Source of the DNA: Elusimicrobia bacterium GWA2_56_46
GTDB lineage: Bacteria; Elusimicrobiota; Elusimicrobia; Elusimicrobiales; UBA9959
Direction: 5' to 3'
DNA: 64,000 nt
NCBI GenBank assembly: GCA_001799575.1
Contig: MGTT01000011.1
Location: forward strand, 1-64,000
Part shown: positions 1 to 64,000 of the stretch, one piece after another
How the letters are laid out: every line of letters starts with the position of its first letter
How positions within the stretch are numbered: the first letter of the stretch is position 1
Notes under the pieces: model-generated
What the model was told of the DNA's origin: nothing
The model's database searches: none
The model's input: only the letters and a program-made list of their open reading frames with translations
Translations under genes and position numbers: made by a program

Positions 1-43
1 ATGTTTGCAGAAAAGGAGGCTGAAAAGTTAAACTGAAAATGGT

Positions 44-87
44 GGGTCCGGATTAGTGAGACAATACTGGGTCCCGATTGGTGAGAC
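44..87. repeat. Direct repeat pair, possible insertion-element end
   Basis: Two 19-bp copies lie 25 bp apart, at 44-62 (GGGTCCGGATTAGTGAGAC) and 69-87 (GGGTCCCGATTGGTGAGAC), and differ at two positions. They sit exactly where the HNH gene loses its N-terminal half. Multiple short repeats near an end are typical of IS21-like elements, so this may be the end of an element lying left of the window. That identity is inference. A short frame ending at base 36 could be the tail of the element's last gene. Confidence 0.4.
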
Positions 88-485
88 GCGACAGCCAGCG
101 TCTGCATCAACAGGATTTCAGATACCGGGTTCTTGCAGCATATCACTCTCAATGCGCGATCTGCCGACTGCGCCACGAAGAACTATTAGATGCGGCACAT
201 ATCCTTCCGGATAAGCACCCACACGGCGCACCCATCGTACCCAACGGCCTGGCACTATGCAAACTGCATCATGCAGCTTTTGACCAGAATATTGTCGGGA
301 TCCGGCCGGATTTTAAGGTTGAGATACGCGAAGATGTGTTGAAAGAGAAAGACGGCCCGATGCTGCACCACGGTCTACAGGAATTTAATAACACCAAGAT
401 TCATGTCCCACCAAAGTATCTTTTGCGCCCAAAACAAGAATTCCTCGCAGAACGCTATCAGATGTTCCGTGATTTTCGACCGTAA
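78..485 (+). CDS. HNH endonuclease, C-terminal part (5' truncated)
   Basis: This 135-residue frame contains a complete HNH nuclease fold with zinc cysteines: C26-x2-C29, H41 in DAAHILP, N56 in PNGLALC, C61, and H64-H65. HNH proteins of this type normally have a substrate- or modification-recognition half in front of the nuclease, and the homologues I recall are about twice this length. Here the frame begins at a weak TTG (or the following GTG) inside a direct repeat, with no ribosome-binding site. The gene was therefore probably cut by a mobile-element insertion and may be non-functional. It converges on the SIR2 gene with only 10 bp between the stops. Nuclease family is certain; expression and function are doubtful. 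Confidence 0.7.
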   Translation: MVRRDSQRLHQQDFRYRVLAAYHSQCAICRLRHEELLDAAHILPDKHPHGAPIVPNGLALCKLHHAAFDQNIVGIRPDFKVEIREDVLKEKDGPMLHHGLQEFNNTKIHVPPKYLLRPKQEFLAERYQMFRDFRP

Positions 486-495
486 ACTTTATTTT

Positions 496-1476
496 CTAAG
501 CTATACCAATCTCATGACCATCCAAATTAATTACTTTCTGAAGGAAATCATGGATGCAATGATCTTTAGGAACTTTTTCCAAATCTTTCAATGCCGTAAA
601 CTTCCTTGCAAGATTTTTAACCTGTAAATCCTCTATGCCATGTCGGGTTCCCAATATGTTTTTCTCATACGGTTCAAATCTATCAATTCCAAGTCTAGCT
701 AAATTACTGCGGTGATAGCCAAACCCCAGGAAAAGAATACGTTGGGCACCATGTAAAGATTGATAAGCCCGTTCGAATTCTTGACTTTGCCTCTCTCCTT
801 CATAAAGAATTGTAATCAGATTACCTACAGCCCTCAATTCATCATCACTCTTTACCGCACCATATGCTCGGATATGCCCTCCTCCTTCCCAAGGGAGGTC
901 TCCGAGTTTACCATGCACATGGTTAATATGTAAGGAACAGATCGTCTTAATCACTTTTTCTTCTGCACTCTTCCCATACTTAGACATCAATGCGTCATAG
1001 AGAAAATATTCAAGAGAGCGGTCATAATTAAAGGTAATTATTGATAAATTGTTATCGACAAATTCACCGGATTTTCCGCTAATGGCACGTATTAATTCCG
1101 CATACCAGAAATCCGGTTTATCATATATATAATGCCCCCGCTCCACCCTGTCCTGCAAATCCTCTCTGGAAAAGGCTCTCTCTCTTGCAATAATTGATTG
1201 CGCAATAGCGATCTTGCCAATCTCACGGTAATCAGGACGACATTCAAGAAACTCATCGATAGAGCGGACATTTGAGCGCATGAGGTCGTTTATAAATGCA
1301 GAAATTAATGCTTCCTGAAACCCCATAAATACCAATTGTCTATGGTAATTGGGGTTAATGCGATCTGCTTTTGATAGGCTATGAATTATGTCTTTAACTA
1401 AACCTGGTCCGCTAGGGTACCCATATGGAATACTTGCTCCCGCCCCCAAAACCAGAACAGTGTGAATGTCTATCAT
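496..1476 (-). CDS. SIR2-like domain protein, candidate NAD-consuming defence effector
   Basis: The 326-residue protein has the SIR2 NAD-binding signature GAGAS at 11-15, the catalytic-type N150/D152 in ITFNYD, H188 in HVHGKLG, and a late Rossmann strand, ILFLGFGYHRSN, near 247-258. It belongs to the SIR2_2-like group found as NADase effectors in several anti-phage systems (established for Thoeris ThsA and the DSR proteins). It lacks the zinc-finger module of housekeeping deacetylases. The gene starts 24 bp after the kinase stop, with a clear AGGAG site 9 bp before the ATG, so the two form an operon. Inference: the kinase senses or licenses and this protein depletes NAD. The substrate was not determined from sequence. 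Confidence 0.8.
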   Translation of the reverse strand: MIDIHTVLVLGAGASIPYGYPSGPGLVKDIIHSLSKADRINPNYHRQLVFMGFQEALISAFINDLMRSNVRSIDEFLECRPDYREIGKIAIAQSIIARERAFSREDLQDRVERGHYIYDKPDFWYAELIRAISGKSGEFVDNNLSIITFNYDRSLEYFLYDALMSKYGKSAEEKVIKTICSLHINHVHGKLGDLPWEGGGHIRAYGAVKSDDELRAVGNLITILYEGERQSQEFERAYQSLHGAQRILFLGFGYHRSNLARLGIDRFEPYEKNILGTRHGIEDLQVKNLARKFTALKDLEKVPKDHCIHDFLQKVINLDGHEIGIA

Positions 1477-1500
1477 ACTGTAAAACTCCTCTTACCCAGC

Positions 1501-2817
1501 TTACTTATGTGGCAAATCAGTTTCCCACGCCGGCAATTCATGAGCGTCTTCCGTATTTTCAAAATGAAACAATTGAATATGACCGCAGAAATTACATTTA
1601 TATATCTTAAAACCTGACATTCCTGTTGGACTAATCCCAAAATTATGAGTATCTGTACTGCCTCCATTTACTATTCTTTGACAACTTCCTTCAGTGCAAA
1701 TTATGCATGGTCGTTTAGAATTATTGGCAAGCCTAACATTGCCACTCCTTATTTTTTTAATCATTTTATCCAATTCTGCCAGCAACACGTTTGCAGATTG
1801 AAGGCAATCAGCCTCATTCTCAACGATACATTTTGCAAGCAGTTCATTCACTAATGACATTGCATTGTCATTCGGGAATATTTTTTCCAGGTTGAACTGC
1901 TCTTTCATAAAATACCACAAAGGTATTTTTGTACGCCCAGAAATCATGGCCCACAAAACCTTGCCCAGACTAAACACATCAAATGCGGGCGTCACTTTTT
2001 CGAGTTGCATACCATATGCCCACCCAGGCATCCAATCACGACTACCCACATTTTCATATTTTTCTGAAACACGCGTTTTATCGGTTTCATCCAGCCATAT
2101 TAATCCAAAATCCCCTAAAACTAAGGTATCATCTGCACGAAGATAAACATTCTCCGGTTTAATATCTCGATGAACCATTCCTTTACTATGCAGAACTCCG
2201 ACTGCTTCTACCAATTCTCGAAACCGTTGCAATGAATACTCCACATCACCAGAAAATTTACCTAAATAATTTGAAAGCGGACCTTTGGGAAAATATTCCA
2301 TTACGAACCACCCATATTTTTCTATCTGCTCATCATATAGTCTAACGATATTTGGGTGAAGCACTTCCTTTAATACCTGCAACTCACTTTTCATTCTCGC
2401 GAGAGCTTTCTTATATTCTGGGGTATTTCTATTTGCATGCAACTCCTTTAATGCCCCCATATGGGCGTAATCGTCATTCTTTGCCTTAGAGATAAGCTCC
2501 CAAAAACTTCGCGCTCCTTTGTAATCACTGATTCGCGATACACTCTTGATTCTATCAACAAGCTGATCGACTAGAGGCCCAAAATACCGCTGATCTTCCA
2601 CTAAACAAACTTTGCCTTGCCCTCCGGCACCAAGTTCTCGTATCCCATACCAGTTATGTCCAAATTGCTTGTCCATGGGGAGGCCAATTGACACCAACTC
2701 TATAGCCGCATCTGCAGCAATGAATTTCCGCCCTTCCTCCTCAGCAACCTCCCGAATTGAGCCGGAATGGAAAATTCCATCAGGGCCAGCCGAAGTTTTA
2801 AGCATTTGAATTTGCAT
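1501..2817 (-). CDS. Serine/threonine protein kinase with N-terminal phage-protein-like module and C-terminal zinc ribbon
   Basis: The protein has 438 residues. Residues ~1-45 (LKTSAGPDGIFHSGS..., ending in FIAADAAIELV) resemble small phage head-region proteins rather than any kinase extension. The kinase domain spans ~57-355: glycine loop G63-x-G65-G66-x-G68, helix-C Glu near E145, catalytic HRDIKPEN at 216-223, DFG at 236-238, and D280 in helix F. About 70 residues are inserted between the glycine loop and helix C, and no typical VAxK lysine is obvious in the expected place. The tail carries CIIC (371-374) and CNFC (408-411), a zinc ribbon. It is first gene of a two-gene operon with the SIR2 protein. 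Active Hanks-type kinase is likely; the sensor role of the flanking modules is inference. Confidence 0.85.
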   Translation of the reverse strand: MQIQMLKTSAGPDGIFHSGSIREVAEEEGRKFIAADAAIELVSIGLPMDKQFGHNWYGIRELGAGGQGKVCLVEDQRYFGPLVDQLVDRIKSVSRISDYKGARSFWELISKAKNDDYAHMGALKELHANRNTPEYKKALARMKSELQVLKEVLHPNIVRLYDEQIEKYGWFVMEYFPKGPLSNYLGKFSGDVEYSLQRFRELVEAVGVLHSKGMVHRDIKPENVYLRADDTLVLGDFGLIWLDETDKTRVSEKYENVGSRDWMPGWAYGMQLEKVTPAFDVFSLGKVLWAMISGRTKIPLWYFMKEQFNLEKIFPNDNAMSLVNELLAKCIVENEADCLQSANVLLAELDKMIKKIRSGNVRLANNSKRPCIICTEGSCQRIVNGGSTDTHNFGISPTGMSGFKIYKCNFCGHIQLFHFENTEDAHELPAWETDLPHK

Positions 2818-2849
2818 AGATATCCCCAGTTTTATATTCGATTATTGAT

Positions 2850-3065
2850 TTAGTATCTATATTTCTTAGCAACAGTCCCGGTCAACAATCGGGCCATTTT
2901 ACGTCTTTTAGATTTTACGTCCAGACACCACGCATAGCATTTGACGGCGATCAGTGATTCAAATACACTTTCGCAATTCTTGTTCACAAGCTGGAGACCC
3001 TGACGTAATCTACCGAGCATCTTCTTTGTTCGGATAAGTTCTTTTTTGCCTTGGTATATTCGCAA
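2850..3065 (-). CDS. Small unrecognised basic ORF downstream of DpnI
   Basis: This frame of 71 codons begins at TTG, four bases after the DpnI stop. It is rich in Lys and Arg and contains two Cys close together (AVKCYAWCLDV). I do not recognise it. In a different frame an ATG overlaps the DpnI stop as ATGA but reads only 28 codons before a stop, so a frameshifted or decayed coupled gene is possible. Nothing else explains the 250 bp between the kinase start and the DpnI stop. Confidence 0.25.
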   Translation of the reverse strand: MRIYQGKKELIRTKKMLGRLRQGLQLVNKNCESVFESLIAVKCYAWCLDVKSKRRKMARLLTGTVAKKYRY

Positions 3066-3069
3066 ATTT

Positions 3070-3837
3070 TCATATGACCCGATATTTTCCCCTGCCCATG
3101 AATTCCAGATAGCCTTTATCTCTTAAAAGCTGCAATTGCTGACGAATCTTGTCTTTGATATGTTTATTGCCGGGGTGTTTGGATTGCAGCGTCTCTTCAA
3201 AGGCATAGACCTCATCCAGCATGAATTCTTTTTTGGCCAGGCTGTCGACGCAGTTCATCACGTCCAGTATCCAGCCTTTCGCTACAATCTCTTTTTCTTC
3301 CCGCAGGAATAGCGTCTTCTGCCAGGTTTGTAGGATATTTTCTCTGGGCTGTATCTGCTTATCCCTTACATAGAAAATCTTACCCGACTGCGGAATATTT
3401 TGCAAAATAATATTACAACCGACCCACCGAGCCCTTCTGGCGCTTTCCGATAATGGTTTACGCCGTTCGATTATCTCCGGGACAAAAAAATGCTTGGGGA
3501 TGACAAAAAAGTTGGAAACTTCGTAATCCCGAGGACAGTAATTCAGCAGAAAAAAGTTCGGGTTATTGCTGCCTTGCAGTCTTTCTAGCATCGTCGCATA
3601 GGCGCCATCCACTATTTTCCTGCTGAAAACGATTTTAGAGCTTTTTAATTCGTATTCTTCTCTGCACCGCCGGCAATCAAAGTCTAGCACTGGGCTGTTA
3701 TTGTCCGATTTTGCAATCGCATCTCCGCAGGCCGGGCAGAATATTTCCCGCCCTACCCAGGCCTCGGTTAAAACCCGAATCCTTTGCGATGCGCTTTTAT
3801 AACCATCAGCCAGCCGTGGGGCAAACCGAATTTGCAT
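3070..3837 (-). CDS. dpnI: DpnI-family type IIM restriction endonuclease (cleaves methylated GATC)
   Basis: At 255 residues it matches DpnI almost end to end in length and motif order. The PD-(D/E)XK core is D52, E63 and K65 in VLDF...EYELKSSK, each one residue off DpnI's D53/E64/K66. Zinc ligands are C34/C37 and C55/C58. DGAYATM, NNPNFF, RRARWVGCNI and KGRGKYR-like tail segments are conserved, the last being part of the C-terminal winged helix that also reads the methylated site. DpnI cuts only when the GATC adenine is methylated, so it needs no partner methylase, and the host must lack Dam-type methylation. A TAGAAT/TATAAT-like box lies just before the ATG. It is located in the defence island, flanked by small accessory genes. 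Very confident on family. Confidence 0.95.
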   Translation of the reverse strand: MQIRFAPRLADGYKSASQRIRVLTEAWVGREIFCPACGDAIAKSDNNSPVLDFDCRRCREEYELKSSKIVFSRKIVDGAYATMLERLQGSNNPNFFLLNYCPRDYEVSNFFVIPKHFFVPEIIERRKPLSESARRARWVGCNIILQNIPQSGKIFYVRDKQIQPRENILQTWQKTLFLREEKEIVAKGWILDVMNCVDSLAKKEFMLDEVYAFEETLQSKHPGNKHIKDKIRQQLQLLRDKGYLEFMGRGKYRVI

Positions 3838-3882
3838 ATGAATTATATTCTACATATTCCATGATATCCAGCGGCACCCAAT

Positions 3883-4203
3883 TCAACCACTGGAACTACG
3901 GAAAGATTTTTTTAGTAAGGACAAAAACTCGTCGCGACTGAGAGAGGTTGTCGGTTTTCGCACAGTCGGTCGCATTGACACGATTTCATGCCACTCGTGA
4001 TCATCGTCGGTTGGATATTCAAATCCCTGCTCTTCGAATTTATGTTGCAGATCGGGGAGACCGACCTGGGACGGAATAAAATATGTTTTATCGAACAACA
4101 GATGACGGATGTTGCTTAGAGATATAGCCCCTTGCAACACGACGGTGCCGTACTGTTTGTAATTCGACGCGTCTCGATACAAATACTCCATCAATGTGTT
4201 CAT
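3883..4203 (-). CDS. Small conserved protein of unknown function, copy 1
   Basis: The 106-residue protein begins MNTLMEYLYRDASNYKQYG and contains YFIPSQVGLPDLQ followed by TDDDHEWHEI. I recall this pattern (YRDASNYK, FIPxQVGLP, DDHxWHE) from small bacterial proteins of unassigned function. It starts 9 bp after the ORF6N gene, and a near-identical N-terminal 70 residues recurs in the second cassette at 6478-6798. The constant pairing suggests co-transcription and perhaps a joint role. No catalytic motif is evident. Copy 1 looks like the intact version, because its C-terminal half continues the DDHEWHE family pattern. Confidence 0.75.
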   Translation of the reverse strand: MNTLMEYLYRDASNYKQYGTVVLQGAISLSNIRHLLFDKTYFIPSQVGLPDLQHKFEEQGFEYPTDDDHEWHEIVSMRPTVRKPTTSLSRDEFLSLLKKSFRSSSG

Positions 4204-4212
4204 AAGAAGACC

Positions 4213-4842
4213 TTATGGTCGAAAGCCAATGGCCCGCCGCGGCGTTTCCGACTGGTTCATGAGTTCATGAATGGCTTCGAAGATATTTTGTATATGCTTG
4301 TCGTGGATACTACTTTTGTTTTCCAACTCTGCTATCTTCCGCGCCAATTCTTTATGAGTTAAGGCCCACTGGCGCAAACGGATAAACGTCTGGATGATCT
4401 GGATATTGATTTGAATGGCCCGCTCACTCCGGAGCACGCTAGACAGCATAGCCACGCCATATTCAGTAAAGGCGGATGGGCACGTGGACGAATGTTTGAG
4501 CGAATTGAACCGGTCACAATTTGTGACCAGTTCATCGGTCTCTTGGCGGGTCAGGAGGAACATGAACCCTTCAGGGAATCTATTTCGGTTACGCTTCACC
4601 GCCTGGTTCAACACTTTCGTGGGAACCTGGTAAAGCGCGGCCAGATCCCGGTCGACCATAACCTTATGGCCGCGGATCAGAAAAATCTGCCGTTCAATAT
4701 CATTTATCAAAACTAATTCTCGTTTGATCATTTTCATATTTACTCCGCATACAATTGGATGTCGCAATTTGCGATATCCAAATGGCTGAAGCCCAAAAAT
4801 CCTTTCCAAGACTATAATATCCGACACTTTTTGAGATTTCAT
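4213..4842 (-). CDS. ORF6N-domain DNA-binding protein, copy 1
   Basis: The ORF6N/KilA-N-type domain is clear: FLIRGHKVMVDRDLAALY, then VLNQAVKRNRNRFPEGFMF, then AFTEYGVAMLSSVLRS. A short coiled-coil-prone tail ends in RRAIGFRP, shared exactly with copy 2. Such proteins are common in phages and islands and are taken as DNA-binding regulators. The start is uncertain. ATG 4842 lies 6 nt after a -10 box, as in copy 2, and gives 209 residues. Alternatively, ATG 4737 has a good GGAG site and gives 174 residues, the same as copy 2. Relative to copy 2, about 105 bp carrying a palindrome has been added in frame near the 5' end. It is followed after 9 bp by the small unknown protein. Confidence 0.85.
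   Translation of the reverse strand: MKSQKVSDIIVLERIFGLQPFGYRKLRHPIVCGVNMKMIKRELVLINDIERQIFLIRGHKVMVDRDLAALYQVPTKVLNQAVKRNRNRFPEGFMFLLTRQETDELVTNCDRFNSLKHSSTCPSAFTEYGVAMLSSVLRSERAIQINIQIIQTFIRLRQWALTHKELARKIAELENKSSIHDKHIQNIFEAIHELMNQSETPRRAIGFRP
4757..4779. promoter_or_regulatory. Imperfect 23-bp palindrome, candidate ORF6N operator
   Basis: GGATGTCGCAA, one T, then TTGCGATATCC: 10 of 11 arm positions are complementary. It lies just upstream of the internal ATG at 4737 in the segment that copy 2 lacks. Autoregulation by the ORF6N protein is a reasonable inference only. Confidence 0.4.
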
Positions 4843-4848
4843 ACAAAA

Positions 4849-4881
4849 AGTATAGCAGACGATCCCGACAACGTCCTGTCG
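4849..4881 (-). promoter_or_regulatory. Palindrome/-10 promoter element, copy 1 (ORF6N-1)
   Basis: Minus strand: CGACA-N6-TTGTCG-type palindrome at 4866-4881, 11 bp, then TATACT (4849-4854) preceded by CTGC, then ATG 6 nt later. The palindrome takes the place of a -35 box. The same layout, with the same 11-bp gap, occurs at 6358, 7339, 13073 and 17756. Confidence 0.6.
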
Positions 4882-5008
4882 CGATGAAAATGGCCATTTT
4901 CCCCAAAAATTGCCGTTAAATTTCCGATAAAACTTCCCCAATCACAACATGAATGACTAAGTGACTTAGTATATTATGCAGAGCGGCAGTGGTAAATCCC
5001 ATCGTTCT

Positions 5009-5034
5009 TGGAAGGGGACGACGAGATTTGAACT
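5009..5034 (-). other. Possible degraded tRNA 3' end
   Basis: Read on the minus strand this gives AGTTCAAATCTCG followed by TCGTCCCCTTCCA: a T-loop-like TTCAAAT, a 3' T-stem, an acceptor-like stretch and CCA. The 5' T-stem does not pair, and no D-arm or anticodon arm is visible, so this is at most a remnant. tRNA 3' ends are common integration sites of islands, which is why it is noted. Confidence 0.25.
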
Positions 5035-5226
5035 TTGGGGCCGGCGGTCGGTAGGTTTTTTGGTCCCGTTAGTACAACGTTTCCCTCAGGACCTTTTCAC
5101 CGTTTTTGATGCGGTGCCAGAAAAGCGGCCAGGACAGAGAAAAAGCCGGGAAAATATATACTTTTTTTGGGTTTTCAGGAGGGGCTGATTTTGCGCCGGC
5201 AGTAATTCGGGAGCGTCGTAGCCCTC

Positions 5227-5249
5227 AAAAGTGCAACCAGTGGTTGCAC
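5227..5249 (-). terminator. Terminator-like palindrome after the DUF1016 nuclease gene
   Basis: GTGCAACCA and TGGTTGCAC (5231-5249) are perfect 9-bp arms around one base. On the minus strand TTTT follows. It lies 47 bp past the stop of the nuclease gene. Confidence 0.55.
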
Positions 5250-5295
5250 TATCGATTCACCTTTACTCTAGCACTCCTTTTTCCCTGTACCAACA

Positions 5296-6336
5296 TCACG
5301 TACTCGCACTCCCGCCCCCTAAGCCTTCCTCGATTAATAATGCCGCCTGCTCCGGGGAAGGCAATTGGCCCTTCAGTTCAGCAGGCAGCGCCTTTAAAAC
5401 CCTGTAAGTCGAAACTCCTATGGGTTTGCGTGACTCTCGCAAGGAATACTCCACTATGGTGCGCCGCTTGCTCTTGCAGATAACTATGCCTATGGACGGA
5501 TTTTCGTCCGGGGTTTTAACCAGTGAATCCAACGCGGCCAGGTAGAATTGCATTTTGCCTATGTATTCCGGCATGAACTCGCCGACTTTAAGCTCGACCG
5601 CCACGAGGCATTTAAGATGCCGATGATAAAGAAGGATGTCTATGAAGTACTCCTGCCCGTCCACCTCAAGCCGGTACTGGCTGCCGGCGAACGTAAAGAC
5701 TCCGCCCATCTCGGTCAAGAACCTGTTAACTTTTGAAATGAGGGCTCGCTCCAGCTCTTTTTCACTATGCTCTTCGCCCAGCTCCATTAGATCAAAAGTG
5801 TATTCGTCCTTTACCGCCAGTTTGGCCTGGCTGCGCACTTTTTCTGGTACGGTAGAGTCGAAGTTGGTCTGATTATGGAGATACTTCCGATAAGTGCAAG
5901 CATCGATATTAAGGATGAGCACTGCCTTAGTCCAGCCATACTTGCGCGTGGCTCGCAGGTAATACTCCCGTTCCGTATCATCGGAGCACCTGTCAAGAAT
6001 TATAATGTTCTGGCTCCAGCCTATTTCTGCAACCATTGGCTGCAGTTTTTGATTTTTACCGTAGTGAATGTGGAATTTACGCATATTCCAGATGTTCCGA
6101 GCAGAAAAACCCTGCACACCAGGGAACTCCAGACGCAGATCAGCTGCAAGACGTTCTACGACAGATCTTCCCCATGTATTGCCCGCTTGGCGCTCGATTA
6201 TCATACGCCCTATATCCCAATACAGAGTTACTAATTCCGTGTTAGCGGCCTTAAGCGCCGCGTATTGCGCCGCACGCACACGCTGCTTGATATCCGCCAG
6301 CAATGTGCCATAACCGGGAACAATTTCTTTAGGCAT
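5296..6336 (-). CDS. DUF1016 (YhcG-type) PD-(D/E)XK nuclease
   Basis: The 346-residue protein has an N-terminal DUF1016 domain (~15-160: TLYWDIGRMI, WGRSVVERLAADL, FSARNIWNMRKF) that recurs in YhcG-like proteins. The C-terminal PD-(D/E)XK nuclease domain carries D233 in FIDILLYHR and E248-x-K250 in AVELKVGEF, then QFYLAALD. Both halves are full length for the family. Members occur in defence and mobile regions; their biological substrate is not settled. Start chosen at ATG 6336, with AGGGGGAG 4 bp upstream, 21 nt after the -10 box of a palindrome promoter element. It ends in a hairpin-type terminator. Confidence 0.9.
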   Translation of the reverse strand: MPKEIVPGYGTLLADIKQRVRAAQYAALKAANTELVTLYWDIGRMIIERQAGNTWGRSVVERLAADLRLEFPGVQGFSARNIWNMRKFHIHYGKNQKLQPMVAEIGWSQNIIILDRCSDDTEREYYLRATRKYGWTKAVLILNIDACTYRKYLHNQTNFDSTVPEKVRSQAKLAVKDEYTFDLMELGEEHSEKELERALISKVNRFLTEMGGVFTFAGSQYRLEVDGQEYFIDILLYHRHLKCLVAVELKVGEFMPEYIGKMQFYLAALDSLVKTPDENPSIGIVICKSKRRTIVEYSLRESRKPIGVSTYRVLKALPAELKGQLPSPEQAALLIEEGLGGGSAST

Positions 6337-6357
6337 AACTCCCCCTTTCTTCTAAAT

Positions 6358-6390
6358 AGCATAGCAGGCGACCCCGACAACGTCCTGTCG
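6358..6390 (-). promoter_or_regulatory. Palindrome/-10 promoter element, copy 2 (DUF1016 nuclease)
   Basis: Minus strand: CGACA-N6-TGTCG palindrome (6375-6390), 11 bp, then TATGCT (6358-6363) preceded by CTGC, 21 nt ahead of the nuclease ATG, which has its own Shine-Dalgarno site. Confidence 0.6.
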
Positions 6391-6414
6391 CGATGAAATG
6401 GCTGTTTTTTGCTA

Positions 6415-6453
6415 TTTCGAATCCCGTAGACGTCTGAATCGCGGGATTCGAAA
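6415..6453. terminator. Strong hairpin between the small protein copy 2 and the nuclease promoter
   Basis: Perfect 12-bp arms TTTCGAATCCCG (6415-6426) and CGGGATTCGAAA (6442-6453) surround a 15-nt loop. It follows the stop of the minus-strand small protein gene. There is no long T-run, so it could be a terminator or simply a repeat element. Confidence 0.45.
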
Positions 6454-6460
6454 TTTAGGG

Positions 6461-6490
6461 GTAGGGGACGCTGCTTCCTATCTTCCTAAC
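6461..6490. repeat. 3'-end palindromic repeat, half copy A
   Basis: Bases 6465-6490 (GGGACGCTGCTTCCTATC...) are identical over 26 bp to the reverse complement of 13131-13156 at the end of alaS, and close to 16650-16675 at the end of tilS. The stop codon of the small protein gene (6478-6480) is inside it. Confidence 0.7.
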
Positions 6491-6798
6491 AGGGCTTGGG
6501 CTTGAATCCTGCCTTTAGCCACCAGTTTTGAAATTGCTCCTGAACTCATTTTCAACTCCCGCATCAATTCACTCCCGGAAGATCCCGCATCCTGATCATC
6601 GTCGGTCGGATATTCAAAGCCCTGCTCTTGAAATTTATGCTGTAAATCGGGAAGACCGACCTGGGACGGGATAAAATATGTTTTATCGAACAATAAATGG
6701 CGGATGCTGCTTAGAGATATAACCCCCTGCAACACGACGCGGCCATGCTGCTTATAATTTGACGCATCTCGATAGAGATATTCCAGCAATGTGTTCAT
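6478..6798 (-). CDS. Small conserved protein, copy 2, with replaced C-terminus
   Basis: Residues 1-70 match copy 1 closely (MNTLLEYLYRDASNYKQHG, LLFDKTYFIPSQVGLPDLQ). After TDDDQ the sequence changes abruptly to a different tail (GSELMRELKMSSGAISKLV) that looks like a helix-turn-helix fragment. The last residues, ending LLGR, and the TAG stop are encoded by a dispersed palindromic repeat. The DDHEWHE part conserved in copy 1 is missing. It follows ORF6N copy 2 by 9 bp with the same AAGGTCT-type spacer as copy 1. Probably a damaged, chimeric duplicate; whether it is still functional is unclear. Confidence 0.65.
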   Translation of the reverse strand: MNTLLEYLYRDASNYKQHGRVVLQGVISLSSIRHLLFDKTYFIPSQVGLPDLQHKFQEQGFEYPTDDDQDAGSSGSELMRELKMSSGAISKLVAKGRIQAQALLGR

Positions 6799-6807
6799 AA
6801 AGAGACC

Positions 6808-7332
6808 TTACGGCCGAAAACCGATAGCCCGCCGCGGTTTTTCAGGTGGATTCATCAGTTCGTGGATAGCTTCGAAAATGGCCTCAATCTTATGGTCGTG
6901 AGATTGTATTTGGCGCTCCAACTCTTTGATCTTGCCGGCCAATTCCTTATGTGCGGAAAGCATCTGTCGAATTTTTACAAAGGTTCGCATTATCGCGATA
7001 TTCACCTGGATGGCCCGCTGGCTGTTTAGAACACTGGAAAGCATTGAGACTCCCTGCTCGGTGAAAGCATAAGGCATATACCGACGGCCGCCCCAACTTG
7101 AGGTTTCAAATTGAAACCTCAAGTTCTGAGCTTCTGCCTGAGTCAGCTTGAACATGAAATCTTCCGGGAACCGCAATATATTCCGCTTAACTGCGAGATT
7201 TAGCGATTTTGTCGGCACCCCATACATCTGCGCCAAATCCACATCCAGCATGACCTTATGGCCACGGATTAAAAATATTCTTTTTTCTATAGTTTCCGGG
7301 ACAATAATGTCCGGCACTTTTTGAGATTTCAT
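6808..7332 (-). CDS. ORF6N-domain DNA-binding protein, copy 2
   Basis: The 174-residue protein has the ORF6N domain FLIRGHKVMLDVDLAQMY, SLNLAVKRNILRFPEDFMF, AFTEQGVSMLSSVLNSQRA, followed by a helical tail and the same RRAIGFRP end as copy 1. The central recognition part (QAEAQNLRFQFETSSWGGR) differs from copy 1, so the two proteins may read different DNA sites. ATG 7332 lies only 6 nt after TATACT of a palindrome promoter element, so the mRNA is probably leaderless. It is coupled to the small unknown protein 9 bp downstream. Confidence 0.88.
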   Translation of the reverse strand: MKSQKVPDIIVPETIEKRIFLIRGHKVMLDVDLAQMYGVPTKSLNLAVKRNILRFPEDFMFKLTQAEAQNLRFQFETSSWGGRRYMPYAFTEQGVSMLSSVLNSQRAIQVNIAIMRTFVKIRQMLSAHKELAGKIKELERQIQSHDHKIEAIFEAIHELMNPPEKPRRAIGFRP

Positions 7333-7338
7333 GAAAAG

Positions 7339-7371
7339 AGTATAGCAGATGACCCCGACAGCGTCCTGTCG
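7339..7371 (-). promoter_or_regulatory. Palindrome/-10 promoter element, copy 3 (ORF6N-2)
   Basis: Minus strand: CGACAGGACGCTGTCG (7356-7371), 11 bp, TATACT (7339-7344) preceded by CTGC (extended -10), then ATG 6 nt on. Upstream, 7383-7558 holds an AT-rich stretch with two GGATAAACGC-like direct repeats and no gene. Confidence 0.6.
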
Positions 7372-7558
7372 TGATGAAAATGTGATTTTTAGATATTTTT
7401 GCCCCGGAATAAACGCTGCGGTACCCGCTCGTGGGGATATATGCAGTATTTATATGGGGATAAACGCAAAAGGTGTGTAGGGCTAAAATCCCACCCAAGA
7501 CGGCGTCAGAAGTAAGTCCTATTGTTCTTGGAGGTCTGCGGCAGCGGTGATGGGATCC

Positions 7559-8455
7559 TCAAATATCTTCCTCGAAACTGGCGCGGAAGCGTCTGGCGGG
7601 GATCTCAAATACCACGGCTTTTGGATCGAATGTCTCCGGGTTCCAACCGTCCAGCCAGGTCAGCAGATTCCGCATCTCGTCACCCTCTTCCGGGATGGCT
7701 TTACCGGTGGCCGCCGTCACGCAGTCCGCATAGCCGCCGGTGCCGCCGCAATCCTCCGGCGGACAGGCGCGCCGTCCGTCCAGGCATACGGGGTACTTCA
7801 TACCGGCCTTTTTAAGCTGAATATCCTCAAGCACGACTTCGTGCCGCCAACCGTCCCCAAAATCGTATTCGTAGATCGCCGAATCATGTTCTTTTTTGAA
7901 GAATTCAGCAAGCATGATCTCCGTGGTGAATCCGTAAGGCTTATAATGCAGATCCTCGACCGCGTACGGCGACTCAATGCGCACCTTCCGCTTTCCCCGC
8001 ATCTCATAGGCGTGCAGGTGACTGTCGGTCCAGCCCATGGCGTTCTGAATAGCCACATGCAGATCGTAGAAAGTATAGGAGCCCGGGACCTGTATACGCC
8101 GCCAGATGACCGGCTCCGGGCCTATCAGCGCGATTTTGAACTGGAAGACCGTCTTGAACGGCCTCTTACGCGGGATCGTGAACGAAACATCCTCATAGCC
8201 GGTTATCCGGCCGCCATCACCCTCACTTTCTGGCTCAACCACGCGGCAGACTTTTCCGCCGCATACCCGACATGTACCCCTGAGAATAAGGGAATCCCGT
8301 TCCATTTCCGCCGTTTCAAGTTCGACGTGCCCGGAGCGCGCGCAGGCGCTGCACCACACGTTCGCCAGGATCTTATCCTGTGCTTCGCCCGGTATCTGCC
8401 CCCATCTTTTTGCCGCCGCAGGCGTGAACGGATTCTTTGGCTTAAGCGTTCCCAT
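7559..8455 (-). CDS. pRiA4b ORF-3-like protein with N-terminal zinc ribbon
   Basis: The 298-residue protein has an N-terminal zinc ribbon, C35-x2-C38 and C62-x2-C65. From ~98 to the end is a plasmid pRiA4b ORF-3 family domain, recognisable by FKIALIGPEPVIWRRIQVP, TFYDLHVAIQNAMGW, YEYDFGDGWRHEV and PPEDCGGTGGY. This family is widespread in mobile regions as an IS-passenger-type protein; its biochemical role is not established to my knowledge. AAGGAAAAT precedes the ATG. A gene remnant ends 9 bp upstream, so it may once have been second in an operon. Confidence 0.88.
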   Translation of the reverse strand: MGTLKPKNPFTPAAAKRWGQIPGEAQDKILANVWCSACARSGHVELETAEMERDSLILRGTCRVCGGKVCRVVEPESEGDGGRITGYEDVSFTIPRKRPFKTVFQFKIALIGPEPVIWRRIQVPGSYTFYDLHVAIQNAMGWTDSHLHAYEMRGKRKVRIESPYAVEDLHYKPYGFTTEIMLAEFFKKEHDSAIYEYDFGDGWRHEVVLEDIQLKKAGMKYPVCLDGRRACPPEDCGGTGGYADCVTAATGKAIPEEGDEMRNLLTWLDGWNPETFDPKAVVFEIPARRFRASFEEDI

Positions 8456-8464
8456 ATTTTCCTT

Positions 8465-8530
8465 TTATGCTGCGATTAATATCTTATCCGCTTCGTCGGG
8501 AGACATAAGACCTTTGGCAACAGCCTGAAG
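8465..8530 (-). pseudogene. C-terminal gene remnant cut by a palindromic repeat
   Basis: Minus strand reads LQAVAKGLMSPDEADKILIA and a stop 9 bp before the pRiA4b-like gene. This looks like a genuine protein C-terminus. Reading upstream, the frame enters the 8531-8605 repeat and meets a stop without a usable start. I take it as the tail of a gene whose 5' part was lost at the repeat. Parent family not recognised. Confidence 0.35.
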
Positions 8531-8605
8531 GGTAGGGGACGTAGTTTCATAACTTCCGAATTGCCGGGAGCGTCTTATGTGTTAGGAAAATAGGAAACAG
8601 CATCC
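8531..8605. repeat. 3'-end palindromic repeat, copy B (full, degenerate)
   Basis: The left arm starts GGTAGGGGACGTAGTTTC and the right arm is GTTAGGAAAATAGGAAACAG, imperfect complements about 25 bp long around a ~25-bp centre. It is the same family as copies at 6461, 13131 and 16650. Confidence 0.55.
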
Positions 8606-8644
8606 ACTTTCACTATCTATTTATCTCGGCGCTAATTATAGGGA

Positions 8645-8977
8645 TCATGCCCTTAAAAAGGCCGTGATTTCCTGCGGCAGCCAATGCGCGACCAGACGAA
8701 TATGCGCATTTATCCAGGCTTTGGTTTTAGCGCTTCCTTCGTAAAACCAGTCCAGCCGAACGCAATCCCTGACATTCCACTCCGCGGGGAATGATTGCCA
8801 GGCATAAGAGATTTCCTCATCCCGGGGTATAATGCCCACCCAATCCTGGTCGAGCAGACGGGCGATATAAGATTCCGCGTCATCAACGATGATCGGCAGG
8901 CCGGCTTGCGTCAGGGCTAACGCGATCCTGCAGGTTTCGACCATGCGGGTGCTGGAGAGGGCGCGCACAGGATTCAT
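8645..8977 (-). CDS. Unrecognised 110-residue protein downstream of the Fic gene
   Basis: The frame has a good AGGA site 9-10 bp before the ATG and codon use like its neighbours. It lies 46 bp after the Fic stop, consistent with co-transcription. The product is acidic to neutral, with several Trp (QDWVGIIP, AWQSFPAEWNV, LDWFYEG) and a helical C-terminal segment ending ITAFLRA. I recognise no domain. Fic proteins often travel with a small antitoxin, but this Fic already has an internal inhibitory motif, so that role is speculative. Confidence 0.6.
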   Translation of the reverse strand: MNPVRALSSTRMVETCRIALALTQAGLPIIVDDAESYIARLLDQDWVGIIPRDEEISYAWQSFPAEWNVRDCVRLDWFYEGSAKTKAWINAHIRLVAHWLPQEITAFLRA

Positions 8978-9023
8978 CGCTTTATTCCTGCAATTCTTAA
9001 GCCACCATCCCGTAAAGCGTGGA

Positions 9024-10190
9024 TTACATCCCTTCCTGGAGCATGTGCAGATACGGCTCGTAAGAGAAAACGCGATGGCGCTGCTTGCCGGTTATCTCTT
9101 TGACGAAACCAAGCTGCTGCAATTTCCCCAAAGTCTTATTGGCGGTCGGGAAGGAAACGCCCAGTTCTTTACTCACAACCGGGAGCGAAAGGATACAGCG
9201 TTTCTTGAACAAATCGTGCACCCTTAAAGCCGTATCTCTTGATCGCCCCAGTCCCTCGATAGCGGCGGCATGTTCCCTGAAAATGCCGACAAGTTTGGCG
9301 GCCGCATCACTGGCCTTGTTGGCGACTTCAAAAACGCCGTCAAGATAAAATTCCAACCAGCCCTCCCAGTCCCCCTCCGTACGCACTCGCTGCAAGGCTT
9401 CGTAATACTCCGTACGGCGGGTCTTAAAATACAAACTCAGGTAAAGAAGCGGCGAGGAGATCGCCCCCTCCGCAATCATAATAAAAGGAATCAGAAGCCG
9501 CCCCAGACGGCCGTTCCCATCCAGAAAGGGATGAATGCTCTCAAATTGCGCGTGGGCCAAACCGGCTTTAATCAGAGTCGGAGTTTGCGATGGTTCGCCA
9601 TGAATAAACTTTTCAAGCGCACCTAATGCCGAAAGCACTTCATGCGGCGGCGGAGGCACAAATTTGGCATTGCCCGGCCGGCTGCCGCCAATCCAATTCT
9701 GTGAACGGCGGAATTCGCCAGGCTCCTTGTGTCCACCGCGGGCACCTTTAAGTAAAATCGCGTGTATTTCCTTAATAAGGCGCAAACTGATTGGAAGCTC
9801 CTTCAACCTTTTGAGTCCATACTCAAGGGCTGCAACATAATTCAAAACCTCTTTCACATCATCCACCGGCACACCAGGAGTCTCCGCATTCTCAAACAGA
9901 AGCAGATCCGAAAGGGAGGACTGTGTCCCTTCTATTTGTGAGGAAAGTACCGCTTCTTTTCGAATGTAGGTATAGAGCAGCATCTGCGGGTTCGGCAAAA
10001 ATCGCGTAATGGAATCAAGCCGCCCCAAAGCCAAGCCCGCATTCTCGGTTAAGGCCTTAAGCTTTTCATCGTACTGAATTGGCGGGTTCGGCGGCAGGGG
10101 CGCCGGAATAAAGCAATAGTAGGGCTCCGGCCCGGATTGTTTCTCCCAGCGGCCTGACCTAGGGCTTTTGCCTGACATATTCTCGGGCAT
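9024..10190 (-). CDS. Fic-domain AMPylase with C-terminal winged helix
   Basis: The Fic core HPFLDGNGRLGR holds the catalytic His (residue 220 counted from the chosen start). An N-terminal inhibitory helix with SSQIEG fits the (S/T)xxxE(G/N) motif of self-inhibited class II Fic proteins. The C-terminal ~60 residues (SLPVVSKELGVSFPTANKTL, GFVKEITG) form a winged helix. Predicted to transfer AMP to a target protein and to bind DNA. ATG 10190 is preferred over upstream starts because a TTGACA-17 bp-TATACT promoter lies with its -10 just 6 nt before it, giving 388 residues and a leaderless mRNA. The promoter is covered by repeated AATTAAACTTT sites, suggesting autoregulation. Family certain, target unknown. 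Confidence 0.92.
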   Translation of the reverse strand: MPENMSGKSPRSGRWEKQSGPEPYYCFIPAPLPPNPPIQYDEKLKALTENAGLALGRLDSITRFLPNPQMLLYTYIRKEAVLSSQIEGTQSSLSDLLLFENAETPGVPVDDVKEVLNYVAALEYGLKRLKELPISLRLIKEIHAILLKGARGGHKEPGEFRRSQNWIGGSRPGNAKFVPPPPHEVLSALGALEKFIHGEPSQTPTLIKAGLAHAQFESIHPFLDGNGRLGRLLIPFIMIAEGAISSPLLYLSLYFKTRRTEYYEALQRVRTEGDWEGWLEFYLDGVFEVANKASDAAAKLVGIFREHAAAIEGLGRSRDTALRVHDLFKKRCILSLPVVSKELGVSFPTANKTLGKLQQLGFVKEITGKQRHRVFSYEPYLHMLQEGM

Positions 10191-10196
10191 AATTAA

Positions 10197-10225
10197 AGTA
10201 TAAGGCATCAAAGTTTAATTGTCAA
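10197..10225 (-). promoter_or_regulatory. Fic promoter, consensus -35/-10
   Basis: Minus strand TTGACA (10220-10225), 17 bp, TATACT (10197-10202), 6 nt, ATG 10190. The spacer contains an AATTAAACTTT operator half-site. Confidence 0.75.
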
Positions 10226-10283
10226 GACTTTAATTAAACTTTAAGATCTTAAAGTTTAATTAACCACTTTCTAATTAAACTTT
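10210..10283. promoter_or_regulatory. Operator cluster with a 34-bp perfect palindrome
   Basis: Four copies of AATTAAACTTT in alternating orientation occur at 10210-10220, ~10231-10241, ~10250-10262 and ~10272-10283. The two central ones form a 34-bp perfect palindrome, 10230-10263, centred on AAGATCTT. The outermost copy lies between the Fic -35 and -10 boxes. The natural candidate binder is the winged helix of the Fic protein itself. Confidence 0.65.
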
Positions 10284-10391
10284 AGAATTTGACGGCAATC
10301 CCGTCGTTCTTAAGACTACGGGATATAAACCCGCCACTTATTATCCAATTCGACCACTCCGATTCGGCGGTTCAATTGTCTGGTTTTCCTT

Positions 10392-10428
10392 AAAGCCGCG
10401 GCAAAAACAGTTATCCTGACGCGGCTTT
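10392..10428 (-). terminator. Hairpin overlapping the 3' end of the cation ATPase gene
   Basis: Arms AAAGCCGCG (10392-10400) and CGCGGCTTT (10420-10428) are perfect 9-mers with a 19-nt loop. The upstream arm lies in the last codons of the ATPase gene. Only TTT follows, so termination efficiency is uncertain. Confidence 0.45.
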
Positions 10429-12966
10429 CTCTTTCCTGAATAATTTCATCAACTCAAACCAGGCCAGGCTGACCGCCCCGCCGCCCAAGGTAAACAATAG
10501 ATCGTTAGCATGCAACCGGCCGAAATGGAAAACCGAACGGAAGAACGGCGTATATAGCGTTAAAACCAGCACGCTCAGAGCCGCGCTCGCCACCCACCAG
10601 AAAGCAGGGTGCGCGTCCTTCATTATCCGGATAAAATTATCTTTCCATGAAAGATTCGTCAGTATCAGCATGATGTTCGCGAATACCATCGCCGCGAACG
10701 AAAGCGCCCTTGCCTCGTTCTCTCCTTTGCCGATATGAAGCGCCAGCGTGAAGATGCCGAATACCACCGCCAGCACGCTTGCCCCCTGTAGCAGGCTTAA
10801 TATCACCATCCTGCGCGAAAAAAGCGGGTCTCCCATGCGCCTGGGCGGACGATTCATGATGTCCCGTTCCTCTTTATCCGCTTCGAACACCACCGAGCAG
10901 GCAGGGTCGATTATCAGCTCAAGGAACGCGATATGCGCCGGCAGCAGCACAATGGGCATACCGAATAGTACCGGCAGCAGGGACATCCCCGCTATTGGGA
11001 CATGGACCGATAAGATGTATGCTATGGCCTTTTTCAGATTATCGAAGATCCTTCGCCCCAGACGTATCGCATGGACTATGCTTGAAAAATCGTCGTTTAG
11101 CAGCACTATGGCGGAAGCCTCGCGGGCCACATCCGTGCCGCGCGCGCCCATAGCGATACCGATGTGGGCGGCCTTCAGCGCCGGGGCGTCATTAACCCCG
11201 TCCCCTGTCATCGCCACTATCTCTCCGTTGGCCTTGAGCGCGTTGACAATGGCAAGCTTCTGCTCCGGCACTACGCGCGCAAACACACACGTATGCTTAA
11301 TGCGCTCTTTAAGCGTTTCCAGCGTCATTGCCGCGAGTTCCGGGCCGGTAATAGTTGTTTCCGGGCTGCGTAAGCCTATACGGCGCGCGATGAAAGAAGC
11401 CGTGCCGGGATAATCGCCGGTTATCATTATTACGCGTATACCGGCAGTATGCGCCTCTTTAACCGATCGTTCCACCTCCGGCCGTACGGGATCCATAAAG
11501 CCGATAAGCCCGGTGAATTCAAACTCGAAATCATGCTGTCTCTCCGGCAAAACGCCCTCTTCAAATTCAGCCCTGGCTACGCCAAGAACACGGAGCCCGC
11601 GGACAGAAAGATCCGATACCCCTTTCATTATCTCCGCCTTCTTTTGCGGGTCTAAATGACAGAGATCAATAATCGCCTCAGGCGCGCCCTTTGCGGCTAT
11701 GATGAAATGCTTATGATCCGGCGCCCGCCAGACATGAGAAAGGGATAAAAGCTCCTTTGAAAGCGGATATTCGCGCTCGACTTTCCAGTTTTTATGAATA
11801 TGCTCCGTTTCGGCGAGACAACACTGCCCGATGCGTTTCAGCTCTTTTTCTATCGGATCAAAAGGGTCTTGCTGGCTGGCAAGTATCGCGTATTCCGCAA
11901 GGGCGTGATATTCCTCCGGTATTTTGGGGTCCTTTTCTTCCAGTTCATGTGACCGGCCATCCGACCAGATTTCACATAGGCGCATAGCGTTAAAAGTCAG
12001 CGTGCCGGTTTTATCGGTGCAAAGCACGGTGGCCGCCCCCATGGTTTCGATAGCCTGCATCCGGCGCGTGAGCACATTTTTTTTGGAAATGCGCCAGGCT
12101 CCGATGGTCAGGAATATCACCAGAACCACGGGGAACTCCTCGGGGAGCATCGCCATAGTAAGCGTCAGGCCGGCCAGGAAGCCGTTAAGCCAACTGCCGC
12201 GCGTCAGTCCCAACACTATTATCACTACGGCACAAAGCACAATCCCCGCTATGGCAAAAATTTTCACTATTCTGCCTGTTTCCCTGTTCAGCGGCGTTTC
12301 TTCAAGGGTTATGGTCTCCAGGGCTTTTCCTATTTTGCCCATTTCCGTCCGGATGCCTGTAGACGTAACCTTTACCAGGCCGCGCCCCTGCACAATCAGC
12401 GTTCCGGAATAAACAAAGGGCAGATCATCTCCGCCGGGACGGGCCGTTCCGGCTTGGCCGTCCCAGACCGACTTGCGTACCGAGACTGATTCCCCGGTTA
12501 ACAGAGACTCATCGGCCGAGAGATTTACGCATGCCAAAACAACGGCATCAGCCGGCACACGGTCTCCTTCCTGCAGGTATACGATGTCTTCCCGGACCAC
12601 GTCGCGGCCCGGAACCCGCAGCTGAACTCCATCGCGCACAACCAGCGCTCTGGGACTGGCCAGATTGCGGAGAGCATCCAAAGCATTTTCAGTTTTACGT
12701 TCCTGGTAAAATGTTATGCCGATAACCACCAGCACAAAGGTCATCAGCATCATGGCGTCTTTTACATCCCCAAGAACTAAATAAATGAGGCCGCAGGAGA
12801 GCAGAAGCAACAACATGGGTTCTTTGAGGACATTGATTACTATGTCTAAAATAGTCCGCTTTTTCTGGGTCGGCAGCTCGTTAAAGCCCTCGTCATGGAG
12901 ACGTTGCGCGGCCTCTTTCCCGGAAAGCCCCTGCACGGAGGAGAGGAAATCGTTCATATCCCGCAT
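10411..12966 (-). CDS. Cation-transporting P-type ATPase (P2-like)
   Basis: The 851-residue membrane pump has all P-type landmarks: actuator TGES at 157-160, phosphorylation site D318 in DKTGTLT, MITGDYPGTA, and the hinge MTGDGVNDAPALKAAHIGIAMG. The N-terminal cation_ATPase_N segment begins ~10 (LSGKEAAQRLHDEGFNELP). Membrane helices lie near 45-65, 70-88, 235-255 and 262-290, with C-terminal helices from ~670 on. Helix 4 carries PEEFP (275-279) where Ca2+ pumps have PEGLP. The ion specificity is therefore open (calcium-like or another cation) and I give no gene symbol. The start has AGGGGGG upstream. A palindrome promoter element lies ~107 bp before it. Confidence 0.9.
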   Translation of the reverse strand: MRDMNDFLSSVQGLSGKEAAQRLHDEGFNELPTQKKRTILDIVINVLKEPMLLLLLSCGLIYLVLGDVKDAMMLMTFVLVVIGITFYQERKTENALDALRNLASPRALVVRDGVQLRVPGRDVVREDIVYLQEGDRVPADAVVLACVNLSADESLLTGESVSVRKSVWDGQAGTARPGGDDLPFVYSGTLIVQGRGLVKVTSTGIRTEMGKIGKALETITLEETPLNRETGRIVKIFAIAGIVLCAVVIIVLGLTRGSWLNGFLAGLTLTMAMLPEEFPVVLVIFLTIGAWRISKKNVLTRRMQAIETMGAATVLCTDKTGTLTFNAMRLCEIWSDGRSHELEEKDPKIPEEYHALAEYAILASQQDPFDPIEKELKRIGQCCLAETEHIHKNWKVEREYPLSKELLSLSHVWRAPDHKHFIIAAKGAPEAIIDLCHLDPQKKAEIMKGVSDLSVRGLRVLGVARAEFEEGVLPERQHDFEFEFTGLIGFMDPVRPEVERSVKEAHTAGIRVIMITGDYPGTASFIARRIGLRSPETTITGPELAAMTLETLKERIKHTCVFARVVPEQKLAIVNALKANGEIVAMTGDGVNDAPALKAAHIGIAMGARGTDVAREASAIVLLNDDFSSIVHAIRLGRRIFDNLKKAIAYILSVHVPIAGMSLLPVLFGMPIVLLPAHIAFLELIIDPACSVVFEADKEERDIMNRPPRRMGDPLFSRRMVILSLLQGASVLAVVFGIFTLALHIGKGENEARALSFAAMVFANIMLILTNLSWKDNFIRIMKDAHPAFWWVASAALSVLVLTLYTPFFRSVFHFGRLHANDLLFTLGGGAVSLAWFELMKLFRKEKAASG

Positions 12967-13072
12967 TATTATGTCCCCCCTTGCGTTTCCCTCAGAACCC
13001 TGACCATTTCTTTATCACACAAAGTTTACCGTCCGACATACGGTAATACATGGGCATCGCGGGAACCAGACA

Positions 13073-13105
13073 ACCATAAAGGATGGCCCCGACAGGATCT
13101 TATCG
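13073..13105 (-). promoter_or_regulatory. Palindrome/-10 promoter element, copy 5 (cation ATPase), degenerate
   Basis: Minus strand CGATA-N6-TGTCG (13090-13105; one arm mismatch), 11 bp, TATGGT (13073-13078). Arm sequence and exact spacing match the other four copies. Target: the P-type ATPase gene starting at 12966. Confidence 0.45.
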
Positions 13106-13130
13106 GGAGGGAAAAAACTAATACCCGTAA

Positions 13131-13156
13131 GTTAGGAAGATAGGAAGCAGCGTCCC
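13131..13156. repeat. 3'-end palindromic repeat, half copy C, forming the end of alaS
   Basis: GTTAGGAAGATAGGAAGCAG... is 26 bp identical, inverted, to 6465-6490. The last six codons of alaS (RCFLSS) and its stop are read from it. Confidence 0.7.
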
Positions 13157-15804
13157 GTTCTGATTATCTCTACTATTCTGCGCTTGAATTCCGCCGGATC
13201 TCCCGGGGCCTGGCCGCCGCCCTGGGCGAAATCTTTTCTGCCGCCGCCGTTGCCCCCAACGTAAGCGGCGATGGCCTTCGCGATACCGGAAGCGTTGAAA
13301 CCGGCGTTCTTAAGATCCGCCGTGCTTGTCAGCACAAAGGAAAGTTTGCCGTCTTTAGCGGCGTGAACAAAAATGACCGAATTGGCCCAGGCGGGCTTCA
13401 ACTGATCGGACATATGCCGCAGCGTGGACGGTTCCGCGTCTTCCGCGTTAAAAAGAACCACATTGAACGTGTCTTGCCTGTCAACCTCGGTTTTGTCGGC
13501 CTGGCTTCCGGAGATCCTGCCCTTTTTTAAATTCTCCACCTCGGTACGCAGCTTGCGCTCATTTTCCAGAAGGTGCTCCACGCGCTTGTCTATCTCACCG
13601 GGAGCGGCCGAAAGCCGGGAGGCGGCCCGCTCCGCCGCCGCGACGATATTGTTGAGATATTCCAGGGCGGCGGGCCCCGCCACGCCCTCTATACGGCGCA
13701 CGCCGCGCGAGACGGCAGAATCCTTGAGGATCTTGATCACCATAAGCTGGGCAAGCTCGTCCACGTGGGTGCCGCCGCACAATTCCAGACTGTAGCGTTC
13801 CCTGGCGTCGTTCCAGCCGCCCTTGTTTATCAGGACAAAACGGGCCGGATCCCGGTATTTTTCCCCGAGCAGGGTAACCGCGCCGAACTTCTCGGCGTCG
13901 GCCAGTGGCCTTTCCATCTTGAAAACCTTATGCCCCGCGGCTATGGCGGTGTTGGAGATGTTTTCAACCCTCTCGATATCTTCCGCGGCCGGGGTTTTGG
14001 CTACGGTATAGTCAAAGCGGAATTTGACGGCATCCACGTCCGAACCGGCCTGACGGGTATTCTCCCCGAAAACCTGCCTTAACGCGGCGTTGACTATATG
14101 GGCGGCGGTATGATTGCAGGCCGTCCTGTACCGGAGTTCCGAAAACACGCGCGCTTTCACGCGCATGCCGGCCTCAAGCGGAACATTTGTGAAAGTTATA
14201 TCATGGAAATAAACTTTATCCAGAGGCTTTTGCGAGCCGGACACTTCTATCCTTTCGCCGTTTTCGGTGATCAGATCGCCGACATCGCCGATCTGCCCTC
14301 CGGAGCGGGCGTAAAAAGGCGTAATATCCAGTATAACGCGTCCGCTCTCCCCGGCGGGAAGACGTTCAATTATCTCCCCGTCACCGTTAATAAGGCCGAG
14401 AACCACGGACTCCGTCTCAAGGCTCTCATACCCTCTGAAAATGGTGGCCGGGAATTTCTCCTCCGCTTTCTGAAAAACAAAACTATTCTTCTCGCCGGAA
14501 TCCTTCCAGCCGGCCTTGGCCGTGGCCTGCGCGTTCTTTCTGGCGGCCTCAAAGCCTTTTTCATCCAGCGTAACGCCTTTTTTAAGCGCTATCTCGCGGG
14601 TAAGTTCCACGGGGAAGCCGTAAGTCTCGTAAAGCCTGAAAGCGACATCGCCGGGGATCTCTTTTGGATGTTTATCCAGGATATCCGCCAGGAACCTCTC
14701 ACCGGTCTCCAGCGTTTCGAGGAAGCCTTCCTCCTCAAATTTAAGCGCTTCCACAATGTGGCGTTCCGCGGTAACGATCCCGGGATAGACGTCCCTGAAG
14801 ATCTCCAGCGCCGAAGGAACCAGCCTGTAAAGGAACGGCTCTCCGGCGCCCAGCATACGGCCGAAACGCTCCGCCCTGCGGATAAGGCGCCGCAGGACAT
14901 AGCCGCGGCCTTCGTTGGAGGGAATAATGCCTTCGGAGATAAGAAAAACGGAAGCCCTGAGATGGTCGCTGATGATCCTGAAATTCGCGGCCTTGTCGCC
15001 GGACGCGTCGTACTTCGCCTTGAGAAGCCCGGAAGCCGCCGTTATGATCGGGCGGAAAAGAGTGGTATCAAAAGGCGACTCTTTACCCTCTACGATAAAG
15101 GCCAGGCGCTCAAGGCCCATGCCGGTATCTATGTTCTTTTTGGGCAGCGGGGCGTAAACGCCGCCGGGCCGCTTATCGAACTGGGTGAAAACATGGTTCC
15201 AGACCTCTATGTACCGGTCGCAGGAGCAGCCGGCGCCCGCGCAGCCGGGGTGGGCGTATTTTTCGCCGCGGTCCCAGTAGATCTCCGAGCAGGGGCCGGA
15301 GGGCCCGGTGTCGCCCATGGCCCAGAAATTATCGCTGTCGCCCAGCTCCACTATGTGCGAACGGAGATTGGCTGGCAGAACGCTTTCCCAGATCCCGCGC
15401 GCTTCTTCGTCCCGCGGGGCCACGCCGCCCCTGTAGATCGACGGATAAAATCTCTCCGCGGGCAGGCCCATTTCACGGGTGAGGAAGTCCCAGCCCCATT
15501 TGATGGATTCGGCCTTGAAATAATCCCCGAAAGAGAAATTCCCCAGCATTTCAAAAAAGGTCAGGTGGCGGATGGTTCTGCCGACATTGTCTATGTCGGT
15601 GGTTCTGAAAGATTTCTGGCAGGAGGCGGCCCGCTTCATATCGGTCTTAAGGCCGAGATAATAGGGCTTGAACTGCACCATGCCGGCGGAGGTGAAGAGA
15701 AGCGTGGGGTCGCCTTCGGGGATAAGCGGGCTGGATTTAACCACGGGGTGGCCATGCCCCGCGAAAAATTCCAGAAAACCTTTTCTTATCTCGTGACTGT
15801 TCAT
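13132..15804 (-). CDS. alaS: Alanyl-tRNA synthetase
   Basis: At 890 residues it is full length for AlaS. The aminoacylation domain starts at once (MNSHEIRKGFLEFFAGHGH, FTSAGMVQFKPYYLG), with the class II motif 2 region RTTDIDNVGRTIRHLTFFEM. The editing domain has HTAAH 565-569 and C676GGTH680. The DHHA1/C-Ala part ends GGNGGGRKDFAQGGG. A Cys-rich stretch (CAGAGCSCDRYIE, ~188-200) is present, as in some lineages. The final residues RCFLSS come from a dispersed repeat and are unlikely to matter functionally. A TATAAT box 10 nt before the ATG and no Shine-Dalgarno site suggest a very short or absent leader. Divergent from tilS. Confidence 0.98.
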   Translation of the reverse strand: MNSHEIRKGFLEFFAGHGHPVVKSSPLIPEGDPTLLFTSAGMVQFKPYYLGLKTDMKRAASCQKSFRTTDIDNVGRTIRHLTFFEMLGNFSFGDYFKAESIKWGWDFLTREMGLPAERFYPSIYRGGVAPRDEEARGIWESVLPANLRSHIVELGDSDNFWAMGDTGPSGPCSEIYWDRGEKYAHPGCAGAGCSCDRYIEVWNHVFTQFDKRPGGVYAPLPKKNIDTGMGLERLAFIVEGKESPFDTTLFRPIITAASGLLKAKYDASGDKAANFRIISDHLRASVFLISEGIIPSNEGRGYVLRRLIRRAERFGRMLGAGEPFLYRLVPSALEIFRDVYPGIVTAERHIVEALKFEEEGFLETLETGERFLADILDKHPKEIPGDVAFRLYETYGFPVELTREIALKKGVTLDEKGFEAARKNAQATAKAGWKDSGEKNSFVFQKAEEKFPATIFRGYESLETESVVLGLINGDGEIIERLPAGESGRVILDITPFYARSGGQIGDVGDLITENGERIEVSGSQKPLDKVYFHDITFTNVPLEAGMRVKARVFSELRYRTACNHTAAHIVNAALRQVFGENTRQAGSDVDAVKFRFDYTVAKTPAAEDIERVENISNTAIAAGHKVFKMERPLADAEKFGAVTLLGEKYRDPARFVLINKGGWNDARERYSLELCGGTHVDELAQLMVIKILKDSAVSRGVRRIEGVAGPAALEYLNNIVAAAERAASRLSAAPGEIDKRVEHLLENERKLRTEVENLKKGRISGSQADKTEVDRQDTFNVVLFNAEDAEPSTLRHMSDQLKPAWANSVIFVHAAKDGKLSFVLTSTADLKNAGFNASGIAKAIAAYVGGNGGGRKDFAQGGGQAPGDPAEFKRRIVEIIRTGRCFLSS

Positions 15805-15914
15805 GACTTTTCTAATTATACTAAAAATCGGCCGCCGTCTTTTTGGCCGGACAGCGGCCGGACAGCGCGCGCAAGGGGCGTGAAGTTTTTTCGCCGTTTG
15901 CTATAATTACCGGT
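15805..15914. promoter_or_regulatory. Divergent alaS / tilS promoters, near-leaderless
   Basis: alaS: TATAAT on the minus strand at 15815-15820, 10 nt before its ATG. tilS: extended -10 TGCTATAAT with TATAAT at 15902-15907, 7 nt before ATG 15915. Neither gene has a Shine-Dalgarno site. About 80 bp of GC-rich DNA lies between the two boxes. Confidence 0.65.
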
Positions 15915-16679
15915 ATGATCTCAAGAAAGCCCTGCACCCTCCGTCTTTGGGATAAGATAAATTCCGGGGCAAGAAAAAACGGACTTTTCAGGGACAAAGA
16001 TTCGGTGGTTCTGGCCGTTTCCGGCGGGCCGGATTCGGTAACAATGCTGGATTTTTTCGCCAAACAGGCCAGGCGGCGGCGCCTGAACCTCGTCATCGCC
16101 CACCTGAACCATAAAATACGCGGAAAAGAGGCCGACAGGGACGAAGCTTTCGTCAAAAAACTCGGCCAAACCTACGGTCTCGAAACCGTTACGGCAAGAA
16201 CGGACGTACCGGCCCTGGCAAAGAAACTCAAAACCAGCGTCGAACACGCCGCGCGCCTGGCCCGCTACCGGTTCCTGACAAAGCTCGCTCTTAAAAAAAG
16301 ATTCCATCTCGTCGCCACCGCCCACCACGCGGACGACCACGCCGAGACTTTTCTGCTCAACCTGCTAAGGGGCACCGAGCCCAAAGGTTTGCTGGGGATC
16401 CCGGTCAAACGTACGCTCCACGGCAAAGGCGCCGCAAAAGTGTCGGTCATCAGGCCGCTGCTCCCGGTAACCCGGGCCGAAATAATGGAATATGTGAAAG
16501 CCAACCGGCTCCCCCACCGGAAAGACAAATCCAACGAAGATGAAAAGTACCGCCGGAACTGGCTCAGAAAAACCCTGCTCCCCCTGATAGAAAAGAAACA
16601 GCCCCGCTTCAAAGCCCACCTGGCCGAATTATCCGCCAAGCTCGGGCGAGGAGACGTAGCTTCCTATCTTCCTGACTAA
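15915..16679 (+). CDS. tilS: tRNA(Ile)-lysidine synthase
   Basis: The PP-loop SGGPDS (36-41) and following NLVIAHLNHKIRGKEADRDE, then TAHHADDHAETFLLNLLRGT, are diagnostic of TilS, which makes lysidine at C34 of the CAU-anticodon tRNA-Ile. 254 residues: the N-terminal catalytic domain and helical linker are present, but no C-terminal TilS substrate-binding domain, i.e. the short form. Start set at ATG 15915 by homology and the adjacent -10 box; frames reaching further upstream look non-coding. The C-terminal GDVASYLPD and stop are read from a palindromic repeat (16650-16704), so the original C-terminus may have been slightly longer or different. Confidence 0.95.
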   Translation: MISRKPCTLRLWDKINSGARKNGLFRDKDSVVLAVSGGPDSVTMLDFFAKQARRRRLNLVIAHLNHKIRGKEADRDEAFVKKLGQTYGLETVTARTDVPALAKKLKTSVEHAARLARYRFLTKLALKKRFHLVATAHHADDHAETFLLNLLRGTEPKGLLGIPVKRTLHGKGAAKVSVIRPLLPVTRAEIMEYVKANRLPHRKDKSNEDEKYRRNWLRKTLLPLIEKKQPRFKAHLAELSAKLGRGDVASYLPD

Positions 16680-16704
16680 TTAGGAAGTTTGGAAGCTACG
16701 TCCC
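16650..16704. repeat. 3'-end palindromic repeat, copy D (complete)
   Basis: Left arm GACGTAGCTTCCTATCTTCC (from 16652) and right arm AGGAAGTTTGGAAGCTACG (from 16682) are near-perfect complements about 24 bp long, with a 6-8-nt loop. It sits between the convergent tilS and FGE-domain genes and contains the tilS stop, so it could also act as a bidirectional terminator. Confidence 0.75.
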
Positions 16705-16708
16705 CACA

Positions 16709-17662
16709 TCACCTCGCAAGGCGGAACCCGACGGCGCCGACGCGGAGGCTGGAAATAAGGCTGAAGCGGATGCCGGTCTGCAGATCCCCGGGGGCAGAGC
16801 TGGCGAAAGCGCCGCCGCGCAGCACCCGAACCGAACCCCAACCTTCAAACGCGCTGCCATCGACAGGCGCATCTTTATAGGATTTACGGTGCATATCCTG
16901 CACCCACTGCCAATGGACGTTCCCCGCCATGTCACACAACCCCTGCAAGGTGTTGCCGGCCGGCTTTCCGCACACGGGCATGGTGCCCTCGTTCCCGCAA
17001 CGCCACAACACAACCTTGTCGCAGGTCGGTTCCTCATTGCCCCAAGGGTACTTGTGATCCCTCCCGGCGCTCCTCGCCGCGTATTCCCATTCGGATTCGC
17101 TGGGCAGTCTCGCGCCCTCAAACCCAGGCTGCTTAGCCATAAACTTGGCGTACTTGTCCGCTTGTTTCCAACTTACACAGTTAACCGGATGATGTTGTTT
17201 GTCCTGTTTTCCCCAGTTACAATGATTGCCGGAACCCGGCTCCGTGCACCGGCCTTTGTGAACGCATTCCGCGTATTGCTCCACCGTCACCAAGGTTCTG
17301 GCCATATCAAAGTTCTTGATCATAACCTCATGCGCCGGTTTGGCATCCTCAAAACCCGGGGCTTCGCTGTCGGTTCCCATCGTGAATTTTCCGCCGGGAA
17401 TGGAAACCCACTCTACCGGTTTGGAAGGCGTCCATTCAGAAGGGCCTCCCTCTGCGGCATAGCCTTTGGAAACCGGCGCAGCCGGGGTCGCAGCATCTCC
17501 GATGACGCCAGCCGGATTTATGTCCTTAAGCGTATCTATCGCGGGTTCAGCGGGCGCGTCCCGAAAATCGGACAGGACGCTCCTGTGAGGCGCCGTGAGA
17601 TAAACAAACCCCGCCACCGTCGCTATTACCGCGGCAAGCGCGTATCTTTTCCGGTTATTCAT
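16709..17662 (-). CDS. FGE/SUMF1-domain protein, membrane-anchored or secreted
   Basis: The 317-residue protein starts MNNRKRYALAAVIATVAGFV, a signal anchor, then a ~50-residue linker and an FGE-sulfatase domain from ~75: VEWVSIPGGKFTMGTDSEAP, VTVEQYAECV, HPVNCVSWKQADKYAKF, RLPSESEWEYAARSAG, YPWGN, LCDMAGNVHWQWVQD, VLRGGAF and GFRLAR at the very end. True formylglycine generation requires specific cysteines that I cannot confirm here. Many such bacterial proteins are only fold relatives, so an enzyme role is not assumed. Start chosen at 17662 for the signal sequence and its AGGGG site; an upstream in-frame start adds 10 unlikely residues. Converges on tilS. Confidence 0.88.
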   Translation of the reverse strand: MNNRKRYALAAVIATVAGFVYLTAPHRSVLSDFRDAPAEPAIDTLKDINPAGVIGDAATPAAPVSKGYAAEGGPSEWTPSKPVEWVSIPGGKFTMGTDSEAPGFEDAKPAHEVMIKNFDMARTLVTVEQYAECVHKGRCTEPGSGNHCNWGKQDKQHHPVNCVSWKQADKYAKFMAKQPGFEGARLPSESEWEYAARSAGRDHKYPWGNEEPTCDKVVLWRCGNEGTMPVCGKPAGNTLQGLCDMAGNVHWQWVQDMHRKSYKDAPVDGSAFEGWGSVRVLRGGAFASSAPGDLQTGIRFSLISSLRVGAVGFRLAR

Positions 17663-17755
17663 ATATTCCCCTGTTCCTCGTCCCCGCACCATATTTAATG
17701 CCTACAATATAAGTATACCCTCTCCCAGCGTTTTGTCAACAGATATTTTACGAAG

Positions 17756-17789
17756 CCGACAGGACGCTGTCGGGGTGGCCTGCTATACT
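17756..17789 (+). promoter_or_regulatory. Palindrome/-10 promoter element, copy 4 (gene at 17849)
   Basis: CCGACAGGACGCTGTCGG (17756-17773), then TATACT (17784-17789) preceded by CCTGC. The gap from TGTCG to the -10 is 11 bp, as in the other copies. This is the only plus-strand copy, and it points at the plus-strand gene 60 bp on. The palindrome is perfect (7-bp arms, GACG loop). Confidence 0.65.
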
Positions 17790-17848
17790 ATTCCCGGCAA
17801 CTTAGGGAGCGCTATCAATAGGGGAAGGTTATCGGGGGAGGTGCTCTT

Positions 17849-18151
17849 ATGATCTGGCAGATAAAGGAATGGATATGCGGCGGCTTCAGGGCCGTCCGCC
17901 CGGACGGGGAAAAAGTGTTCGTCTATCACCGGCTGGCCTGGGAACCGGCCAACTGCGATGAAAACTCGTCCTTTTACGAGTTCCGCTGGCACGGCCTGGC
18001 CGCCGGCCGGCTGACGACCGAAAACTCCTGGCGCAGGCGGCTAAAACTCCTCTTCACGCTTGATACGGCCGCGACAATAACGGAACAGGATCTCCTGGAT
18101 ATCTCCCTGCAGATCGCCGGCAGGATAAGAGCAGTGGCCAGTGGTCAGTGA
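17849..18151 (+). CDS. Unrecognised 100-residue protein
   Basis: The frame has a strong GGGGGAGG site 9 bp before the ATG and a palindrome-type promoter upstream, so it is very probably expressed. The product is Trp- and Arg-rich: an N-terminal part with FVYHRLAWEPANC and FYEFRWHGLAAGRL, and a helical C-terminus (TITEQDLLDISLQIAGRIR). No family recognised and no signal sequence. The last residues AVASGQ and the TGA are encoded by an AGTGGTCAGTG-type repeat, so the natural C-terminus may have been displaced. Confidence 0.7.
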   Translation: MIWQIKEWICGGFRAVRPDGEKVFVYHRLAWEPANCDENSSFYEFRWHGLAAGRLTTENSWRRRLKLLFTLDTAATITEQDLLDISLQIAGRIRAVASGQ

Positions 18152-18163
18152 TCAGTGGCCAGT
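18132..18163. repeat. AGTGGYCAGTG tandem repeat at a gene 3' end
   Basis: CAGTGGCCAGTGGTCAGTGA then TCAGTGGCCAGT: about four 7-8-bp units, containing the stop of the preceding gene. Relatives occur at 19517, 21562 and 25639. Confidence 0.65.
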
Positions 18164-18190
18164 ACGGATAAACCAGCGAACGAGCGGGCG

Positions 18191-18219
18191 TTGCCGGAGC
18201 AGGGGTTTTTTTGTATAGT
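18191..18219 (+). promoter_or_regulatory. mltA promoter, leaderless type
   Basis: TTGCCG (18191-18196), 17 bp, TATAGT (18214-18219), then 6 nt to ATG 18226. Confidence 0.6.
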
Positions 18220-18225
18220 CAGGTT

Positions 18226-19509
18226 ATGCGCCGCTCGCTCTTGCTTTTCTGCCTGCCCTTTTTCCTGGCCGCGCCGCGCGCCGTGGCGCAGGAAGCGCTG
18301 CGTGCCTGGAATACCGCGGCTTTTGAACTGGCCGCGCCCGCCCCCAGGACCGATTCGCTGGACGCCTGCCCGAAATTACAGGCTTTCAAGCAGGACGCCG
18401 CCTATCCGGATGACTCCTCGAACCTGAAAGAGGTTTCGGAAGTCCCATCCGGCGTCCTGCCCCCGCCGGCGGATGATCTTGACCGCTCCGGCCTGCTGGC
18501 GGCGCTTAAAAACAATTTGATTTACTGGCAGAACAAGCCAGATACTTTTAAGATCTCGCTGGGCGGGGATAGCTACACCGCGGCGCGAATGCGTTATACC
18601 ACGCAAACGCTTATAAATCTCCTTTCCACGGAGATGACGCAGGAAGAACTGCGCGAGGCCCTTGAAACCCGCTTCAAGGTCTACCGCTCGGAGGCGGACG
18701 ACAACTCCGGGAAAGTCGTCATCACCGGTTATTATGAAGCTGAGATCAAAGCGGCCAGAAAACCGGACGCCGTGAACAGGTTTCCGATTTATCTTAAACC
18801 GGCGGATCTGATAAAGACCGGGCCCGGCATGGGCGTGGATTTTGATTACGGGCGTACGGATGAGACCGGGAACCTGGTTCCGTATTACTCCCGTTCCGAG
18901 ATCTCCGGCGGCGTCCTGGCCGGCAAAAACCTTGAACTGGTATGGACGGCGCATCCGTCCCGGATCATGCTCCTGCAGATACAGGGATCCGGCATACTGC
19001 GCTTTCCCGGCGGGGACTCTATAAAAGCCGGTTTTGACGGCGCCAACGGCCGGCCGTTCAAAAGCGTGCAGAAGCTGCTGATGGACTGCGGCGAAGTCCC
19101 GGCCATGTCCTTTAAGGATTTCATCAACTATCTGTCGCTCCAGGGGGAACGCGAGTCCAGGCTGGTGGATCTCAACCCGCGCTATGTCTTCTTCAAACCG
19201 CGACCCAACGATACTCCGGCCTACGGCGCCATGGGAACCGGGTTGACACCGGGACGTTCCATAGCGGTGGATCCGGAGCCCATACCGCTGGGAGTGACGG
19301 CCCTGCTCAGTTCCAAAAGGCCCGTCGCGGAAGCGGACGGCGCGCTGTCGTTTAAGGAATTCACCCGTTTTGTCGCGGCGCAGGACACCGGCTCGGCCAT
19401 ACGCGGGCCGGGACGCATAGACCTTTTCTGGGGTTCCGGCGGAACGGCCGAAACCGAAGCCTCTTCCATGAAAGCCCCCGGCACACTGTATATCCTTATA
19501 GCCAGGTAG
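18226..19509 (+). CDS. mltA: Membrane-bound lytic murein transglycosylase A
   Basis: 427 residues. A signal peptide, MRRSLLLFCLPFFLAAPRAV, is followed by the MltA barrel (VVITGYYEAEIKAARKPDAV, FPIYLKPADL, LVPYYSRSEI, VWTAHPSRIMLLQIQGSGIL) and the 3D domain with VAAQDTGSAIRGPGRIDLFW, whose Asp is the catalytic residue in this family. Cleaves peptidoglycan to 1,6-anhydro-muropeptides in the periplasm. No lipobox Cys is evident, unlike E. coli MltA, so it may be soluble or anchored by an uncleaved signal. Start set at ATG 18226 because of the signal peptide and the -10 box 6 nt upstream. Length is slightly above the E. coli enzyme owing to a ~60-residue N-terminal linker. Confidence 0.93.
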   Translation: MRRSLLLFCLPFFLAAPRAVAQEALRAWNTAAFELAAPAPRTDSLDACPKLQAFKQDAAYPDDSSNLKEVSEVPSGVLPPPADDLDRSGLLAALKNNLIYWQNKPDTFKISLGGDSYTAARMRYTTQTLINLLSTEMTQEELREALETRFKVYRSEADDNSGKVVITGYYEAEIKAARKPDAVNRFPIYLKPADLIKTGPGMGVDFDYGRTDETGNLVPYYSRSEISGGVLAGKNLELVWTAHPSRIMLLQIQGSGILRFPGGDSIKAGFDGANGRPFKSVQKLLMDCGEVPAMSFKDFINYLSLQGERESRLVDLNPRYVFFKPRPNDTPAYGAMGTGLTPGRSIAVDPEPIPLGVTALLSSKRPVAEADGALSFKEFTRFVAAQDTGSAIRGPGRIDLFWGSGGTAETEASSMKAPGTLYILIAR

Positions 19510-19516
19510 CAACGAA

Positions 19517-19543
19517 AGTGGTTAGTGAATAGTGATTAGTGGG
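19517..19543. repeat. AGTGGTTAGTG tandem repeat after mltA
   Basis: AGTGGTTAGTGAATAGTGAT then TAGTGGG, starting 8 bp after the mltA stop. It belongs to the family at 18132, 21562 and 25639. Confidence 0.6.
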
Positions 19544-19557
19544 ATACAGGGGAAATG

Positions 19558-19603
19558 AAAAAGGAGCGAGATTAAACCTGTTTAATAGGTATCCCGCTCC
19601 TAT
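19558..19603 (-). ncRNA. Candidate ~46-nt small RNA (promoter, hairpin, T-run)
   Basis: On the minus strand a consensus promoter is followed at once by GGAGCGGGAT ... ATCTCGCTCC (10-bp stem with one G-U), an inner ACCT/AGGT stem, and TTTTT at 19558-19562. No ORF fits between. It could be a tiny independent transcript, or an attenuated leader whose downstream part is lost. It lies between mltA and rlmB and would be antisense to nothing but the repeat. Confidence 0.4.
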
Positions 19604-19609
19604 ACACAT

Positions 19610-19637
19610 AGTATAGCAGATTTTTTCCATTTGTCAA
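19610..19637 (-). promoter_or_regulatory. Consensus promoter for the candidate small RNA
   Basis: Minus strand TTGACA (19632-19637), 16 bp ending in CTGC, TATACT (19610-19615). Confidence 0.6.
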
Positions 19638-19697
19638 GGGGGGGGCAAAAAATTTCCAGAGCAATAAGACCCATAGGGCCCTAGGCATTTTGCCGGT

Positions 19698-20426
19698 TTA
19701 CAGCTTCTTCGAGATCTCGTAAAACAACACGCCGGCCGCCACCGAAGCGTTCAGACTTTCCACCCCGCCTTTCTGGGGGATGGAGACCAGTTCGTCGCAG
19801 TGTTCCATCGTTTTCTGGTGCAGCCCCTCCCCCTCCGAACCGATAAGCATGAACACCGGGAAAGCGAAATCCGTCTTATCCACGGGCTTTCCTTTCATGT
19901 CGGCCCCATAGACCCAGAAATTTTTTTTCTTCAGTTCAAGTATGGTCTGGTTGAGATTCCCCACCTCCACCATATCCACTTTCTCTATCGCGCCGGAGGC
20001 CGTTTTCTGAGCGGCGGGCGTAAGCCCCACCGTCCGGCGTTCCGGCAGAATAACGGCGGAAACCCCGAAGCAGGCCGCGCTGCGGATGATGGCGCCCAGG
20101 TTCATGGGATCGGTGATCCCGTCCACGCCCGCCCAGACAGTTTTCTTGGGGTCTTTTATCCGGGCCAGAGCTTCGGCAAGGGAAAGCGTCCGCACCGGCT
20201 CAACCTCCAGGATGACGCCCTGATGATTGCCGCCATTGGCGATGTGATCGAGACTGCGCGGATTCCTGAACTCGACGGGGCAGCCGGCTTTTCTGGCCAT
20301 GGACACTATCAGTTTGGCCTTCCCCTCCAGGGAACCGTCCGAGACGTAAAGCCGGAAGACCTTGCGCCGGCCGCTCTTCAGTATTTCCTCGGCGGTATTC
20401 GCCCCGTATAACATTTCAGGTTTCAT
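19698..20426 (-). CDS. rlmB: 23S rRNA 2'-O-ribose methyltransferase, SpoU/TrmH family (RlmB-like)
   Basis: 242 residues: an N-terminal SpoU_sub_bind domain (MLYGANTAEEILKSGRRKV, GGNHQGVILEVEP) and a C-terminal trefoil-knot SpoU domain with motif 1 DPMNLGAIIRSA, motif 2 MLIGSEGEGL and motif 3 SLNASVAAGVLFYE. This arrangement fits RlmB, which methylates G2251 of 23S rRNA, though TrmH paralogues for other sites cannot be excluded. It starts 9 bp after the pfkA stop, with AGGA before the ATG, so pfkA-rlmB are one operon. A candidate small RNA unit lies ~60 bp downstream. Confidence 0.9.
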   Translation of the reverse strand: MKPEMLYGANTAEEILKSGRRKVFRLYVSDGSLEGKAKLIVSMARKAGCPVEFRNPRSLDHIANGGNHQGVILEVEPVRTLSLAEALARIKDPKKTVWAGVDGITDPMNLGAIIRSAACFGVSAVILPERRTVGLTPAAQKTASGAIEKVDMVEVGNLNQTILELKKKNFWVYGADMKGKPVDKTDFAFPVFMLIGSEGEGLHQKTMEHCDELVSIPQKGGVESLNASVAAGVLFYEISKKL

Positions 20427-20435
20427 GATTTTTTC

Positions 20436-21530
20436 CTATTTTACTATTTCCGAGTTGCCGAAAGTCGCGCCCACGCTCAGGGCCGTCCTTATCTCCTGGC
20501 TGTCCGGAGAGACCCGGCGCAGTTTTCCCACGGCCTGCGCCAGCGTGACGCTCCGGCAGGTATAGCCGTTCAGACACACCATGCGCCCGAACCTTTTTTT
20601 GGCGATAAGCTCCACCGCGCCCACTCCAAAGCCGGTGGCCAGCCACCTGTCAAAGGGCGTGGGGGAACCGCCGCGCTGCAGGTGCCCCAGCACCACCACG
20701 CGGCATTCCACGTCTATATGCTTCTCTATCAGTCCGGCTATTTTGTAGGAAACCCCGCCCAGCCGCAGGGGATCGGGAGAGCCCGCCACCACCCGGCTCA
20801 CCGTCATCTCGCCGCCTTCGGCCCTGGCTCCTTCGGACGCCACCACTATGGAAAAATGTTTGCCCCGCCTGCGCCGGTCGTTTATCGCTTTCACGATGTC
20901 CCGCGCCCTGTAGGGGATCTCCGGAAGCAGGATAATATCCCCGCCGCCCGCGATCCCGGAGCGCAGCGCTATCCAGCCGGCGTAACGCCCCATGGTCTCC
21001 ACTATCATCACCCGGTGATGGGACTCCGCCGTGGTATGCACATTATCCACGGCCTCGGTCGCCACCTTAAGCGCCGAATCAAAACCGAAAGTAACGTCGG
21101 TAGCCGAAAGGTCGTTGTCTATGGTCTTGGGCACGCCCACCACCGGAAAGCCTTTTTTATGGAGTTTATGGGCGATAGTCAAAGTGCCGTCGCCGCCTAT
21201 GGCCGCCAGCGCTCCAACGCCCAATTTTTTCAGATTTTTAACGGCCAGATCCGAAAGATCCCTGGGCTCCTTTACCGAACCCAGCGGCCCAAGGGTATAA
21301 GCGAAAGGATTAGCGGTGTTGGAAGTGCCCAGGATGGTTCCGCCGCGGATAAGGATCCCGGAAACGGCCCTGTCATCCAGAATTTCAAAACGCCCCTCGA
21401 CCACGCCTTTATACCCGTCCCGGAAACCCAGCACCTCCCAGCCTTTTCTAAGGGCGGACTTAGTCACGCCGCGAACCACGGCGTTCAAACCCGGACAATC
21501 CCCCCCGCCCGTCAGTATCCCTATTTTCAT
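20436..21530 (-). CDS. pfkA: 6-phosphofructokinase with mixed ATP/PPi-type signature
   Basis: 364 residues with KIGILTGGGDCPGLNA, GGDGT (112-116), PKTIDND (134-140), the catalytic loop Asp, MIVETMGRYAGWIAL and LGHLQRGGSPTPFDR. Gly115 corresponds to E. coli Gly104, the ATP-type residue. Lys135 (E. coli Gly124) is normally found in PPi-dependent enzymes. That combination is known in some ATP enzymes of the PPi-related clade, such as trypanosomal PFK, so ATP is the more likely donor. Start set at MKIGIL (21530) with GGAGAG 8 bp upstream; an ATG three codons earlier is less well placed. First gene of pfkA-rlmB. Confidence 0.92.
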   Translation of the reverse strand: MKIGILTGGGDCPGLNAVVRGVTKSALRKGWEVLGFRDGYKGVVEGRFEILDDRAVSGILIRGGTILGTSNTANPFAYTLGPLGSVKEPRDLSDLAVKNLKKLGVGALAAIGGDGTLTIAHKLHKKGFPVVGVPKTIDNDLSATDVTFGFDSALKVATEAVDNVHTTAESHHRVMIVETMGRYAGWIALRSGIAGGGDIILLPEIPYRARDIVKAINDRRRRGKHFSIVVASEGARAEGGEMTVSRVVAGSPDPLRLGGVSYKIAGLIEKHIDVECRVVVLGHLQRGGSPTPFDRWLATGFGVGAVELIAKKRFGRMVCLNGYTCRSVTLAQAVGKLRRVSPDSQEIRTALSVGATFGNSEIVK

Positions 21531-21561
21531 AAAAATCACTCTCCAACCGCCGACCGCTGTT

Positions 21562-21588
21562 TACTGACCACTACCCACTGACCACTGT
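21562..21588. repeat. AGTGGTCAGTG repeat in inverted orientation
   Basis: TACTGACCACTACCCACTGA then CCACTG, between the pfkA start and the stop of the next minus-strand gene (21591). Confidence 0.6.
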
Positions 21589-21590
21589 TG

Positions 21591-23228
21591 TTAAACCGGC
21601 CACGGATAAGCCGGATCGTTTTCCCTGGAAATGATATAAAGGATGCAGGCCAGCATCTGCGCGGGCGGGGCCAGCCGGGCGAAATCAAAATCCAGATGGA
21701 TCTGGAACCTGTCGGCCGAAGACGGATCCAGGAACACGAAACCGGCCCGCCTTTCCGCCGCAAAAATACAGTAGCGCGTCCGCAGCGCGCCGCCCAGATT
21801 GCCGAAGAGCTTCCTGAAAACACGGAGCCGGGGACAGTCGTCTTTTATGGTAAACACCACCTGGTCGTCCACGTCCACAAAATCCCAGGCCCGCCCGGCC
21901 GCCCCGCCCTTCTCCGCCACGCGCGCGATTTCCTTGCCTTGTCCGTCGCGGATAAGGCAGTAAGACGCGCCCTTTCCAGTCTCCATAAGGAGATTTAAAT
22001 GAGCGTCGAAGAGGCGCAGAACCTGCCCCTTTTTGAAGTATATGACCAGGCCCGCGATGAACGGCGCCGCGAAAAGCAGTTCCGGCGCCGAAGCCCAGAG
22101 ACGGCCTCCGGGCAGCGCAAGCAAGACCCTGGACACCAGGTCTCCACGGCCCAGAAAGGCCAGGAGGCTCCAGTAAACATGAAAAAAGACGCAGGCATAT
22201 ACCGAACCCGCCACATATATCTGATGCTCAAAATCAAAGGTGGCCAGCAGCCGCTGTTTTTGCCGCGTAAGCACGCTATAGGAGCAGTCTTTCACGGTAG
22301 ATTTTCGCGAAATGATGAAAGGGAAGAAAAAGTCCGGGGGCACTTCCTTGGGCGGCGGAGAAAGCCGTGGATTACCGCATTTTTCAGCCCGGCCCCGAGC
22401 CAGAAAAGCCCCGGCGGTCCATAACGCCGCCGCCACGATCCAGATATATAAACTCAGCGGCCGGCGGGGAAGATAGGGGGTCTTTGCCGCGCTATTTTCC
22501 AGTTCACCCGCGAGGAAATCACGCGTTCGCCGCAGGGCCTGCTCCCCGGTGGAAAGCGCCGCGCTTTCTCCGGCCTGCGATAAAACCCGGGTGCTCTCCT
22601 CCACCCTGGCCGCGCCGGACCCGGCGGCGGGTGTGGAAGCGAGTATGGCCTCGACCGACATAATGGGCTCTTCTTCCTTGAAAATCTGCACTCTGCTTTC
22701 TTCCGGCGCCGGCCTTTTTTTTCCGGCCGCTTTTATTTTTTGGGGTCTGGGCCGGACTATCTTCTCCCCGGGTTTGCGGATAGCGGCTATAATACCCCTG
22801 AAATCCCCGTCGTCAAGCCCGCGCGCCGAAACCGCGTAGGACGTTTCCCCGTAGGTGAAAAAGGCCATATAACCCTGGGCGCCCATTGACTCATAAGCGG
22901 TATAGTAGGCGGTGGAAACGCCGCGGATAGCGGCCGGACGGATCTCGCCGGAAAGAGTGTTGCCCTTACCCCGGAGGGAATCCACATGTTCTTTCACACG
23001 GGCTTTGAGATAGTAATCGCTAAGGTCGGAATCCAGCCTGGAGAACTCAAAAAAAGACTTTCCCTTTTCCAGTTTAAGAACCACCGAGGGATCGTCGCTT
23101 TTGACGCTCTTCCAGCCGGAGGGGAAGTCGACGGCCAAAGCGCCGTCGGCGGACTTGAATTCCCCGGCTACAGCCGGACAACCAAGACACAGAACCAAGG
23201 CCGCGGCGGCAAGACAAGCCTTTTTCAT
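21591..23228 (-). CDS. Two-part membrane protein with signal peptide, function unknown
   Basis: 545 residues. A signal peptide (~1-21, ending AVAGE) precedes a ~130-residue domain (ALAVDFPSGWKSVKSDDPSV, FFTYGETSYAVSARG) that looks like the PsbP/DcrB-type fold. Then comes a Pro/Lys-rich linker and a transmembrane segment near 265-285 (LYIWIVAAALWTAGAFLA). The second half has two more hydrophobic segments (~340-365, ~385-410) and a ~120-residue C-terminal module (GKGASYCLIRDGQGKEIARV, DDQVVFTIKD, RTRYCIFAAERRAGFVFLD) resembling LURP-one/tubby-like proteins. Domain assignments are by eye and tentative. A TATAAT box lies 14 nt before the start. Not obviously linked to its neighbours. Confidence 0.75.
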   Translation of the reverse strand: MKKACLAAAALVLCLGCPAVAGEFKSADGALAVDFPSGWKSVKSDDPSVVLKLEKGKSFFEFSRLDSDLSDYYLKARVKEHVDSLRGKGNTLSGEIRPAAIRGVSTAYYTAYESMGAQGYMAFFTYGETSYAVSARGLDDGDFRGIIAAIRKPGEKIVRPRPQKIKAAGKKRPAPEESRVQIFKEEEPIMSVEAILASTPAAGSGAARVEESTRVLSQAGESAALSTGEQALRRTRDFLAGELENSAAKTPYLPRRPLSLYIWIVAAALWTAGAFLARGRAEKCGNPRLSPPPKEVPPDFFFPFIISRKSTVKDCSYSVLTRQKQRLLATFDFEHQIYVAGSVYACVFFHVYWSLLAFLGRGDLVSRVLLALPGGRLWASAPELLFAAPFIAGLVIYFKKGQVLRLFDAHLNLLMETGKGASYCLIRDGQGKEIARVAEKGGAAGRAWDFVDVDDQVVFTIKDDCPRLRVFRKLFGNLGGALRTRYCIFAAERRAGFVFLDPSSADRFQIHLDFDFARLAPPAQMLACILYIISRENDPAYPWPV

Positions 23229-23252
23229 AATTTGCCCGGTTATTATATCAGT

Positions 23253-24293
23253 TTAGTGCGGGTGTTCGTGATGGGAGTCGTGCAGATGTTTGTGGCCGTG
23301 CCGTTCCGCCTTGTGGATATGCGCGTGGACGTGCGCCCCCGCGCGCTGCGCATCCGCCTCGCGGTGCGCATGAGCGTGATGGAAGTCATGCGTATGAAAA
23401 TGTTCGTGCTCAAGCGCGGAGTGAAAGTGGATATGCGCGTGCTTTTCCCGCAGCAGCAGCGCGGCGGCGGCGCCCATCAGGCAAAAGGCCGCGGCGAACC
23501 GCCCGCCCGCTCTCTCGCCGAGCCAGAGAAAAGAAAACAACGCCCCCATGAAAGGATAAATCCCGAAAAAAGCGCCGGCGCGCGCGGCGCCCAGGCCCCT
23601 CATGGCGCGGATCAGCAGCGCCAGGCTTACGCCGTAACTCAAAAAACCCAGCAGCAGCGAGAACACAAGGAGTTTCAGCGGGGGAAAAGTTCCGCCCGCG
23701 TAAAAAGCCAGCCCCGCGTTAATGCCGCCGCCGGCAAGTCCTTTTATAATGCCGAGCGTCACGGGATCCTTGCACGAAACTCTGGCCGTAAGGTTGTTGT
23801 CCAGCCCCCACATCAGGCTTGAAAGCGCGACAAAAACCAGGCCGGGTTTTAAATTAAAACCGCCCGGCTCGAAACTCAGCGCCACGCCCCCGGCGGTAAT
23901 AAGGCCCGCGGCCAGCCAGAACCGGCGGCCGCCGTACTCGCCGAAAAAGAAAACAGCTATAAGGGCCGTGAACACCAGCTCGAAATTAAGCAGGAGCGAC
24001 GCGGACGAAGAGGGCGCGAGGTTTAAACCCGTAAAAAGAAACAAGGGGGCAAGCACCCCGCCCGAAGCCGTAAAGCCGGCAACATAAGGCAGGTCTTTCA
24101 GTTCGAGCGGAGCCTCTCCGGCGGAGCCCTCCGCGCGGCCCGCGAAAAGTTTATAAATCAGAAGGCCGAGGCCGCCGCCGAGGTAGCAGAGGGCGGAAAG
24201 TTCGAGGGGCCTGAGAGAGCCAAGGAGACTTTTCCCAAGAGGCATGGAAAGCGCGAACAGAAAAGCCGCCCCCAGCGCGTAGACGTAGGACAT
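23253..24293 (-). CDS. EamA/DMT-family transporter with histidine-rich C-terminal tail
   Basis: 346 residues. Ten hydrophobic segments form two EamA halves (MSYVYALGAAFLFALSMPLG at the start; PSSSASLLLNFELVFTALIA ending half 1; GAARAGAFFGIYPFMGALFS in half 2). After helix 10 comes a ~62-residue tail with 24 histidines, arranged mostly as HxH and HxHxH with interspersed Asp and Glu. Such tails bind Zn, Ni or Co in metal transporters, so this DMT member may export or sense a divalent metal. That specificity is inference. Residues upstream of the tail are ordinary for the family, so the tail is an addition, not a frameshift. Confidence 0.9.
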   Translation of the reverse strand: MSYVYALGAAFLFALSMPLGKSLLGSLRPLELSALCYLGGGLGLLIYKLFAGRAEGSAGEAPLELKDLPYVAGFTASGGVLAPLFLFTGLNLAPSSSASLLLNFELVFTALIAVFFFGEYGGRRFWLAAGLITAGGVALSFEPGGFNLKPGLVFVALSSLMWGLDNNLTARVSCKDPVTLGIIKGLAGGGINAGLAFYAGGTFPPLKLLVFSLLLGFLSYGVSLALLIRAMRGLGAARAGAFFGIYPFMGALFSFLWLGERAGGRFAAAFCLMGAAAALLLREKHAHIHFHSALEHEHFHTHDFHHAHAHREADAQRAGAHVHAHIHKAERHGHKHLHDSHHEHPH

Positions 24294-24380
24294 ACCATAT
24301 ATTTTACACGAAAATTACGGTAGGGAACACAGCTGCGGAACAAACGGTTAGTAGTTTCTTGCGACCTGTGACTATCCCAA

Positions 24381-25631
24381 TCAGTTGCCGGTGACTTTAT
24401 CTCTTGGGGCGGTCAGGGGGAAGGCTATGCCGGTCCAGATGCCGGAGAAAAGCATGGCGGCGGCGGCATAGACGGCGGACGGAATGGAGCCCGCGGCGGT
24501 CGCCGCCGAAAGCGCCATGGCGGTGACACCCTTTGAGAAACGGTAGGAAAAAGCGTCCGCCACCTGCTTCGCGCGGTAGCGCGTATCATAGGAGAACGGG
24601 ATATAAAGCGTTTCTTTCGAGGCCCTGAAAATAGAGTAATCCATGCCTTTGAACAGCAGGAATGCCAGGCCCGCGGAGAAGAGACCGGGGTACGCCAGCA
24701 GAAAAGCGCAGGAACACACGTGAACCAGCGGTATGGCGACCTGTATCCACCGCACCCTTATATAGCGCAGAAGCAGCGGGGTCAGCAGGAATTGCATGCT
24801 GAAAGAAAAAATATTCACTTTCATCCAGAAAGATCCGAAAAAGGCGGTGCGCAAATCCTTTTCCGGCAGGGCCTCCCGCGCCAGCTGCGTGAACCTGAGA
24901 TCCAGAAGCGTTGCCACCACCTGGGTCGTGAAGATGATGACCGCGATGTAAAGGACGGTTCTGTTTTCTTTCAGGATGCTGAGATGCAGATGCCCTTTCC
25001 TGCCATGCGCTTCCTCAGGAGAAGGCGCCGGTTCCCCGCCCTGTCTGCACGCAAGCCGGAAAAGAGCCAGCGCCGGCAGGAAAGCCGCCGCCGACAGCAG
25101 GATGAACGTCTCGCTGTGGAACGCCACCACGTAACGGCTCAATAGAAATCCCCCCGCCAGCGACCCGAAAGCGCCGAATCCCGCCACAGGGCCGTTAAAA
25201 ACCCTCCCTTCCTCGTCTTTCAGCGTACTGTTGACAAAAGACCAGTACTGTTCGGAAATGATAACCACATATGATTCCTTGAAAACATACAGGAAAAACG
25301 CCAGCCATTTATTCCCGGTTTTAAGGCCGAAAAAGGCCAGCGTAAATACCGCGGCGCTTACAAGCATGGATCCGGCCATGGCCCCGGCGCTCCCCACGGC
25401 CGAAAGCAGGCGGCCGTAGAGATAGATGAGCAGCAGCATCATGACCGGCACGCAGCTCAGGGCATAAGGTTTGCTTTCGGCGCTGAAACGGGAGAGGAAA
25501 ATGGATTCGGCGGTGGAACGGATGAATTCATAACCGCAGAAAAGAAACATGGCGGAAAGCCCCGCCAGGAACACGGCTTTGGCCACGTGCAGGCCGCGCT
25601 CCGTCTTTAGGGCCGCGAGAAGTGTTGACAT
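24381..25631 (-). CDS. ATP/ADP-translocase-like (TLC/Npt family) MFS carrier
   Basis: 416 residues with about 11-12 membrane helices. Motifs typical of the nucleotide-transporter family are present: VIISEQYWSFVNSTL, and FRASKETLYIPFSYDTRYRA with a following KQVADAFSYRFSKG. The characterised members import ATP or exchange ATP/ADP in intracellular bacteria and plastids. Free-living bacteria have relatives of unknown substrate, so I do not assign nucleotide transport. It starts 16 bp after the M29 aminopeptidase stop, with an AGTGGTT repeat in between and no clear Shine-Dalgarno site, so it is likely co-transcribed. Confidence 0.8.
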   Translation of the reverse strand: MSTLLAALKTERGLHVAKAVFLAGLSAMFLFCGYEFIRSTAESIFLSRFSAESKPYALSCVPVMMLLLIYLYGRLLSAVGSAGAMAGSMLVSAAVFTLAFFGLKTGNKWLAFFLYVFKESYVVIISEQYWSFVNSTLKDEEGRVFNGPVAGFGAFGSLAGGFLLSRYVVAFHSETFILLSAAAFLPALALFRLACRQGGEPAPSPEEAHGRKGHLHLSILKENRTVLYIAVIIFTTQVVATLLDLRFTQLAREALPEKDLRTAFFGSFWMKVNIFSFSMQFLLTPLLLRYIRVRWIQVAIPLVHVCSCAFLLAYPGLFSAGLAFLLFKGMDYSIFRASKETLYIPFSYDTRYRAKQVADAFSYRFSKGVTAMALSAATAAGSIPSAVYAAAAMLFSGIWTGIAFPLTAPRDKVTGN

Positions 25632-25638
25632 ATGGGGA

Positions 25639-25655
25639 AAGTGGTTATTAGTATT
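25639..25655. repeat. Short AGTGGTTATTAGT repeat at a gene 3' end
   Basis: AAAGTGGTTATTAGTA spans the stop of the M29 peptidase gene (25648-25650) and resembles the 19517 repeat. Confidence 0.4.
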
Positions 25656-26850
25656 TGAATTGGCCTTTTTCGTAGATGGTCGCCAGCCGGCCGTTCCTGA
25701 GCTTCGCGGTCACTTTCTTGTCCTCGGTGTTGATCAGATCCCAGTGGACGGCCGAATTGTTGAACCCCAGCGCCGTTTTTTTCTCTTTCGTCAGCCCGGA
25801 GATCTCGCCGGCGTAGGTGTCGGAATAGGAATCGCCCACGGCCACGTGGCAGTTGCCGTATCCGCCGCCGTGGTTCTCGTCGAACAGCGTATCCGCCATG
25901 AATTTATCTATCCCGGAAAAACGCCGGTCGGTGAGCGAGTATTCGCCCAGCTGCGCCGCGCCTTTATCGGTGGCCATGATCTTTTTCACGTATTCGTCCC
26001 CTTTTTTGGCGGAGATCTTCACAGCGCGGCCATTCTTAAATTCAAGACGTACGCCTTCCACATAATTGCCGCCACGGAAAGCCGGCAGATTGGCGTAATA
26101 GATCCCATTCGTGCCGCGCCAGTCCGGCGAGGTGAAGATCTCGAAACTGGGTATATTATGGCCGCTCACCCCGAGAAAACGCCTCATCTCCCCGACTTTC
26201 ACCGTGAGATCCATGGATCCGGATTCGGTTCTGAGGGTGTCGATGTTAAGAGATTTAAGCCATTTCTTTATAGCCGTTGAATCTTTGTAGATCCGATCCC
26301 ATTTTTTAGCCGGATCCGGCTCGTTAAGGAAACAGGCCTTGGCGATCTGCGCGGCGTATTCCTTCACGGAGAGTTTGGCCTGCCGGGCCAGCTCTTCGGT
26401 GGGATAGGTGCACAGGGTCCAGCCGAATTTTCCTTTCTCCTCGTTTTTGATCATCAGATCCCTGAGAGGCTTCCTGGCGATGGCGACTTCGGATTGTCTT
26501 TTGGTGTCTATGCCCTTGAGATGGGTGAGCGACGCGGGAGCGTGGATATAAATGTTGCCGTTAACGGCGCCGAAGAACTCCTTATCGCCGGCGGCGGTGA
26601 ATTTGCGCTGCTTCGCGTCGGAATACATATAAAAGTCCCGTTCGAGCCTCGGGCTGGGCATGAAGCGGAAGACCACGTTGAATTTAGCCTGCACGAGCCT
26701 GCGGTTGACGATCTCGCCCAGTTCGCGGCCCTCCAGGTCGCAGCGAACCAGCACGGTGTCGTATTTTTTAAAACCGGGCCGCGCCGTTTTAAGCCCCCAC
26801 AGCAGCACCTCCGCGTATTTTTCCAGTTGCGTTTGTGACAGTATGCCCAT
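25648..26850 (-). CDS. M29-family metalloaminopeptidase
   Basis: 400 residues, close to the family's usual ~400-410. Metal and catalytic residues are recognisable in order: Glu in PSFEIFTSPDW, Glu in AQLGEYSLTDRR, His in FDENHGGG, and His and Asp in SAVHWDLI. The C-terminal domain ends AKLRNGRLATIYEKGQFKY. Releases N-terminal amino acids from peptides in the cytoplasm (family knowledge: aminopeptidase T, AmpS, PepS); no signal peptide. Followed by the TLC-type carrier in the same direction. Divergent from the phospholipase-like gene across a hairpin-rich intergenic region. Confidence 0.92.
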   Translation of the reverse strand: MGILSQTQLEKYAEVLLWGLKTARPGFKKYDTVLVRCDLEGRELGEIVNRRLVQAKFNVVFRFMPSPRLERDFYMYSDAKQRKFTAAGDKEFFGAVNGNIYIHAPASLTHLKGIDTKRQSEVAIARKPLRDLMIKNEEKGKFGWTLCTYPTEELARQAKLSVKEYAAQIAKACFLNEPDPAKKWDRIYKDSTAIKKWLKSLNIDTLRTESGSMDLTVKVGEMRRFLGVSGHNIPSFEIFTSPDWRGTNGIYYANLPAFRGGNYVEGVRLEFKNGRAVKISAKKGDEYVKKIMATDKGAAQLGEYSLTDRRFSGIDKFMADTLFDENHGGGYGNCHVAVGDSYSDTYAGEISGLTKEKKTALGFNNSAVHWDLINTEDKKVTAKLRNGRLATIYEKGQFKY

Positions 26851-26892
26851 AATCGCCTCCCGCGCCGGTAGTTTCCACTCCCCATAATTATA

Positions 26893-26928
26893 CCAAAGGT
26901 ACCTGTTACCTTTGGGGCCGAAAGGCCC
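26893..26928. repeat. Two adjacent hairpins in the divergent intergenic region
   Basis: CCAAAGGTA-CCTGT-TACCTTTGG (26893-26915), a relative of the AAAAGGTGCC palindromes at 30978 and 35073, is followed directly by GGGCC-GAAA-GGCCC (26915-26928), a GNRA-type tetraloop stem. The rest of 26851-27039 shows no gene. Confidence 0.55.
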
Positions 26929-27039
26929 AGGGGGCGGGGGACGAAAAGCGGCGGGGAAGCGGCCTTTGGGCCTTTGTCAGGGCGGCTCTTTTCAGGCAGA
27001 ATATATGCGGAAGATACCGAAGCGGAGGCAATGACACTT

Positions 27040-28305
27040 ATGAAAAGGAATATCCTGCTGAGTTTACCTTTTTTCCTCTTGAATACCGGCGCTTTTGCCC
27101 TGGAAAGCACGGGAGCTGATTTTGGAAAAGATTTAAGAAATGTCGAAAACAGCCTCACTGGCGACAAAATCGGAAATGCGGCGGCGCCCTCCGTTCCCAG
27201 GCCTGTCCCTGCGCACGGCAGGGACAGCAGATGGTGGAGCGTGGATCTTTTCGGCTCCGCGCATAAAGCCATAATGACGGCCTCGCTGGCGCTTATGGAC
27301 AGCGGCAAGTTTCCGGACATAGCGCGCGCCGGAAGCATACTTTTAACCGGCTCCAACGATGAAAGCGGCCACCCGGACAAAATGCACAACGGCGGCAGGC
27401 CGGGAGAACTGTGGAAAGGCGGCACGCCTGAAAGCCTTGGCGGCGTTCTGCAGAATTACCGGCATTTCAAATTCGCGGCGGCTTACGCCCGGCTCGGAAC
27501 CATCTGTCATCTGACGCAGGATCAGGCGGTTCCGGCGCACGCGGCCAACATCTCGCACTATACCCAGGAAAAATTTGAGGCCTATTCCACGGACGGGAAC
27601 AGGGTTAAAATAGAGGCTTCCCGCGACAACGGCGAAATGGAGCCCTACGCCTATTACCAGGATCTTCAGGACGACACGCGCAGACACCTGGCCTCCTGGG
27701 TGCACCCCAAGACAAAGGTTCCCTACTGGACACCGGCCGGCAATGCGCCGCCGCTGGGCCAGGACGCCACTTACGGCCCCCCGGGCCGTTACGGCGCGGG
27801 CAGGGACGTTTACAGCGAAACCAAGTCCAATGATTCCATGGCCGACGAGGGCGGCGGACCGCAGGTAACACTCAGTCCCGAAATACGCGTACGCCAGCTG
27901 GGGATGGCCGGGGCCGCCACGGCGGGGGTGCTTATCTCCGCTTCCAAACGGCTGCCGCCGCTGGTCTCGGGGCTCTCGGTAACTCCCGTGGGAAAGAGCG
28001 CGGCCGTGAAATTTACGATCTTCGAGAACCGTTCGCGAAAAGTGAACTACTCGGTATCCCTGTCCCGGGACGGGAAGCCGCGCGGCGCGATCCTGACCGG
28101 GGAAACCGAACTCATGGATCCCGCGGCCCCGGATCTGATGTTCAAAGGCGAAGTCGGCGTTGCGCTGGATCTCCCGGCCCTTGGCTCCGGCAGCTATATT
28201 GTGGACGTACGCGTGACCGACGGCGACGGCAACATAACCCCCGACGAAGTCAACACCGACGATATTTCAGTCAACGACACCCGGGCGGCGCTGTTGATAC
28301 CCTAA
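27040..28305 (+). CDS. Secreted zinc-dependent phospholipase C/S1-P1-fold-like protein
   Basis: 421 residues. Signal peptide MKRNILLSLPFFLLNTGAFA, then an all-helical zinc-enzyme core with ligands His in FGSAHKAIM, SGHPDKMHNGG, and the diagnostic CHLTQDQAVPAHAANISHY (HxxxD...H). This resembles bacterial zinc phospholipase C, where three Zn ions cleave phosphodiesters. From ~330 to the end is a beta-rich, Ig-like domain (LSVTPVGKSAAVKFTIFENR, IVDVRVTDGDGNITPDEVNT). The usual N-terminal Trp ligand follows the signal cleavage region in true PLC; here WW occurs later (RWWSVDLFG), so the exact enzyme class is uncertain. Start chosen at 27040 with GGAGG 11 bp upstream. Its stop overlaps the convergent LuxC-fusion stop. 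Confidence 0.8.
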   Translation: MKRNILLSLPFFLLNTGAFALESTGADFGKDLRNVENSLTGDKIGNAAAPSVPRPVPAHGRDSRWWSVDLFGSAHKAIMTASLALMDSGKFPDIARAGSILLTGSNDESGHPDKMHNGGRPGELWKGGTPESLGGVLQNYRHFKFAAAYARLGTICHLTQDQAVPAHAANISHYTQEKFEAYSTDGNRVKIEASRDNGEMEPYAYYQDLQDDTRRHLASWVHPKTKVPYWTPAGNAPPLGQDATYGPPGRYGAGRDVYSETKSNDSMADEGGGPQVTLSPEIRVRQLGMAGAATAGVLISASKRLPPLVSGLSVTPVGKSAAVKFTIFENRSRKVNYSVSLSRDGKPRGAILTGETELMDPAAPDLMFKGEVGVALDLPALGSGSYIVDVRVTDGDGNITPDEVNTDDISVNDTRAALLIP

Positions 28306-30944
28306 CTCCTAAGCCTTTTATCCACCACGCGGCGGATCTTGCCGGTGCGCGGGACGCGCTCTATAGCATTGGGGCTGAGGATTTCGATAGCGGGCCTGTC
28401 CAGCAGCTTCGTTTTGACGCTTTCCCGCAGATCTTCGCAATAAGCCGAGATCTCTTCCCACAACCTGGCGGCTAGAACTTTTGAATTTTGCAGATCTTTC
28501 TCCGTCTTTACTTCCACCTTTATCCGCAGTTCGTCCCTGTGACCTTTCTTCTCTATTACAACCTGGAAATTAAAGCTCAGCTCCGGCACCCCGCCCAGGG
28601 CGCTCTGGAGATCGTTCACGAACAAGTGCGCCCCTCCGACGTGGATGCGGTCGTCGCAGCGGCCCAGGATCTCGAACAGCGGCTCTTTACGCCCGCACCC
28701 GCAGGAGCCGGCCGCCCAGCGGCCAAGATCCCCCACCCGGTAGCGGATTATCGGCATATGTTTTTTATTCAGGCCGGTGACCACAAGCTCGCCTGTTTCC
28801 CCGCGCGGCACGGGGGTCAAAGCCCCGCAATCCACGAACTCCACGTACTGGCTGAACGTAAAAAGATGATGCAGGCCCCCGGAGCAGCGTTCGCACTGGA
28901 AGCCGATCACCCCGGCATCGGCCGTGGCGTAGCCCGCCGACCGGATCGCGGCCCCTGGGAACACGCGCCGGAAGAATTTTGCCATCTCTTCCCCGACATA
29001 TTCCCCGCCGTAGAAGATTTTGCCGATATGCAGACGGTATTTTCCTTTCCCGGCGTCCACAAATTCCGCCAGCTTGATGATAAAAGAGGGGAGGCCGATT
29101 ATCGCGGTCACACTGAAATCTTCCAGATACTTGACGATGTTCTCCAGCGGCAGGTTGCTGCCCACCGGAACCGAGATGGCCTTGGTGTAGGCGATGGCTT
29201 TCTCCACCGAAAGCCAGCTTGACCACAGGTTCCCGGCCACGAAAAGGTTGGCGGCAACGTCGGAAGCGCCGAGCCCGCCCGCCTCCAGGGCGAGGGCCAG
29301 CATCCTGCAGGTGTGGTCGTATTCATGCTGGTCGTAAAACACGTATTTGGGCTGGCCGGTGGAACCGCCGCTGGCGAAATAGATGCCGCGCTGCACTTTC
29401 GAGGTCAGAAGACCGGCGCTGTCCGGCGGGGTGTTCTCCAGCACGTGATGTTTTTCCAGGAACGGCACTTTCTGAAAATCTTCCAGCGCGGCTATCCTCG
29501 GAACCCCCTTGAAATGCCCGCCGTAGAAAGGGCTGCGGTTCCTCGCGTACTCCACCAGCTCGCTGAGCCGGTCTAGCTGCGACGGTTTCTCCTCTATCGG
29601 CACCCAGTTGACCAGCGACATCATGGGGAAGATGCCGTCGTGCGGGGAGCCGTTGGCCTCCTCCAGCATCCTGCCGAGCTTTACCACGCGGGCGATGCCG
29701 GCCGGCGCCAGGGTTTCCAGCACCCTCTTGCGTTCTATAGAGCCGCCGACGCCGGCCGTCTGGATATAGCCGCGCAGCGGCAGCAGGTTCTCCCTCACTT
29801 CCTCAAGGCTCTCCACGGTTTTGACGTAAAGTACGCGGTTGAGCGGCGAGATCCTGTAGACCGGGTCTTTCTCGTAGATAACGGTCCAGTCCGTTTTCGG
29901 GGCGGAACTCTCGTACGAGGCCGCGCCGAGCGCGGCGTCCGCCCGGGCGAGCTGGCGCGCCCTGGTTATCTCCGTCTGCTCGTCGGGAGACAGTTTCCCC
30001 GGCGGCAGTTCCTTTGCCAGGCGCGCGAAATGTTTTTTGGACTCTTTAAGAAAAGCCGCGGCCAGCGCCTTGTGCCTTTTGGCCGGCGCTATGAGGTAAA
30101 GCGTGTGGAGCGAGGAACAGGCGGCCTGGTCCCAGAGCGAAGCGTCCAGGGCGGCGCGGCGGGCCACGTCGGCCATGCCCTCATTGTCCACGCAGCTTTC
30201 AAAGACGACGCCCACGCTGGTCTTGGGGCCGAAGCCCTCCACCCGCACGTCTATGGGGGCGAGCTGCCGGTAGGTATGCACCGCGTCGTAACCGCCCCAG
30301 ACAAAAACGGCGTTTATATTTTTGAGCGCGGCCTCTTCCAGCTCCCGGCTGCCGCCCTTCCAGTTCAGGATCGCGGCGCACCTGGAAAGTATACCTTTCC
30401 CGTCCGCCTCTTTCAGCGCGACCATGAACAGATTCATAAAGCTGGAACCGGAAGAAGAAAGTTTGACTATGTTAACGTTTTTGGTGAGGAACCCTATGAC
30501 CATCGAATCCAGGATGCCCAGAAAAACATTTCCGGCGCCCACGTGCAGCACCACGCCTTTCGGCACGGCCCGCACGAGCCCGTCGTAGCCGCGGCGCTCC
30601 ACCGGGGCCTCCAGGGCGTACGGCAGGAACAGCTCCATATTCATGCGTTTGTTCATGGCCTGCTTATTGAGCAGCTCCGGTATGAGATCCAGGCTCTTCT
30701 CTATTACCGGCGCGGAGAAAGTCAGGTGTTCCTTTAAGTGCGCGAGCGCGGCGGCGCGGTACTTCCCCCCTCTTTCAAAAAGTTTCCCTGCATTGGCCAG
30801 CGTTTCGGTTATATAGTCGCGCGAGGCGCCCCGCATCAGATCCCGCGCCGCCTGCGCCCTGAGGCCGACAGTTTCAATTTCCCCCGGCGTCCAGACGGCC
30901 TTGTCGGAGGCTTTGCCGAACAAATAGGTGTTATGGATTTTCAT
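28302..30944 (-). CDS. LuxC-type acyl-CoA reductase fused to a PaaK-type AMP-forming ligase
   Basis: 880 residues, two enzymes in one chain. Residues ~1-450: LuxC-like long-chain acyl-CoA reductase with HVGAGNV (134-140), SSSGSSFMNLF, RVEGFGPKTSVGVV and the acyl-accepting Cys C276 in WDQAACSSLHTLYL. Residues ~455-880: phenylacetate-CoA-ligase-like adenylating domain with SGGSTGQPK (525-533), GYATADAG (671-678), RYRVGDLGR (734-742), GRCDDRIHVGG (761-771) and the C-terminal lysine region RVPRTGKIRRV. The chain could activate a carboxylic acid and reduce it to the aldehyde by itself (inference). Last gene of GNAT-luxE-this operon; no luciferase genes nearby. The stop overlaps the convergent phospholipase gene. 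Confidence 0.9.
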   Translation of the reverse strand: MKIHNTYLFGKASDKAVWTPGEIETVGLRAQAARDLMRGASRDYITETLANAGKLFERGGKYRAAALAHLKEHLTFSAPVIEKSLDLIPELLNKQAMNKRMNMELFLPYALEAPVERRGYDGLVRAVPKGVVLHVGAGNVFLGILDSMVIGFLTKNVNIVKLSSSGSSFMNLFMVALKEADGKGILSRCAAILNWKGGSRELEEAALKNINAVFVWGGYDAVHTYRQLAPIDVRVEGFGPKTSVGVVFESCVDNEGMADVARRAALDASLWDQAACSSLHTLYLIAPAKRHKALAAAFLKESKKHFARLAKELPPGKLSPDEQTEITRARQLARADAALGAASYESSAPKTDWTVIYEKDPVYRISPLNRVLYVKTVESLEEVRENLLPLRGYIQTAGVGGSIERKRVLETLAPAGIARVVKLGRMLEEANGSPHDGIFPMMSLVNWVPIEEKPSQLDRLSELVEYARNRSPFYGGHFKGVPRIAALEDFQKVPFLEKHHVLENTPPDSAGLLTSKVQRGIYFASGGSTGQPKYVFYDQHEYDHTCRMLALALEAGGLGASDVAANLFVAGNLWSSWLSVEKAIAYTKAISVPVGSNLPLENIVKYLEDFSVTAIIGLPSFIIKLAEFVDAGKGKYRLHIGKIFYGGEYVGEEMAKFFRRVFPGAAIRSAGYATADAGVIGFQCERCSGGLHHLFTFSQYVEFVDCGALTPVPRGETGELVVTGLNKKHMPIIRYRVGDLGRWAAGSCGCGRKEPLFEILGRCDDRIHVGGAHLFVNDLQSALGGVPELSFNFQVVIEKKGHRDELRIKVEVKTEKDLQNSKVLAARLWEEISAYCEDLRESVKTKLLDRPAIEILSPNAIERVPRTGKIRRVVDKRLRS

Positions 30945-30951
30945 AAATCTT

Positions 30952-31002
30952 TACTCAATGGATCCCGGCCAACAGCGGCAAAAGGTGCCTGGCACCTTTT
31001 GC
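30952..31002. repeat. Composite repeat between luxE and the LuxC fusion
   Basis: TACTCAATGGATCCCGGCCA (30952-30971) recurs exactly at 35168-35187. It is followed by a perfect palindrome GCAAAAGGTGCC-T-GGCACCTTTTGC (30978-31002) whose last base touches the luxE stop codon. Similarity to the 35 kb copy continues to the LuxC start codon. Confidence 0.75.
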
Positions 31003-32153
31003 TACAGCATCGTAGCGGCCGAAATCGCGCAGCCTTTCAGTTTTTTCACTCCGGCGCGGCCCTTGATCACCAGCACGCCCCCGCCTATGCCGCATTTGCA
31101 GCCTTTCTCAACCCGGCCCATGTCGCTGGACAACAGGGACAGCGAGGGATAGCTGGTAAGATACGGCGTAATGAACTGCAAAAGTCCGTCGCGGCCATAA
31201 CCGAGAGGCTCCAGCGTGCCTGGATCGCGCGCTATCACTCTGCCGTAATTCGGGATGTGGAAATTACCCAGCGGGCAGTCCACATAGGGCACGCCGTGTT
31301 CCACCATGCCGAACAGGTCGCGCACGTTGGCCGCGGGGATGCCGAGATTGCCGGCCAGCAGCGCGCGGTAGATCTTTTTATCCACGGCCTCCTCCGCCAG
31401 AGTCTTCCAGCCTCCCCCGGTTATCACGCTCGAACCGGGATTAAGCTTCACGTTCCGGCCATAGCGCTTTTTGAATTCTTCGGTAAGTTTCAGCGCGAAA
31501 GCCGGAAAACCGAAGAGGCGGGTAAGCCTCCGCGTCTCTTCGGCTTTTTTCAGCAGTTTCACCGCGCTTTCTATATCGAAATAAAAATCGTTCTTCTCTT
31601 TGCTCCAGCGGAAAGTGTAAAAGACCCCGCCCTTTCCGGTAAAACCGGAGAGCAATTTGTCTGTCCAGGCCGTGCCCAGGTCTTTAGCCACCGCCGGGTC
31701 ATAGGTCAGGCAGATGGAATCGTGCTCATGCTCCAGATCCGTCAGACCAAGTCCTTCAAAAACTTTCCACGCCATGCGCCTGACCCGCAGCAGCGAGCCC
31801 TTGTCCAGTTGGATGCGGCTCCGCTGTCCGGAAGTGCCGCTGGACTTGAGTTCCAGGACTATCTTTTCCGGCAGCAGGGTGGTCAGATCGCGCTCTTTCA
31901 GGGCGGCCACGGAAACGAACGGCATCCGGACGATATCTTTTTCGGTTTTTATGGAAGCGGGGCTGAAGTTTTCAAGTCTGAGGTAATTCCTGAGGAATCT
32001 GGAATGGCGCGTCTGGAAAACCAGAGCCTCGCGCATGGCGGCGCAGAAGAGCCGGGAAGCTTCCTGACCGGAAGCGAAAGGCGGCGCCTCTATAAGCCGC
32101 TCCAGCGCGGATTTTATTTTAAGCGGCTTGTGGAAAGGCGGCAGATCAATCAT
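31002..32153 (-). CDS. luxE: LuxE-type acyl-protein synthetase
   Basis: 383 residues of the LuxE/adenylate-forming family: ELKSSGTSGQRSRIQLD (P-loop-like, SSGTSGQ at 104-110), DSICLTYDPAV, RLFGFPAFALKLTEEF, SVITGGGWKTL, VRDLFGMVEHGVPYVDCP and the Cys-rich end KGCKCGIGGGVLVIKGRAG. In luminous bacteria LuxE activates fatty acids and passes the acyl group to LuxC. Here it is coupled to the GNAT gene by an 8-bp overlap and followed after a repeat-filled 57 bp by the LuxC-ligase fusion. So the operon has two different acid-activating modules. Function in aldehyde production is likely; the final product is unknown. Confidence 0.9.
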   Translation of the reverse strand: MIDLPPFHKPLKIKSALERLIEAPPFASGQEASRLFCAAMREALVFQTRHSRFLRNYLRLENFSPASIKTEKDIVRMPFVSVAALKERDLTTLLPEKIVLELKSSGTSGQRSRIQLDKGSLLRVRRMAWKVFEGLGLTDLEHEHDSICLTYDPAVAKDLGTAWTDKLLSGFTGKGGVFYTFRWSKEKNDFYFDIESAVKLLKKAEETRRLTRLFGFPAFALKLTEEFKKRYGRNVKLNPGSSVITGGGWKTLAEEAVDKKIYRALLAGNLGIPAANVRDLFGMVEHGVPYVDCPLGNFHIPNYGRVIARDPGTLEPLGYGRDGLLQFITPYLTSYPSLSLLSSDMGRVEKGCKCGIGGGVLVIKGRAGVKKLKGCAISAATML

Positions 32154-33336
32154 TTCTGAATGCCGATTCTATGTAGTGTTCCCGCCAGAGCGCCAGGTAT
32201 TCCCGCAGAAAATTCTTATACAGGGAGATCAGCTTCACGTTCCTGAAATCCAGCACCTCGAAAGTCCTGGAAAAAACGATGCAGTCATAGCGCTTCCCGG
32301 CGGATTTCTTTGCGCAGGGGAAATAGCCGCTGGGGATATAGCGCGCGTCCATGGCCTCGCGCTGAAGCTGCGGGGTGTAGGCGTCCAGGATGATCTCTAT
32401 ATAGGCCATGTTCATCTCGCTGAGCTTCCTGGCGATGCTCTCCAGCACCACGGTGGCGCTCTTTTCCCTGGTTACGCCGCCCATAACTACGCTGTACTTG
32501 TCTTTCTGGTTGTAGTTCAGATAGACCTCCGTGGACTGATCCGGAGTTATGAACAGCAGATTGGGCTCATGGAAAGGCATATAAGCGTGCTCGAAAAAGC
32601 TGTTGCTCCTGAGCGTCTTGTACCTGTTCTTTATAAAAGCCGGCGCCGTGATCGTTTCCATGGGAAGCGGCGGAACCAGGTGCCGGTTCTCGGCATACAG
32701 GCTTGTGACCCCGGTCACGGCCGGCGCCTCAAAATCAAGCTGTTTCCGGACCAGGTCGTAAAACGGAACGATCTCGCTGATCAGGTTGGGTTTGGGCTCT
32801 CTTTTCTTAAGCGCCTCTTCGGTGAAATAGGCGGTCAGGCAGTGCGTTTCGTTCTCGCTTACCTTATGCGTATTGGGAAAAATGCCGAGCTTCACGAACC
32901 CCAGGCTTTCCGTCAGTTTCTGCGGCGCGTGATTGGCGGTACGGGTGGTGGCGTAAACGACGTCCACCAGTTTCTGGGTCTGGGTGATGTCGTCCAGCAC
33001 CAGTTTCATCATGGTGCGGGCAAGATCCAGCTTCCTGTAATCCTGCGATACGACGGCGCCGAAAGCTTTCGCCAGGCGGTCGGGCAGATCCAGGGCGTAG
33101 ACCAGGCTGCCGATGATCCGCCCCTCGCATTCCGCGACCAGCCAGTAATAGCTGTCGTTCTCTATGGCGCGGCGCATCTTTTCCTTGTCCGTGACGATCG
33201 AAATGGCGTAATTTCCGCCGTAGACCTCGGCATAGAGCATCTGGATGCGGCGCATATCCTGCGTCCTGGCCAGCCTGATGGCGACATCGGGCTTGCCCTC
33301 GTTTTTTATGAGTTGTTCTATTTTTTTTATCGGCAT
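32146..33336 (-). CDS. GNAT-family acetyltransferase-like protein of the LuxE/LuxC operon
   Basis: 396 residues. The N-terminal ~170 residues are a GNAT domain (VAIRLARTQDMRRIQMLYAE, YYWLVAECEGRIIGSLVYAL, GAVVSQDYRKLDLARTMMKL, KLTESLGFVKLGIFPN). The remaining ~220 residues form a second, less recognisable half (VVMGGVTREKSATVVLESIA, IEIILDAYTPQLQREAMDA, YIPSGYFPCAKKSAGKRYD) that looks like a degenerate second GNAT repeat. Start chosen at MPIKKIEQ (33336); the in-frame extension to 33609 would overlap the divergent chemoreceptor and is not protein-like. Its last 8 bp overlap luxE, so translation is coupled. It may modify the lipid product or acylate a protein partner; not determinable here. 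Confidence 0.82.
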   Translation of the reverse strand: MPIKKIEQLIKNEGKPDVAIRLARTQDMRRIQMLYAEVYGGNYAISIVTDKEKMRRAIENDSYYWLVAECEGRIIGSLVYALDLPDRLAKAFGAVVSQDYRKLDLARTMMKLVLDDITQTQKLVDVVYATTRTANHAPQKLTESLGFVKLGIFPNTHKVSENETHCLTAYFTEEALKKREPKPNLISEIVPFYDLVRKQLDFEAPAVTGVTSLYAENRHLVPPLPMETITAPAFIKNRYKTLRSNSFFEHAYMPFHEPNLLFITPDQSTEVYLNYNQKDKYSVVMGGVTREKSATVVLESIARKLSEMNMAYIEIILDAYTPQLQREAMDARYIPSGYFPCAKKSAGKRYDCIVFSRTFEVLDFRNVKLISLYKNFLREYLALWREHYIESAFRND

Positions 33337-33517
33337 AGGCGCGGTTGCCACTCCGCCCCTAGATTCGGCGGCGGTTTGGCGTACTTGCCACAGTATAATA
33401 TAATATAATCGTAAGACGCTTCCAGACCTGACCTCGACTCGTCGCACTGTCGCGGACACGCGGATCAGATACTGGCAGGCGTGATCAGGGACTGACAGGC
33501 GTGAGGCGGAACAAATA
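33337..33517. promoter_or_regulatory. Divergent region between the GNAT and chemoreceptor genes
   Basis: AGTATAATATAATATAATCG near 33391-33411 gives overlapping -10-like boxes in both directions. An imperfect direct repeat, ACTGGCAGGCGTGATCAGGG / ACTGACAGGCGTGAGG, covers ~33470-33506 just before the chemoreceptor start. Confidence 0.4.
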
Positions 33518-35065
33518 ATGAAAATGACAACAGGGAAAAAGCTGGGGACGGGGATCGCGGTGGTGATGGTTTTGATAGCGGTGCAGGCCGCGGTTTTCAT
33601 GTACGCCACGCGGCAGGTGGCAAAGTCTGTCCACGAACACCAGGCGGCGCGCGAAACTAACGGGCTTGTAACCGCAAGAATGCTGGATCATTTCAGATGG
33701 GCTGACGGTATTTCCACCGGGCTTTTTATCGAGGGAAAGGAATTCAGCGGCAAACTTGACGCGACGGAATGCAATCTGGGAAAATGGCTGGCCTCGTATA
33801 TTCCCCTTGACGAGGAGCTTAAGGATCATTTCAACGCGACAAAAGAGCCGCACACGGCGCTTCACTCCACCGCCCGACGGATAATAGAGGAATACAAAGC
33901 CGGAAGAAAGGAAAAAGCCCACGAGATCTTCCTGCGGGAAACTGTTCCTCTTTTGAACGCCGTGCAGGGACAGCTCACCGAAATGAAAACCATCGTTTCA
34001 AAAAACGAGGACACCGCCCGGAAAAAGACCGAGACGGCCATGCGTCTTCCGGTCATACTGAATCTTACTCTCACGCTGCTGATATTAATACTTTGTTTCC
34101 TTGGGGGCAGGAGGATAGTGGGGAACATAAACCGGCTGGTCCAGGGACTCCTCGACTCCATGCGAAAAGTGTCCAAGGGCGATCTCTCAATAAAACTTGA
34201 GGCCACCGGCATCGGAGACGAACTGGGCGATAGCTTCAATGAGATGGTGTCACAGCTCAAGGAACTGATAAAAGGCGTGACGGGGCTTTCGGAAAGCACG
34301 CGCACCAATGCGGCCACCGTGGCGGCCAATACCTCCCAGTCCTCCAAGACCATGGAGCAGATCCAGAATTCTGTAACGCAAATAGCCTCCGCCACTTCCC
34401 AGGTGGCCAAAAGCACTCAGGAGATAACGATCCTCACCCAGAACACCAATAAAGCGGTGGAAACCGGAAGTTCCAACGTGGCGAAAGTCCTGGAAAGTTT
34501 CCAGAATGTGCAGGGCACGATAAACAGTACGGGCCAGTCGGTCAATAAACTCAACCAGCGTTCGCAGGAGATCTCGGAGATCGTCGGCCTCATCACCAAG
34601 ATAGCCGACCAGACGAACCTGCTGGCGCTGAACGCCGCCATCGAAGCCGCGCGCGCCGGGGACGCCGGACGCGGTTTCGCGGTGGTGGCGGACGAGGTCA
34701 GGAAACTGGCCGAGTCTTCCAGCCAGTCGGCCGAAAAGATCTCCGGCATAATAAAGGAAATAACCTCGGACACGGGCGGCGTGGTGGCCGCTTCGGCCAG
34801 ATCCGTGGAAGAGACAAAAGTCGTGCTTGAGCTGATGATAAAAATGCAGGCCGGCTACGGCGAAATGGTGGAAGCCATAAAAGGAATAGGCAAGCAGGTG
34901 GAGGCGATAGCCGCCACCAGCGAAGAAACGGCGGCGTCCGCCGAGGAAGTGACGGCGGGAACGGAAGAACAGACGGCCGCCGTCACAGAAATAACCAAAA
35001 TAGCGGACGTGCTTACCGCCGGGGCCGAAAAGCTGAAAGCGGAAGTAAACAAATTCCGCTTTTAA
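33518..35065 (+). CDS. Methyl-accepting chemotaxis protein with CZB-like zinc sensor
   Basis: 515 residues. TM1 ~9-30. Then a sensor region with H58 (DHFRWADG), C85 ([10 protein letters not shown]), H112 and H116 (EPHTALHS), the 3His/1Cys pattern of chemoreceptor zinc-binding (CZB) domains, here placed between the two membrane helices and so periplasmic. TM2 ~174-195, HAMP ~196-250, then a signalling domain with the conserved tip [19 protein letters not shown] and [16 protein letters not shown]. No C-terminal pentapeptide tether. CZB proteins sense zinc or hypochlorite in studied species. Start has a GAGGCGGA site. Adjacent genes give no chemotaxis context. Confidence 0.92.
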
Positions 35066-35072
35066 AACACCC

Positions 35073-35208
35073 CCAAAAGGTGCCAGGCACCTTTTGGCAT
35101 TAAACCCGTCATCTCCGCTTTTTCGCTCGTCATTCCCGCGTGCTTTTAGCGGGAATCCATGAATCTGTACTCAATGGATCCCGGCCAAAAGATCGCCGGG
35201 ATGACGGG
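35073..35208. repeat. Palindrome followed by a 104-bp four-arm inverted-repeat element
   Basis: CCAAAAGGTGCC-A-GGCACCTTTTGG (35073-35097) is a perfect palindrome 8 bp past the chemoreceptor stop. Next, 35105-35208 is bounded by CCCGTCAT and ATGACGGG. Inside are two further inverted pairs, CATTCCCGC/GCGGGAAT and GGATCCCGGC/GCCGGGATGA, a MITE-like or cruciform layout. Part of it repeats at 30942-30972. Confidence 0.7.
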
Positions 35209-35237
35209 GTTACTGAATGCATACCTTTTTTTAGAAT

Positions 35238-35966
35238 ATGAAAATGGGGAAATTGCTGGGTTTGGCTGCGGTTTTGATGCTTTCGGGGTGCGCCTCTTTC
35301 AATTCCGGCGATGTGCTGGCGCCGCGGACCGAACTGCGCCGGATGCTCGCCGACCGGGACATCCGGCCATTCGCGCAAATCCGGGTGGCCTGGAAGAACT
35401 TCCCTTATAAAAATCCGACCGACACTATCGGCGAGGGCGTCATTGACCCCCCGAAGCCCCGGCCCGTGCCGGTGTCCATAAAAGACGCGGCGTGGCTTAC
35501 AAAACGCGCTAAAGCCATATTCTCGGAAGCCGGGCTTTACGACGCCGAGCGGGGTTCCGGAACGCTGAGGATCTCCCTTATTTCCTACGGGCGCTGGACT
35601 TACGGGGAAATCTTCAGATCCTTTCTTGTGGATACCGGCTATATCTTCCTCATTCCGGCCAGCCTCCGCGTCAATTATCAGTTGGTGGCGGAGTATGCCG
35701 GGCCCGGAGGCAAAACCGCGGTGGAGGAGATAGGGCGCAACAAAACCACTTTCCACGCGCTTATACTCCCGCTCTACCCGCTGTTTTCACCCGGGGCCAA
35801 AGAGCGCGCACTCCTTAAAAACATGCTCTGGAAAGCGGCGACGGACGTCTATGCCGGAATAAAGCGGCCGGACGCCGGCGGGCATGAACCGCCCGGCGCT
35901 CCCGCTTCGCTCAACGATGGCGATGGAGTGAAAGAGGACGACCCCGAAGCCGTGGAAGACGACTAG
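35238..35966 (+). CDS. Predicted outer-membrane lipoprotein, function unknown
   Basis: 242 residues. A signal peptide ends in the lipobox LSGC with C18. The mature part has no domain I recognise. It includes a GTLRISLISYGRWTYGE strand pair, a hydrophobic stretch (TGYIFLIPASLRVNYQLVAE) and a low-complexity acidic end (DGDGVKEDDPEAVEDD). It resembles small lipoproteins of the DUF4136/curli-assembly-like size class only in general shape. The first pseudopilin gene follows after 5 bp, so they probably share a transcript and the lipoprotein may serve the pilus-like apparatus (inference from context). Confidence 0.75.
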   Translation: MKMGKLLGLAAVLMLSGCASFNSGDVLAPRTELRRMLADRDIRPFAQIRVAWKNFPYKNPTDTIGEGVIDPPKPRPVPVSIKDAAWLTKRAKAIFSEAGLYDAERGSGTLRISLISYGRWTYGEIFRSFLVDTGYIFLIPASLRVNYQLVAEYAGPGGKTAVEEIGRNKTTFHALILPLYPLFSPGAKERALLKNMLWKAATDVYAGIKRPDAGGHEPPGAPASLNDGDGVKEDDPEAVEDD

Positions 35967-35971
35967 ACAAC

Positions 35972-36403
35972 ATGAAAATCGCATTCCGTAAGGGATTTAC
36001 GCTGGTGGAGGTGGTGGTGGCGAGCATGGTTCTGGTCATGGTAGCCGTGACCTGCGCGTCGCTCCTTCTCTCCACTTTCACCTCTTTTCCCAAAGAAAAG
36101 ATCAGGTATCAGGCCGCGCAGGAAGCCGCCAGCCTGAAAGAGGAGCTGAAAAATTATGTCACTGAAGACCGCTCCACTACCGCCGGCGCACCGGGGAACC
36201 CGCCTTCCTGGCATTTGCCGGATGACTCAAGCTGCGCCAACTGCTGGGCGCTGGCGGCCGGTACCCATACCGTGACCAACCGCCTGCCGCTGGAAATGCG
36301 CCAGACCTACGGCGCGACCATGTCTTATTTCGTTAAAACAACGTTGTATCAGGGCAAAGAAATGCGCGACGTGAATGTCAGCATAAATTATACCGTGCCT
36401 TAG
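35972..36403 (+). CDS. Type IV pilin-like protein (pseudopilin 1)
   Basis: 143 residues with a class III prepilin signal: short basic leader MKIAFRKG, then FTLVEVVVASMVLVMVAVTC with Glu at position 5 of the mature protein, the site for prepilin peptidase cleavage and methylation. The globular part is short and has a CANC pair. Comparable to minor pilins such as PilV/GspI. It lies 5 bp after the lipoprotein. A perfect hairpin directly follows the stop and may lower transcription into the next two pseudopilins. Confidence 0.85.
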   Translation: MKIAFRKGFTLVEVVVASMVLVMVAVTCASLLLSTFTSFPKEKIRYQAAQEAASLKEELKNYVTEDRSTTAGAPGNPPSWHLPDDSSCANCWALAAGTHTVTNRLPLEMRQTYGATMSYFVKTTLYQGKEMRDVNVSINYTVP

Positions 36404-36404
36404 C

Positions 36405-36428
36405 CCGAAAATTGCATACAATTTTCGG
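36405..36428. terminator. Perfect hairpin after pseudopilin 1 (attenuator-like)
   Basis: CCGAAAATTG-CATA-CAATTTTCGG: 10-bp arms with a 4-nt loop, starting two bases after the stop. A degenerate tandem stretch (AAGGATAAAGGCTTAAGG...) follows. Another example of a repeat placed on a gene's 3' end. Confidence 0.5.
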
Positions 36429-36479
36429 AAGGATAAAGGCTTAAGGCTAAAGGATTAAGTTTTTTTCCGCCCTTTAAAT

Positions 36480-37079
36480 ATGTCTCTGAAACTGCGGAAA
36501 GCTTTTACTTTGATCGAGCTGCTTATTGTGGGGCTTCTGTTCAGCTTCGTCTTTGCGGCGGTTCTCTCGCTGCAGAGCTTCGTGCTGAACGGCCATATCA
36601 GACAACAGCGCAGGCAGATGATTTTCGTCCAGACGGTTTATTCGGTCAAACTCATAAGCGCCAGCCTGCTGGACGCCTCTTATGTCACCATGCCCGCCGC
36701 CGGTGAAACCAACGGTAAAACGCTGCTGGGCTATTTCAACACCAGCCCCCTGGACAACGTTTCGAAATTACTAAACTTGCCGGCCGCCGCGCAGGGGTAT
36801 TTCCTCTACTGCGTAACCAGCGACGGGAAAAAAGTATACAAATACACCGGTAATGTCCCGGTGCCGGTGAGTATGACGCCCTTTTATTGCGGCAAGCCGC
36901 CCGAAGCCACCCAGACCAGGGAACTGCTGGTGGACGCCGGCAGCGGCAGTTTGTATATAGAATGGATCTTTTCAAGACCGACGGGCGTCGCCAACGTCGT
37001 CCATCTGGATTACCGGGTCCGCTCCGGCACGGAAGAGATCACCGGCAGCGCCGATATGCATCTGCAGAAAAGCTTATGA
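36480..37079 (+). CDS. Type IV pilin-like protein (pseudopilin 2)
   Basis: 199 residues. Leader MSLKLRKA then FTLIELLIVGLLFSFVFAAV, with the conserved Glu5. The residue before the cleavage site is Ala instead of the usual Gly, which prepilin peptidases sometimes accept. The globular domain has two Cys (LYCVTSDGKK and PFYCGKPP) that could pair. PilW/GspJ-like by position and size. Its stop overlaps the ATG of the next gene (ATGA), a translational-coupling arrangement. Confidence 0.82.
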   Translation: MSLKLRKAFTLIELLIVGLLFSFVFAAVLSLQSFVLNGHIRQQRRQMIFVQTVYSVKLISASLLDASYVTMPAAGETNGKTLLGYFNTSPLDNVSKLLNLPAAAQGYFLYCVTSDGKKVYKYTGNVPVPVSMTPFYCGKPPEATQTRELLVDAGSGSLYIEWIFSRPTGVANVVHLDYRVRSGTEEITGSADMHLQKSL

Positions 37080-37396
37080 AAAAAAAGAACGGGATGGTCC
37101 TTTTATACGTCATGATCATCAGTTTTATTTTATTCCTGATCTGCAGTATGCTTATGAAATGGCGCATGCAGATGTCGCTGATCAGAAGCAAAGCCGTCAA
37201 AAGCGCCGGAGGCCTTTCGGAGCTTGAAAAAGCGAGGGCCGGGATGTGGGAATGTTTGAACGATAAGGGCTACCCGCCGGCCGGAAGCTGTTCCGCCACC
37301 GCCGCACAACGGCAATGCGTGCCCGCGGCGGTAACGGCGGAATTTGCCGGCGACACGCCGGATTGCATCATCAAGCTAAGCATAGATAAGCAATAA
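37076..37396 (+). CDS. PilX-like small pilus-assembly protein (pseudopilin 3)
   Basis: 106 residues, start ATG overlapping the previous stop. The leader MKKKNGMVLLYVMIISFILF lacks the FTLIE signature but has the GMVLLY-type pattern seen in PilX/GspK proteins: Gly, then a hydrophobic helix without Glu5. The body has three Cys (WECLND, GSCSAT, RQCVPA and DCIIKL: four in all). Together with the two preceding genes it forms a minor-pilin set, as found priming type IV pili or type II secretion. No ATPase, secretin or platform gene is in the window. Confidence 0.75.
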   Translation: MKKKNGMVLLYVMIISFILFLICSMLMKWRMQMSLIRSKAVKSAGGLSELEKARAGMWECLNDKGYPPAGSCSATAAQRQCVPAAVTAEFAGDTPDCIIKLSIDKQ

Positions 37397-37416
37397 TTTA
37401 CCCGAAACCCCGGTTG

Positions 37417-38835
37417 TTACGGGTAAACGTATGTTCCGGATCCGCCGCAGTTGCTGGTTGGATAGGAACCGCTGGTGCCCGCAGTGTTTGCCCCAGACAC
37501 CACGCAGCCCCCCCCCGATTTGGCGAACATACAATAATCTCTGATAATAAGGATCGAAGTACCTTGCTGAGCGGCTGGGCAATAATCCCCAGGAGTCCAT
37601 TGGCCTGTCCTGTCCAGCCAGTGCGTGCACGTTTCACCGACGTTGCCGGAGCCGCTGGTAGCTATGGCGTACGCCTTAAGGAGCGATTGTCTGTATGACG
37701 CCGCGCCGACCGTAACCATCGGACCCAGTGGTATTGTAGAGCAGGCGCAACTTGGTGTACACGACAGGTATTGATAAGAACCGCTTAAAACTCCGTTGTT
37801 ACACACCCGCCTCTCGCTTAAACAGTTTGCGGAACAGACCCTAGTGGTCTGGTACGCAGTCACATAGCTGCCGTCAGCGATCGTGAGCGTACCCAATCTA
37901 CAAGGACGGGGGCAGGCGGATCCCGTCTTCGTGCAGGTGGCGCCGCAATTATCCACGCCGGTCGTGGTTCTGCCGCAGGCCGGTGTGGCTGCGCTGCAGG
38001 TGCCGTTCGGCACGCAACACGCCGCGCCCGTCTTCGTACAGGTGACGCCGCAATTATCTACGCCGGTCGTAGTTCTGCCGCAGGCCGGGGTAGCCGCACT
38101 GCAACTGCCGTTCGGCACGCAGCACGGGGCACCGGTCTTCGTGCAGGCGCCGCAATTGCCGGTGCCGGTGGTAGTCTGGCCGCAGGCCGGCGCGGGAGCG
38201 TTGCAGGTGGCGGGGTTCGGCACGCAGGCGCACGCGGCCCCGACTTTAGTGCAGGCGGCGCCGCAATTGTTGGTTCCCGTGGTGGTCGTGCCGCAGGCCG
38301 GCGCGGGAGCGCTGCAGGTAGCCGGGTTCGGCACGCAGCACGCGGCGCCGGTTTTTGAGCAGGCGCCGCCGCAATTATTAACGCCGGTGGTAGTAGTCCC
38401 GCAAGCGGGCGCGGGAGCGCTGCAAATAGCGGGGTTCGGCACGCAGCAGGAGGCAGAATCGAGGGCGCTGCGAAGTTCATTAATGTGAGCCGCGCGGATC
38501 TGAGTGACTCCGGCGGTGGTCGAGGCATCCGTAAATGATGGTTTGGAAGCGACAGGATACAGATCCGAAACAGCTGTGCGCAGTTCATCTATATGCACCT
38601 TGCGGATCGGAGTAGCCCCGGCGGTGATAGTACTATCTGTCCAGACAGCCTGCGGCAGCCCGCAAGACTGGCGTTTGGCGTTGATCTGGGTTCGAAGTTC
38701 AGTGATATGAACAACCCGTATGCTGGCGCCGGAGGACAGAGGGCTATTAGTCCACGGCGCGGCGCCCAGACCAGCCAGGGCGGCGCTCCATAAACAGATC
38801 CCTATTACGGTCGCCAGCTTACGTTTAAGGCGCAT
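37417..38835 (-). CDS. Secreted Cys-rich tandem-repeat protein
   Basis: 472 residues. Signal peptide MRLKRKLATVIGICLWSAAL... ending near GAAP. Residues ~35-135 hold three ~45-residue units ending in IRxxHIxELR (IRVVHITELRTQI, IRKVHIDELRTAV, IRAAHINELRSAL). Residues ~137-315 hold five to six ~32-36-residue units of the form CCVPNPATCSAPAPACGTTT followed by TGxNNCG and CxKTGA, each with about six Cys. The ~150-residue C-terminal domain contains Trp and eight or more further Cys. Disulfide-linked surface or extracellular protein is the natural reading. Start set at 38835 for the signal peptide; it overlaps the upstream gene by 11 bp, so they are coupled. Confidence 0.82.
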   Translation of the reverse strand: MRLKRKLATVIGICLWSAALAGLGAAPWTNSPLSSGASIRVVHITELRTQINAKRQSCGLPQAVWTDSTITAGATPIRKVHIDELRTAVSDLYPVASKPSFTDASTTAGVTQIRAAHINELRSALDSASCCVPNPAICSAPAPACGTTTTGVNNCGGACSKTGAACCVPNPATCSAPAPACGTTTTGTNNCGAACTKVGAACACVPNPATCNAPAPACGQTTTGTGNCGACTKTGAPCCVPNGSCSAATPACGRTTTGVDNCGVTCTKTGAACCVPNGTCSAATPACGRTTTGVDNCGATCTKTGSACPRPCRLGTLTIADGSYVTAYQTTRVCSANCLSERRVCNNGVLSGSYQYLSCTPSCACSTIPLGPMVTVGAASYRQSLLKAYAIATSGSGNVGETCTHWLDRTGQWTPGDYCPAAQQGTSILIIRDYCMFAKSGGGCVVSGANTAGTSGSYPTSNCGGSGTYVYP

Positions 38836-39238
38836 AAGTTGCAGTCGGGGCCGCCCACACGGCTGTTCCATTGGAGTCCGTCGATTTTAGGAACAGCCCG
38901 GCCGCCGGAGTACCTCCCCGTATTATTACGTTGCCACCCACATCCATGTTCCCGGCCCGCACTTTTACGTTGCCGTTCACATCCAGCTTGACACCGGCAG
39001 TGGGGCTCACCCCTATTCCCACGCCTCCGGAGTCCCTTGCGAGCACGGTATCCGCCGTGGTCGTCATTTTATTGTAGATGCCTGCGGGCGAGGGATAATA
39101 GGTCTGGAGGGTGAACGTCTCGCAACCGAGTTCGCCCGGGGCCCAGCACATAAAAAGGCCGGCCAGGAGGGCGATCACCCTGTTTCGTGTCAGTCTGACC
39201 ACCAAGAGTTCATTATCGGTACGCGACAGTACGTTCAT
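38825..39238 (-). CDS. Small secreted fibre-like protein (TYYPSPAGIY type)
   Basis: 137 residues. A hydrophobic signal segment (VIALLAGLFMCWAPGELG) precedes TLQTYYPSPAGIYNKMTTTA, then VLARDSGGVGIGVSP and KLDVNGNVKVR. The VGIGxxxP...LxVxGN pattern is the repeat unit of phage-tail-fibre-like and bacterial surface fibre proteins, and the TYYPSPxGxY motif is one I associate with short secreted proteins of uncultured Elusimicrobiota/Omnitrophota-type bacteria. Role unknown. It has its own consensus promoter and an AGGGGGG site. The Cys-rich repeat gene overlaps its end, so the two are one transcript. Confidence 0.75.
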   Translation of the reverse strand: MNVLSRTDNELLVVRLTRNRVIALLAGLFMCWAPGELGCETFTLQTYYPSPAGIYNKMTTTADTVLARDSGGVGIGVSPTAGVKLDVNGNVKVRAGNMDVGGNVIIRGGTPAAGLFLKSTDSNGTAVWAAPTATYAP

Positions 39239-39271
39239 AAAGCCCCCCTGCGTCGTTCCGGCTTGCTTTAT

Positions 39272-39299
39272 ATTATAGCAGATGAAGCCGCTTTGTCAA
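39272..39299 (-). promoter_or_regulatory. Consensus promoter of the fibre / Cys-rich protein operon
   Basis: Minus strand TTGACA (39294-39299), 16 bp ending in CTGC, TATAAT (39272-39277). The -35 lies inside the palindrome CCGCTTGACAAAGCGG. The ATG is at 39238, with a leader of roughly 25-30 nt. Confidence 0.75.
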
Positions 39300-39330
39300 G
39301 CGGTTTCTCTTGACAAGTCAAGCCCAAGCC

Positions 39331-39360
39331 CCTCATCCCTCATTCCTCATCCCTCATCCC
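39331..39360. repeat. GGGATGA heptamer tandem repeat at the 3' end of the giant gene
   Basis: Four units of CTCATCC (minus strand GGATGAG), one with a variant base, abutting the giant gene's stop codon (39360-39362). Confidence 0.6.
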
Positions 39361-42300
39361 TAGTGTATCACCCCTATCTTGCGGATGATGACCTTGCTGC
39401 CTTTGGGACTTGAGGCCTTGACGCGGGCTATGTAGCCGCCCTTGGAGACGTAGCTGCCGAGTTCGTTGCGCCCATCCCAGGCCACGGTGTTGGGGCCGGG
39501 CCTGCCGCCCTCGGAGCCGCTGGTGATCCTGAATTCCTTGACCATGTAACCCAGGAGATCGTAGAGCGTTATGGTCACTTCGGCGTTGTCCGAGAGGGTG
39601 TAGGCTATATAGGTCTTGCCCTCAACGCCTCCTTTCCTGGGATCGAAAGGGTTGGGGTAGTTCTTCACGGCCGAGAGCACCGAGGAAAGGACGCCGGTGG
39701 GCACGGGCGTGTCCAGGACAGACCACTCGGAGAAGACCATGGCGTTGCTCATGGCGCGCGCCCGGTAGGTGAAGAACTGATCCTTGGCCCTGGGGGTCTC
39801 TCCCGGGAACGCCGAACTTCCGGTGAAATAGGAGGGCGTTCTGGCGGGAACGAAACCCAGAGGCCGCCAGACGACATTGGCCTGGAGGTCATCCGGCTTG
39901 CCGCCCCTCTCCTGCACTTCGTAGCCCGCGACGCCGGAAACATGCTGCACGGAGGGATCCCACTTGACCTCGTAGGAAGTCTGCGCCAGGGCTCCGGCGG
40001 CAAGCTGCGGCCTCGGGATCCCGGGGATCGTGGGGGTTTTGGGATCGAACCTGAAGACGAACATGGGCCGCGCGGCCGAGGTGGTGGTCGTGGACGCGGA
40101 AACCGAGACGAACCGGGCGCTGAAGATGGCGGCATCGTCCGAAACAGGCTCCCCGCCGAGCGAAGAACCCAGGTGATTGATGGGGCTGGAGCCTCTCAAG
40201 CCGCGGCCCGTATCCGTTTCGGAGGGCACAACTTCAAGCGTGTTCGGACTGCCCTGGACGCGGGCCAGACGCATTATTTCGCTGCCCACGTAGATCAGGC
40301 CCGGCAGCTGCAGGGCGGAGTCGTCGTCCACCACAAATCTGGTGTCGGTAACGCCCACGTTCTGGGCGAGCCTCGCGACGTTGGGCGCCGGGAGCGCCAG
40401 GCCGGTCAGGGTGGCGGCGGTAAGCGGCGCGCCGGCGGCGAGAGTGGCGATGGAACTTGCGCGCATGCCTTTCAGGCTTGAGACCGACGTCCCCGCGCGC
40501 TGCCAGGTGACGCTCAGCGAGGCGGGCTCATCGTAGAAACGTCCGGCGGCCACCTCGTAATAGCCTTCCTCGGCGTTAACCATGGGCAGGGTCGCCTTGA
40601 GGGTCTGGCCGCTGCCCGTCCAGGCGGACGGCACGAAGCCCTGGTCGGGGGCGGGCGTCAGCTTGGTCGGATCCATGCTGTCCGTTCCCAGCAGCATCTG
40701 CCGCGCCCCGGCCGCGCTTACCAGCACCTGGTCGGGCACGCCGTCCTGGTTCAGATCCATCTCCAGGAACCTGTTCCCGACCATATCGCGGGACGGGACG
40801 GCGTCGCCCAGCAGCGAGATCTTGGTGAGTTTCGGATCCGCGCCGGCGGAGAAGTTGTCGGGCGCGCCGTCGCCGTTCAGGTCCATCAGAGGCGGATCCT
40901 GCGGACAGGCGGTAAGCCACGACGAACCGTCGGCGCAGATCCACCTGGCCTGATCCGGGATATAATTGTTGGAAGCGTCCTTGCAGATATTATTGCGCGC
41001 GACAGCGGGATCCTTGCCGTTATTGCAGTTAACCGGATCCACCTTGGCGTAAGCGGGGTAGCCGACGGCGACGCTCGGGATGCCGGGGCCGGCAAGGGTG
41101 ATTATCACCGGCACCGCGTCCGTGCTGACGGACACCGACGGGACGACCAGCGATTCTATTACGACCAGGGCCGAAGAAACGGGCGGCTGCAGGAGGGCGT
41201 CCGGAACCGCGCTCAAGCCCACCAAACCGCCGGGCGCCTTGACATCCAGGTAGGACGCCAGGGTCAGGCCCACGTAGTGGCCGATAGTCGCGGTGGAGAC
41301 GCCCACCGTGCCCACCACGAAGATCGTGCTTCTGCCGGTCCCGACGCGCAGCCGCGGCAGGCCGTCGGAGAGTATGCTGACGGTGGCCACGCCCAGGTCG
41401 AAATCCAGGGTTCCGCCGGGCTGGTAGCGCTGCTCCGCCCTTCCGATCAGACTGTCCCCGGCGCTGTAAGTATTATTGCCGTCGGAATCCAGATACAGGT
41501 TTATCGCTGTAAGGTCGCAGGCGGAGGCATCGGCGCAGTACTTCGTCCCTGTCTGGGTAAGCTTGAGGGCGCCCAGATCCACCATACCCTGATCGGTGCG
41601 GAAATCGAGCCGCATGAAAGTAATATCCTGCGTGCCGGGCTCCGCGGTAGCCGGGGCCAGGCTCAGGCCGGAGATCTTAAGGATCGTACCTCCCACCAGG
41701 ATCTTCACGGTCTCGAACGGCAGATCCTGGGAAGTGGTTCCGCTGGGCAGCTGCGGGAACTGGCTCACGCCCACGTTCACCCGGCCGTTGACGGTGTCGG
41801 GAGGCGCGTCTATTATTATGGCGTTGGGGCCCGGGATCTTGACGCCTATGCCGTTGCCCACGGTGGCGGTCTCGCCCACGTCGTAGGAGAGGAAGTAGGT
41901 CTGCTGCGAAGGCGACAGCAGCTGGGGCACGGAGAGGTCTACCAGTTTCACCCTGTTGTTGTCGTCCACCTGGTCGAAGAAGTCCACTTTTTCCACCACG
42001 GCGCCGGTGGACAGGTTCAGGGCCGGGGTCGCGGCCACGCCCATGATCCCGCTCCTGGCGGTCACGCGCAGGGCGGGCGAGAAAGTCGAGATAGAAACAT
42101 AGTGCATCAGCTCCAGATCGGCGAGCAGCAGATCTCCGCTGGACGGGAAGCCCGCGGTGGACTGAACCACAAGGTCAAAGGGGACCGCGGCCGCGCTGGA
42201 AACCGCCGCGGCCAGAACGCTCTTAGGGGAAGAGATCGGCAGATCGGAAACGTCCAGGGCGTCGTTGGAATTGGCGTCGCGGAACAGTTTTACGAATTTC

Positions 42301-45300
42301 ACGTCGCGGTTCCTGCCGTACGGCTTGGTGACGTCGGAGGAGGAGCCGGTCTTTTCCACCAGCAGTTTTCTCCAGGTCCCCTGCGAGGTGTCGGTCTTCA
42401 TGTTAAAGCGCAGCACCGGTACCAGAGTCTGCGCCTGTACCACGGCGCCGGCGGTCGCGGAAATATCGTTCACGCCCATGGTCACCACGCTCGCGGCCTC
42501 CTGGATGGTATCCAGGGCGGAAGCGGCCGGGAACACGCCGGCGGCCTCTTTACCGTCGGGTATCGCCACCTCGAAGTAATCCGTGCCTCCCACCGACAGG
42601 CTCAGGGTCTTGCCGACCTGTCCGAACTCGGAAATATCCACCGTGACGTACAGCACCGTGGGGTAGGAGCTTATGACCACTCCCTCGTTGAACCTGACCA
42701 GCGAGGTCCGCTGGTTGAAGAAGTCATTGCCCGCCGTGAGCAGGTTGGGATAGACCCCCGCCACCGCGCCGGTGTCGTCGGCGATGCCGTTGTTGGCGGA
42801 ATCCCGCCAGATCTTCACGTTAACGATGTCCGAGTCCACCCCCGAACCTGTAAGATCCAGTTTCAGGGAATTAAGGATCGCGGTATTCTCCCTGGCCTTG
42901 GTCTTGAGCTCAAGCTTCAGCATCTGCACCGTCTTCTCGTTCTGGAGGACGGAACCGGAAGCCACGTTGGATACCACCATCGTAAGAGTATCGGTAGTCG
43001 GAACTATCACGTAGTTGGGGCTGGCCACGGGCGTGGAGACCGACACCGAGTGGCCCACCCCGGCGGGGCCGGTTATGATGGAGAAGGGGCTCTGGCCGTC
43101 CAGTTCCACGCCGGCCACTTCGTTCAGGTTTGCGGTTCCGGGGTAGGAGAAAGCCGCCGTCGGGTTCACGTCTATCGTGACGAAGAACGTGGCGGGAGAG
43201 AGAGTTTTTCTTATCAGCACGTAATCGCGCCCCTCTTCGCCGAGGTAGAGCTCGGCGAGGGAACCGCCGAAAGCCCCGGAACTGACCTGCAGATCGGCCA
43301 CCGGCTCCCCGTTGGCGTCCAGGTTCAGAACACCATCCCCGTTAAGATCCCGGAAGATCCTGACCTTGGAGATATCCGTGTCGGCGCCGTTCAGCAGATC
43401 GGGCTTGGTCCGCTTGAGCTTTATCCTGTTGACCTGAATTTCAAAGTCGGAGGCGGCCAGCCGCAGGATGAATGCGCCGCGGTATTTCTGGCCCTGCCGG
43501 ATCTCGGTGCCCACGACGGCGCCGGTCAGATGGGTTTCGGCGACGCTTCCGAGACGGCCCCTTATAACGTTAACCAGCGCTACGGTGGTGGTGGAGTCGT
43601 AGCTCACGATCTCGTTGTCCACCAGCGCGTAGCCGGAAGCGGCCAGACCCAGGGTGGAGGAAACCAGCCAGGCCGCGTCACCGGCGCCGGTGGTGGTGAT
43701 GTCCTGGGCGAGCCTCGCCGCCGGGTACATATTGCCCGACTCGTCGGAGAAGACGGCGTCCGCCGAGACGCTCAGCACCTGGGGCTTGGGCACGATATTA
43801 TGCAGCGCGCTGGAGAAAGTGAAAGCGGCGGGCCGCTTGTTGGGCATGTCGGTCTCGGAAATGGAGTCCGCCGCGGCGTCGTCATTCCCGTCCTCCACCA
43901 CGGGGAAGCTCTCGGTCTCAAGCATCAGGCCGAGCGTCCTCGGATCGCCGGTGACCGGATCCGTGGGCACGGCGGTGTCGTGTATGTCCAGCGTCAGCAG
44001 ATAACGCGAGGGCGCGGCCAGGATCCGCTGGACGGCGGCGGTTGACTGCCCGAACTCGATCTTGGCGAGCTGGTAGCCGCCGCCGGTGTTGAACGCGGCC
44101 GAGCCCACGAAGATGTCCGCCGCGTCCAGGTTGTAATTGCTGTTCACGTCCCTGTAAAGGTTCACGCTGTTCAGTTCGTCGGTCACCAGCCCGTCCCCGA
44201 CGGCCGTTCCCGTGGCCCGGACTATCAGGCGGCGCCAGAGGGCGTCGGATTTTTCCACGCTCATCGCGAAAGATACCACGGCGTTGTTGGTGGTTCCCTG
44301 CATCAGTTCCTGGGACGCGTTCAGGTTCTCCGGGGCGATATAAACCTGATCCGGGTACTCCACGATGGACTGTATATACGCGTTGGTAAGCGCGGGCTCA
44401 ATGCCGACATTCGCGGAACTGAACAGATCCGGCCAGACTATCTTAAAGTAGTCGGTGGTTCTCATCTCGAAACCGAGACGGGCCTGGGAGCCGGGCGAGG
44501 CCAGGTTGGAAAGGTCGTAGGCCACTATATAGTTCCTGTCCGTGACCGCAAGCTCGGTGCCGGAAAGGCCCCGCGCCACCTCCGCCCCGGTGCCCCGCAG
44601 CCTTACTCTGGCCTGGCCGGAGACGATAGCCCCGGCGGGCCAGTCTTTCGCCGCGGTGCCGTCGGCGCCGCGGGTAAGACCCGTGAAACGTTTCAGCACA
44701 TCGTCATAGCCGGTGTAATACACCACTTCCTTGAGATTCTCGTCCGTCTGGTCGTCTCCCAGCACAAGCCGGCCGGGGGCTATGGGAGGCAGATAGGGCT
44801 CTTCGCTGGGCCTTTCGGCCGCGATGCCCTGGAAAGGCTTGAAGTCCGTGACTTCCAGGAAAGCGGTCTCGCCTATAGCCAGACCCGTTGAGATCGCGGC
44901 ATAGGGGAAAGTCTGCGTCTCGCCTTCGGGCGTCACGATCTGGTCGGTTCCCGGCTCCAGCAGGTCGTTGTTGTTTATGTCCAGATATACCTTGATATTG
45001 ACCACGTCGTCGGCTTTGTTGTTTTTCACCGCGCCCTGCGAGGAGTGGCTCCATCTGTCCAGCTTTATCGCGGTGAGAACGGCGGCCCCCTGGTTGGTGT
45101 TGAGCGTCATCTGGGCTACGGGCACATTGGTGGAGCCCTGCACCTTGGCTCCTCCCCCCATATTTAATTTGGCGGTGATCTGAGCGGTGTCGTAAGTGGG
45201 CACCACCGTGACGAAAGAAGACTGCATCACCGTAAAGCTGGGCGGCTCTCCGGTGCCGGAAACGGGGAAGATATTGCCCGAGTTGATGACGGCCGCGTGG

Positions 45301-48300
45301 GTCTTGTACAGGATGGCGGAATTGGAATAATCGAACACCACGAAATAAGTCCTGGTGGAGGTGGCCACGTAGCCGCAATTGGCCTTATCCACGATGCTCA
45401 GATCCACGCCGCCGCCGGAGAAGACGGCCGGATTATTGGGGTCGGTGATCTCGGTGTCGTTGCCGGTTTCGAACGTGCCGTTGCCGCCGCCGGCGTTCTC
45501 GCAGCCTTTGGGATTAGAGTCCAGGAAGAGCCGCACCGCCGTGATGTCTCCGTCGGAGCCCTCGCTGCCGGTGTCGCTTATGCGGTTCACCGTTATATAG
45601 TCTATCGAGGCGTTGAATTCGTTGGTCCAGACGGGCACCCTGAGCATACCCGCATATTTCTGCCCCTGGACGGCCGTGGAATACTGCACGCCGTCCACGT
45701 ACGCCGCTATGTTGACGTAGGTGGAGTTGGATACCGTGTAGATCTGGGCCGGCGCCCTCTTGACGGCGCTGGTGGCGGTGTGCATCTCGAAATTATTTAC
45801 CGCCACGGAAACGGGCGCGGTGATGGACGACACAAGCACGTGCTGATTCGGAGCCTGCAGGGCCAGGCCCAGGCTCCTTTCCACGGTCAGATCGGCCGTG
45901 GTGGAGATCCTCACGGCGAAGAAATAGTCGTGGCTGGTCTCTCCCACAAGCGTCTCCGTCGGGAACTTTGTATCCAGATCCGTCATACCCCAGTAAGTGC
46001 CGCTCCAGCCGCTAAAACCGACGGAGGAGATCAGCACGTCCGGATTGGTGCACTTGCCCGAAGCGGCGGCCTCCGGAGGACAGAAATTACCGTTGGCCGT
46101 GGAATCCCAGTACAGTTCCAGGCTTTTCACGTCGGACGCCGGGAGATCTCCGGTTTTCAGGACTTTAAATTCTTTCAGCCGGGCGGTAAGCCCGGAACCC
46201 TGCGGCTGGGCCCGCACGGAGAGCTTCCACATAAGCACCGGATAATTGGGGCTTATGATGCCGGAACCCTGATACAGTTCCGTCATCCCGGCGAAGATGG
46301 TTCCGGCCAGCAGGGTCTGTTTCGCGGCGCTGGGATCCGGCGCCATGTCGGTGGGCTGGATGACCACGCCGCCGACCACCACGTCCGCGTCCGAATTGGC
46401 TCCGGCCGGCGGATACGCTCCCCACTGGGCCGCGGGCCACGGCCTGCCGGCGTCGCCGGTATAGCCGAAGATCTTATTCGGATCGCTGTCCGGGAGCGCC
46501 GCGGTGGCGTAGTCGGTGACATTGATCTTCAGCGAAGTCGTCATCAGGTCGGCGCGGACGCCCAGCAGAGGATAGACGCCGGGATCGCTGTCGGCCTGGG
46601 GCGAGAACATATAATAAGTGGTTCCGGCGGTGTTTTTGGCCGAATTCTCACGGTTCGTAAGGACGGCGGAAGAGGAATTGACCGAGAAGATTATATTCCC
46701 GGAATAGTACTGTCCGTTCTGCGAGTCGCCCCTTGCCACGTTGCCGTAGCGGTCCCTGGCGTTCACGCCCCAGGTTACCGTGTTCCCGTCCTCGGTGCGG
46801 GACGCCGTAAGGCTCTTTGTATCGTCGGTGACCTTCAGCGGCGCGGCGGCGGTATAAGTATGGTGCAGAGTGAAATAGGCGGCCCTAGCCGGGGTGATCG
46901 CGACGTCCTGCTGATTGTCGGCCAGCGGTATGAGGCCTCCGACCATGGCGGACAGAGTAAGCGTGTCGGTGCCGGCCACGGTGTCCCAGGCGTAAATGGT
47001 AAGGGACGTGTCGTTGGGGTTTATATCGAACATCTTATTGCTCACAAGATCCAGTTGCGTCCAGTCGGAACTGGTGACCAGCGCCTTGGTCGGATCCTTG
47101 CCGATGCGCAGGCTCCTGGCGGAGTCGAAGAAACAACTGGTGGCGACATCGGTGGAAGTCACGTTGCCGTAGGCGTCCCTGAGGCCCAGCGTTATGGGAG
47201 TCGGAACCTCCGTCCTTATGTCGTCCGAAGGATCCAGCGGCGTGCCGTTATCGGAGGCCCAGGAGTACTGCATGGTGGTCCCGGCGACAAGCCGGCGCGC
47301 CGGAGTAAGGAAGTCAAGATGGTCGGGCTGGTTGGGGTCCACCGTGTACATCTGGTCAACCGCGGTAAGACCGCTGGTCTGGACCGTGACCGTGGAGGTC
47401 TTGGCCAGCCTGTCGGCTATATAGAAATTGACCGTATGTTCGCCGCCGGGAAGCCTGACCACGAAACCCGTGGGGTTGGCGATGGCAACCGAAGCGGTGG
47501 ACGGGGAAACGAAAAGCACCGTACCGGTGGAATTGGACTGGAGACTGAACATCCTGTCCGAACCGGCCGCCTGGGCGCTGATATTCCCGAACACGTCGCG
47601 CATCTGGATCTGGAAAGCCTGCGACGGCGCGAAAGTGTTGGAGGAGGCCGTAAGGTGGCCGGCGGGCGCGGCCACGGTCACCCTGCCGCTGTCCGAGTTC
47701 TCCCTGGCTATTATCAGCTGGGACTGGACGGCCGGCGTCCAGGCCGGCACGAGCGGCACCTCCGCCTTGACGGCGGGCAGGGAGGCCGAGGAGGCCCCGT
47801 AATCGTACGAGGCGCGCGTATCCAGGTAATAGAAAGTGGCGTAGTACTGGCCCAGCGGCACGGACAGGGTATCGGTGGACGTGACGAAGCTGGGCGGGAA
47901 AGTGTCGTTGAAATCCGGCGCCAGGGAGAAATCGTGGAAGTCGAAGTAGGCGCTCTGGGTCCTGGAAGAGGACAGTACGATGGACAAGGTCATGGTGGAG
48001 GGCGTCGGATTCTGATAGAAGTCCCTCAGCTCCACCCTGAGCAGATTCGGATTGAAAGAGTCGGGATTGATGGGCTTACCGGCCACGAACGTGCTCTTAT
48101 AGCTGTCGAAGCTGAGGTGGTCGGTGACCGCGGGGACCACCGTCAGAGCGTGCACGGCGTTGGCCACCGAGGGACTGCCGAGCGGGTTGCCCGCCGTTAT
48201 GGACCAGGTGGAGGCCCGCTGATCCGTGAGCGGGATGGAAGCCATGGAGTCCCTGTAATAGAAGCTCACCGAGTTGGCGCTCGGATTGGAGCAGCCGGTC

Positions 48301-51300
48301 ACCACGCAGCCGTCGGGAATGGTCAGCACGGGGTTTATAAAGGCGCTGTTGGAAGCGTCCCTGAACCCGTAAGTGTAGGGAGGCTGGGCCGGGTTGCCGG
48401 AGGTCGCCTGGATGAAACCGTTGGCCGCGTGGATCGCCACTTCGGCGTCCGGCAGATTCAGATTGATGCTGGTACCGTCCACGACCACGGGGTTGCCGAA
48501 ATCGTCCACTCTCTTGACGGTGTAAAGGCCCGACAGGCCGGCCGTCACCGGGCCGGACGGCACGGCGGTGAACACGGCGCGGGAAACGTCCCCGCCTATG
48601 GTGGTGAATTTGGCGGTCACATTCTGGCTCATCGCGGAGTAATCGCCGCCGGGCGCGGGGACGGTGCCTATCCAGACCCTGGCCTGCGTGCCGGTGGAGA
48701 TCGTTTCCACAAAATACCAGATGGAGGTGGAGATGCCCACCAGGCCGTCCGCGTCGGTATACGCCGTGGTGGAAACCCCGGCGTCAAGATAGCCGGCCCC
48801 GAGCCTCATGATACCGCCCGGCCGGCCGGAGGTGACGTCCACCACCTGGATATAAGTGGTCGTTCCCGGCGTCTTCACCTGGTTGTCGTAGTTGTCCACA
48901 GTCATACCTTGCAATTTGACCTTGCCCAGGCTGCCGGGAGGACTGTTGTTTTTACCGGCCCTGACCTCGACGTCGTTCGCTTCCAGGGTGTAGTGGTCGC
49001 CCGAGATATTGCTCCCGCCGGCCAGCACGCTGACCTTTACCGCCGTCACGTCGCCGACATTCACGGTGATGGCCGGCTTCTGGGAATAGCCGGGGGCCTC
49101 GGTGCGCTCCGTTGAAATATCGGTGGCCGGATCCACGACCCCGGTCTTTTTCACCCTCACCCACCGCGCCGGCGGCGAGGCCTGCTTAAGCTTGAAAGCC
49201 GACGAGATGGCTTTTGTGCCCTTGTCGGAGACGGAGAAAGACTGCCCGCCCAGGACTTCGGGGTTCTGGTTCACGTTGGCGGGGCTCGGACTTTCCGCTT
49301 CCAGCGTGACGCTGAAAGCTGACAGGTTCGCCCCGGTGGACACGACATTGTGGTACTGGTCGTGCGCGGTGACCCGGACATCGAACCAGTCTCCCGCCCT
49401 GACGGTATTGGTCCACTGCGGCACGGGGCCGGTGGTTCCGTCCACCGCCGCCAGGTCGTCGAAATCCAGGTGGTGGAGGACGCCCGGATCCACTTCCCAG
49501 TCGGCGCTGGTGGCCGAGGAGATGGCCGCCGGGGAGGCGGTGCAGGTGGCGCCGACCACGTAATCGAACCTGGAGCGGTGCGGCTCTATCGGATCCCCGG
49601 TGGCGTTGGCGAAGGAAATGGAACCCAGCGACATCACCTTGGCCGGGAGCGTTTCCGCCGTATCCACGTCGTCCCTGAACGTGGCGAGGGCCACGGTGGG
49701 CTGGAGGGCGGGCGCGGTCACGCGGTTGTAATACGCGTCCACCATGTTGACCGTGACGTCGGTGGAGATGCCGATGGTGAAAATGGACGGGCGGCCTTTC
49801 TTGCCGGCCGGTTCCCCGGCCTTGACATTGCCGTTCTCGTCCACGCCGGCCGGCTTGCCCTCCACCTCGGTCTCGCCCGGCAGCAGCACCATCAGCCGCA
49901 CCGGGGCGGAGGACTCGGTGAAGAACGAAGTCGTCTGGTTGGCCGCGTTGGGCGGGCCGTTGGCCCCGAAATTATTGTCCGGGTTGGAAGCGAAGATAAT
50001 GTGGGTCGCGGCCCTTGTCTTGAGCGTGACCGCCAGATCCTTGGTTCCGTCCGAATTGAAAGTGGTGGTATTGGGCGAAACGTCGAATTTATCTGAAGTG
50101 GCAAGATAAACGTTGCCGGTGCTGGTTACCAGGTTGAAATAGCGGTCCACCACCCGGGTCTTTACCGTGAACGGAACTCCGGCGAAGATGCTCGGGCTCA
50201 GAGCGGTGGAAGTGGAACCGACGATCTTCCCGCCCGCCGGATACACGCCCCTGCCGGGGTCGGCGCTTTCCCACGGCATCAGCGCCTGGATACCGTAAGC
50301 GGCGGCCGGAACCACGGTGAACGTGGACGGGTTCACGCCGGCCGGGCTGATCGGAGGATCGGTCTTCCGGTTCGCGTTAATATTGGGGTCGGCCCCGGCA
50401 TAAGCGGCCGTAAGATACTGGCCCGTGGCGGCGCGCCTGAGATAGATGTTATTTATGTCGGCCCAGCCGTTGGCATTGAAGATCCCTGTGTAGCCGGGGT
50501 TATTGCCGTAAGTGTCGTTGGGCCCTTTGATCGTGACGCTTTCACCGAACAGCGCGCCGGGAATGATGTTGAAATAGGAGTCGGTCGCGTAGACCCTGAC
50601 GGCGAAGCCGCCGCCGGCCGTGGCGGTGCTGAGTTCGGCCGCCGTAGCCTGCCGGGAGAGGTCGTAAGTGGTGGCGCCCTGGTTAAGGGTCTGGCCCCTG
50701 CCCTCGTGGATCAGGACTATCCTGTCGAGCACGCCGGGGTTGATGGTGAACTGCTGGGAAGTGCAGTTATCTTCGTCCGTAGAGTCGATCAGATCCTGGC
50801 CGGCTTCCGAATCGTAGGCCATGATCCGGGCGGTGTTCCCGGCGCGGGTCATGGTGATCGTGAACATGGCCGAAGAAACGGCAACATCCTGCGCGGGCGG
50901 CAGAATGGCGTTGGGATCCGTGGCGGCCACGCTTATGTTCTCGGTGGTCGGCATGGTGGAAACCATGTTCCAGAAAGCGTCGGTGACGCGCACCTGCACG
51001 TCGAAGCCGTCGTCGGCCGGCTGCGCGGACGGCGTACAGCCCCTTCCGGCGGCGGTTCCGGGCGCGGTGCATTCTCCGGCCACCAGAGCCTGCACCCGGT
51101 TGAGCTGATTGGGAACCACGGTGAAGTCGGAGGAGTTCGCGACGCCGAGGTCGGCGCCGGCGGTCCTTGTTACCGTAAGCCTGGCGTCCGTCACCAGGCC
51201 GTCCGGATCGGCGCCGTCGTTGGACGGCTTCCTGGCGGTTTTAGGACAGATATCATTTATCGTCCCGGAGCCGCCGGTCAGGGTGAACGACCCGGCCGGA

Positions 51301-54300
51301 TCAGTGTCGTTCAGATCGCTGGTCTGCGCTGTCACGGTGGTGTCCGGTGTCCACGTAACCAGGTTGTACCAGGCGTCCACCGCGTACACCCTGGCCGAGT
51401 AGCAGCTCACGTTGGTGGCGGTGGCTATGAAAACGGTTCCGCTGCGGCCGGCGGCCCCGGTGTTCTTGCCGTTCACCTGGGTTTCGGTCGGCAGCGTCAC
51501 CACCATCTGCGCGGGATTATTGGCCGTAACCGTGAAAGTGGAGGAGTTCGCGGCGAGATAGCCGTTGGCGGACGTCTCCGAAGCCGTGAGCATATGGCCG
51601 GTCGCGGCGGTGCGCAGCGAGAAAGTCATGTCCGCCAGGCCCGCCGTCACCGAGACGGCGCCCGGATCCGTGTAGAAGCCGTAAGAGCCGTTGGGCGCGG
51701 CCGTCGTAAGTCTGACCTGTGTTCCGGGATGGCTTCTCACGCGGTTGTAGTACCTGTCCACCAGGTAAACCTTGGCCAGAGCGTTGACGCCGGCGGTGGA
51801 GGGCCAGACGCCGGGATCCGAGAAATCGGGAGTACCGGCCGACCCCGCACGGCCCGCGAGCGCGGCGCACAGCGAGACCGTGTCGCACTTGCCCTGCGTA
51901 AGCGTCTCGCCCGGCAGGATCATGTGGAATTTGTACGGGGAAGCTGGCCCGTTGTAGACGGAAGAGGAAACGCTGGCCAGATAGCTGGTGGTGCTCAGGG
52001 CCGTTACGGTGACGGTGGACTCGGTCACCAGGGCGGGCCAGAAGACGGTCGTTCCGGCGGTGAGCTGAACCGTTGACGGATGGAGATCATAGGCATCGGA
52101 GGTCAGCAGATAGACCTCCGTCTGCTCGGCGGTCACGAGGTTGAAATACGGGTCCACCGCGCGCACGATGACCGGGAACGGAACTCCGGCCGTCTGGGTG
52201 CTGACGGATCCCTGTTTGCCGAGAGGGCTTCCCGGCAGGGGCGTTTCATTGGGCAGCAGCACCTGCAGTTTCACCGCGTCGGAGGAACTCACGGTGTAAT
52301 ATTCGGAATAGGAAACCGGGATCACGGCGTTGGTGGAATCAGCCGCCCTCAGCCTGGCGCCCGCGCCCGCGGCGGCGGCGGTGGCGATCTTCATCGTGAA
52401 AGTGAAATTGGTCGTCCCCGACTGGAGCTGGCGGGAGAGCGACTGCGGCAGGCCGTAAGGGTCGTTCTCTATCTCGGCCAGGACGATGTCGCTGACTCCG
52501 GGAACCACGTTATAATAAGCGTCCACCGCGTTGACCGTGACGGTGTAGGGGAGACCCGCTATCCAGGGGTCGGGCGTGCCGGTCTTGCCAGCGGGATTGC
52601 CCGGATCGGCGGTTTCTCCGGGCAGGAGCACCTGCAGGAGGGTATGGCTGGAGGAATTCACCGTTATGGCCGGCGAAGTGGATTTATACAGCGCCGGGAA
52701 AGTGGGGGACTGCGCCCACAGCTTCCAGCCGGGAGAAGTATTGGACTGGATAAATTTCCAGTCGGTCACCGACGAGCCGCTGACGGCGAAAGTCTTAGGA
52801 TCCGGGTTGACGATATCGTCCTTGGGATCCAGCGAATACACCGTCACGTTCCCGGCGGAGTTCACAAGGTTCCAGAAATTGTCCACGAACCGCACCGTCG
52901 CCGTGGACCATTTGCCGGCTATCCAGGGGTCGGGCGAGCCGGTCTTGCCTCCGGTCGTCTCCCCCCAGTCGTAAGGAGGCTTGCCGGGGACGGCCCATTC
53001 GCCCGGCGCCAGAAGCTGGAGTTTGACCATGGCGGCCGGCGCGACCGGGATATTCTGGGTTTCGCCGTGCACCAGCGAGGGATTGGTGGTGCTGAGCGCC
53101 ACCACGCGGCTAAGCTTGGATTCGCCGACGCGCAGTATGACCTGGTAGGAGGTGGTTCCGTTCACCAGGGCTATGGCCGTGGAAACGGCGTTGGCGTATG
53201 GATCGTCGTAGATCGTCCCGGCCGGGTCGAAAGAGACCTGGACTACGGCGTTAGTGGTGGTGTCTATATTATAGGAATCGTCCGTCGCGTACACGGTGAC
53301 GGTGGAGATCACGCCCGCCGTGACCTGGGCGGGAGTGAAGCCGGCTTTCTTGCCCAGGGCCGGGACATTTCCTTCCTCAAGAGCTTCGCCGTAAGCGAGG
53401 ATGACCAGGCGGTCGGCGGCGCCTCCCCGCACGGGGATGGCCGTGGAAACGCCCTGCGTGTAGGAAACTCCGGCCGTGGTGGAGGCGAGGATGTTCCAGC
53501 CGTCCGGAGAGCCGGCGGGCGCGCCATCACCCTTATAATTGCGGGTATGCAGTTTCGACCCGGGGAAACTGACTTTTCCGTTGCTCGTAAACACCGGGAC
53601 CACGTCCGCCGCCAGGCTGTCGAAAGGATCGTTGGACGTGAGGCCGATGGTGGAGGAAGCGTTGGTCTTCCTGTTGAAATAGGCGTCGGTAATCTTCACA
53701 TCCACGGTGAAGTTGATCCCGGCCGTCTGCGTGGAAGCCGAGCCGGAATAACCCGCCGCGCTGCCGGGGTCGGCGGTAAGGCCGGGCGCCAGAACCAGCA
53801 GTTTCACCGCCGGGCCGGCGTCCACATTTATAAGCGGCGACACGGATGGGAGCATATTCGCCGCGCCGGCCGTGGAAGCCGTTATCCTCCACGGCCCGGT
53901 GGAGATCTCGCCGTCGGTGGTGGCTGTCCTGAAAACCAGTTCGAAAGTGGTGGCCCCGTTCAGAAGATTGCGCGCCGCCGGCGGCACGGCATAGGGGTCG
54001 GTGGTCCGGATCTGCACCGCAGTGTCCGTGGATTTGAGATTGTAGAAGCGGTCCACCGCCCGCACGGTCACCGTGGAAGCGGCCCCCGCCTCGGCGTTGG
54101 AGGCGGTTCCGTATTTTCCGCCGCCGGGCTCGTTGCCGGGGTCGTAAGTCTCGCCCTGCACGGTCAGCAGCAGCCTGTCCGTGGTGGTGGCCGAGACTAC
54201 TATATAAGGCGAGGTGGAAGGCGCCACCGAGAGCGGGCTGGCCGCGGCGGTGGAGGCGTAGATCCTCCAGCCGGGGGAAGTGTTGGCTATCTTGAAATAG

Positions 54301-57300
54301 TAATTTGTGAAAGTATCTTCGCCGGTGGTCAAAGACTTATTGGCCGGAATACTGGCGTATTTATCGTCCGTCAGGATCTTCACCAGCGGCGCGGGGGAAG
54401 GATTGGGAACCATGTTAAAGTACGCGTCCACCAGCCTGACCGTCAGGGTCATGGAAGAACCCACTATCTGGGCATCGGCCGGCGCGGCGGTCTTTCCCCC
54501 TCCGACCGCATTGCCCGGCTGGAAAGCCTCGCCGGGAACCGCCAGAAGCAGGGCGGCCGGGGTGTTGGCGTTCACCGGCACATTGGAGGAGGTGCCGAAA
54601 ATAATACTGTAATCGCTGTTCTGCCTGGCTATCACGCGGCTGGGCGTAAGCGTATGCGTGGAGGTCTTAGGCACTATATCGAACGTGGTGTAACCGGCCG
54701 AGAGCAGTTTGGCTCCCGGTTCGCCGTCGAACTGATCGTCGGTGATCACATTTATCGCGGGGTTGGTGGAAACCCTGTTATAATAGGCGTCCACAGCGCG
54801 CACGTCCACCGTGTAGAGATTGCCGGCGGTCTGGGCCGTGGGAGTGCCCTGTCTGCCGTTCGGCCCGGCCGGGTAATAGGTTTCGCCGGGCAGCACCACG
54901 TGCAGTTGATAATAGCTTGAAGTATTGACCGCAAGGGTGCTGGTGGTGAAAGCGTCGAAACCGGGCACGGTCGTGCTTACGTGCAGTCTTACGGTATCGG
55001 TGGCGAAGTTGAGGGCGAAGAACGTGTTGCCCGAACCCTTGCTGAGATTCAGATTAGCGGGGTCGGTTTCAGGCGCGGCGCCGGGGCGTTCAAGTACGCT
55101 GAAAGAAACCGCCGGGTTATTCTCCGGGCCGCCCTTGTACTCTATAAGGTTGTAATTCGAGTCCACGGCGCGGATCACGGCCTCGAACGGAACACCTGCG
55201 GTCTGGGCGCCGGGCTGGCCGGAGTTTCCAAGTCCGGGGGTATACACCTGAGGCGCTATGGTCATAAGCAGCCGGCAGGTTCCCGCGGCGCAGTTCTCGT
55301 CGTCGTTTACCGTCAGCGCGGCCGAAGAGACGGCCAGCGCCCCGCCGGACATCTCGGCGACGATCCTGCTTGCCGAGGGAACGGTGGCCTCTCCCGCGGC
55401 TGAAGTCCTTTCGGTCTTCATGATCAGGGTGAAAGAGGTAGTCCCGCCGGAGCCCGAATCGGTAAGCGGCGTCAGCCTTCCCGCGGCGAAATTATCGCCC
55501 ACCGCGTCATAGGCGTCATCCGGCGTATAGATTCTGGCCGCGGGCTGCGAAGAAACCATATTGCCCCAGTTATCGGTCACATCCACGGTCACGTTGAACG
55601 GCAGCCCCGCCGTCTGGACGTCTATCGGCCCCGAGCGTCCGGCAGCCGTCCCGGGCGCCCTCTGCTGGCTCGGGGCCAGCAGGCGCAGGCTGGTGGGAAC
55701 ACCGGGGAGCAATAGCGCCTCGGGCGTCTGATAAGAATTATTGGGCAGGCCCGTGACGGAGGCGGTGAACCAGCGCGCCGTGCCGGTGGAAACGACGGCG
55801 GTATACAGCGGCAGATTGAATACCGTAGAACCGTTCTCCAGCGGCTGAACCAGCGCTGAAACGTTCGGATCGCTGGGCGTTAAGGTCACCGAGCGGGAAT
55901 CGTTCACGGGGTTAAAGTAAGCGTCCACGGCCTGCACTCTTACGCTGGTGGAAACTCCCGCCTGCCAGTTGGCCAGGTCTGAAAGCTGCGTGGAGGTCTT
56001 GCCGCCCCACAGGTTGCCGGGCGCTCCGCCGGCGTCGTAAGGGGACTTGCCGGGGCTCAGAGCTTCGCCCGGCATCAGCGCCACTATCCTGTCCGCCGCC
56101 CCGGCGGCCACATTCACCGGCTGGCTTACCCCGTCTTTGAGCGCCGCGCCCGTATTGGTGGACGCCGTGATCTGCCAGGCGCCCTGCGTCACCATCATGG
56201 CGTTGAAATTGGTGGTGCCGGAGAACAGCGGCCTGACGGAAAGCCCGGTTTCCACGTCGTTCGGATCGGCCGTGACGCCTTTCACGTCGGCCGAAACGTC
56301 GGTGCGCCGGTTCCAGTAATTGTCCACCGCGTAAACCGCGGCGGTGAACGCCGTGCCGGCGGCCGGGGCGTAGGCGGAGATAACGCGTCCTCCGGTGGAA
56401 CCGTAATCGTAAGGCGGCTTGCCCGGATCCCGCGTTTCGGAGGGCAGCAGCACCAGCAGTTTGGCCGCGCTGGAAGAGTTCACGACTATGGAACCGGAAA
56501 GATCGGCCAGGAGCGCGTTGACGCCGGTCGTGGACGCTATTACATTGTTGGAGCTTCCCTCTCCGCGGTAGAAGATCACGTTGAACACGGTGGCGCCGGC
56601 GCTCAGCGGCTGGTTGACGCCCATGCCCGCGGCATATTTATCGGAGCCGGTCGGCGTGGAAAGATTGACTGTGGCGCTGGTGTCGGCGCAGATATTCCAG
56701 TAGTCGTCCGTCGCCCTCACGGAGATCGGGAACGAGATGCCCGCGGTGGCTACGAATACGCCGCCGATCCTGCCCGAAGCGGAACCCGGATCCGCCGTCT
56801 GGTTCGGCAGCAAAGTCTGGAGATGCGTGGGCGTGCTGTGGACGACACCTATGTCCCTGGTTGCCGGGGAATAGAGCGCCGAGGTCAGGCCGGTAGAAGT
56901 GGCCTCTATCACGGCGTAATTGCCGCCGGTCTGCGCGCGCTTGAGCGTAACCTCTTTATCCGCGAAGCCGGCCATAAGCTCGAAATCGGCGCCGCCGGTG
57001 AACACCGCGTAAGGATCGCCCCTTATACCGACATTGACCGGCACGTTATTGTTCGGGACAAGGTTCCAGTTGGCGTCCGTCAGCCTCACGGTGAAAGTGA
57101 ATCTGGCCCCGGCGGTGGAGATGGCCGGCGTATAAGCCATGTCTTTGCCGTTCGCGGAACCGGGCGCCGCCACCTCGCCGGGAGCCAGCACCTGCAATTT
57201 AACCGCCGCGCCGGGCTCGACCGCCATCTTGGTCGTGGACGACATTACGCAGGCGGGACAGGTAGCGCCGGACTCTTTCGTGGCGGTAAGCTTCCAGCCG

Positions 57301-60300
57301 CCGGTGGGCGCGGGCGCCGTGGCGGTGACGAAAGTCCAGTCATTGCCGCCGGGGTTGGAATCAAAAGTGTCTCCGCCGTTGGCGATCTTTACCGTGGCGC
57401 CGACCCTGGGGTCGGAAGCGGAATCGTACGGGTCGTCGGACACTATCCTGAGCATAACGTCGTCCCCGCCGTTGGCGGTGCGCGCGTTATAATAATTGTC
57501 CGCGAGCCTGACCTTGTACCTGATCTGCGTGCCCGCGGTGAACGGCTGGACGCCATTGCCCTTGCCGGTGGTGCAGCCGTCCGTGTCCTCGTCCGCCAGG
57601 CCGTCCTTGTCGGGCGCGCCGAACTTGCCTGTGGCGGAACCGGGCGCCAGACATTCGCCCGGCATCAGCAGCACCAGTTTCTTCGGCGTGGTTTCCGGAT
57701 TTACAGAGATATTGCCGGAGCGGTAGCCCGCCACGGAATCCAGGGAATGCCTGGGCGTTATATAGCGCGGGTCATCGGCCACCGTGAAGGCCAGATTATA
57801 GACCGTGGCGCCGTCCTGCAGTGTCTGAACCGGATAGGTTTCAACCGTTTCGTTGGTGACATTCGGCGCCGCGCCCGGAATTATAGTGACGGCGGCGTTG
57901 GTGGAAACCTTGTTGTAGTAGAAGTCGGTGGCTATGACTTCCGCCTGATAAGGATTACCCGCGGTCTTGGGATTATCTATGACCGTTCCGGGATCCTTGC
58001 CGCAGCGGTTAAAGTTATAAGCGCAGCTGAAGCCGTTGGCGCCAAGCGGATCCGAAGGATCGTCCGGCTGGCCCGGCTTATAATCCTGCTCTGATAACCT
58101 GACTATAATCTTGGCGAAAGCGGCCGGGTTGACCGTGAAAGTGGAGCTCTGGAGATCGGAAGAATAGGATCCCGGCATGGCCAGGCCGGACACCGGGTCC
58201 ACCAGCGAGGCTTTGAGCTTCGCGAGGCTTCTGGCGTTGAAGATCACCGGGCCGTTGGAGGCGGACCAGGACGCCACGCCGCTGTTTATATCCCTCGTAG
58301 ACGAAACCACGTCGTAATCGTTCAGATCGGCGGACTCCAGCTTTACCGAAGAGGTGGAAGCGGAAACCATGTTGAAATAGTCGTCGGTGAGATAGACTTT
58401 GAGCGCCATCCTGGTCCCGGCCGCGGCGTCAGCCGGCAGCCCGGTGACGCCCAGGGCGCTGCCGGGCTCAAGCTTCTCGCCGCAGCCCGCGCCGCAGTCC
58501 ATGACGATATGCAGTTTTGTGGCGCCGGCGGGATCCACCATCACCCCCGAAGCCGTTCCGGTGTCCAGCGCGGGAACCTGGCCGCTCACATCGAACGCCT
58601 CTATTTTCAGGGTAGTGGTGGACTGGCTGGGCCTGACATTTATGTCCAGGTACCCCGCGGTGCCGCGGGCGCCGAGCGAAACGCTGTCCCAGGCCAGGCC
58701 GTCGTTCTCCACGTCGTAGGGATCGCTGGTGACTATCCTTATATTCCTGCTGTCCGTCTCGAACGGATAATTCCGCCTGTTGAAGAACTCGTCCACCGCG
58801 TTGATCCTGACCTGGAACTGCGACCCGGCGTGCTTGTTGCCGCCCTCGTTGACTCCGCAGCCCGGATAGAATCCGGTCACTGTGCCGGGGGCTTCAAGCT
58901 GGTCCACGGAATTGGCCACGGGGCAGGAGGCGAAACCGGGCCTCACCACGATCTGCAGCTTTTTGGCCGCGGCGGGCTTGACCGCCGCGCTGCGGAAGTC
59001 GGCAGCGCAGGCAACGCCGCCGCAATTGGTACCCAGTTCCGAAACGGTGACGGTCCTTGAGCTGGCCATGGAGCCGCCGCCCTGCCAGCCGGTGGCCAGG
59101 AACCTTACGGGCAGCGAATTGGTCCCGCCCGAAAGCGAGGTGTTGGCGAAAATACCGCTGTCGTCGTTTTCAGCGGTGCCGGCGCCGGCAAACTCCACGT
59201 CCACGATCGGATTGCAGCCCGTAACCTTGTTGAAGTACCTGTCCACGCAGTTCACGGTCGCGTAGGCGGTGTCTCCGGCGGTCAGGATATCCGGCGGATA
59301 CTCCCGGCCGCCGGTAGCCGGGTTGGAATCATAGGGGCCCTTGCCGGGCCGCGCGGCCTCGCCCGGCAGCAGTATCTGCAGCTTATTAGCGGTATCGGGC
59401 GCCACTATGACCGTGGTGGCGCCGGGCGTCAGCGGAGTGTAATTGGCATAACCCGCCGCCGCGGTCTTCGCGGAAACGGTCTGGGTGGAGGCCTGGTACA
59501 TATTCACGAAGAAAGTGGTCGTACCGCCGGACAATTGAACGGTGGCCGGGTGTACATCGTAAGGATCTGAGGTTTCCAGCCAGACATTGGGCTGCGTGCC
59601 TATATTGTCGGACGGGTCATAGTAGTTCATGAACTCGTCCGCGGCGTATGCCGTGACGGTGAAAGTGCCGCCGGCGACCCTGTCCGAAGGGCAGTTGCCG
59701 GGGCACGGCTGCTTGCCTGTCGAATAATCGGGGTTGAGGACTTCGCCGGGCAGCAGGGCCAGCAGCTTTTTGGGATCGCTGGCCGTTTTCGCCTTTACCG
59801 TTATGTTCGGGGTAGTGTTCCAGGTTCCGGCCACGCCGGCGCCCGAGGCGGTCACGGTTCTGGCGGTTCCTTTGGACTGCGGAGTTATGCTGAACGTCAT
59901 GTCCCCGCCGGTAAGGGTGACGCTTCTTTCGGCGTCGTCCCTGGGGTCGGGGCTGGCAAGGCTGATAGCGGGCGAGCTGGAAGTGTCTATGTTGTAGTAC
60001 TGATCCACGGCCAGCACGCGCACGTTGAAAGCCGTTCCGGCCGTTTTTGCCGTAGGGGAACCCTGCCTGCCCATGCCGTCGGTGGACGAACAATTGGCGT
60101 TCTGGTTCACGCAGCCGGGCCTGTGGGTCTGTTCGGCGTTCATCACAAGCAGCCGGTTCACGGCGGCGGTAGTTACCACGATGGTTTTGGCGCCGAAGAT
60201 CCCGCAGTCGGGCGTCCCGGCGTTAAGCTTGCAAACCTGCAGGTTCCTGCTGCCGGCCATCCTCAGACTCAGGCCGGACACGCTGCCGGCCACGCCGTTG

Positions 60301-63300
60301 ACGAAGACCGCGGCGTCGTCGGCCGGCAGACCGTCTCCCGGGAGCTCGGGCGCGCCGGCGTCGACGGTCATGAACCGCACCTGGCCGGTAAATCCGGCCG
60401 CGATGCCGTCCAGGTTGTCCCGCGCCTCGATCGTTACCGTATGCGGCACGCCCGCCGCGTAGTTGTACGGCGCCGTGCCCTCGGGTATGATCACGAACTT
60501 GGAGACCGCCGCCTGAACGCGCACGTCCAGGGGAGAAGCCGGGATCTGCTGATTCTGCGCCCGGTCGTTGGCCCTTACCTGCAGCCAGTGCAGCTTGCCG
60601 CGCACCCAGCATGTAAAGGCCAGCCTGTCGGCGTCGTCCGAACATTTCAGGCCGCTGTAAGTCCATTCGCCCGACGCGAAAGTGGAGGAGCCGAGCTGAA
60701 CCAGGCTGTGCCAGACCGGCGTGGCTCCCTTGGCCGTCCAGGTGGAGCCGTCCCACCAGTAGTCGTCGCTGTCGGGAACCGGCCCTTCCGTGCCCTCATC
60801 CCTCCTTATCGCCAGCTCTATGTAACTCTTGTCCGGTATGCCCGAGTAATTTATATGGCCTTCCGCCGGATCCGGGTCGGACAGCGGCTCCGGGTCGGAC
60901 GCGGTCCCGCCCGGTTCATAGATGTCCTCTTCCTGTCCGTTCGACGGCCTGTTGTTCCAGACGGCGGCGGGTTTGGTATTGTCCACCAGGAATTCCACCA
61001 TGGATTTGGATGACTGGTTCTCGGCGTTGGCTACCTTGTCCTGGGCTATTACCTTTGTCCGGTAGTAATAGCCGTCTTTCAGCTTGGTGGAGCCCTGGGT
61101 TATCTGGAACAGCCAGTTGGAAGTCACCGGATCTACGTCGGTCGCGCACAGCGGCGGCACCGGCTCGGTTACGGCGGTGAACGAGGAATCGGCCTGTTTA
61201 TACCACCGGGCGCCGGAGTCGGAACAGGCCGTGGAAATGGTCGGCACTTCGCAGACATTGATCCTGACGCCCCACGGGTCGCAGTCACCCACGTCGTGGG
61301 TATTTATTCCGGCCGTCGCGTCGGAGGCTGTCCCGGTTATATTGAAGCTGCCGGACGGAACGTATTTATAATCCCGGACGCCGTCCCAGGCCGAGCCGGA
61401 CTGGCCGGGAATCAGCGCCACGCTGGCCGGAACCTGATTATCGAAAATAAAGGTTCTGGTGGCGAAAGCGGTCTCGTAGTTGGCCGGCTGGGCCGTGTCG
61501 CGGCCCTTGACGTTGATCTGGTACGTATGGCCGCTGGTCCAGGCCGGCGTCGGGTCGGAGAACGAGGAGTGGCTGTAATACCAGGCGTAGGTCGAAGTAT
61601 AGACCGTCAGATTGGCCGCCGGCACATTTATAAAACCGCCGCCCGTGCAGCCCGCGGTCCAGCCGCCCACACCGTTGAAACACGAATCATTGGAGATGTC
61701 GTGAACCCTTATCTTGAACACGTCGCCGGCGGCCAGGGCCAGGCCGTTGGCTTCGGTTCCGGTGCCGGCGATCACGGTATAAGCGGGCGCCGTGGAACCC
61801 TCCACCACGTTGGTCGTGACTGAAACGGGCGCGGTGATATCGTAACGGAAACTGGCCGTGCTGTAAACCGTCGAATAGTTGCCGGCGCTGTCCGCGGCGC
61901 GGGCGTTGAGCTCCCAGAGACTGTTGTTCATCTCCGCCCAGAGCGGCACATAGGTGGTGGCCCAGTTCAGCAGCGCCCCGGTGAGGATCGTTCCGCTGGC
62001 CGCGTGCCAGGAATTTACGCCGCCGGTGAAATCGCTGCCGGCCGTCCAGTAACTGTCCACGGGGTGCTTTATCCTGAATTCCACCCCGCCGATATTATTG
62101 GAATCCTGCGCCGTGCCTCCGATCTCGGAGAGAGAACTGTACACGCCGTAACCGGAAGTAGTGGGCGTGGTAAAGCCCACCGCGGGGCCGCTGACGTCCC
62201 AATTGAACGCCGCGGCGGCGGCCAGGATCGTCTGGGTGTTACCCACCACGTCGTAGGCGCGCGAATAAAGCGTGTACTGGTACAGCAGGCCCGGGTCCGA
62301 GGAAAGCGCGGCGGCGTCCGGAAGACCGGTGGTTTTTCTCCATTCTCCGGGACAAGCGCCGCTCATCACGCAATCCACCGGCAGCCATTCCGCCTCGGCC
62401 GGCGGCTCGGCGTGCGGGTTCGCGAAAACAGAACCGCTCCACCATCTATTGTCCGAGTTGCGCTTTACGGCGGCCTGTACTCCTCCGCCGCCGGTTACGC
62501 CCGAGGCGTTGGCGTTATAATCCAGCGCGGTTCCGGCCACCGCCGGGAAAGTCTTTATATAAGCCCCGTTGGCCGGCTGAAGCACGGCGGAAGTGGGGTT
62601 CGTTATATCGTAGGTGAACGTCACCTGGCTGGTCTGGTTGGTCTTGCCGGACTGGGCCATGTCCCTCGCGGCCGCCTCGTAGACGTAATTATCCCTGAGC
62701 GGCGGCATCGCGTACGACCATTTATAATTGGGCAGGAAGCCGTCAATGGCCAGATCGGCGGCGGTATACCAGGCCGAAGCGGGGCATTCGTCGGGCGCCG
62801 TATTGCTGGGAATATTGAACGTGCTGGCGCCCACGCTCCAGCACAGTTTGCTGTCCTTCTCCCTGATCGAAACGGAAGCGGAAACGACCTGGAAATTATT
62901 GGACGCCGTACCGCTGATGAGCGAAATGCTCTTGTAGTAATTGTTGTGCACGGGGGCCGTTATCCCTATGCCGGGAACGCCGGAGGTGTCGTAAGTAAAG
63001 GTTCTGTCCAGCACGGCGCTGTTGTCCGCGTTGTCCTTGATGCGCACCTTGACCCTGTAGGTCTGGCCGCTGATCCAGGTCGGCGTGGACGTGAAATTCC
63101 AGGGCACGTTGTTGGTGACTTCGGTTCCGGTCGAAGCCGCGATCCAGCACGCGTCATCCGCCCCGCCGTCGCAGTCCGCGTCGTTCACCGTGAAAACGGA
63201 GCCGTTCCACCAGTTGTCTCCCGAACCGCCGGCCGCCGGATTGCGTATGGAGACATCCACGGTCTTTATACCGGACTTGCGCGAGTTGGAGCCGTCCGTG

Positions 63301-64000
63301 GCCACGCCGTAGACCGCGCCGAACGGAAAGACGCCGGTGAACGAATCCTGATCCTCATACGCCAGGCTGGGTTTGGTGAGAGAACCGCCCGGGGCCGCCG
63401 AATCATAAGTGAAATAGCGGGTGGTCCAGAGGGAGAGGTTCCTGGCCGGCACGGCCTTATCGTAGGCGCGGACGTATATGTCAAAGCGTTTATTATCGCA
63501 CCAGTCGGATACGCCCTGGGCGGGGCAGGTGGCTTTCGGCACGGACCAGCTCACGGAATTTGAATTCCAGCCGGAACTGGAAAGCCAGGTTTCGGGCGCC
63601 GTCCAGCTGGAGCCGGTCCAGTAGACATTATCGTCAAAATTCTTTATGGCCACCTGCACCTCGTCCGTTTTGGCGAACTGGTGGGCGGGCACGTCCGCGG
63701 CCGTGCCGGTGATGACATTGACCGGGCTGGCCGGAGACTTGTAAAGATTGTTCGAAGCGGGGGACGTGACCACGGCCGCGGGCGCGCTCGCGTCGTACAG
63801 CCAGCTTACGGAAGGATAGCCGGTCTCCTGGGTGTTCCCGGTGACGTCGTTACCTCTCGCCTCTATCTTGTAAACGGTACCGGTGATCCAGGACGCGGGC
63901 ACGCCGGAATAGCTCCACGTGGACGAAAGGGCGCCGACCGTTCCGGCCGGGGACGCCACGGTTCTGGTATAACCGGCGGCGGAACTGCTGGACCAGATCA
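39360..64000 (-). CDS. Giant multidomain surface protein (5' end outside window)
   Basis: One uninterrupted frame covers the last 24.6 kb and is still open at base 64000, so the protein exceeds 8,200 residues. Order from the visible N-terminal side: about nine Ig-like units (~64.0-60.6 kb), about 30 repeats of ~130 residues with a VDxYxN motif (~60.5-49.2 kb), five or so related longer units (~49.1-46.6 kb), about eight units with Ca-binding-like loops such as DLNGDG (~46.1-40.7 kb), a fibronectin-III-like domain, and a FlgD-like C-terminus with NYPNPFDP and WDGRNELGSYVSKGG. No catalytic domain is recognisable. Probably an adhesin or cell-surface fibre. The FlgD-like end resembles T9SS-type sorting domains, but secretion by that route is unproven. 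Confidence 0.93.
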   Translation of the reverse strand, partial: IWSSSSAAGYTRTVASPAGTVGALSSTWSYSGVPASWITGTVYKIEARGNDVTGNTQETGYPSVSWLYDASAPAAVVTSPASNNLYKSPASPVNVITGTAADVPAHQFAKTDEVQVAIKNFDDNVYWTGSSWTAPETWLSSSGWNSNSVSWSVPKATCPAQGVSDWCDNKRFDIYVRAYDKAVPARNLSLWTTRYFTYDSAAPGGSLTKPSLAYEDQDSFTGVFPFGAVYGVATDGSNSRKSGIKTVDVSIRNPAAGGSGDNWWNGSVFTVNDADCDGGADDACWIAASTGTEVTNNVPWNFTSTPTWISGQTYRVKVRIKDNADNSAVLDRTFTYDTSGVPGIGITAPVHNNYYKSISLISGTASNNFQVVSASVSIREKDSKLCWSVGASTFNIPSNTAPDECPASAWYTAADLAIDGFLPNYKWSYAMPPLRDNYVYEAAARDMAQSGKTNQTSQVTFTYDITNPTSAVLQPANGAYIKTFPAVAGTALDYNANASGVTGGGGVQAAVKRNSDNRWWSGSVFANPHAEPPAEAEWLPVDCVMSGACPGEWRKTTGLPDAAALSSDPGLLYQYTLYSRAYDVVGNTQTILAAAAAFNWDVSGPAVGFTTPTTSGYGVYSSLSEIGGTAQDSNNIGGVEFRIKHPVDSYWTAGSDFTGGVNSWHAASGTILTGALLNWATTYVPLWAEMNNSLWELNARAADSAGNYSTVYSTASFRYDITAPVSVTTNVVEGSTAPAYTVIAGTGTEANGLALAAGDVFKIRVHDISNDSCFNGVGGWTAGCTGGGFINVPAANLTVYTSTYAWYYSHSSFSDPTPAWTSGHTYQINVKGRDTAQPANYETAFATRTFIFDNQVPASVALIPGQSGSAWDGVRDYKYVPSGSFNITGTASDATAGINTHDVGDCDPWGVRINVCEVPTISTACSDSGARWYKQADSSFTAVTEPVPPLCATDVDPVTSNWLFQITQGSTKLKDGYYYRTKVIAQDKVANAENQSSKSMVEFLVDNTKPAAVWNNRPSNGQEEDIYEPGGTASDPEPLSDPDPAEGHINYSGIPDKSYIELAIRRDEGTEGPVPDSDDYWWDGSTWTAKGATPVWHSLVQLGSSTFASGEWTYSGLKCSDDADRLAFTCWVRGKLHWLQVRANDRAQNQQIPASPLDVRVQAAVSKFVIIPEGTAPYNYAAGVPHTVTIEARDNLDGIAAGFTGQVRFMTVDAGAPELPGDGLPADDAAVFVNGVAGSVSGLSLRMAGSRNLQVCKLNAGTPDCGIFGAKTIVVTTAAVNRLLVMNAEQTHRPGCVNQNANCSSTDGMGRQGSPTAKTAGTAFNVRVLAVDQYYNIDTSSSPAISLASPDPRDDAERSVTLTGGDMTFSITPQSKGTARTVTASGAGVAGTWNTTPNITVKAKTASDPKKLLALLPGEVLNPDYSTGKQPCPGNCPSDRVAGGTFTVTAYAADEFMNYYDPSDNIGTQPNVWLETSDPYDVHPATVQLSGGTTTFFVNMYQASTQTVSAKTAAAGYANYTPLTPGATTVIVAPDTANKLQILLPGEAARPGKGPYDSNPATGGREYPPDILTAGDTAYATVNCVDRYFNKVTGCNPIVDVEFAGAGTAENDDSGIFANTSLSGGTNSLPVRFLATGWQGGGSMASSRTVTVSELGTNCGGVACAADFRSAAVKPAAAKKLQIVVRPGFASCPVANSVDQLEAPGTVTGFYPGCGVNEGGNKHAGSQFQVRINAVDEFFNRRNYPFETDSRNIRIVTSDPYDVENDGLAWDSVSLGARGTAGYLDINVRPSQSTTTLKIEAFDVSGQVPALDTGTASGVMVDPAGATKLHIVMDCGAGCGEKLEPGSALGVTGLPADAAAGTRMALKVYLTDDYFNMVSASTSSVKLESADLNDYDVVSSTRDINSGVASWSASNGPVIFNARSLAKLKASLVDPVSGLAMPGSYSSDLQSSTFTVNPAAFAKIIVRLSEQDYKPGQPDDPSDPLGANGFSCAYNFNRCGKDPGTVIDNPKTAGNPYQAEVIATDFYYNKVSTNAAVTIIPGAAPNVTNETVETYPVQTLQDGATVYNLAFTVADDPRYITPRHSLDSVAGYRSGNISVNPETTPKKLVLLMPGECLAPGSATGKFGAPDKDGLADEDTDGCTTGKGNGVQPFTAGTQIRYKVRLADNYYNARTANGGDDVMLRIVSDDPYDSASDPRVGATVKIANGGDTFDSNPGGNDWTFVTATAPAPTGGWKLTATKESGATCPACVMSSTTKMAVEPGAAVKLQVLAPGEVAAPGSANGKDMAYTPAISTAGARFTFTVRLTDANWNLVPNNNVPVNVGIRGDPYAVFTGGADFELMAGFADKEVTLKRAQTGGNYAVIEATSTGLTSALYSPATRDIGVVHSTPTHLQTLLPNQTADPGSASGRIGGVFVATAGISFPISVRATDDYWNICADTSATVNLSTPTGSDKYAAGMGVNQPLSAGATVFNVIFYRGEGSSNNVIASTTGVNALLADLSGSIVVNSSSAAKLLVLLPSETRDPGKPPYDYGSTGGRVISAYAPAAGTAFTAAVYAVDNYWNRRTDVSADVKGVTADPNDVETGLSVRPLFSGTTNFNAMMVTQGAWQITASTNTGAALKDGVSQPVNVAAGAADRIVALMPGEALSPGKSPYDAGGAPGNLWGGKTSTQLSDLANWQAGVSTSVRVQAVDAYFNPVNDSRSVTLTPSDPNVSALVQPLENGSTVFNLPLYTAVVSTGTARWFTASVTGLPNNSYQTPEALLLPGVPTSLRLLAPSQQRAPGTAAGRSGPIDVQTAGLPFNVTVDVTDNWGNMVSSQPAARIYTPDDAYDAVGDNFAAGRLTPLTDSGSGGTTSFTLIMKTERTSAAGEATVPSASRIVAEMSGGALAVSSAALTVNDDENCAAGTCRLLMTIAPQVYTPGLGNSGQPGAQTAGVPFEAVIRAVDSNYNLIEYKGGPENNPAVSFSVLERPGAAPETDPANLNLSKGSGNTFFALNFATDTVRLHVSTTVPGFDAFTTSTLAVNTSSYYQLHVVLPGETYYPAGPNGRQGTPTAQTAGNLYTVDVRAVDAYYNRVSTNPAINVITDDQFDGEPGAKLLSAGYTTFDIVPKTSTHTLTPSRVIARQNSDYSIIFGTSSNVPVNANTPAALLLAVPGEAFQPGNAVGGGKTAAPADAQIVGSSMTLTVRLVDAYFNMVPNPSPAPLVKILTDDKYASIPANKSLTTGEDTFTNYYFKIANTSPGWRIYASTAAASPLSVAPSTSPYIVVSATTTDRLLLTVQGETYDPGNEPGGGKYGTASNAEAGAASTVTVRAVDRFYNLKSTDTAVQIRTTDPYAVPPAARNLLNGATTFELVFRTATTDGEISTGPWRITASTAGAANMLPSVSPLINVDAGPAVKLLVLAPGLTADPGSAAGYSGSASTQTAGINFTVDVKITDAYFNRKTNASSTIGLTSNDPFDSLAADVVPVFTSNGKVSFPGSKLHTRNYKGDGAPAGSPDGWNILASTTAGVSYTQGVSTAIPVRGGAADRLVILAYGEALEEGNVPALGKKAGFTPAQVTAGVISTVTVYATDDSYNIDTTTNAVVQVSFDPAGTIYDDPYANAVSTAIALVNGTTSYQVILRVGESKLSRVVALSTTNPSLVHGETQNIPVAPAAMVKLQLLAPGEWAVPGKPPYDWGETTGGKTGSPDPWIAGKWSTATVRFVDNFWNLVNSAGNVTVYSLDPKDDIVNPDPKTFAVSGSSVTDWKFIQSNTSPGWKLWAQSPTFPALYKSTSPAITVNSSSHTLLQVLLPGETADPGNPAGKTGTPDPWIAGLPYTVTVNAVDAYYNVVPGVSDIVLAEIENDPYGLPQSLSRQLQSGTTNFTFTMKIATAAAAGAGARLRAADSTNAVIPVSYSEYYTVSSSDAVKLQVLLPNETPLPGSPLGKQGSVSTQTAGVPFPVIVRAVDPYFNLVTAEQTEVYLLTSDAYDLHPSTVQLTAGTTVFWPALVTESTVTVTALSTTSYLASVSSSVYNGPASPYKFHMILPGETLTQGKCDTVSLCAALAGRAGSAGTPDFSDPGVWPSTAGVNALAKVYLVDRYYNRVRSHPGTQVRLTTAAPNGSYGFYTDPGAVSVTAGLADMTFSLRTAATGHMLTASETSANGYLAANSSTFTVTANNPAQMVVTLPTETQVNGKNTGAAGRSGTVFIATATNVSCYSARVYAVDAWYNLVTWTPDTTVTAQTSDLNDTDPAGSFTLTGGSGTINDICPKTARKPSNDGADPDGLVTDARLTVTRTAGADLGVANSSDFTVVPNQLNRVQALVAGECTAPGTAAGRGCTPSAQPADDGFDVQVRVTDAFWNMVSTMPTTENISVAATDPNAILPPAQDVAVSSAMFTITMTRAGNTARIMAYDSEAGQDLIDSTDEDNCTSQQFTINPGVLDRIVLIHEGRGQTLNQGATTYDLSRQATAAELSTATAGGGFAVRVYATDSYFNIIPGALFGESVTIKGPNDTYGNNPGYTGIFNANGWADINNIYLRRAATGQYLTAAYAGADPNINANRKTDPPISPAGVNPSTFTVVPAAAYGIQALMPWESADPGRGVYPAGGKIVGSTSTALSPSIFAGVPFTVKTRVVDRYFNLVTSTGNVYLATSDKFDVSPNTTTFNSDGTKDLAVTLKTRAATHIIFASNPDNNFGANGPPNAANQTTSFFTESSAPVRLMVLLPGETEVEGKPAGVDENGNVKAGEPAGKKGRPSIFTIGISTDVTVNMVDAYYNRVTAPALQPTVALATFRDDVDTAETLPAKVMSLGSISFANATGDPIEPHRSRFDYVVGATCTASPAAISSATSADWEVDPGVLHHLDFDDLAAVDGTTGPVPQWTNTVRAGDWFDVRVTAHDQYHNVVSTGANLSAFSVTLEAESPSPANVNQNPEVLGGQSFSVSDKGTKAISSAFKLKQASPPARWVRVKKTGVVDPATDISTERTEAPGYSQKPAITVNVGDVTAVKVSVLAGGSNISGDHYTLEANDVEVRAGKNNSPPGSLGKVKLQGMTVDNYDNQVKTPGTTTYIQVVDVTSGRPGGIMRLGAGYLDAGVSTTAYTDADGLVGISTSIWYFVETISTGTQARVWIGTVPAPGGDYSAMSQNVTAKFTTIGGDVSRAVFTAVPSGPVTAGLSGLYTVKRVDDFGNPVVVDGTSINLNLPDAEVAIHAANGFIQATSGNPAQPPYTYGFRDASNSAFINPVLTIPDGCVVTGCSNPSANSVSFYYRDSMASIPLTDQRASTWSITAGNPLGSPSVANAVHALTVVPAVTDHLSFDSYKSTFVAGKPINPDSFNPNLLRVELRDFYQNPTPSTMTLSIVLSSSRTQSAYFDFHDFSLAPDFNDTFPPSFVTSTDTLSVPLGQYYATFYYLDTRASYDYGASSASLPAVKAEVPLVPAWTPAVQSQLIIARENSDSGRVTVAAPAGHLTASSNTFAPSQAFQIQMRDVFGNISAQAAGSDRMFSLQSNSTGTVLFVSPSTASVAIANPTGFVVRLPGGEHTVNFYIADRLAKTSTVTVQTSGLTAVDQMYTVDPNQPDHLDFLTPARRLVAGTTMQYSWASDNGTPLDPSDDIRTEVPTPITLGLRDAYGNVTSTDVATSCFFDSARSLRIGKDPTKALVTSSDWTQLDLVSNKMFDINPNDTSLTIYAWDTVAGTDTLTLSAMVGGLIPLADNQQDVAITPARAAYFTLHHTYTAAAPLKVTDDTKSLTASRTEDGNTVTWGVNARDRYGNVARGDSQNGQYYSGNIIFSVNSSSAVLTNRENSAKNTAGTTYYMFSPQADSDPGVYPLLGVRADLMTTSLKINVTDYATAALPDSDPNKIFGYTGDAGRPWPAAQWGAYPPAGANSDADVVVGGVVIQPTDMAPDPSAAKQTLLAGTIFAGMTELYQGSGIISPNYPVLMWKLSVRAQPQGSGLTARLKEFKVLKTGDLPASDVKSLELYWDSTANGNFCPPEAAASGKCTNPDVLISSVGFSGWSGTYWGMTDLDTKFPTETLVGETSHDYFFAVRISTTADLTVERSLGLALQAPNQHVLVSSITAPVSVAVNNFEMHTATSAVKRAPAQIYTVSNSTYVNIAAYVDGVQYSTAVQGQKYAGMLRVPVWTNEFNASIDYITVNRISDTGSEGSDGDITAVRLFLDSNPKGCENAGGGNGTFETGNDTEITDPNNPAVFSGGGVDLSIVDKANCGYVATSTRTYFVVFDYSNSAILYKTHAAVINSGNIFPVSGTGEPPSFTVMQSSFVTVVPTYDTAQITAKLNMGGGAKVQGSTNVPVAQMTLNTNQGAAVLTAIKLDRWSHSSQGAVKNNKADDVVNIKVYLDINNNDLLEPGTDQIVTPEGETQTFPYAAISTGLAIGETAFLEVTDFKPFQGIAAERPSEEPYLPPIAPGRLVLGDDQTDENLKEVVYYTGYDDVLKRFTGLTRGADGTAAKDWPAGAIVSGQARVRLRGTGAEVARGLSGTELAVTDRNYIVAYDLSNLASPGSQARLGFEMRTTDYFKIVWPDLFSSANVGIEPALTNAYIQSIVEYPDQVYIAPENLNASQELMQGTTNNAVVSFAMSVEKSDALWRRLIVRATGTAVGDGLVTDELNSVNLYRDVNSNYNLDAADIFVGSAAFNTGGGYQLAKIEFGQSTAAVQRILAAPSRYLLTLDIHDTAVPTDPVTGDPRTLGLMLETESFPVVEDGNDDAAADSISETDMPNKRPAAFTFSSALHNIVPKPQVLSVSADAVFSDESGNMYPAARLAQDITTTGAGDAAWLVSSTLGLAASGYALVDNEIVSYDSTTTVALVNVIRGRLGSVAETHLTGAVVGTEIRQGQKYRGAFILRLAASDFEIQVNRIKLKRTKPDLLNGADTDISKVRIFRDLNGDGVLNLDANGEPVADLQVSSGAFGGSLAELYLGEEGRDYVLIRKTLSPATFFVTIDVNPTAAFSYPGTANLNEVAGVELDGQSPFSIITGPAGVGHSVSVSTPVASPNYVIVPTTDTLTMVVSNVASGSVLQNEKTVQMLKLELKTKARENTAILNSLKLDLTGSGVDSDIVNVKIWRDSANNGIADDTGAVAGVYPNLLTAGNDFFNQRTSLVRFNEGVVISSYPTVLYVTVDISEFGQVGKTLSLSVGGTDYFEVAIPDGKEAAGVFPAASALDTIQEAASVVTMGVNDISATAGAVVQAQTLVPVLRFNMKTDTSQGTWRKLLVEKTGSSSDVTKPYGRNRDVKFVKLFRDANSNDALDVSDLPISSPKSVLAAAVSSAAAVPFDLVVQSTAGFPSSGDLLLADLELMHYVSISTFSPALRVTARSGIMGVAATPALNLSTGAVVEKVDFFDQVDDNNRVKLVDLSVPQLLSPSQQTYFLSYDVGETATVGNGIGVKIPGPNAIIIDAPPDTVNGRVNVGVSQFPQLPSGTTSQDLPFETVKILVGGTILKISGLSLAPATAEPGTQDITFMRLDFRTDQGMVDLGALKLTQTGTKYCADASACDLTAINLYLDSDGNNTYSAGDSLIGRAEQRYQPGGTLDFDLGVATVSILSDGLPRLRVGTGRSTIFVVGTVGVSTATIGHYVGLTLASYLDVKAPGGLVGLSAVPDALLQPPVSSALVVIESLVVPSVSVSTDAVPVIITLAGPGIPSVAVGYPAYAKVDPVNCNNGKDPAVARNNICKDASNNYIPDQARWICADGSSWLTACPQDPPLMDLNGDGAPDNFSAGADPKLTKISLLGDAVPSRDMVGNRFLEMDLNQDGVPDQVLVSAAGARQMLLGTDSMDPTKLTPAPDQGFVPSAWTGSGQTLKATLPMVNAEEGYYEVAAGRFYDEPASLSVTWQRAGTSVSSLKGMRASSIATLAAGAPLTAATLTGLALPAPNVARLAQNVGVTDTRFVVDDDSALQLPGLIYVGSEIMRLARVQGSPNTLEVVPSETDTGRGLRGSSPINHLGSSLGGEPVSDDAAIFSARFVSVSASTTTTSAARPMFVFRFDPKTPTIPGIPRPQLAAGALAQTSYEVKWDPSVQHVSGVAGYEVQERGGKPDDLQANVVWRPLGFVPARTPSYFTGSSAFPGETPRAKDQFFTYRARAMSNAMVFSEWSVLDTPVPTGVLSSVLSAVKNYPNPFDPRKGGVEGKTYIAYTLSDNAEVTITLYDLLGYMVKEFRITSGSEGGRPGPNTVAWDGRNELGSYVSKGGYIARVKASSPKGSKVIIRKIGVIH
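39363..40030 (-). other. C-terminal fibronectin-III-like plus FlgD-like domains of the giant protein
   Basis: SYEVKWDPSVQHVSGVAGYE ... FFTYRARAMSN fits a fibronectin-III-like fold. The last ~100 residues, YPNPFDP, IAYTLSDNAEVTITLYDLLG, NTVAWDGRNELG, KGGYIARVKA, match the FlgD_ig-like pattern found at the C-terminus of many very large secreted proteins. Confidence 0.7.
40700..46150 (-). repeat. Array of ~8 units with Ca-binding-like DxNxDG loops in the giant protein
   Basis: Loops such as YLDSDGNNTYSAGD, LFRDANSNDALDVSD, IFRDLNGDGVLNLDANGEP, LYRDVNSNYNLDAAD and YLDINNNDLLEPGTD recur roughly every 600-750 bp, each followed by a beta-rich segment that often ends FxVxxDIxxxAxxG. The loops resemble EF-hand or dockerin calcium sites, so Ca-dependent stiffening is plausible. 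Confidence 0.7.
49200..60520 (-). repeat. Array of ~30 repeats of ~130 residues (LLPGE...AVDxYxN) in the giant protein
   Basis: Each unit runs LxVLLPGETxxPG, a Gly-rich loop, TAGxxFxVxVRAVDxYxNxV, a TxDPYD-like loop, and LxxGTTxF. Units have diverged in sequence but keep the order and length. Boundaries are approximate. A resemblance to invasin/Big_1-type Ig domains (VxDxxGN motif) is likely but by eye only. Confidence 0.75.
60600..64000 (-). repeat. About nine Ig-like units at the visible N-terminal side of the giant protein
   Basis: Units of ~115-130 residues share a WWNGSxF / WTGSSWTA segment, a GxxYxVxxRAxDxAxN segment and an FTYDxxxP link to the next unit (FTYDSAAP, FTYDTSGVP, FTYDITNP, FRYDITAP, FLVDNTKP). 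The array continues past the window edge. Confidence 0.7.

Follow-up and report, generated by a model that had tools for sequence, protein, structure and literature searches.

A LuxE, LuxC–PaaK and GNAT gene trio of Elusimicrobiota as the possible core of a pathway to amino-acid-derived aldehydes

The gene trio and its genomic surroundings

A compact trio of genes encoding a GNAT protein, a LuxE-family protein and a fusion of LuxC with a PaaK-type ligase was identified on the minus strand, at positions 28302–33336 of the window, the 64,000-nucleotide stretch of DNA analysed here. The host genome is that of an Elusimicrobiota member (2.66 Mb, 98.8% complete). The GNAT protein (33336-32146, minus strand; 396 residues) carries an N-terminal ArsN-like GNAT domain and a second, C-terminal domain; its start was set at the ATG that gives a length like that of the homologues (396-405 residues in most relatives). 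It is followed on the same strand by a LuxE-family acyl-adenylate/acyl-protein synthetase of 383 residues with a C-terminal acyl-accepting C375 (32153-31002) and by an 880-residue chain (30944-28302) in which a LuxC acyl-thioester reductase and a PaaK-type adenylating ligase are joined. The GNAT and LuxE genes overlap by 8 nt and LuxE is separated from the fusion by 57 nt, in keeping with the overlapping or close genes described in an earlier interpretation made from the DNA alone (hereafter, the sequence-only reading). The fusion frame is uninterrupted over its full length in relatives with identities as low as 31-33% and a chance open reading frame is therefore excluded.

Searches of the genome in which the controls worked identified no member of the bacterial-luciferase family, in line with the sequence-only reading, and no aldehyde decarbonylase; the search for wax synthase was uninformative, as none of its controls matched. 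The genome encodes a single LuxC, which, like the second domain of the GNAT protein, is an addition to that reading. PADLOC gave no match to any defence system.

Two other minus-strand genes are kept by synteny as downstream neighbours within the window's family. One encodes an M29 aminopeptidase (25648..26850; Pfam Peptidase_M29, 4.7e-104), whose place in the pathway is uncertain, and the other an MFS-like membrane protein without a Pfam match (24381..25631), which is at best a candidate exporter. The latter was compared with the MFS of the Streptomyces cassettes discussed below; BLASTP similarity was absent, which leaves its assignment as the cassette exporter unsupported. Only two activating enzymes and no cassette-type MFS are present in the window. 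On the plus strand, a gene for a 443-residue protein without a Pfam match (26974-28305) overlaps the stop of the fusion by 4 nt at its 3' end and clusters with no gene of the relatives. A single open frame of 8199 residues on the minus strand (39360-63959) encodes a giant repetitive protein of secreted type and extends to 41 bases or less from the window edge. The gap between LuxE and the fusion also contains a 19-bp perfect palindrome, AAAGGTGCC-W-GGCACCTTT (30981..30999), with a second copy in the window at 35076-35094; 22 exact copies were counted genome-wide, against 0 for a control with the reversed pattern, and zero copies in the examined loci of relatives. It is probably a dispersed, lineage-specific repeat outside the pathway.

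Domains and catalytic residues of the three proteins

Pfam assigns LuxC to residues 51-447 of the fusion (E 1.7e-63), AMP-binding to 525-724 and AMP-binding_C_2 to 772-877, so dividing the chain into a LuxC half (about 1-450) and a PaaK-type ligase half (about 454-877); the NCBIfam and PDB comparisons agree with these assignments. The motifs given in the sequence-only reading for a LuxC reductase and a complete ligase in one chain, C276, HVGAGNV (134-140), SGGSTGQPK (525-533) and RYRVGDLGR (734-742), were all found. Among 28 aligned close relatives, C276, S528, T529, G530, R734, D739 and K869 are invariant, as are the SGGSTG P-loop and the GR.DD hinge, and the LuxC Cys, the ligase motifs, the C-terminal Lys and the acyl-Cys of LuxE are kept in the rows from Elusimicrobiota (including a second cluster type), Streptomyces and Salmonella. 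Inactive reductase or ligase sites had been named beforehand as a ground for abandoning the earlier proposal; the residues of LuxC, the ligase and LuxE are intact and conserved in the alignments.

The LuxC half belongs to the LuxC family PF05893 (215 bits against a cut-off of 21) and has the catalytic Cys, but reaches just 119.6 of the 750 bits needed for the luminescence equivalog NF052251, whose luciferase partners are absent. LuxE is similarly a member of PF04443 (132.6 bits against 24.9; E 2.3e-38) that falls far below its luminescence equivalog (89.2 of 550 bits). Its C375 aligns with the C-terminal KGC motif of LuxE in the 7xc6 structure (7xc6_E), and this acyl-accepting Cys is invariant in all the rows aligned over that region. 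The ligase half has the features of ANL adenylating enzymes (P-loop 525-533, D739, hinge 761-765 and K869) and scores 155.9 bits against the 646-bit cut-off of the PaaK/phenylacetate-CoA ligase equivalog TIGR02155. The Pfam domains of the chain are limited to LuxC and AMP-binding, with no carrier domain among them, in accordance with the suggestion that its design is unlike that of the classical carboxylic acid reductases. For the fusion, AF2 gave a low-quality model (pLDDT 65.5, pTM 0.46) and hence no claim is made about contacts between the domains.

The N-terminal domain of the GNAT protein matches Pfam Acetyltransf_1 (9.4e-8) and, by phmmer, the ArsN protein 5jtf (2.2e-6). An AF2 model (pLDDT 84.9) consists of this GNAT domain and the second C-terminal domain; the top Foldseek ranks are held by ArsN, SpeG and RimI, and a weak full-length match is to the histidine acetyltransferase 9emd (TM 0.38). 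The order of strands and helices suggests a GNAT-like topology for the C-terminal half as well. Over its full length, the protein is similar to a Streptomyces GNAT homologue adjacent to a fusion (26% over 385 residues, E 1e-37), which keeps the acetyl-CoA motif R-x-x-G-x-A, whereas the window protein has a degenerate RKLDLA at this site. By both sequence and fold, the N-terminal domain is closest to the ArsN/phosphinothricin N-acetyltransferases, enzymes that acetylate the amines of amino acids, and the protein is predicted to add an N-acyl cap to an amino acid.

Occurrence of the cassette and the association of LuxE with the fusion

The sequence-only reading had called for a search for the fusion and its gene neighbourhood. 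The fusion recurs in Elusimicrobiota, Streptomyces, Salmonella and a further phylum, and is thus not unique to the window. By our own tally from the search table, full-length or near-full-length fusions occur in 52 of the 59 genomes of the window's family (49–81% identity); other Elusimicrobiota families have fusions at 31–53% identity and frequently a second, paralogous cluster. The order GNAT–LuxE–fusion is maintained in most Elusimicrobiota loci, within the window's family and in other families. The second cluster type comprises a PaaK, a 517-residue protein with a weak GNAT match, LuxE, the fusion, an MFS and a GNAT. Streptomyces plasmids (L103, L104 and L106) carry tightly packed PaaK–MFS–GNAT–LuxE–fusion genes, while the Salmonella plasmids (L105 and L107) carry LuxE–fusion–PaaK–GNAT in 5.76 kb. 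The latter are the IncF plasmids CP054717.1 and CP053580.1 of two Salmonella enterica strains (L105:10104-16267, L107), where the cassette lies beside transposase and recombinase genes; it was unmatched in the E. coli genomes searched. Three genomes from the phylum to which a MAG labelled 'uncultured proteobacterium' belongs (L131–L133) have LuxE, the fusion, extra ligases and a HATPase–GNAT protein, with an MFS in L132 and L133. Partner-switching genes were observed beside LuxC-PaaK in this group (L131:10679-14784; L133:3713-5668 and 13214-14812), namely a SpoIIE phosphatase with a cache sensor in L131 and L133 and a STAS protein with a separate HATPase in L131; the domain fused to GNAT in L131 and L133 is HATPase_c_2. 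Literature searches gave no description of LuxC/LuxE with ligase fusions.

LuxE adjoins the fusion (same strand, within 3 kb) at 72 of the 74 scored loci, that is, the fusion loci with enough upstream sequence, and a GNAT is found within 6.5 kb at 70 of them. Two loci lack both partners, and in one of these, L078, the fusion is broken by stop codons. This pattern bears on the proposal of a self-contained carboxylic acid reductase, in which the PaaK half activates a fatty or aromatic acid as acyl-AMP or acyl-CoA, the adjoining LuxC half carries out the reduction within one polypeptide, LuxE offers a second route of activation and the aldehyde serves lipids, wax or hydrocarbons. The intact catalytic residues of both halves accord with it, as does a one-chain architecture kept over deep divergence; the fused state requires only three changes on the LuxC tree, as could result from a single ancient fusion that was split afterwards in some lineages. 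However, a redundant LuxE would not be expected beside nearly every fusion with its acyl-Cys retained, and LuxE–LuxC units without the ligase occur in other bacteria. No ACP, ketosynthase, wax or other lipid gene recurs among the fusion neighbourhoods compared and, with the aldehyde decarbonylase also missing from the genome, a lipid, wax or hydrocarbon product finds no positive evidence. The proposal is therefore considered quite unlikely. Since LuxE is strictly linked to the fusion and keeps its acyl-Cys, it is taken to activate the acid that LuxC reduces; most likely it supplies LuxC in the manner of the solved LuxC–LuxE complex, and it looks like an obligatory activator. The fused PaaK would then most likely activate a different acid, either to form an amide or as acyl-CoA. 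Of the sequence-only reading, the fusion, its active sites, its design and the absence of luciferase are supported; self-containment and the fatty product are not.

The unfused LuxE–LuxC pairs are accompanied by SDR and ABC transporter genes or by homocitrate-synthase-like genes, and on account of these neighbours LuxE and LuxC are regarded as a stand-alone reductase unit whose context is not bound to fatty acids. In one MAG (L067:757-10226), LuxE and LuxC occur with radical SAM-like, homocitrate-synthase-like, two aconitase-like and peptidase-U32-like genes, named from their sequences, a set suggestive of a pathway that lengthens a 2-oxoacid chain and then reduces the acid. In a Streptomyces europaeiscabiei plasmid (L109:4055-12513), an unfused LuxE–LuxC pair follows MBL-fold and DUF692 proteins, with a YcaO-like protein and an MFS transporter nearby, possibly representing a modified-peptide pathway. 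In another scenario, LuxE and LuxC would yield a fatty aldehyde, as they do in luminous bacteria, and the fused ligase would provide the GNAT with acyl-CoA; the end product would be a long-chain or N-acylated amino compound, a lipid or a signal. Among characterised proteins, the nearest relatives of LuxC and LuxE (7xc6) do use long-chain acyl groups and GNATs can use long acyl donors, but both proteins are far off the long-chain equivalogs and the pairs elsewhere adjoin amino-acid-type metabolic, SDR or ABC transporter genes and not lipid genes, which makes this explanation unlikely. Decoration of a surface glycan or flagellin by the aldehyde or a derived alcohol is a very improbable explanation: the flagellar glycosylation islands of Aeromonas do group luxC, luxE and an AMP-dependent synthetase (PMC7874193), but the ACP, ketoreductase and glycosyltransferases also present there do not recur with the fusion.

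Proposed pathway and comparison with known systems

The leading proposal, held with a probability of about one half and by analogy, is that the trio encodes the core enzymes of a leupeptin-type route that relies on amide ligases in place of NRPS and ends in the aldehyde of an N-acylated amino acid or short peptide. The proposal draws on the architecture, the intact catalytic residues, the gene order, the strict co-occurrence and the recurrence of the cassette in other phyla. That LuxE and LuxC form an aldehyde in some form is highly probable. An amino-acid-derived aldehyde is favoured because the partners conserved across phyla are ArsN-like GNATs, extra PaaK ligases and MFS permeases, and the product is considered most likely to be a small, protease-inhibitor-type aldehyde of an amino acid or peptide, in preference to a fatty aldehyde. 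In such a pathway, the GNAT protein would acylate the alpha-amine of an amino acid; the PaaK domain would adenylate an acid and join it to a second amino acid, directly or via CoA, or else supply acyl-CoA. LuxE would then adenylate the free carboxylate of the product, load it on its own C375 and pass it to C276 of LuxC, which would reduce the thioester with NADPH and release the aldehyde. The chemistry of the last two steps follows that of the LuxC and LuxE families (7xc6); the first two steps and the identity of the product are what we infer. Given its single GNAT and two activating domains, the window trio may be able to produce an N-acyl amino aldehyde or a dipeptide aldehyde.

The paucity of activating enzymes, the lack of a cassette-type MFS and the degenerate acetyl-CoA motif count against the leupeptin-type reading. 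So does the near-universal presence of the trio in the family, a distribution seen more often with core traits than with specialised metabolites. More tentatively, and at less than even odds, the LuxE/LuxC-PaaK/GNAT cassettes may constitute an unrecognised, phylum-spanning class that makes aldehydes other than leupeptin, including a near-universal core molecule (such as a secreted protease inhibitor or signal) in one Elusimicrobiota family, and that in some lineages lies beside SpoIIE/STAS genes and a HATPase-GNAT. In non-luminous bacteria, LuxC and LuxE genes are routinely given fatty-acid annotations. If amino-acid or peptide aldehydes are indeed their products here, the cassette would represent a compact, widespread and partly plasmid-borne NRPS-free route to protease-inhibitor-type aldehydes and an uncultured lineage would gain a core metabolite; the natural LuxC–ligase fusion is also on offer for biocatalysis.

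With the LuxC–LuxE fatty acid reductase complex (7xc6), the trio has in common the catalytic Cys of LuxC, the C-terminal acyl-Cys of LuxE and the adjacency of the genes; it differs in the absence of LuxABD, in the PaaK ligase fused to LuxC and in scores far under the luminescence cut-offs. The fusion shares all the adenylation motifs, the PaaK C-terminal domain and the C-terminal Lys with PaaK-type ligases (4r1l, 2y4o; TIGR02155), but by its TIGR02155 score is not a phenylacetate-CoA ligase as such and sits behind LuxC. Like the classical carboxylic acid reductases (A-carrier-R), it places an adenylating domain and a reductase on a single polypeptide, but with the carrier absent, the domain order reversed and a LuxC-type catalytic-Cys reductase in place of an SDR-type one.

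Leupeptin biosynthesis, as described in PMC11212599, employs separate AMP-dependent ligases and a reductase without NRPS. According to Li et al. 2020, cited in PMC11212599, PMC8283571 and PMC11480411, leupABCD clusters occur in Xenorhabdus, Photorhabdus and Klebsiella; that of K. michiganensis is given in PMC8283571 as 5.8 kb with an adjacent transporter. The published leupA primer begins with ATG and would read MKIAIHN; the published leupA and leupB primers gave no match to the Salmonella cassette, which likewise counts against the leupeptin-type reading. By these descriptions, both systems have discrete AMP-dependent ligases and a reductase and no NRPS, a likeness of parts list rather than an established homology. 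In the trio, the ligases are LuxE and the PaaK domain and the aldehyde-forming reductase is LuxC; compared with leupABCD as so described, it has one ligase gene fewer and its exporter is a candidate only. A candidate counterpart of the adjacent leup transporter is the MFS of the Streptomyces and second-type clusters. The Salmonella set is close in size to the leupABCD cluster of PMC8283571.
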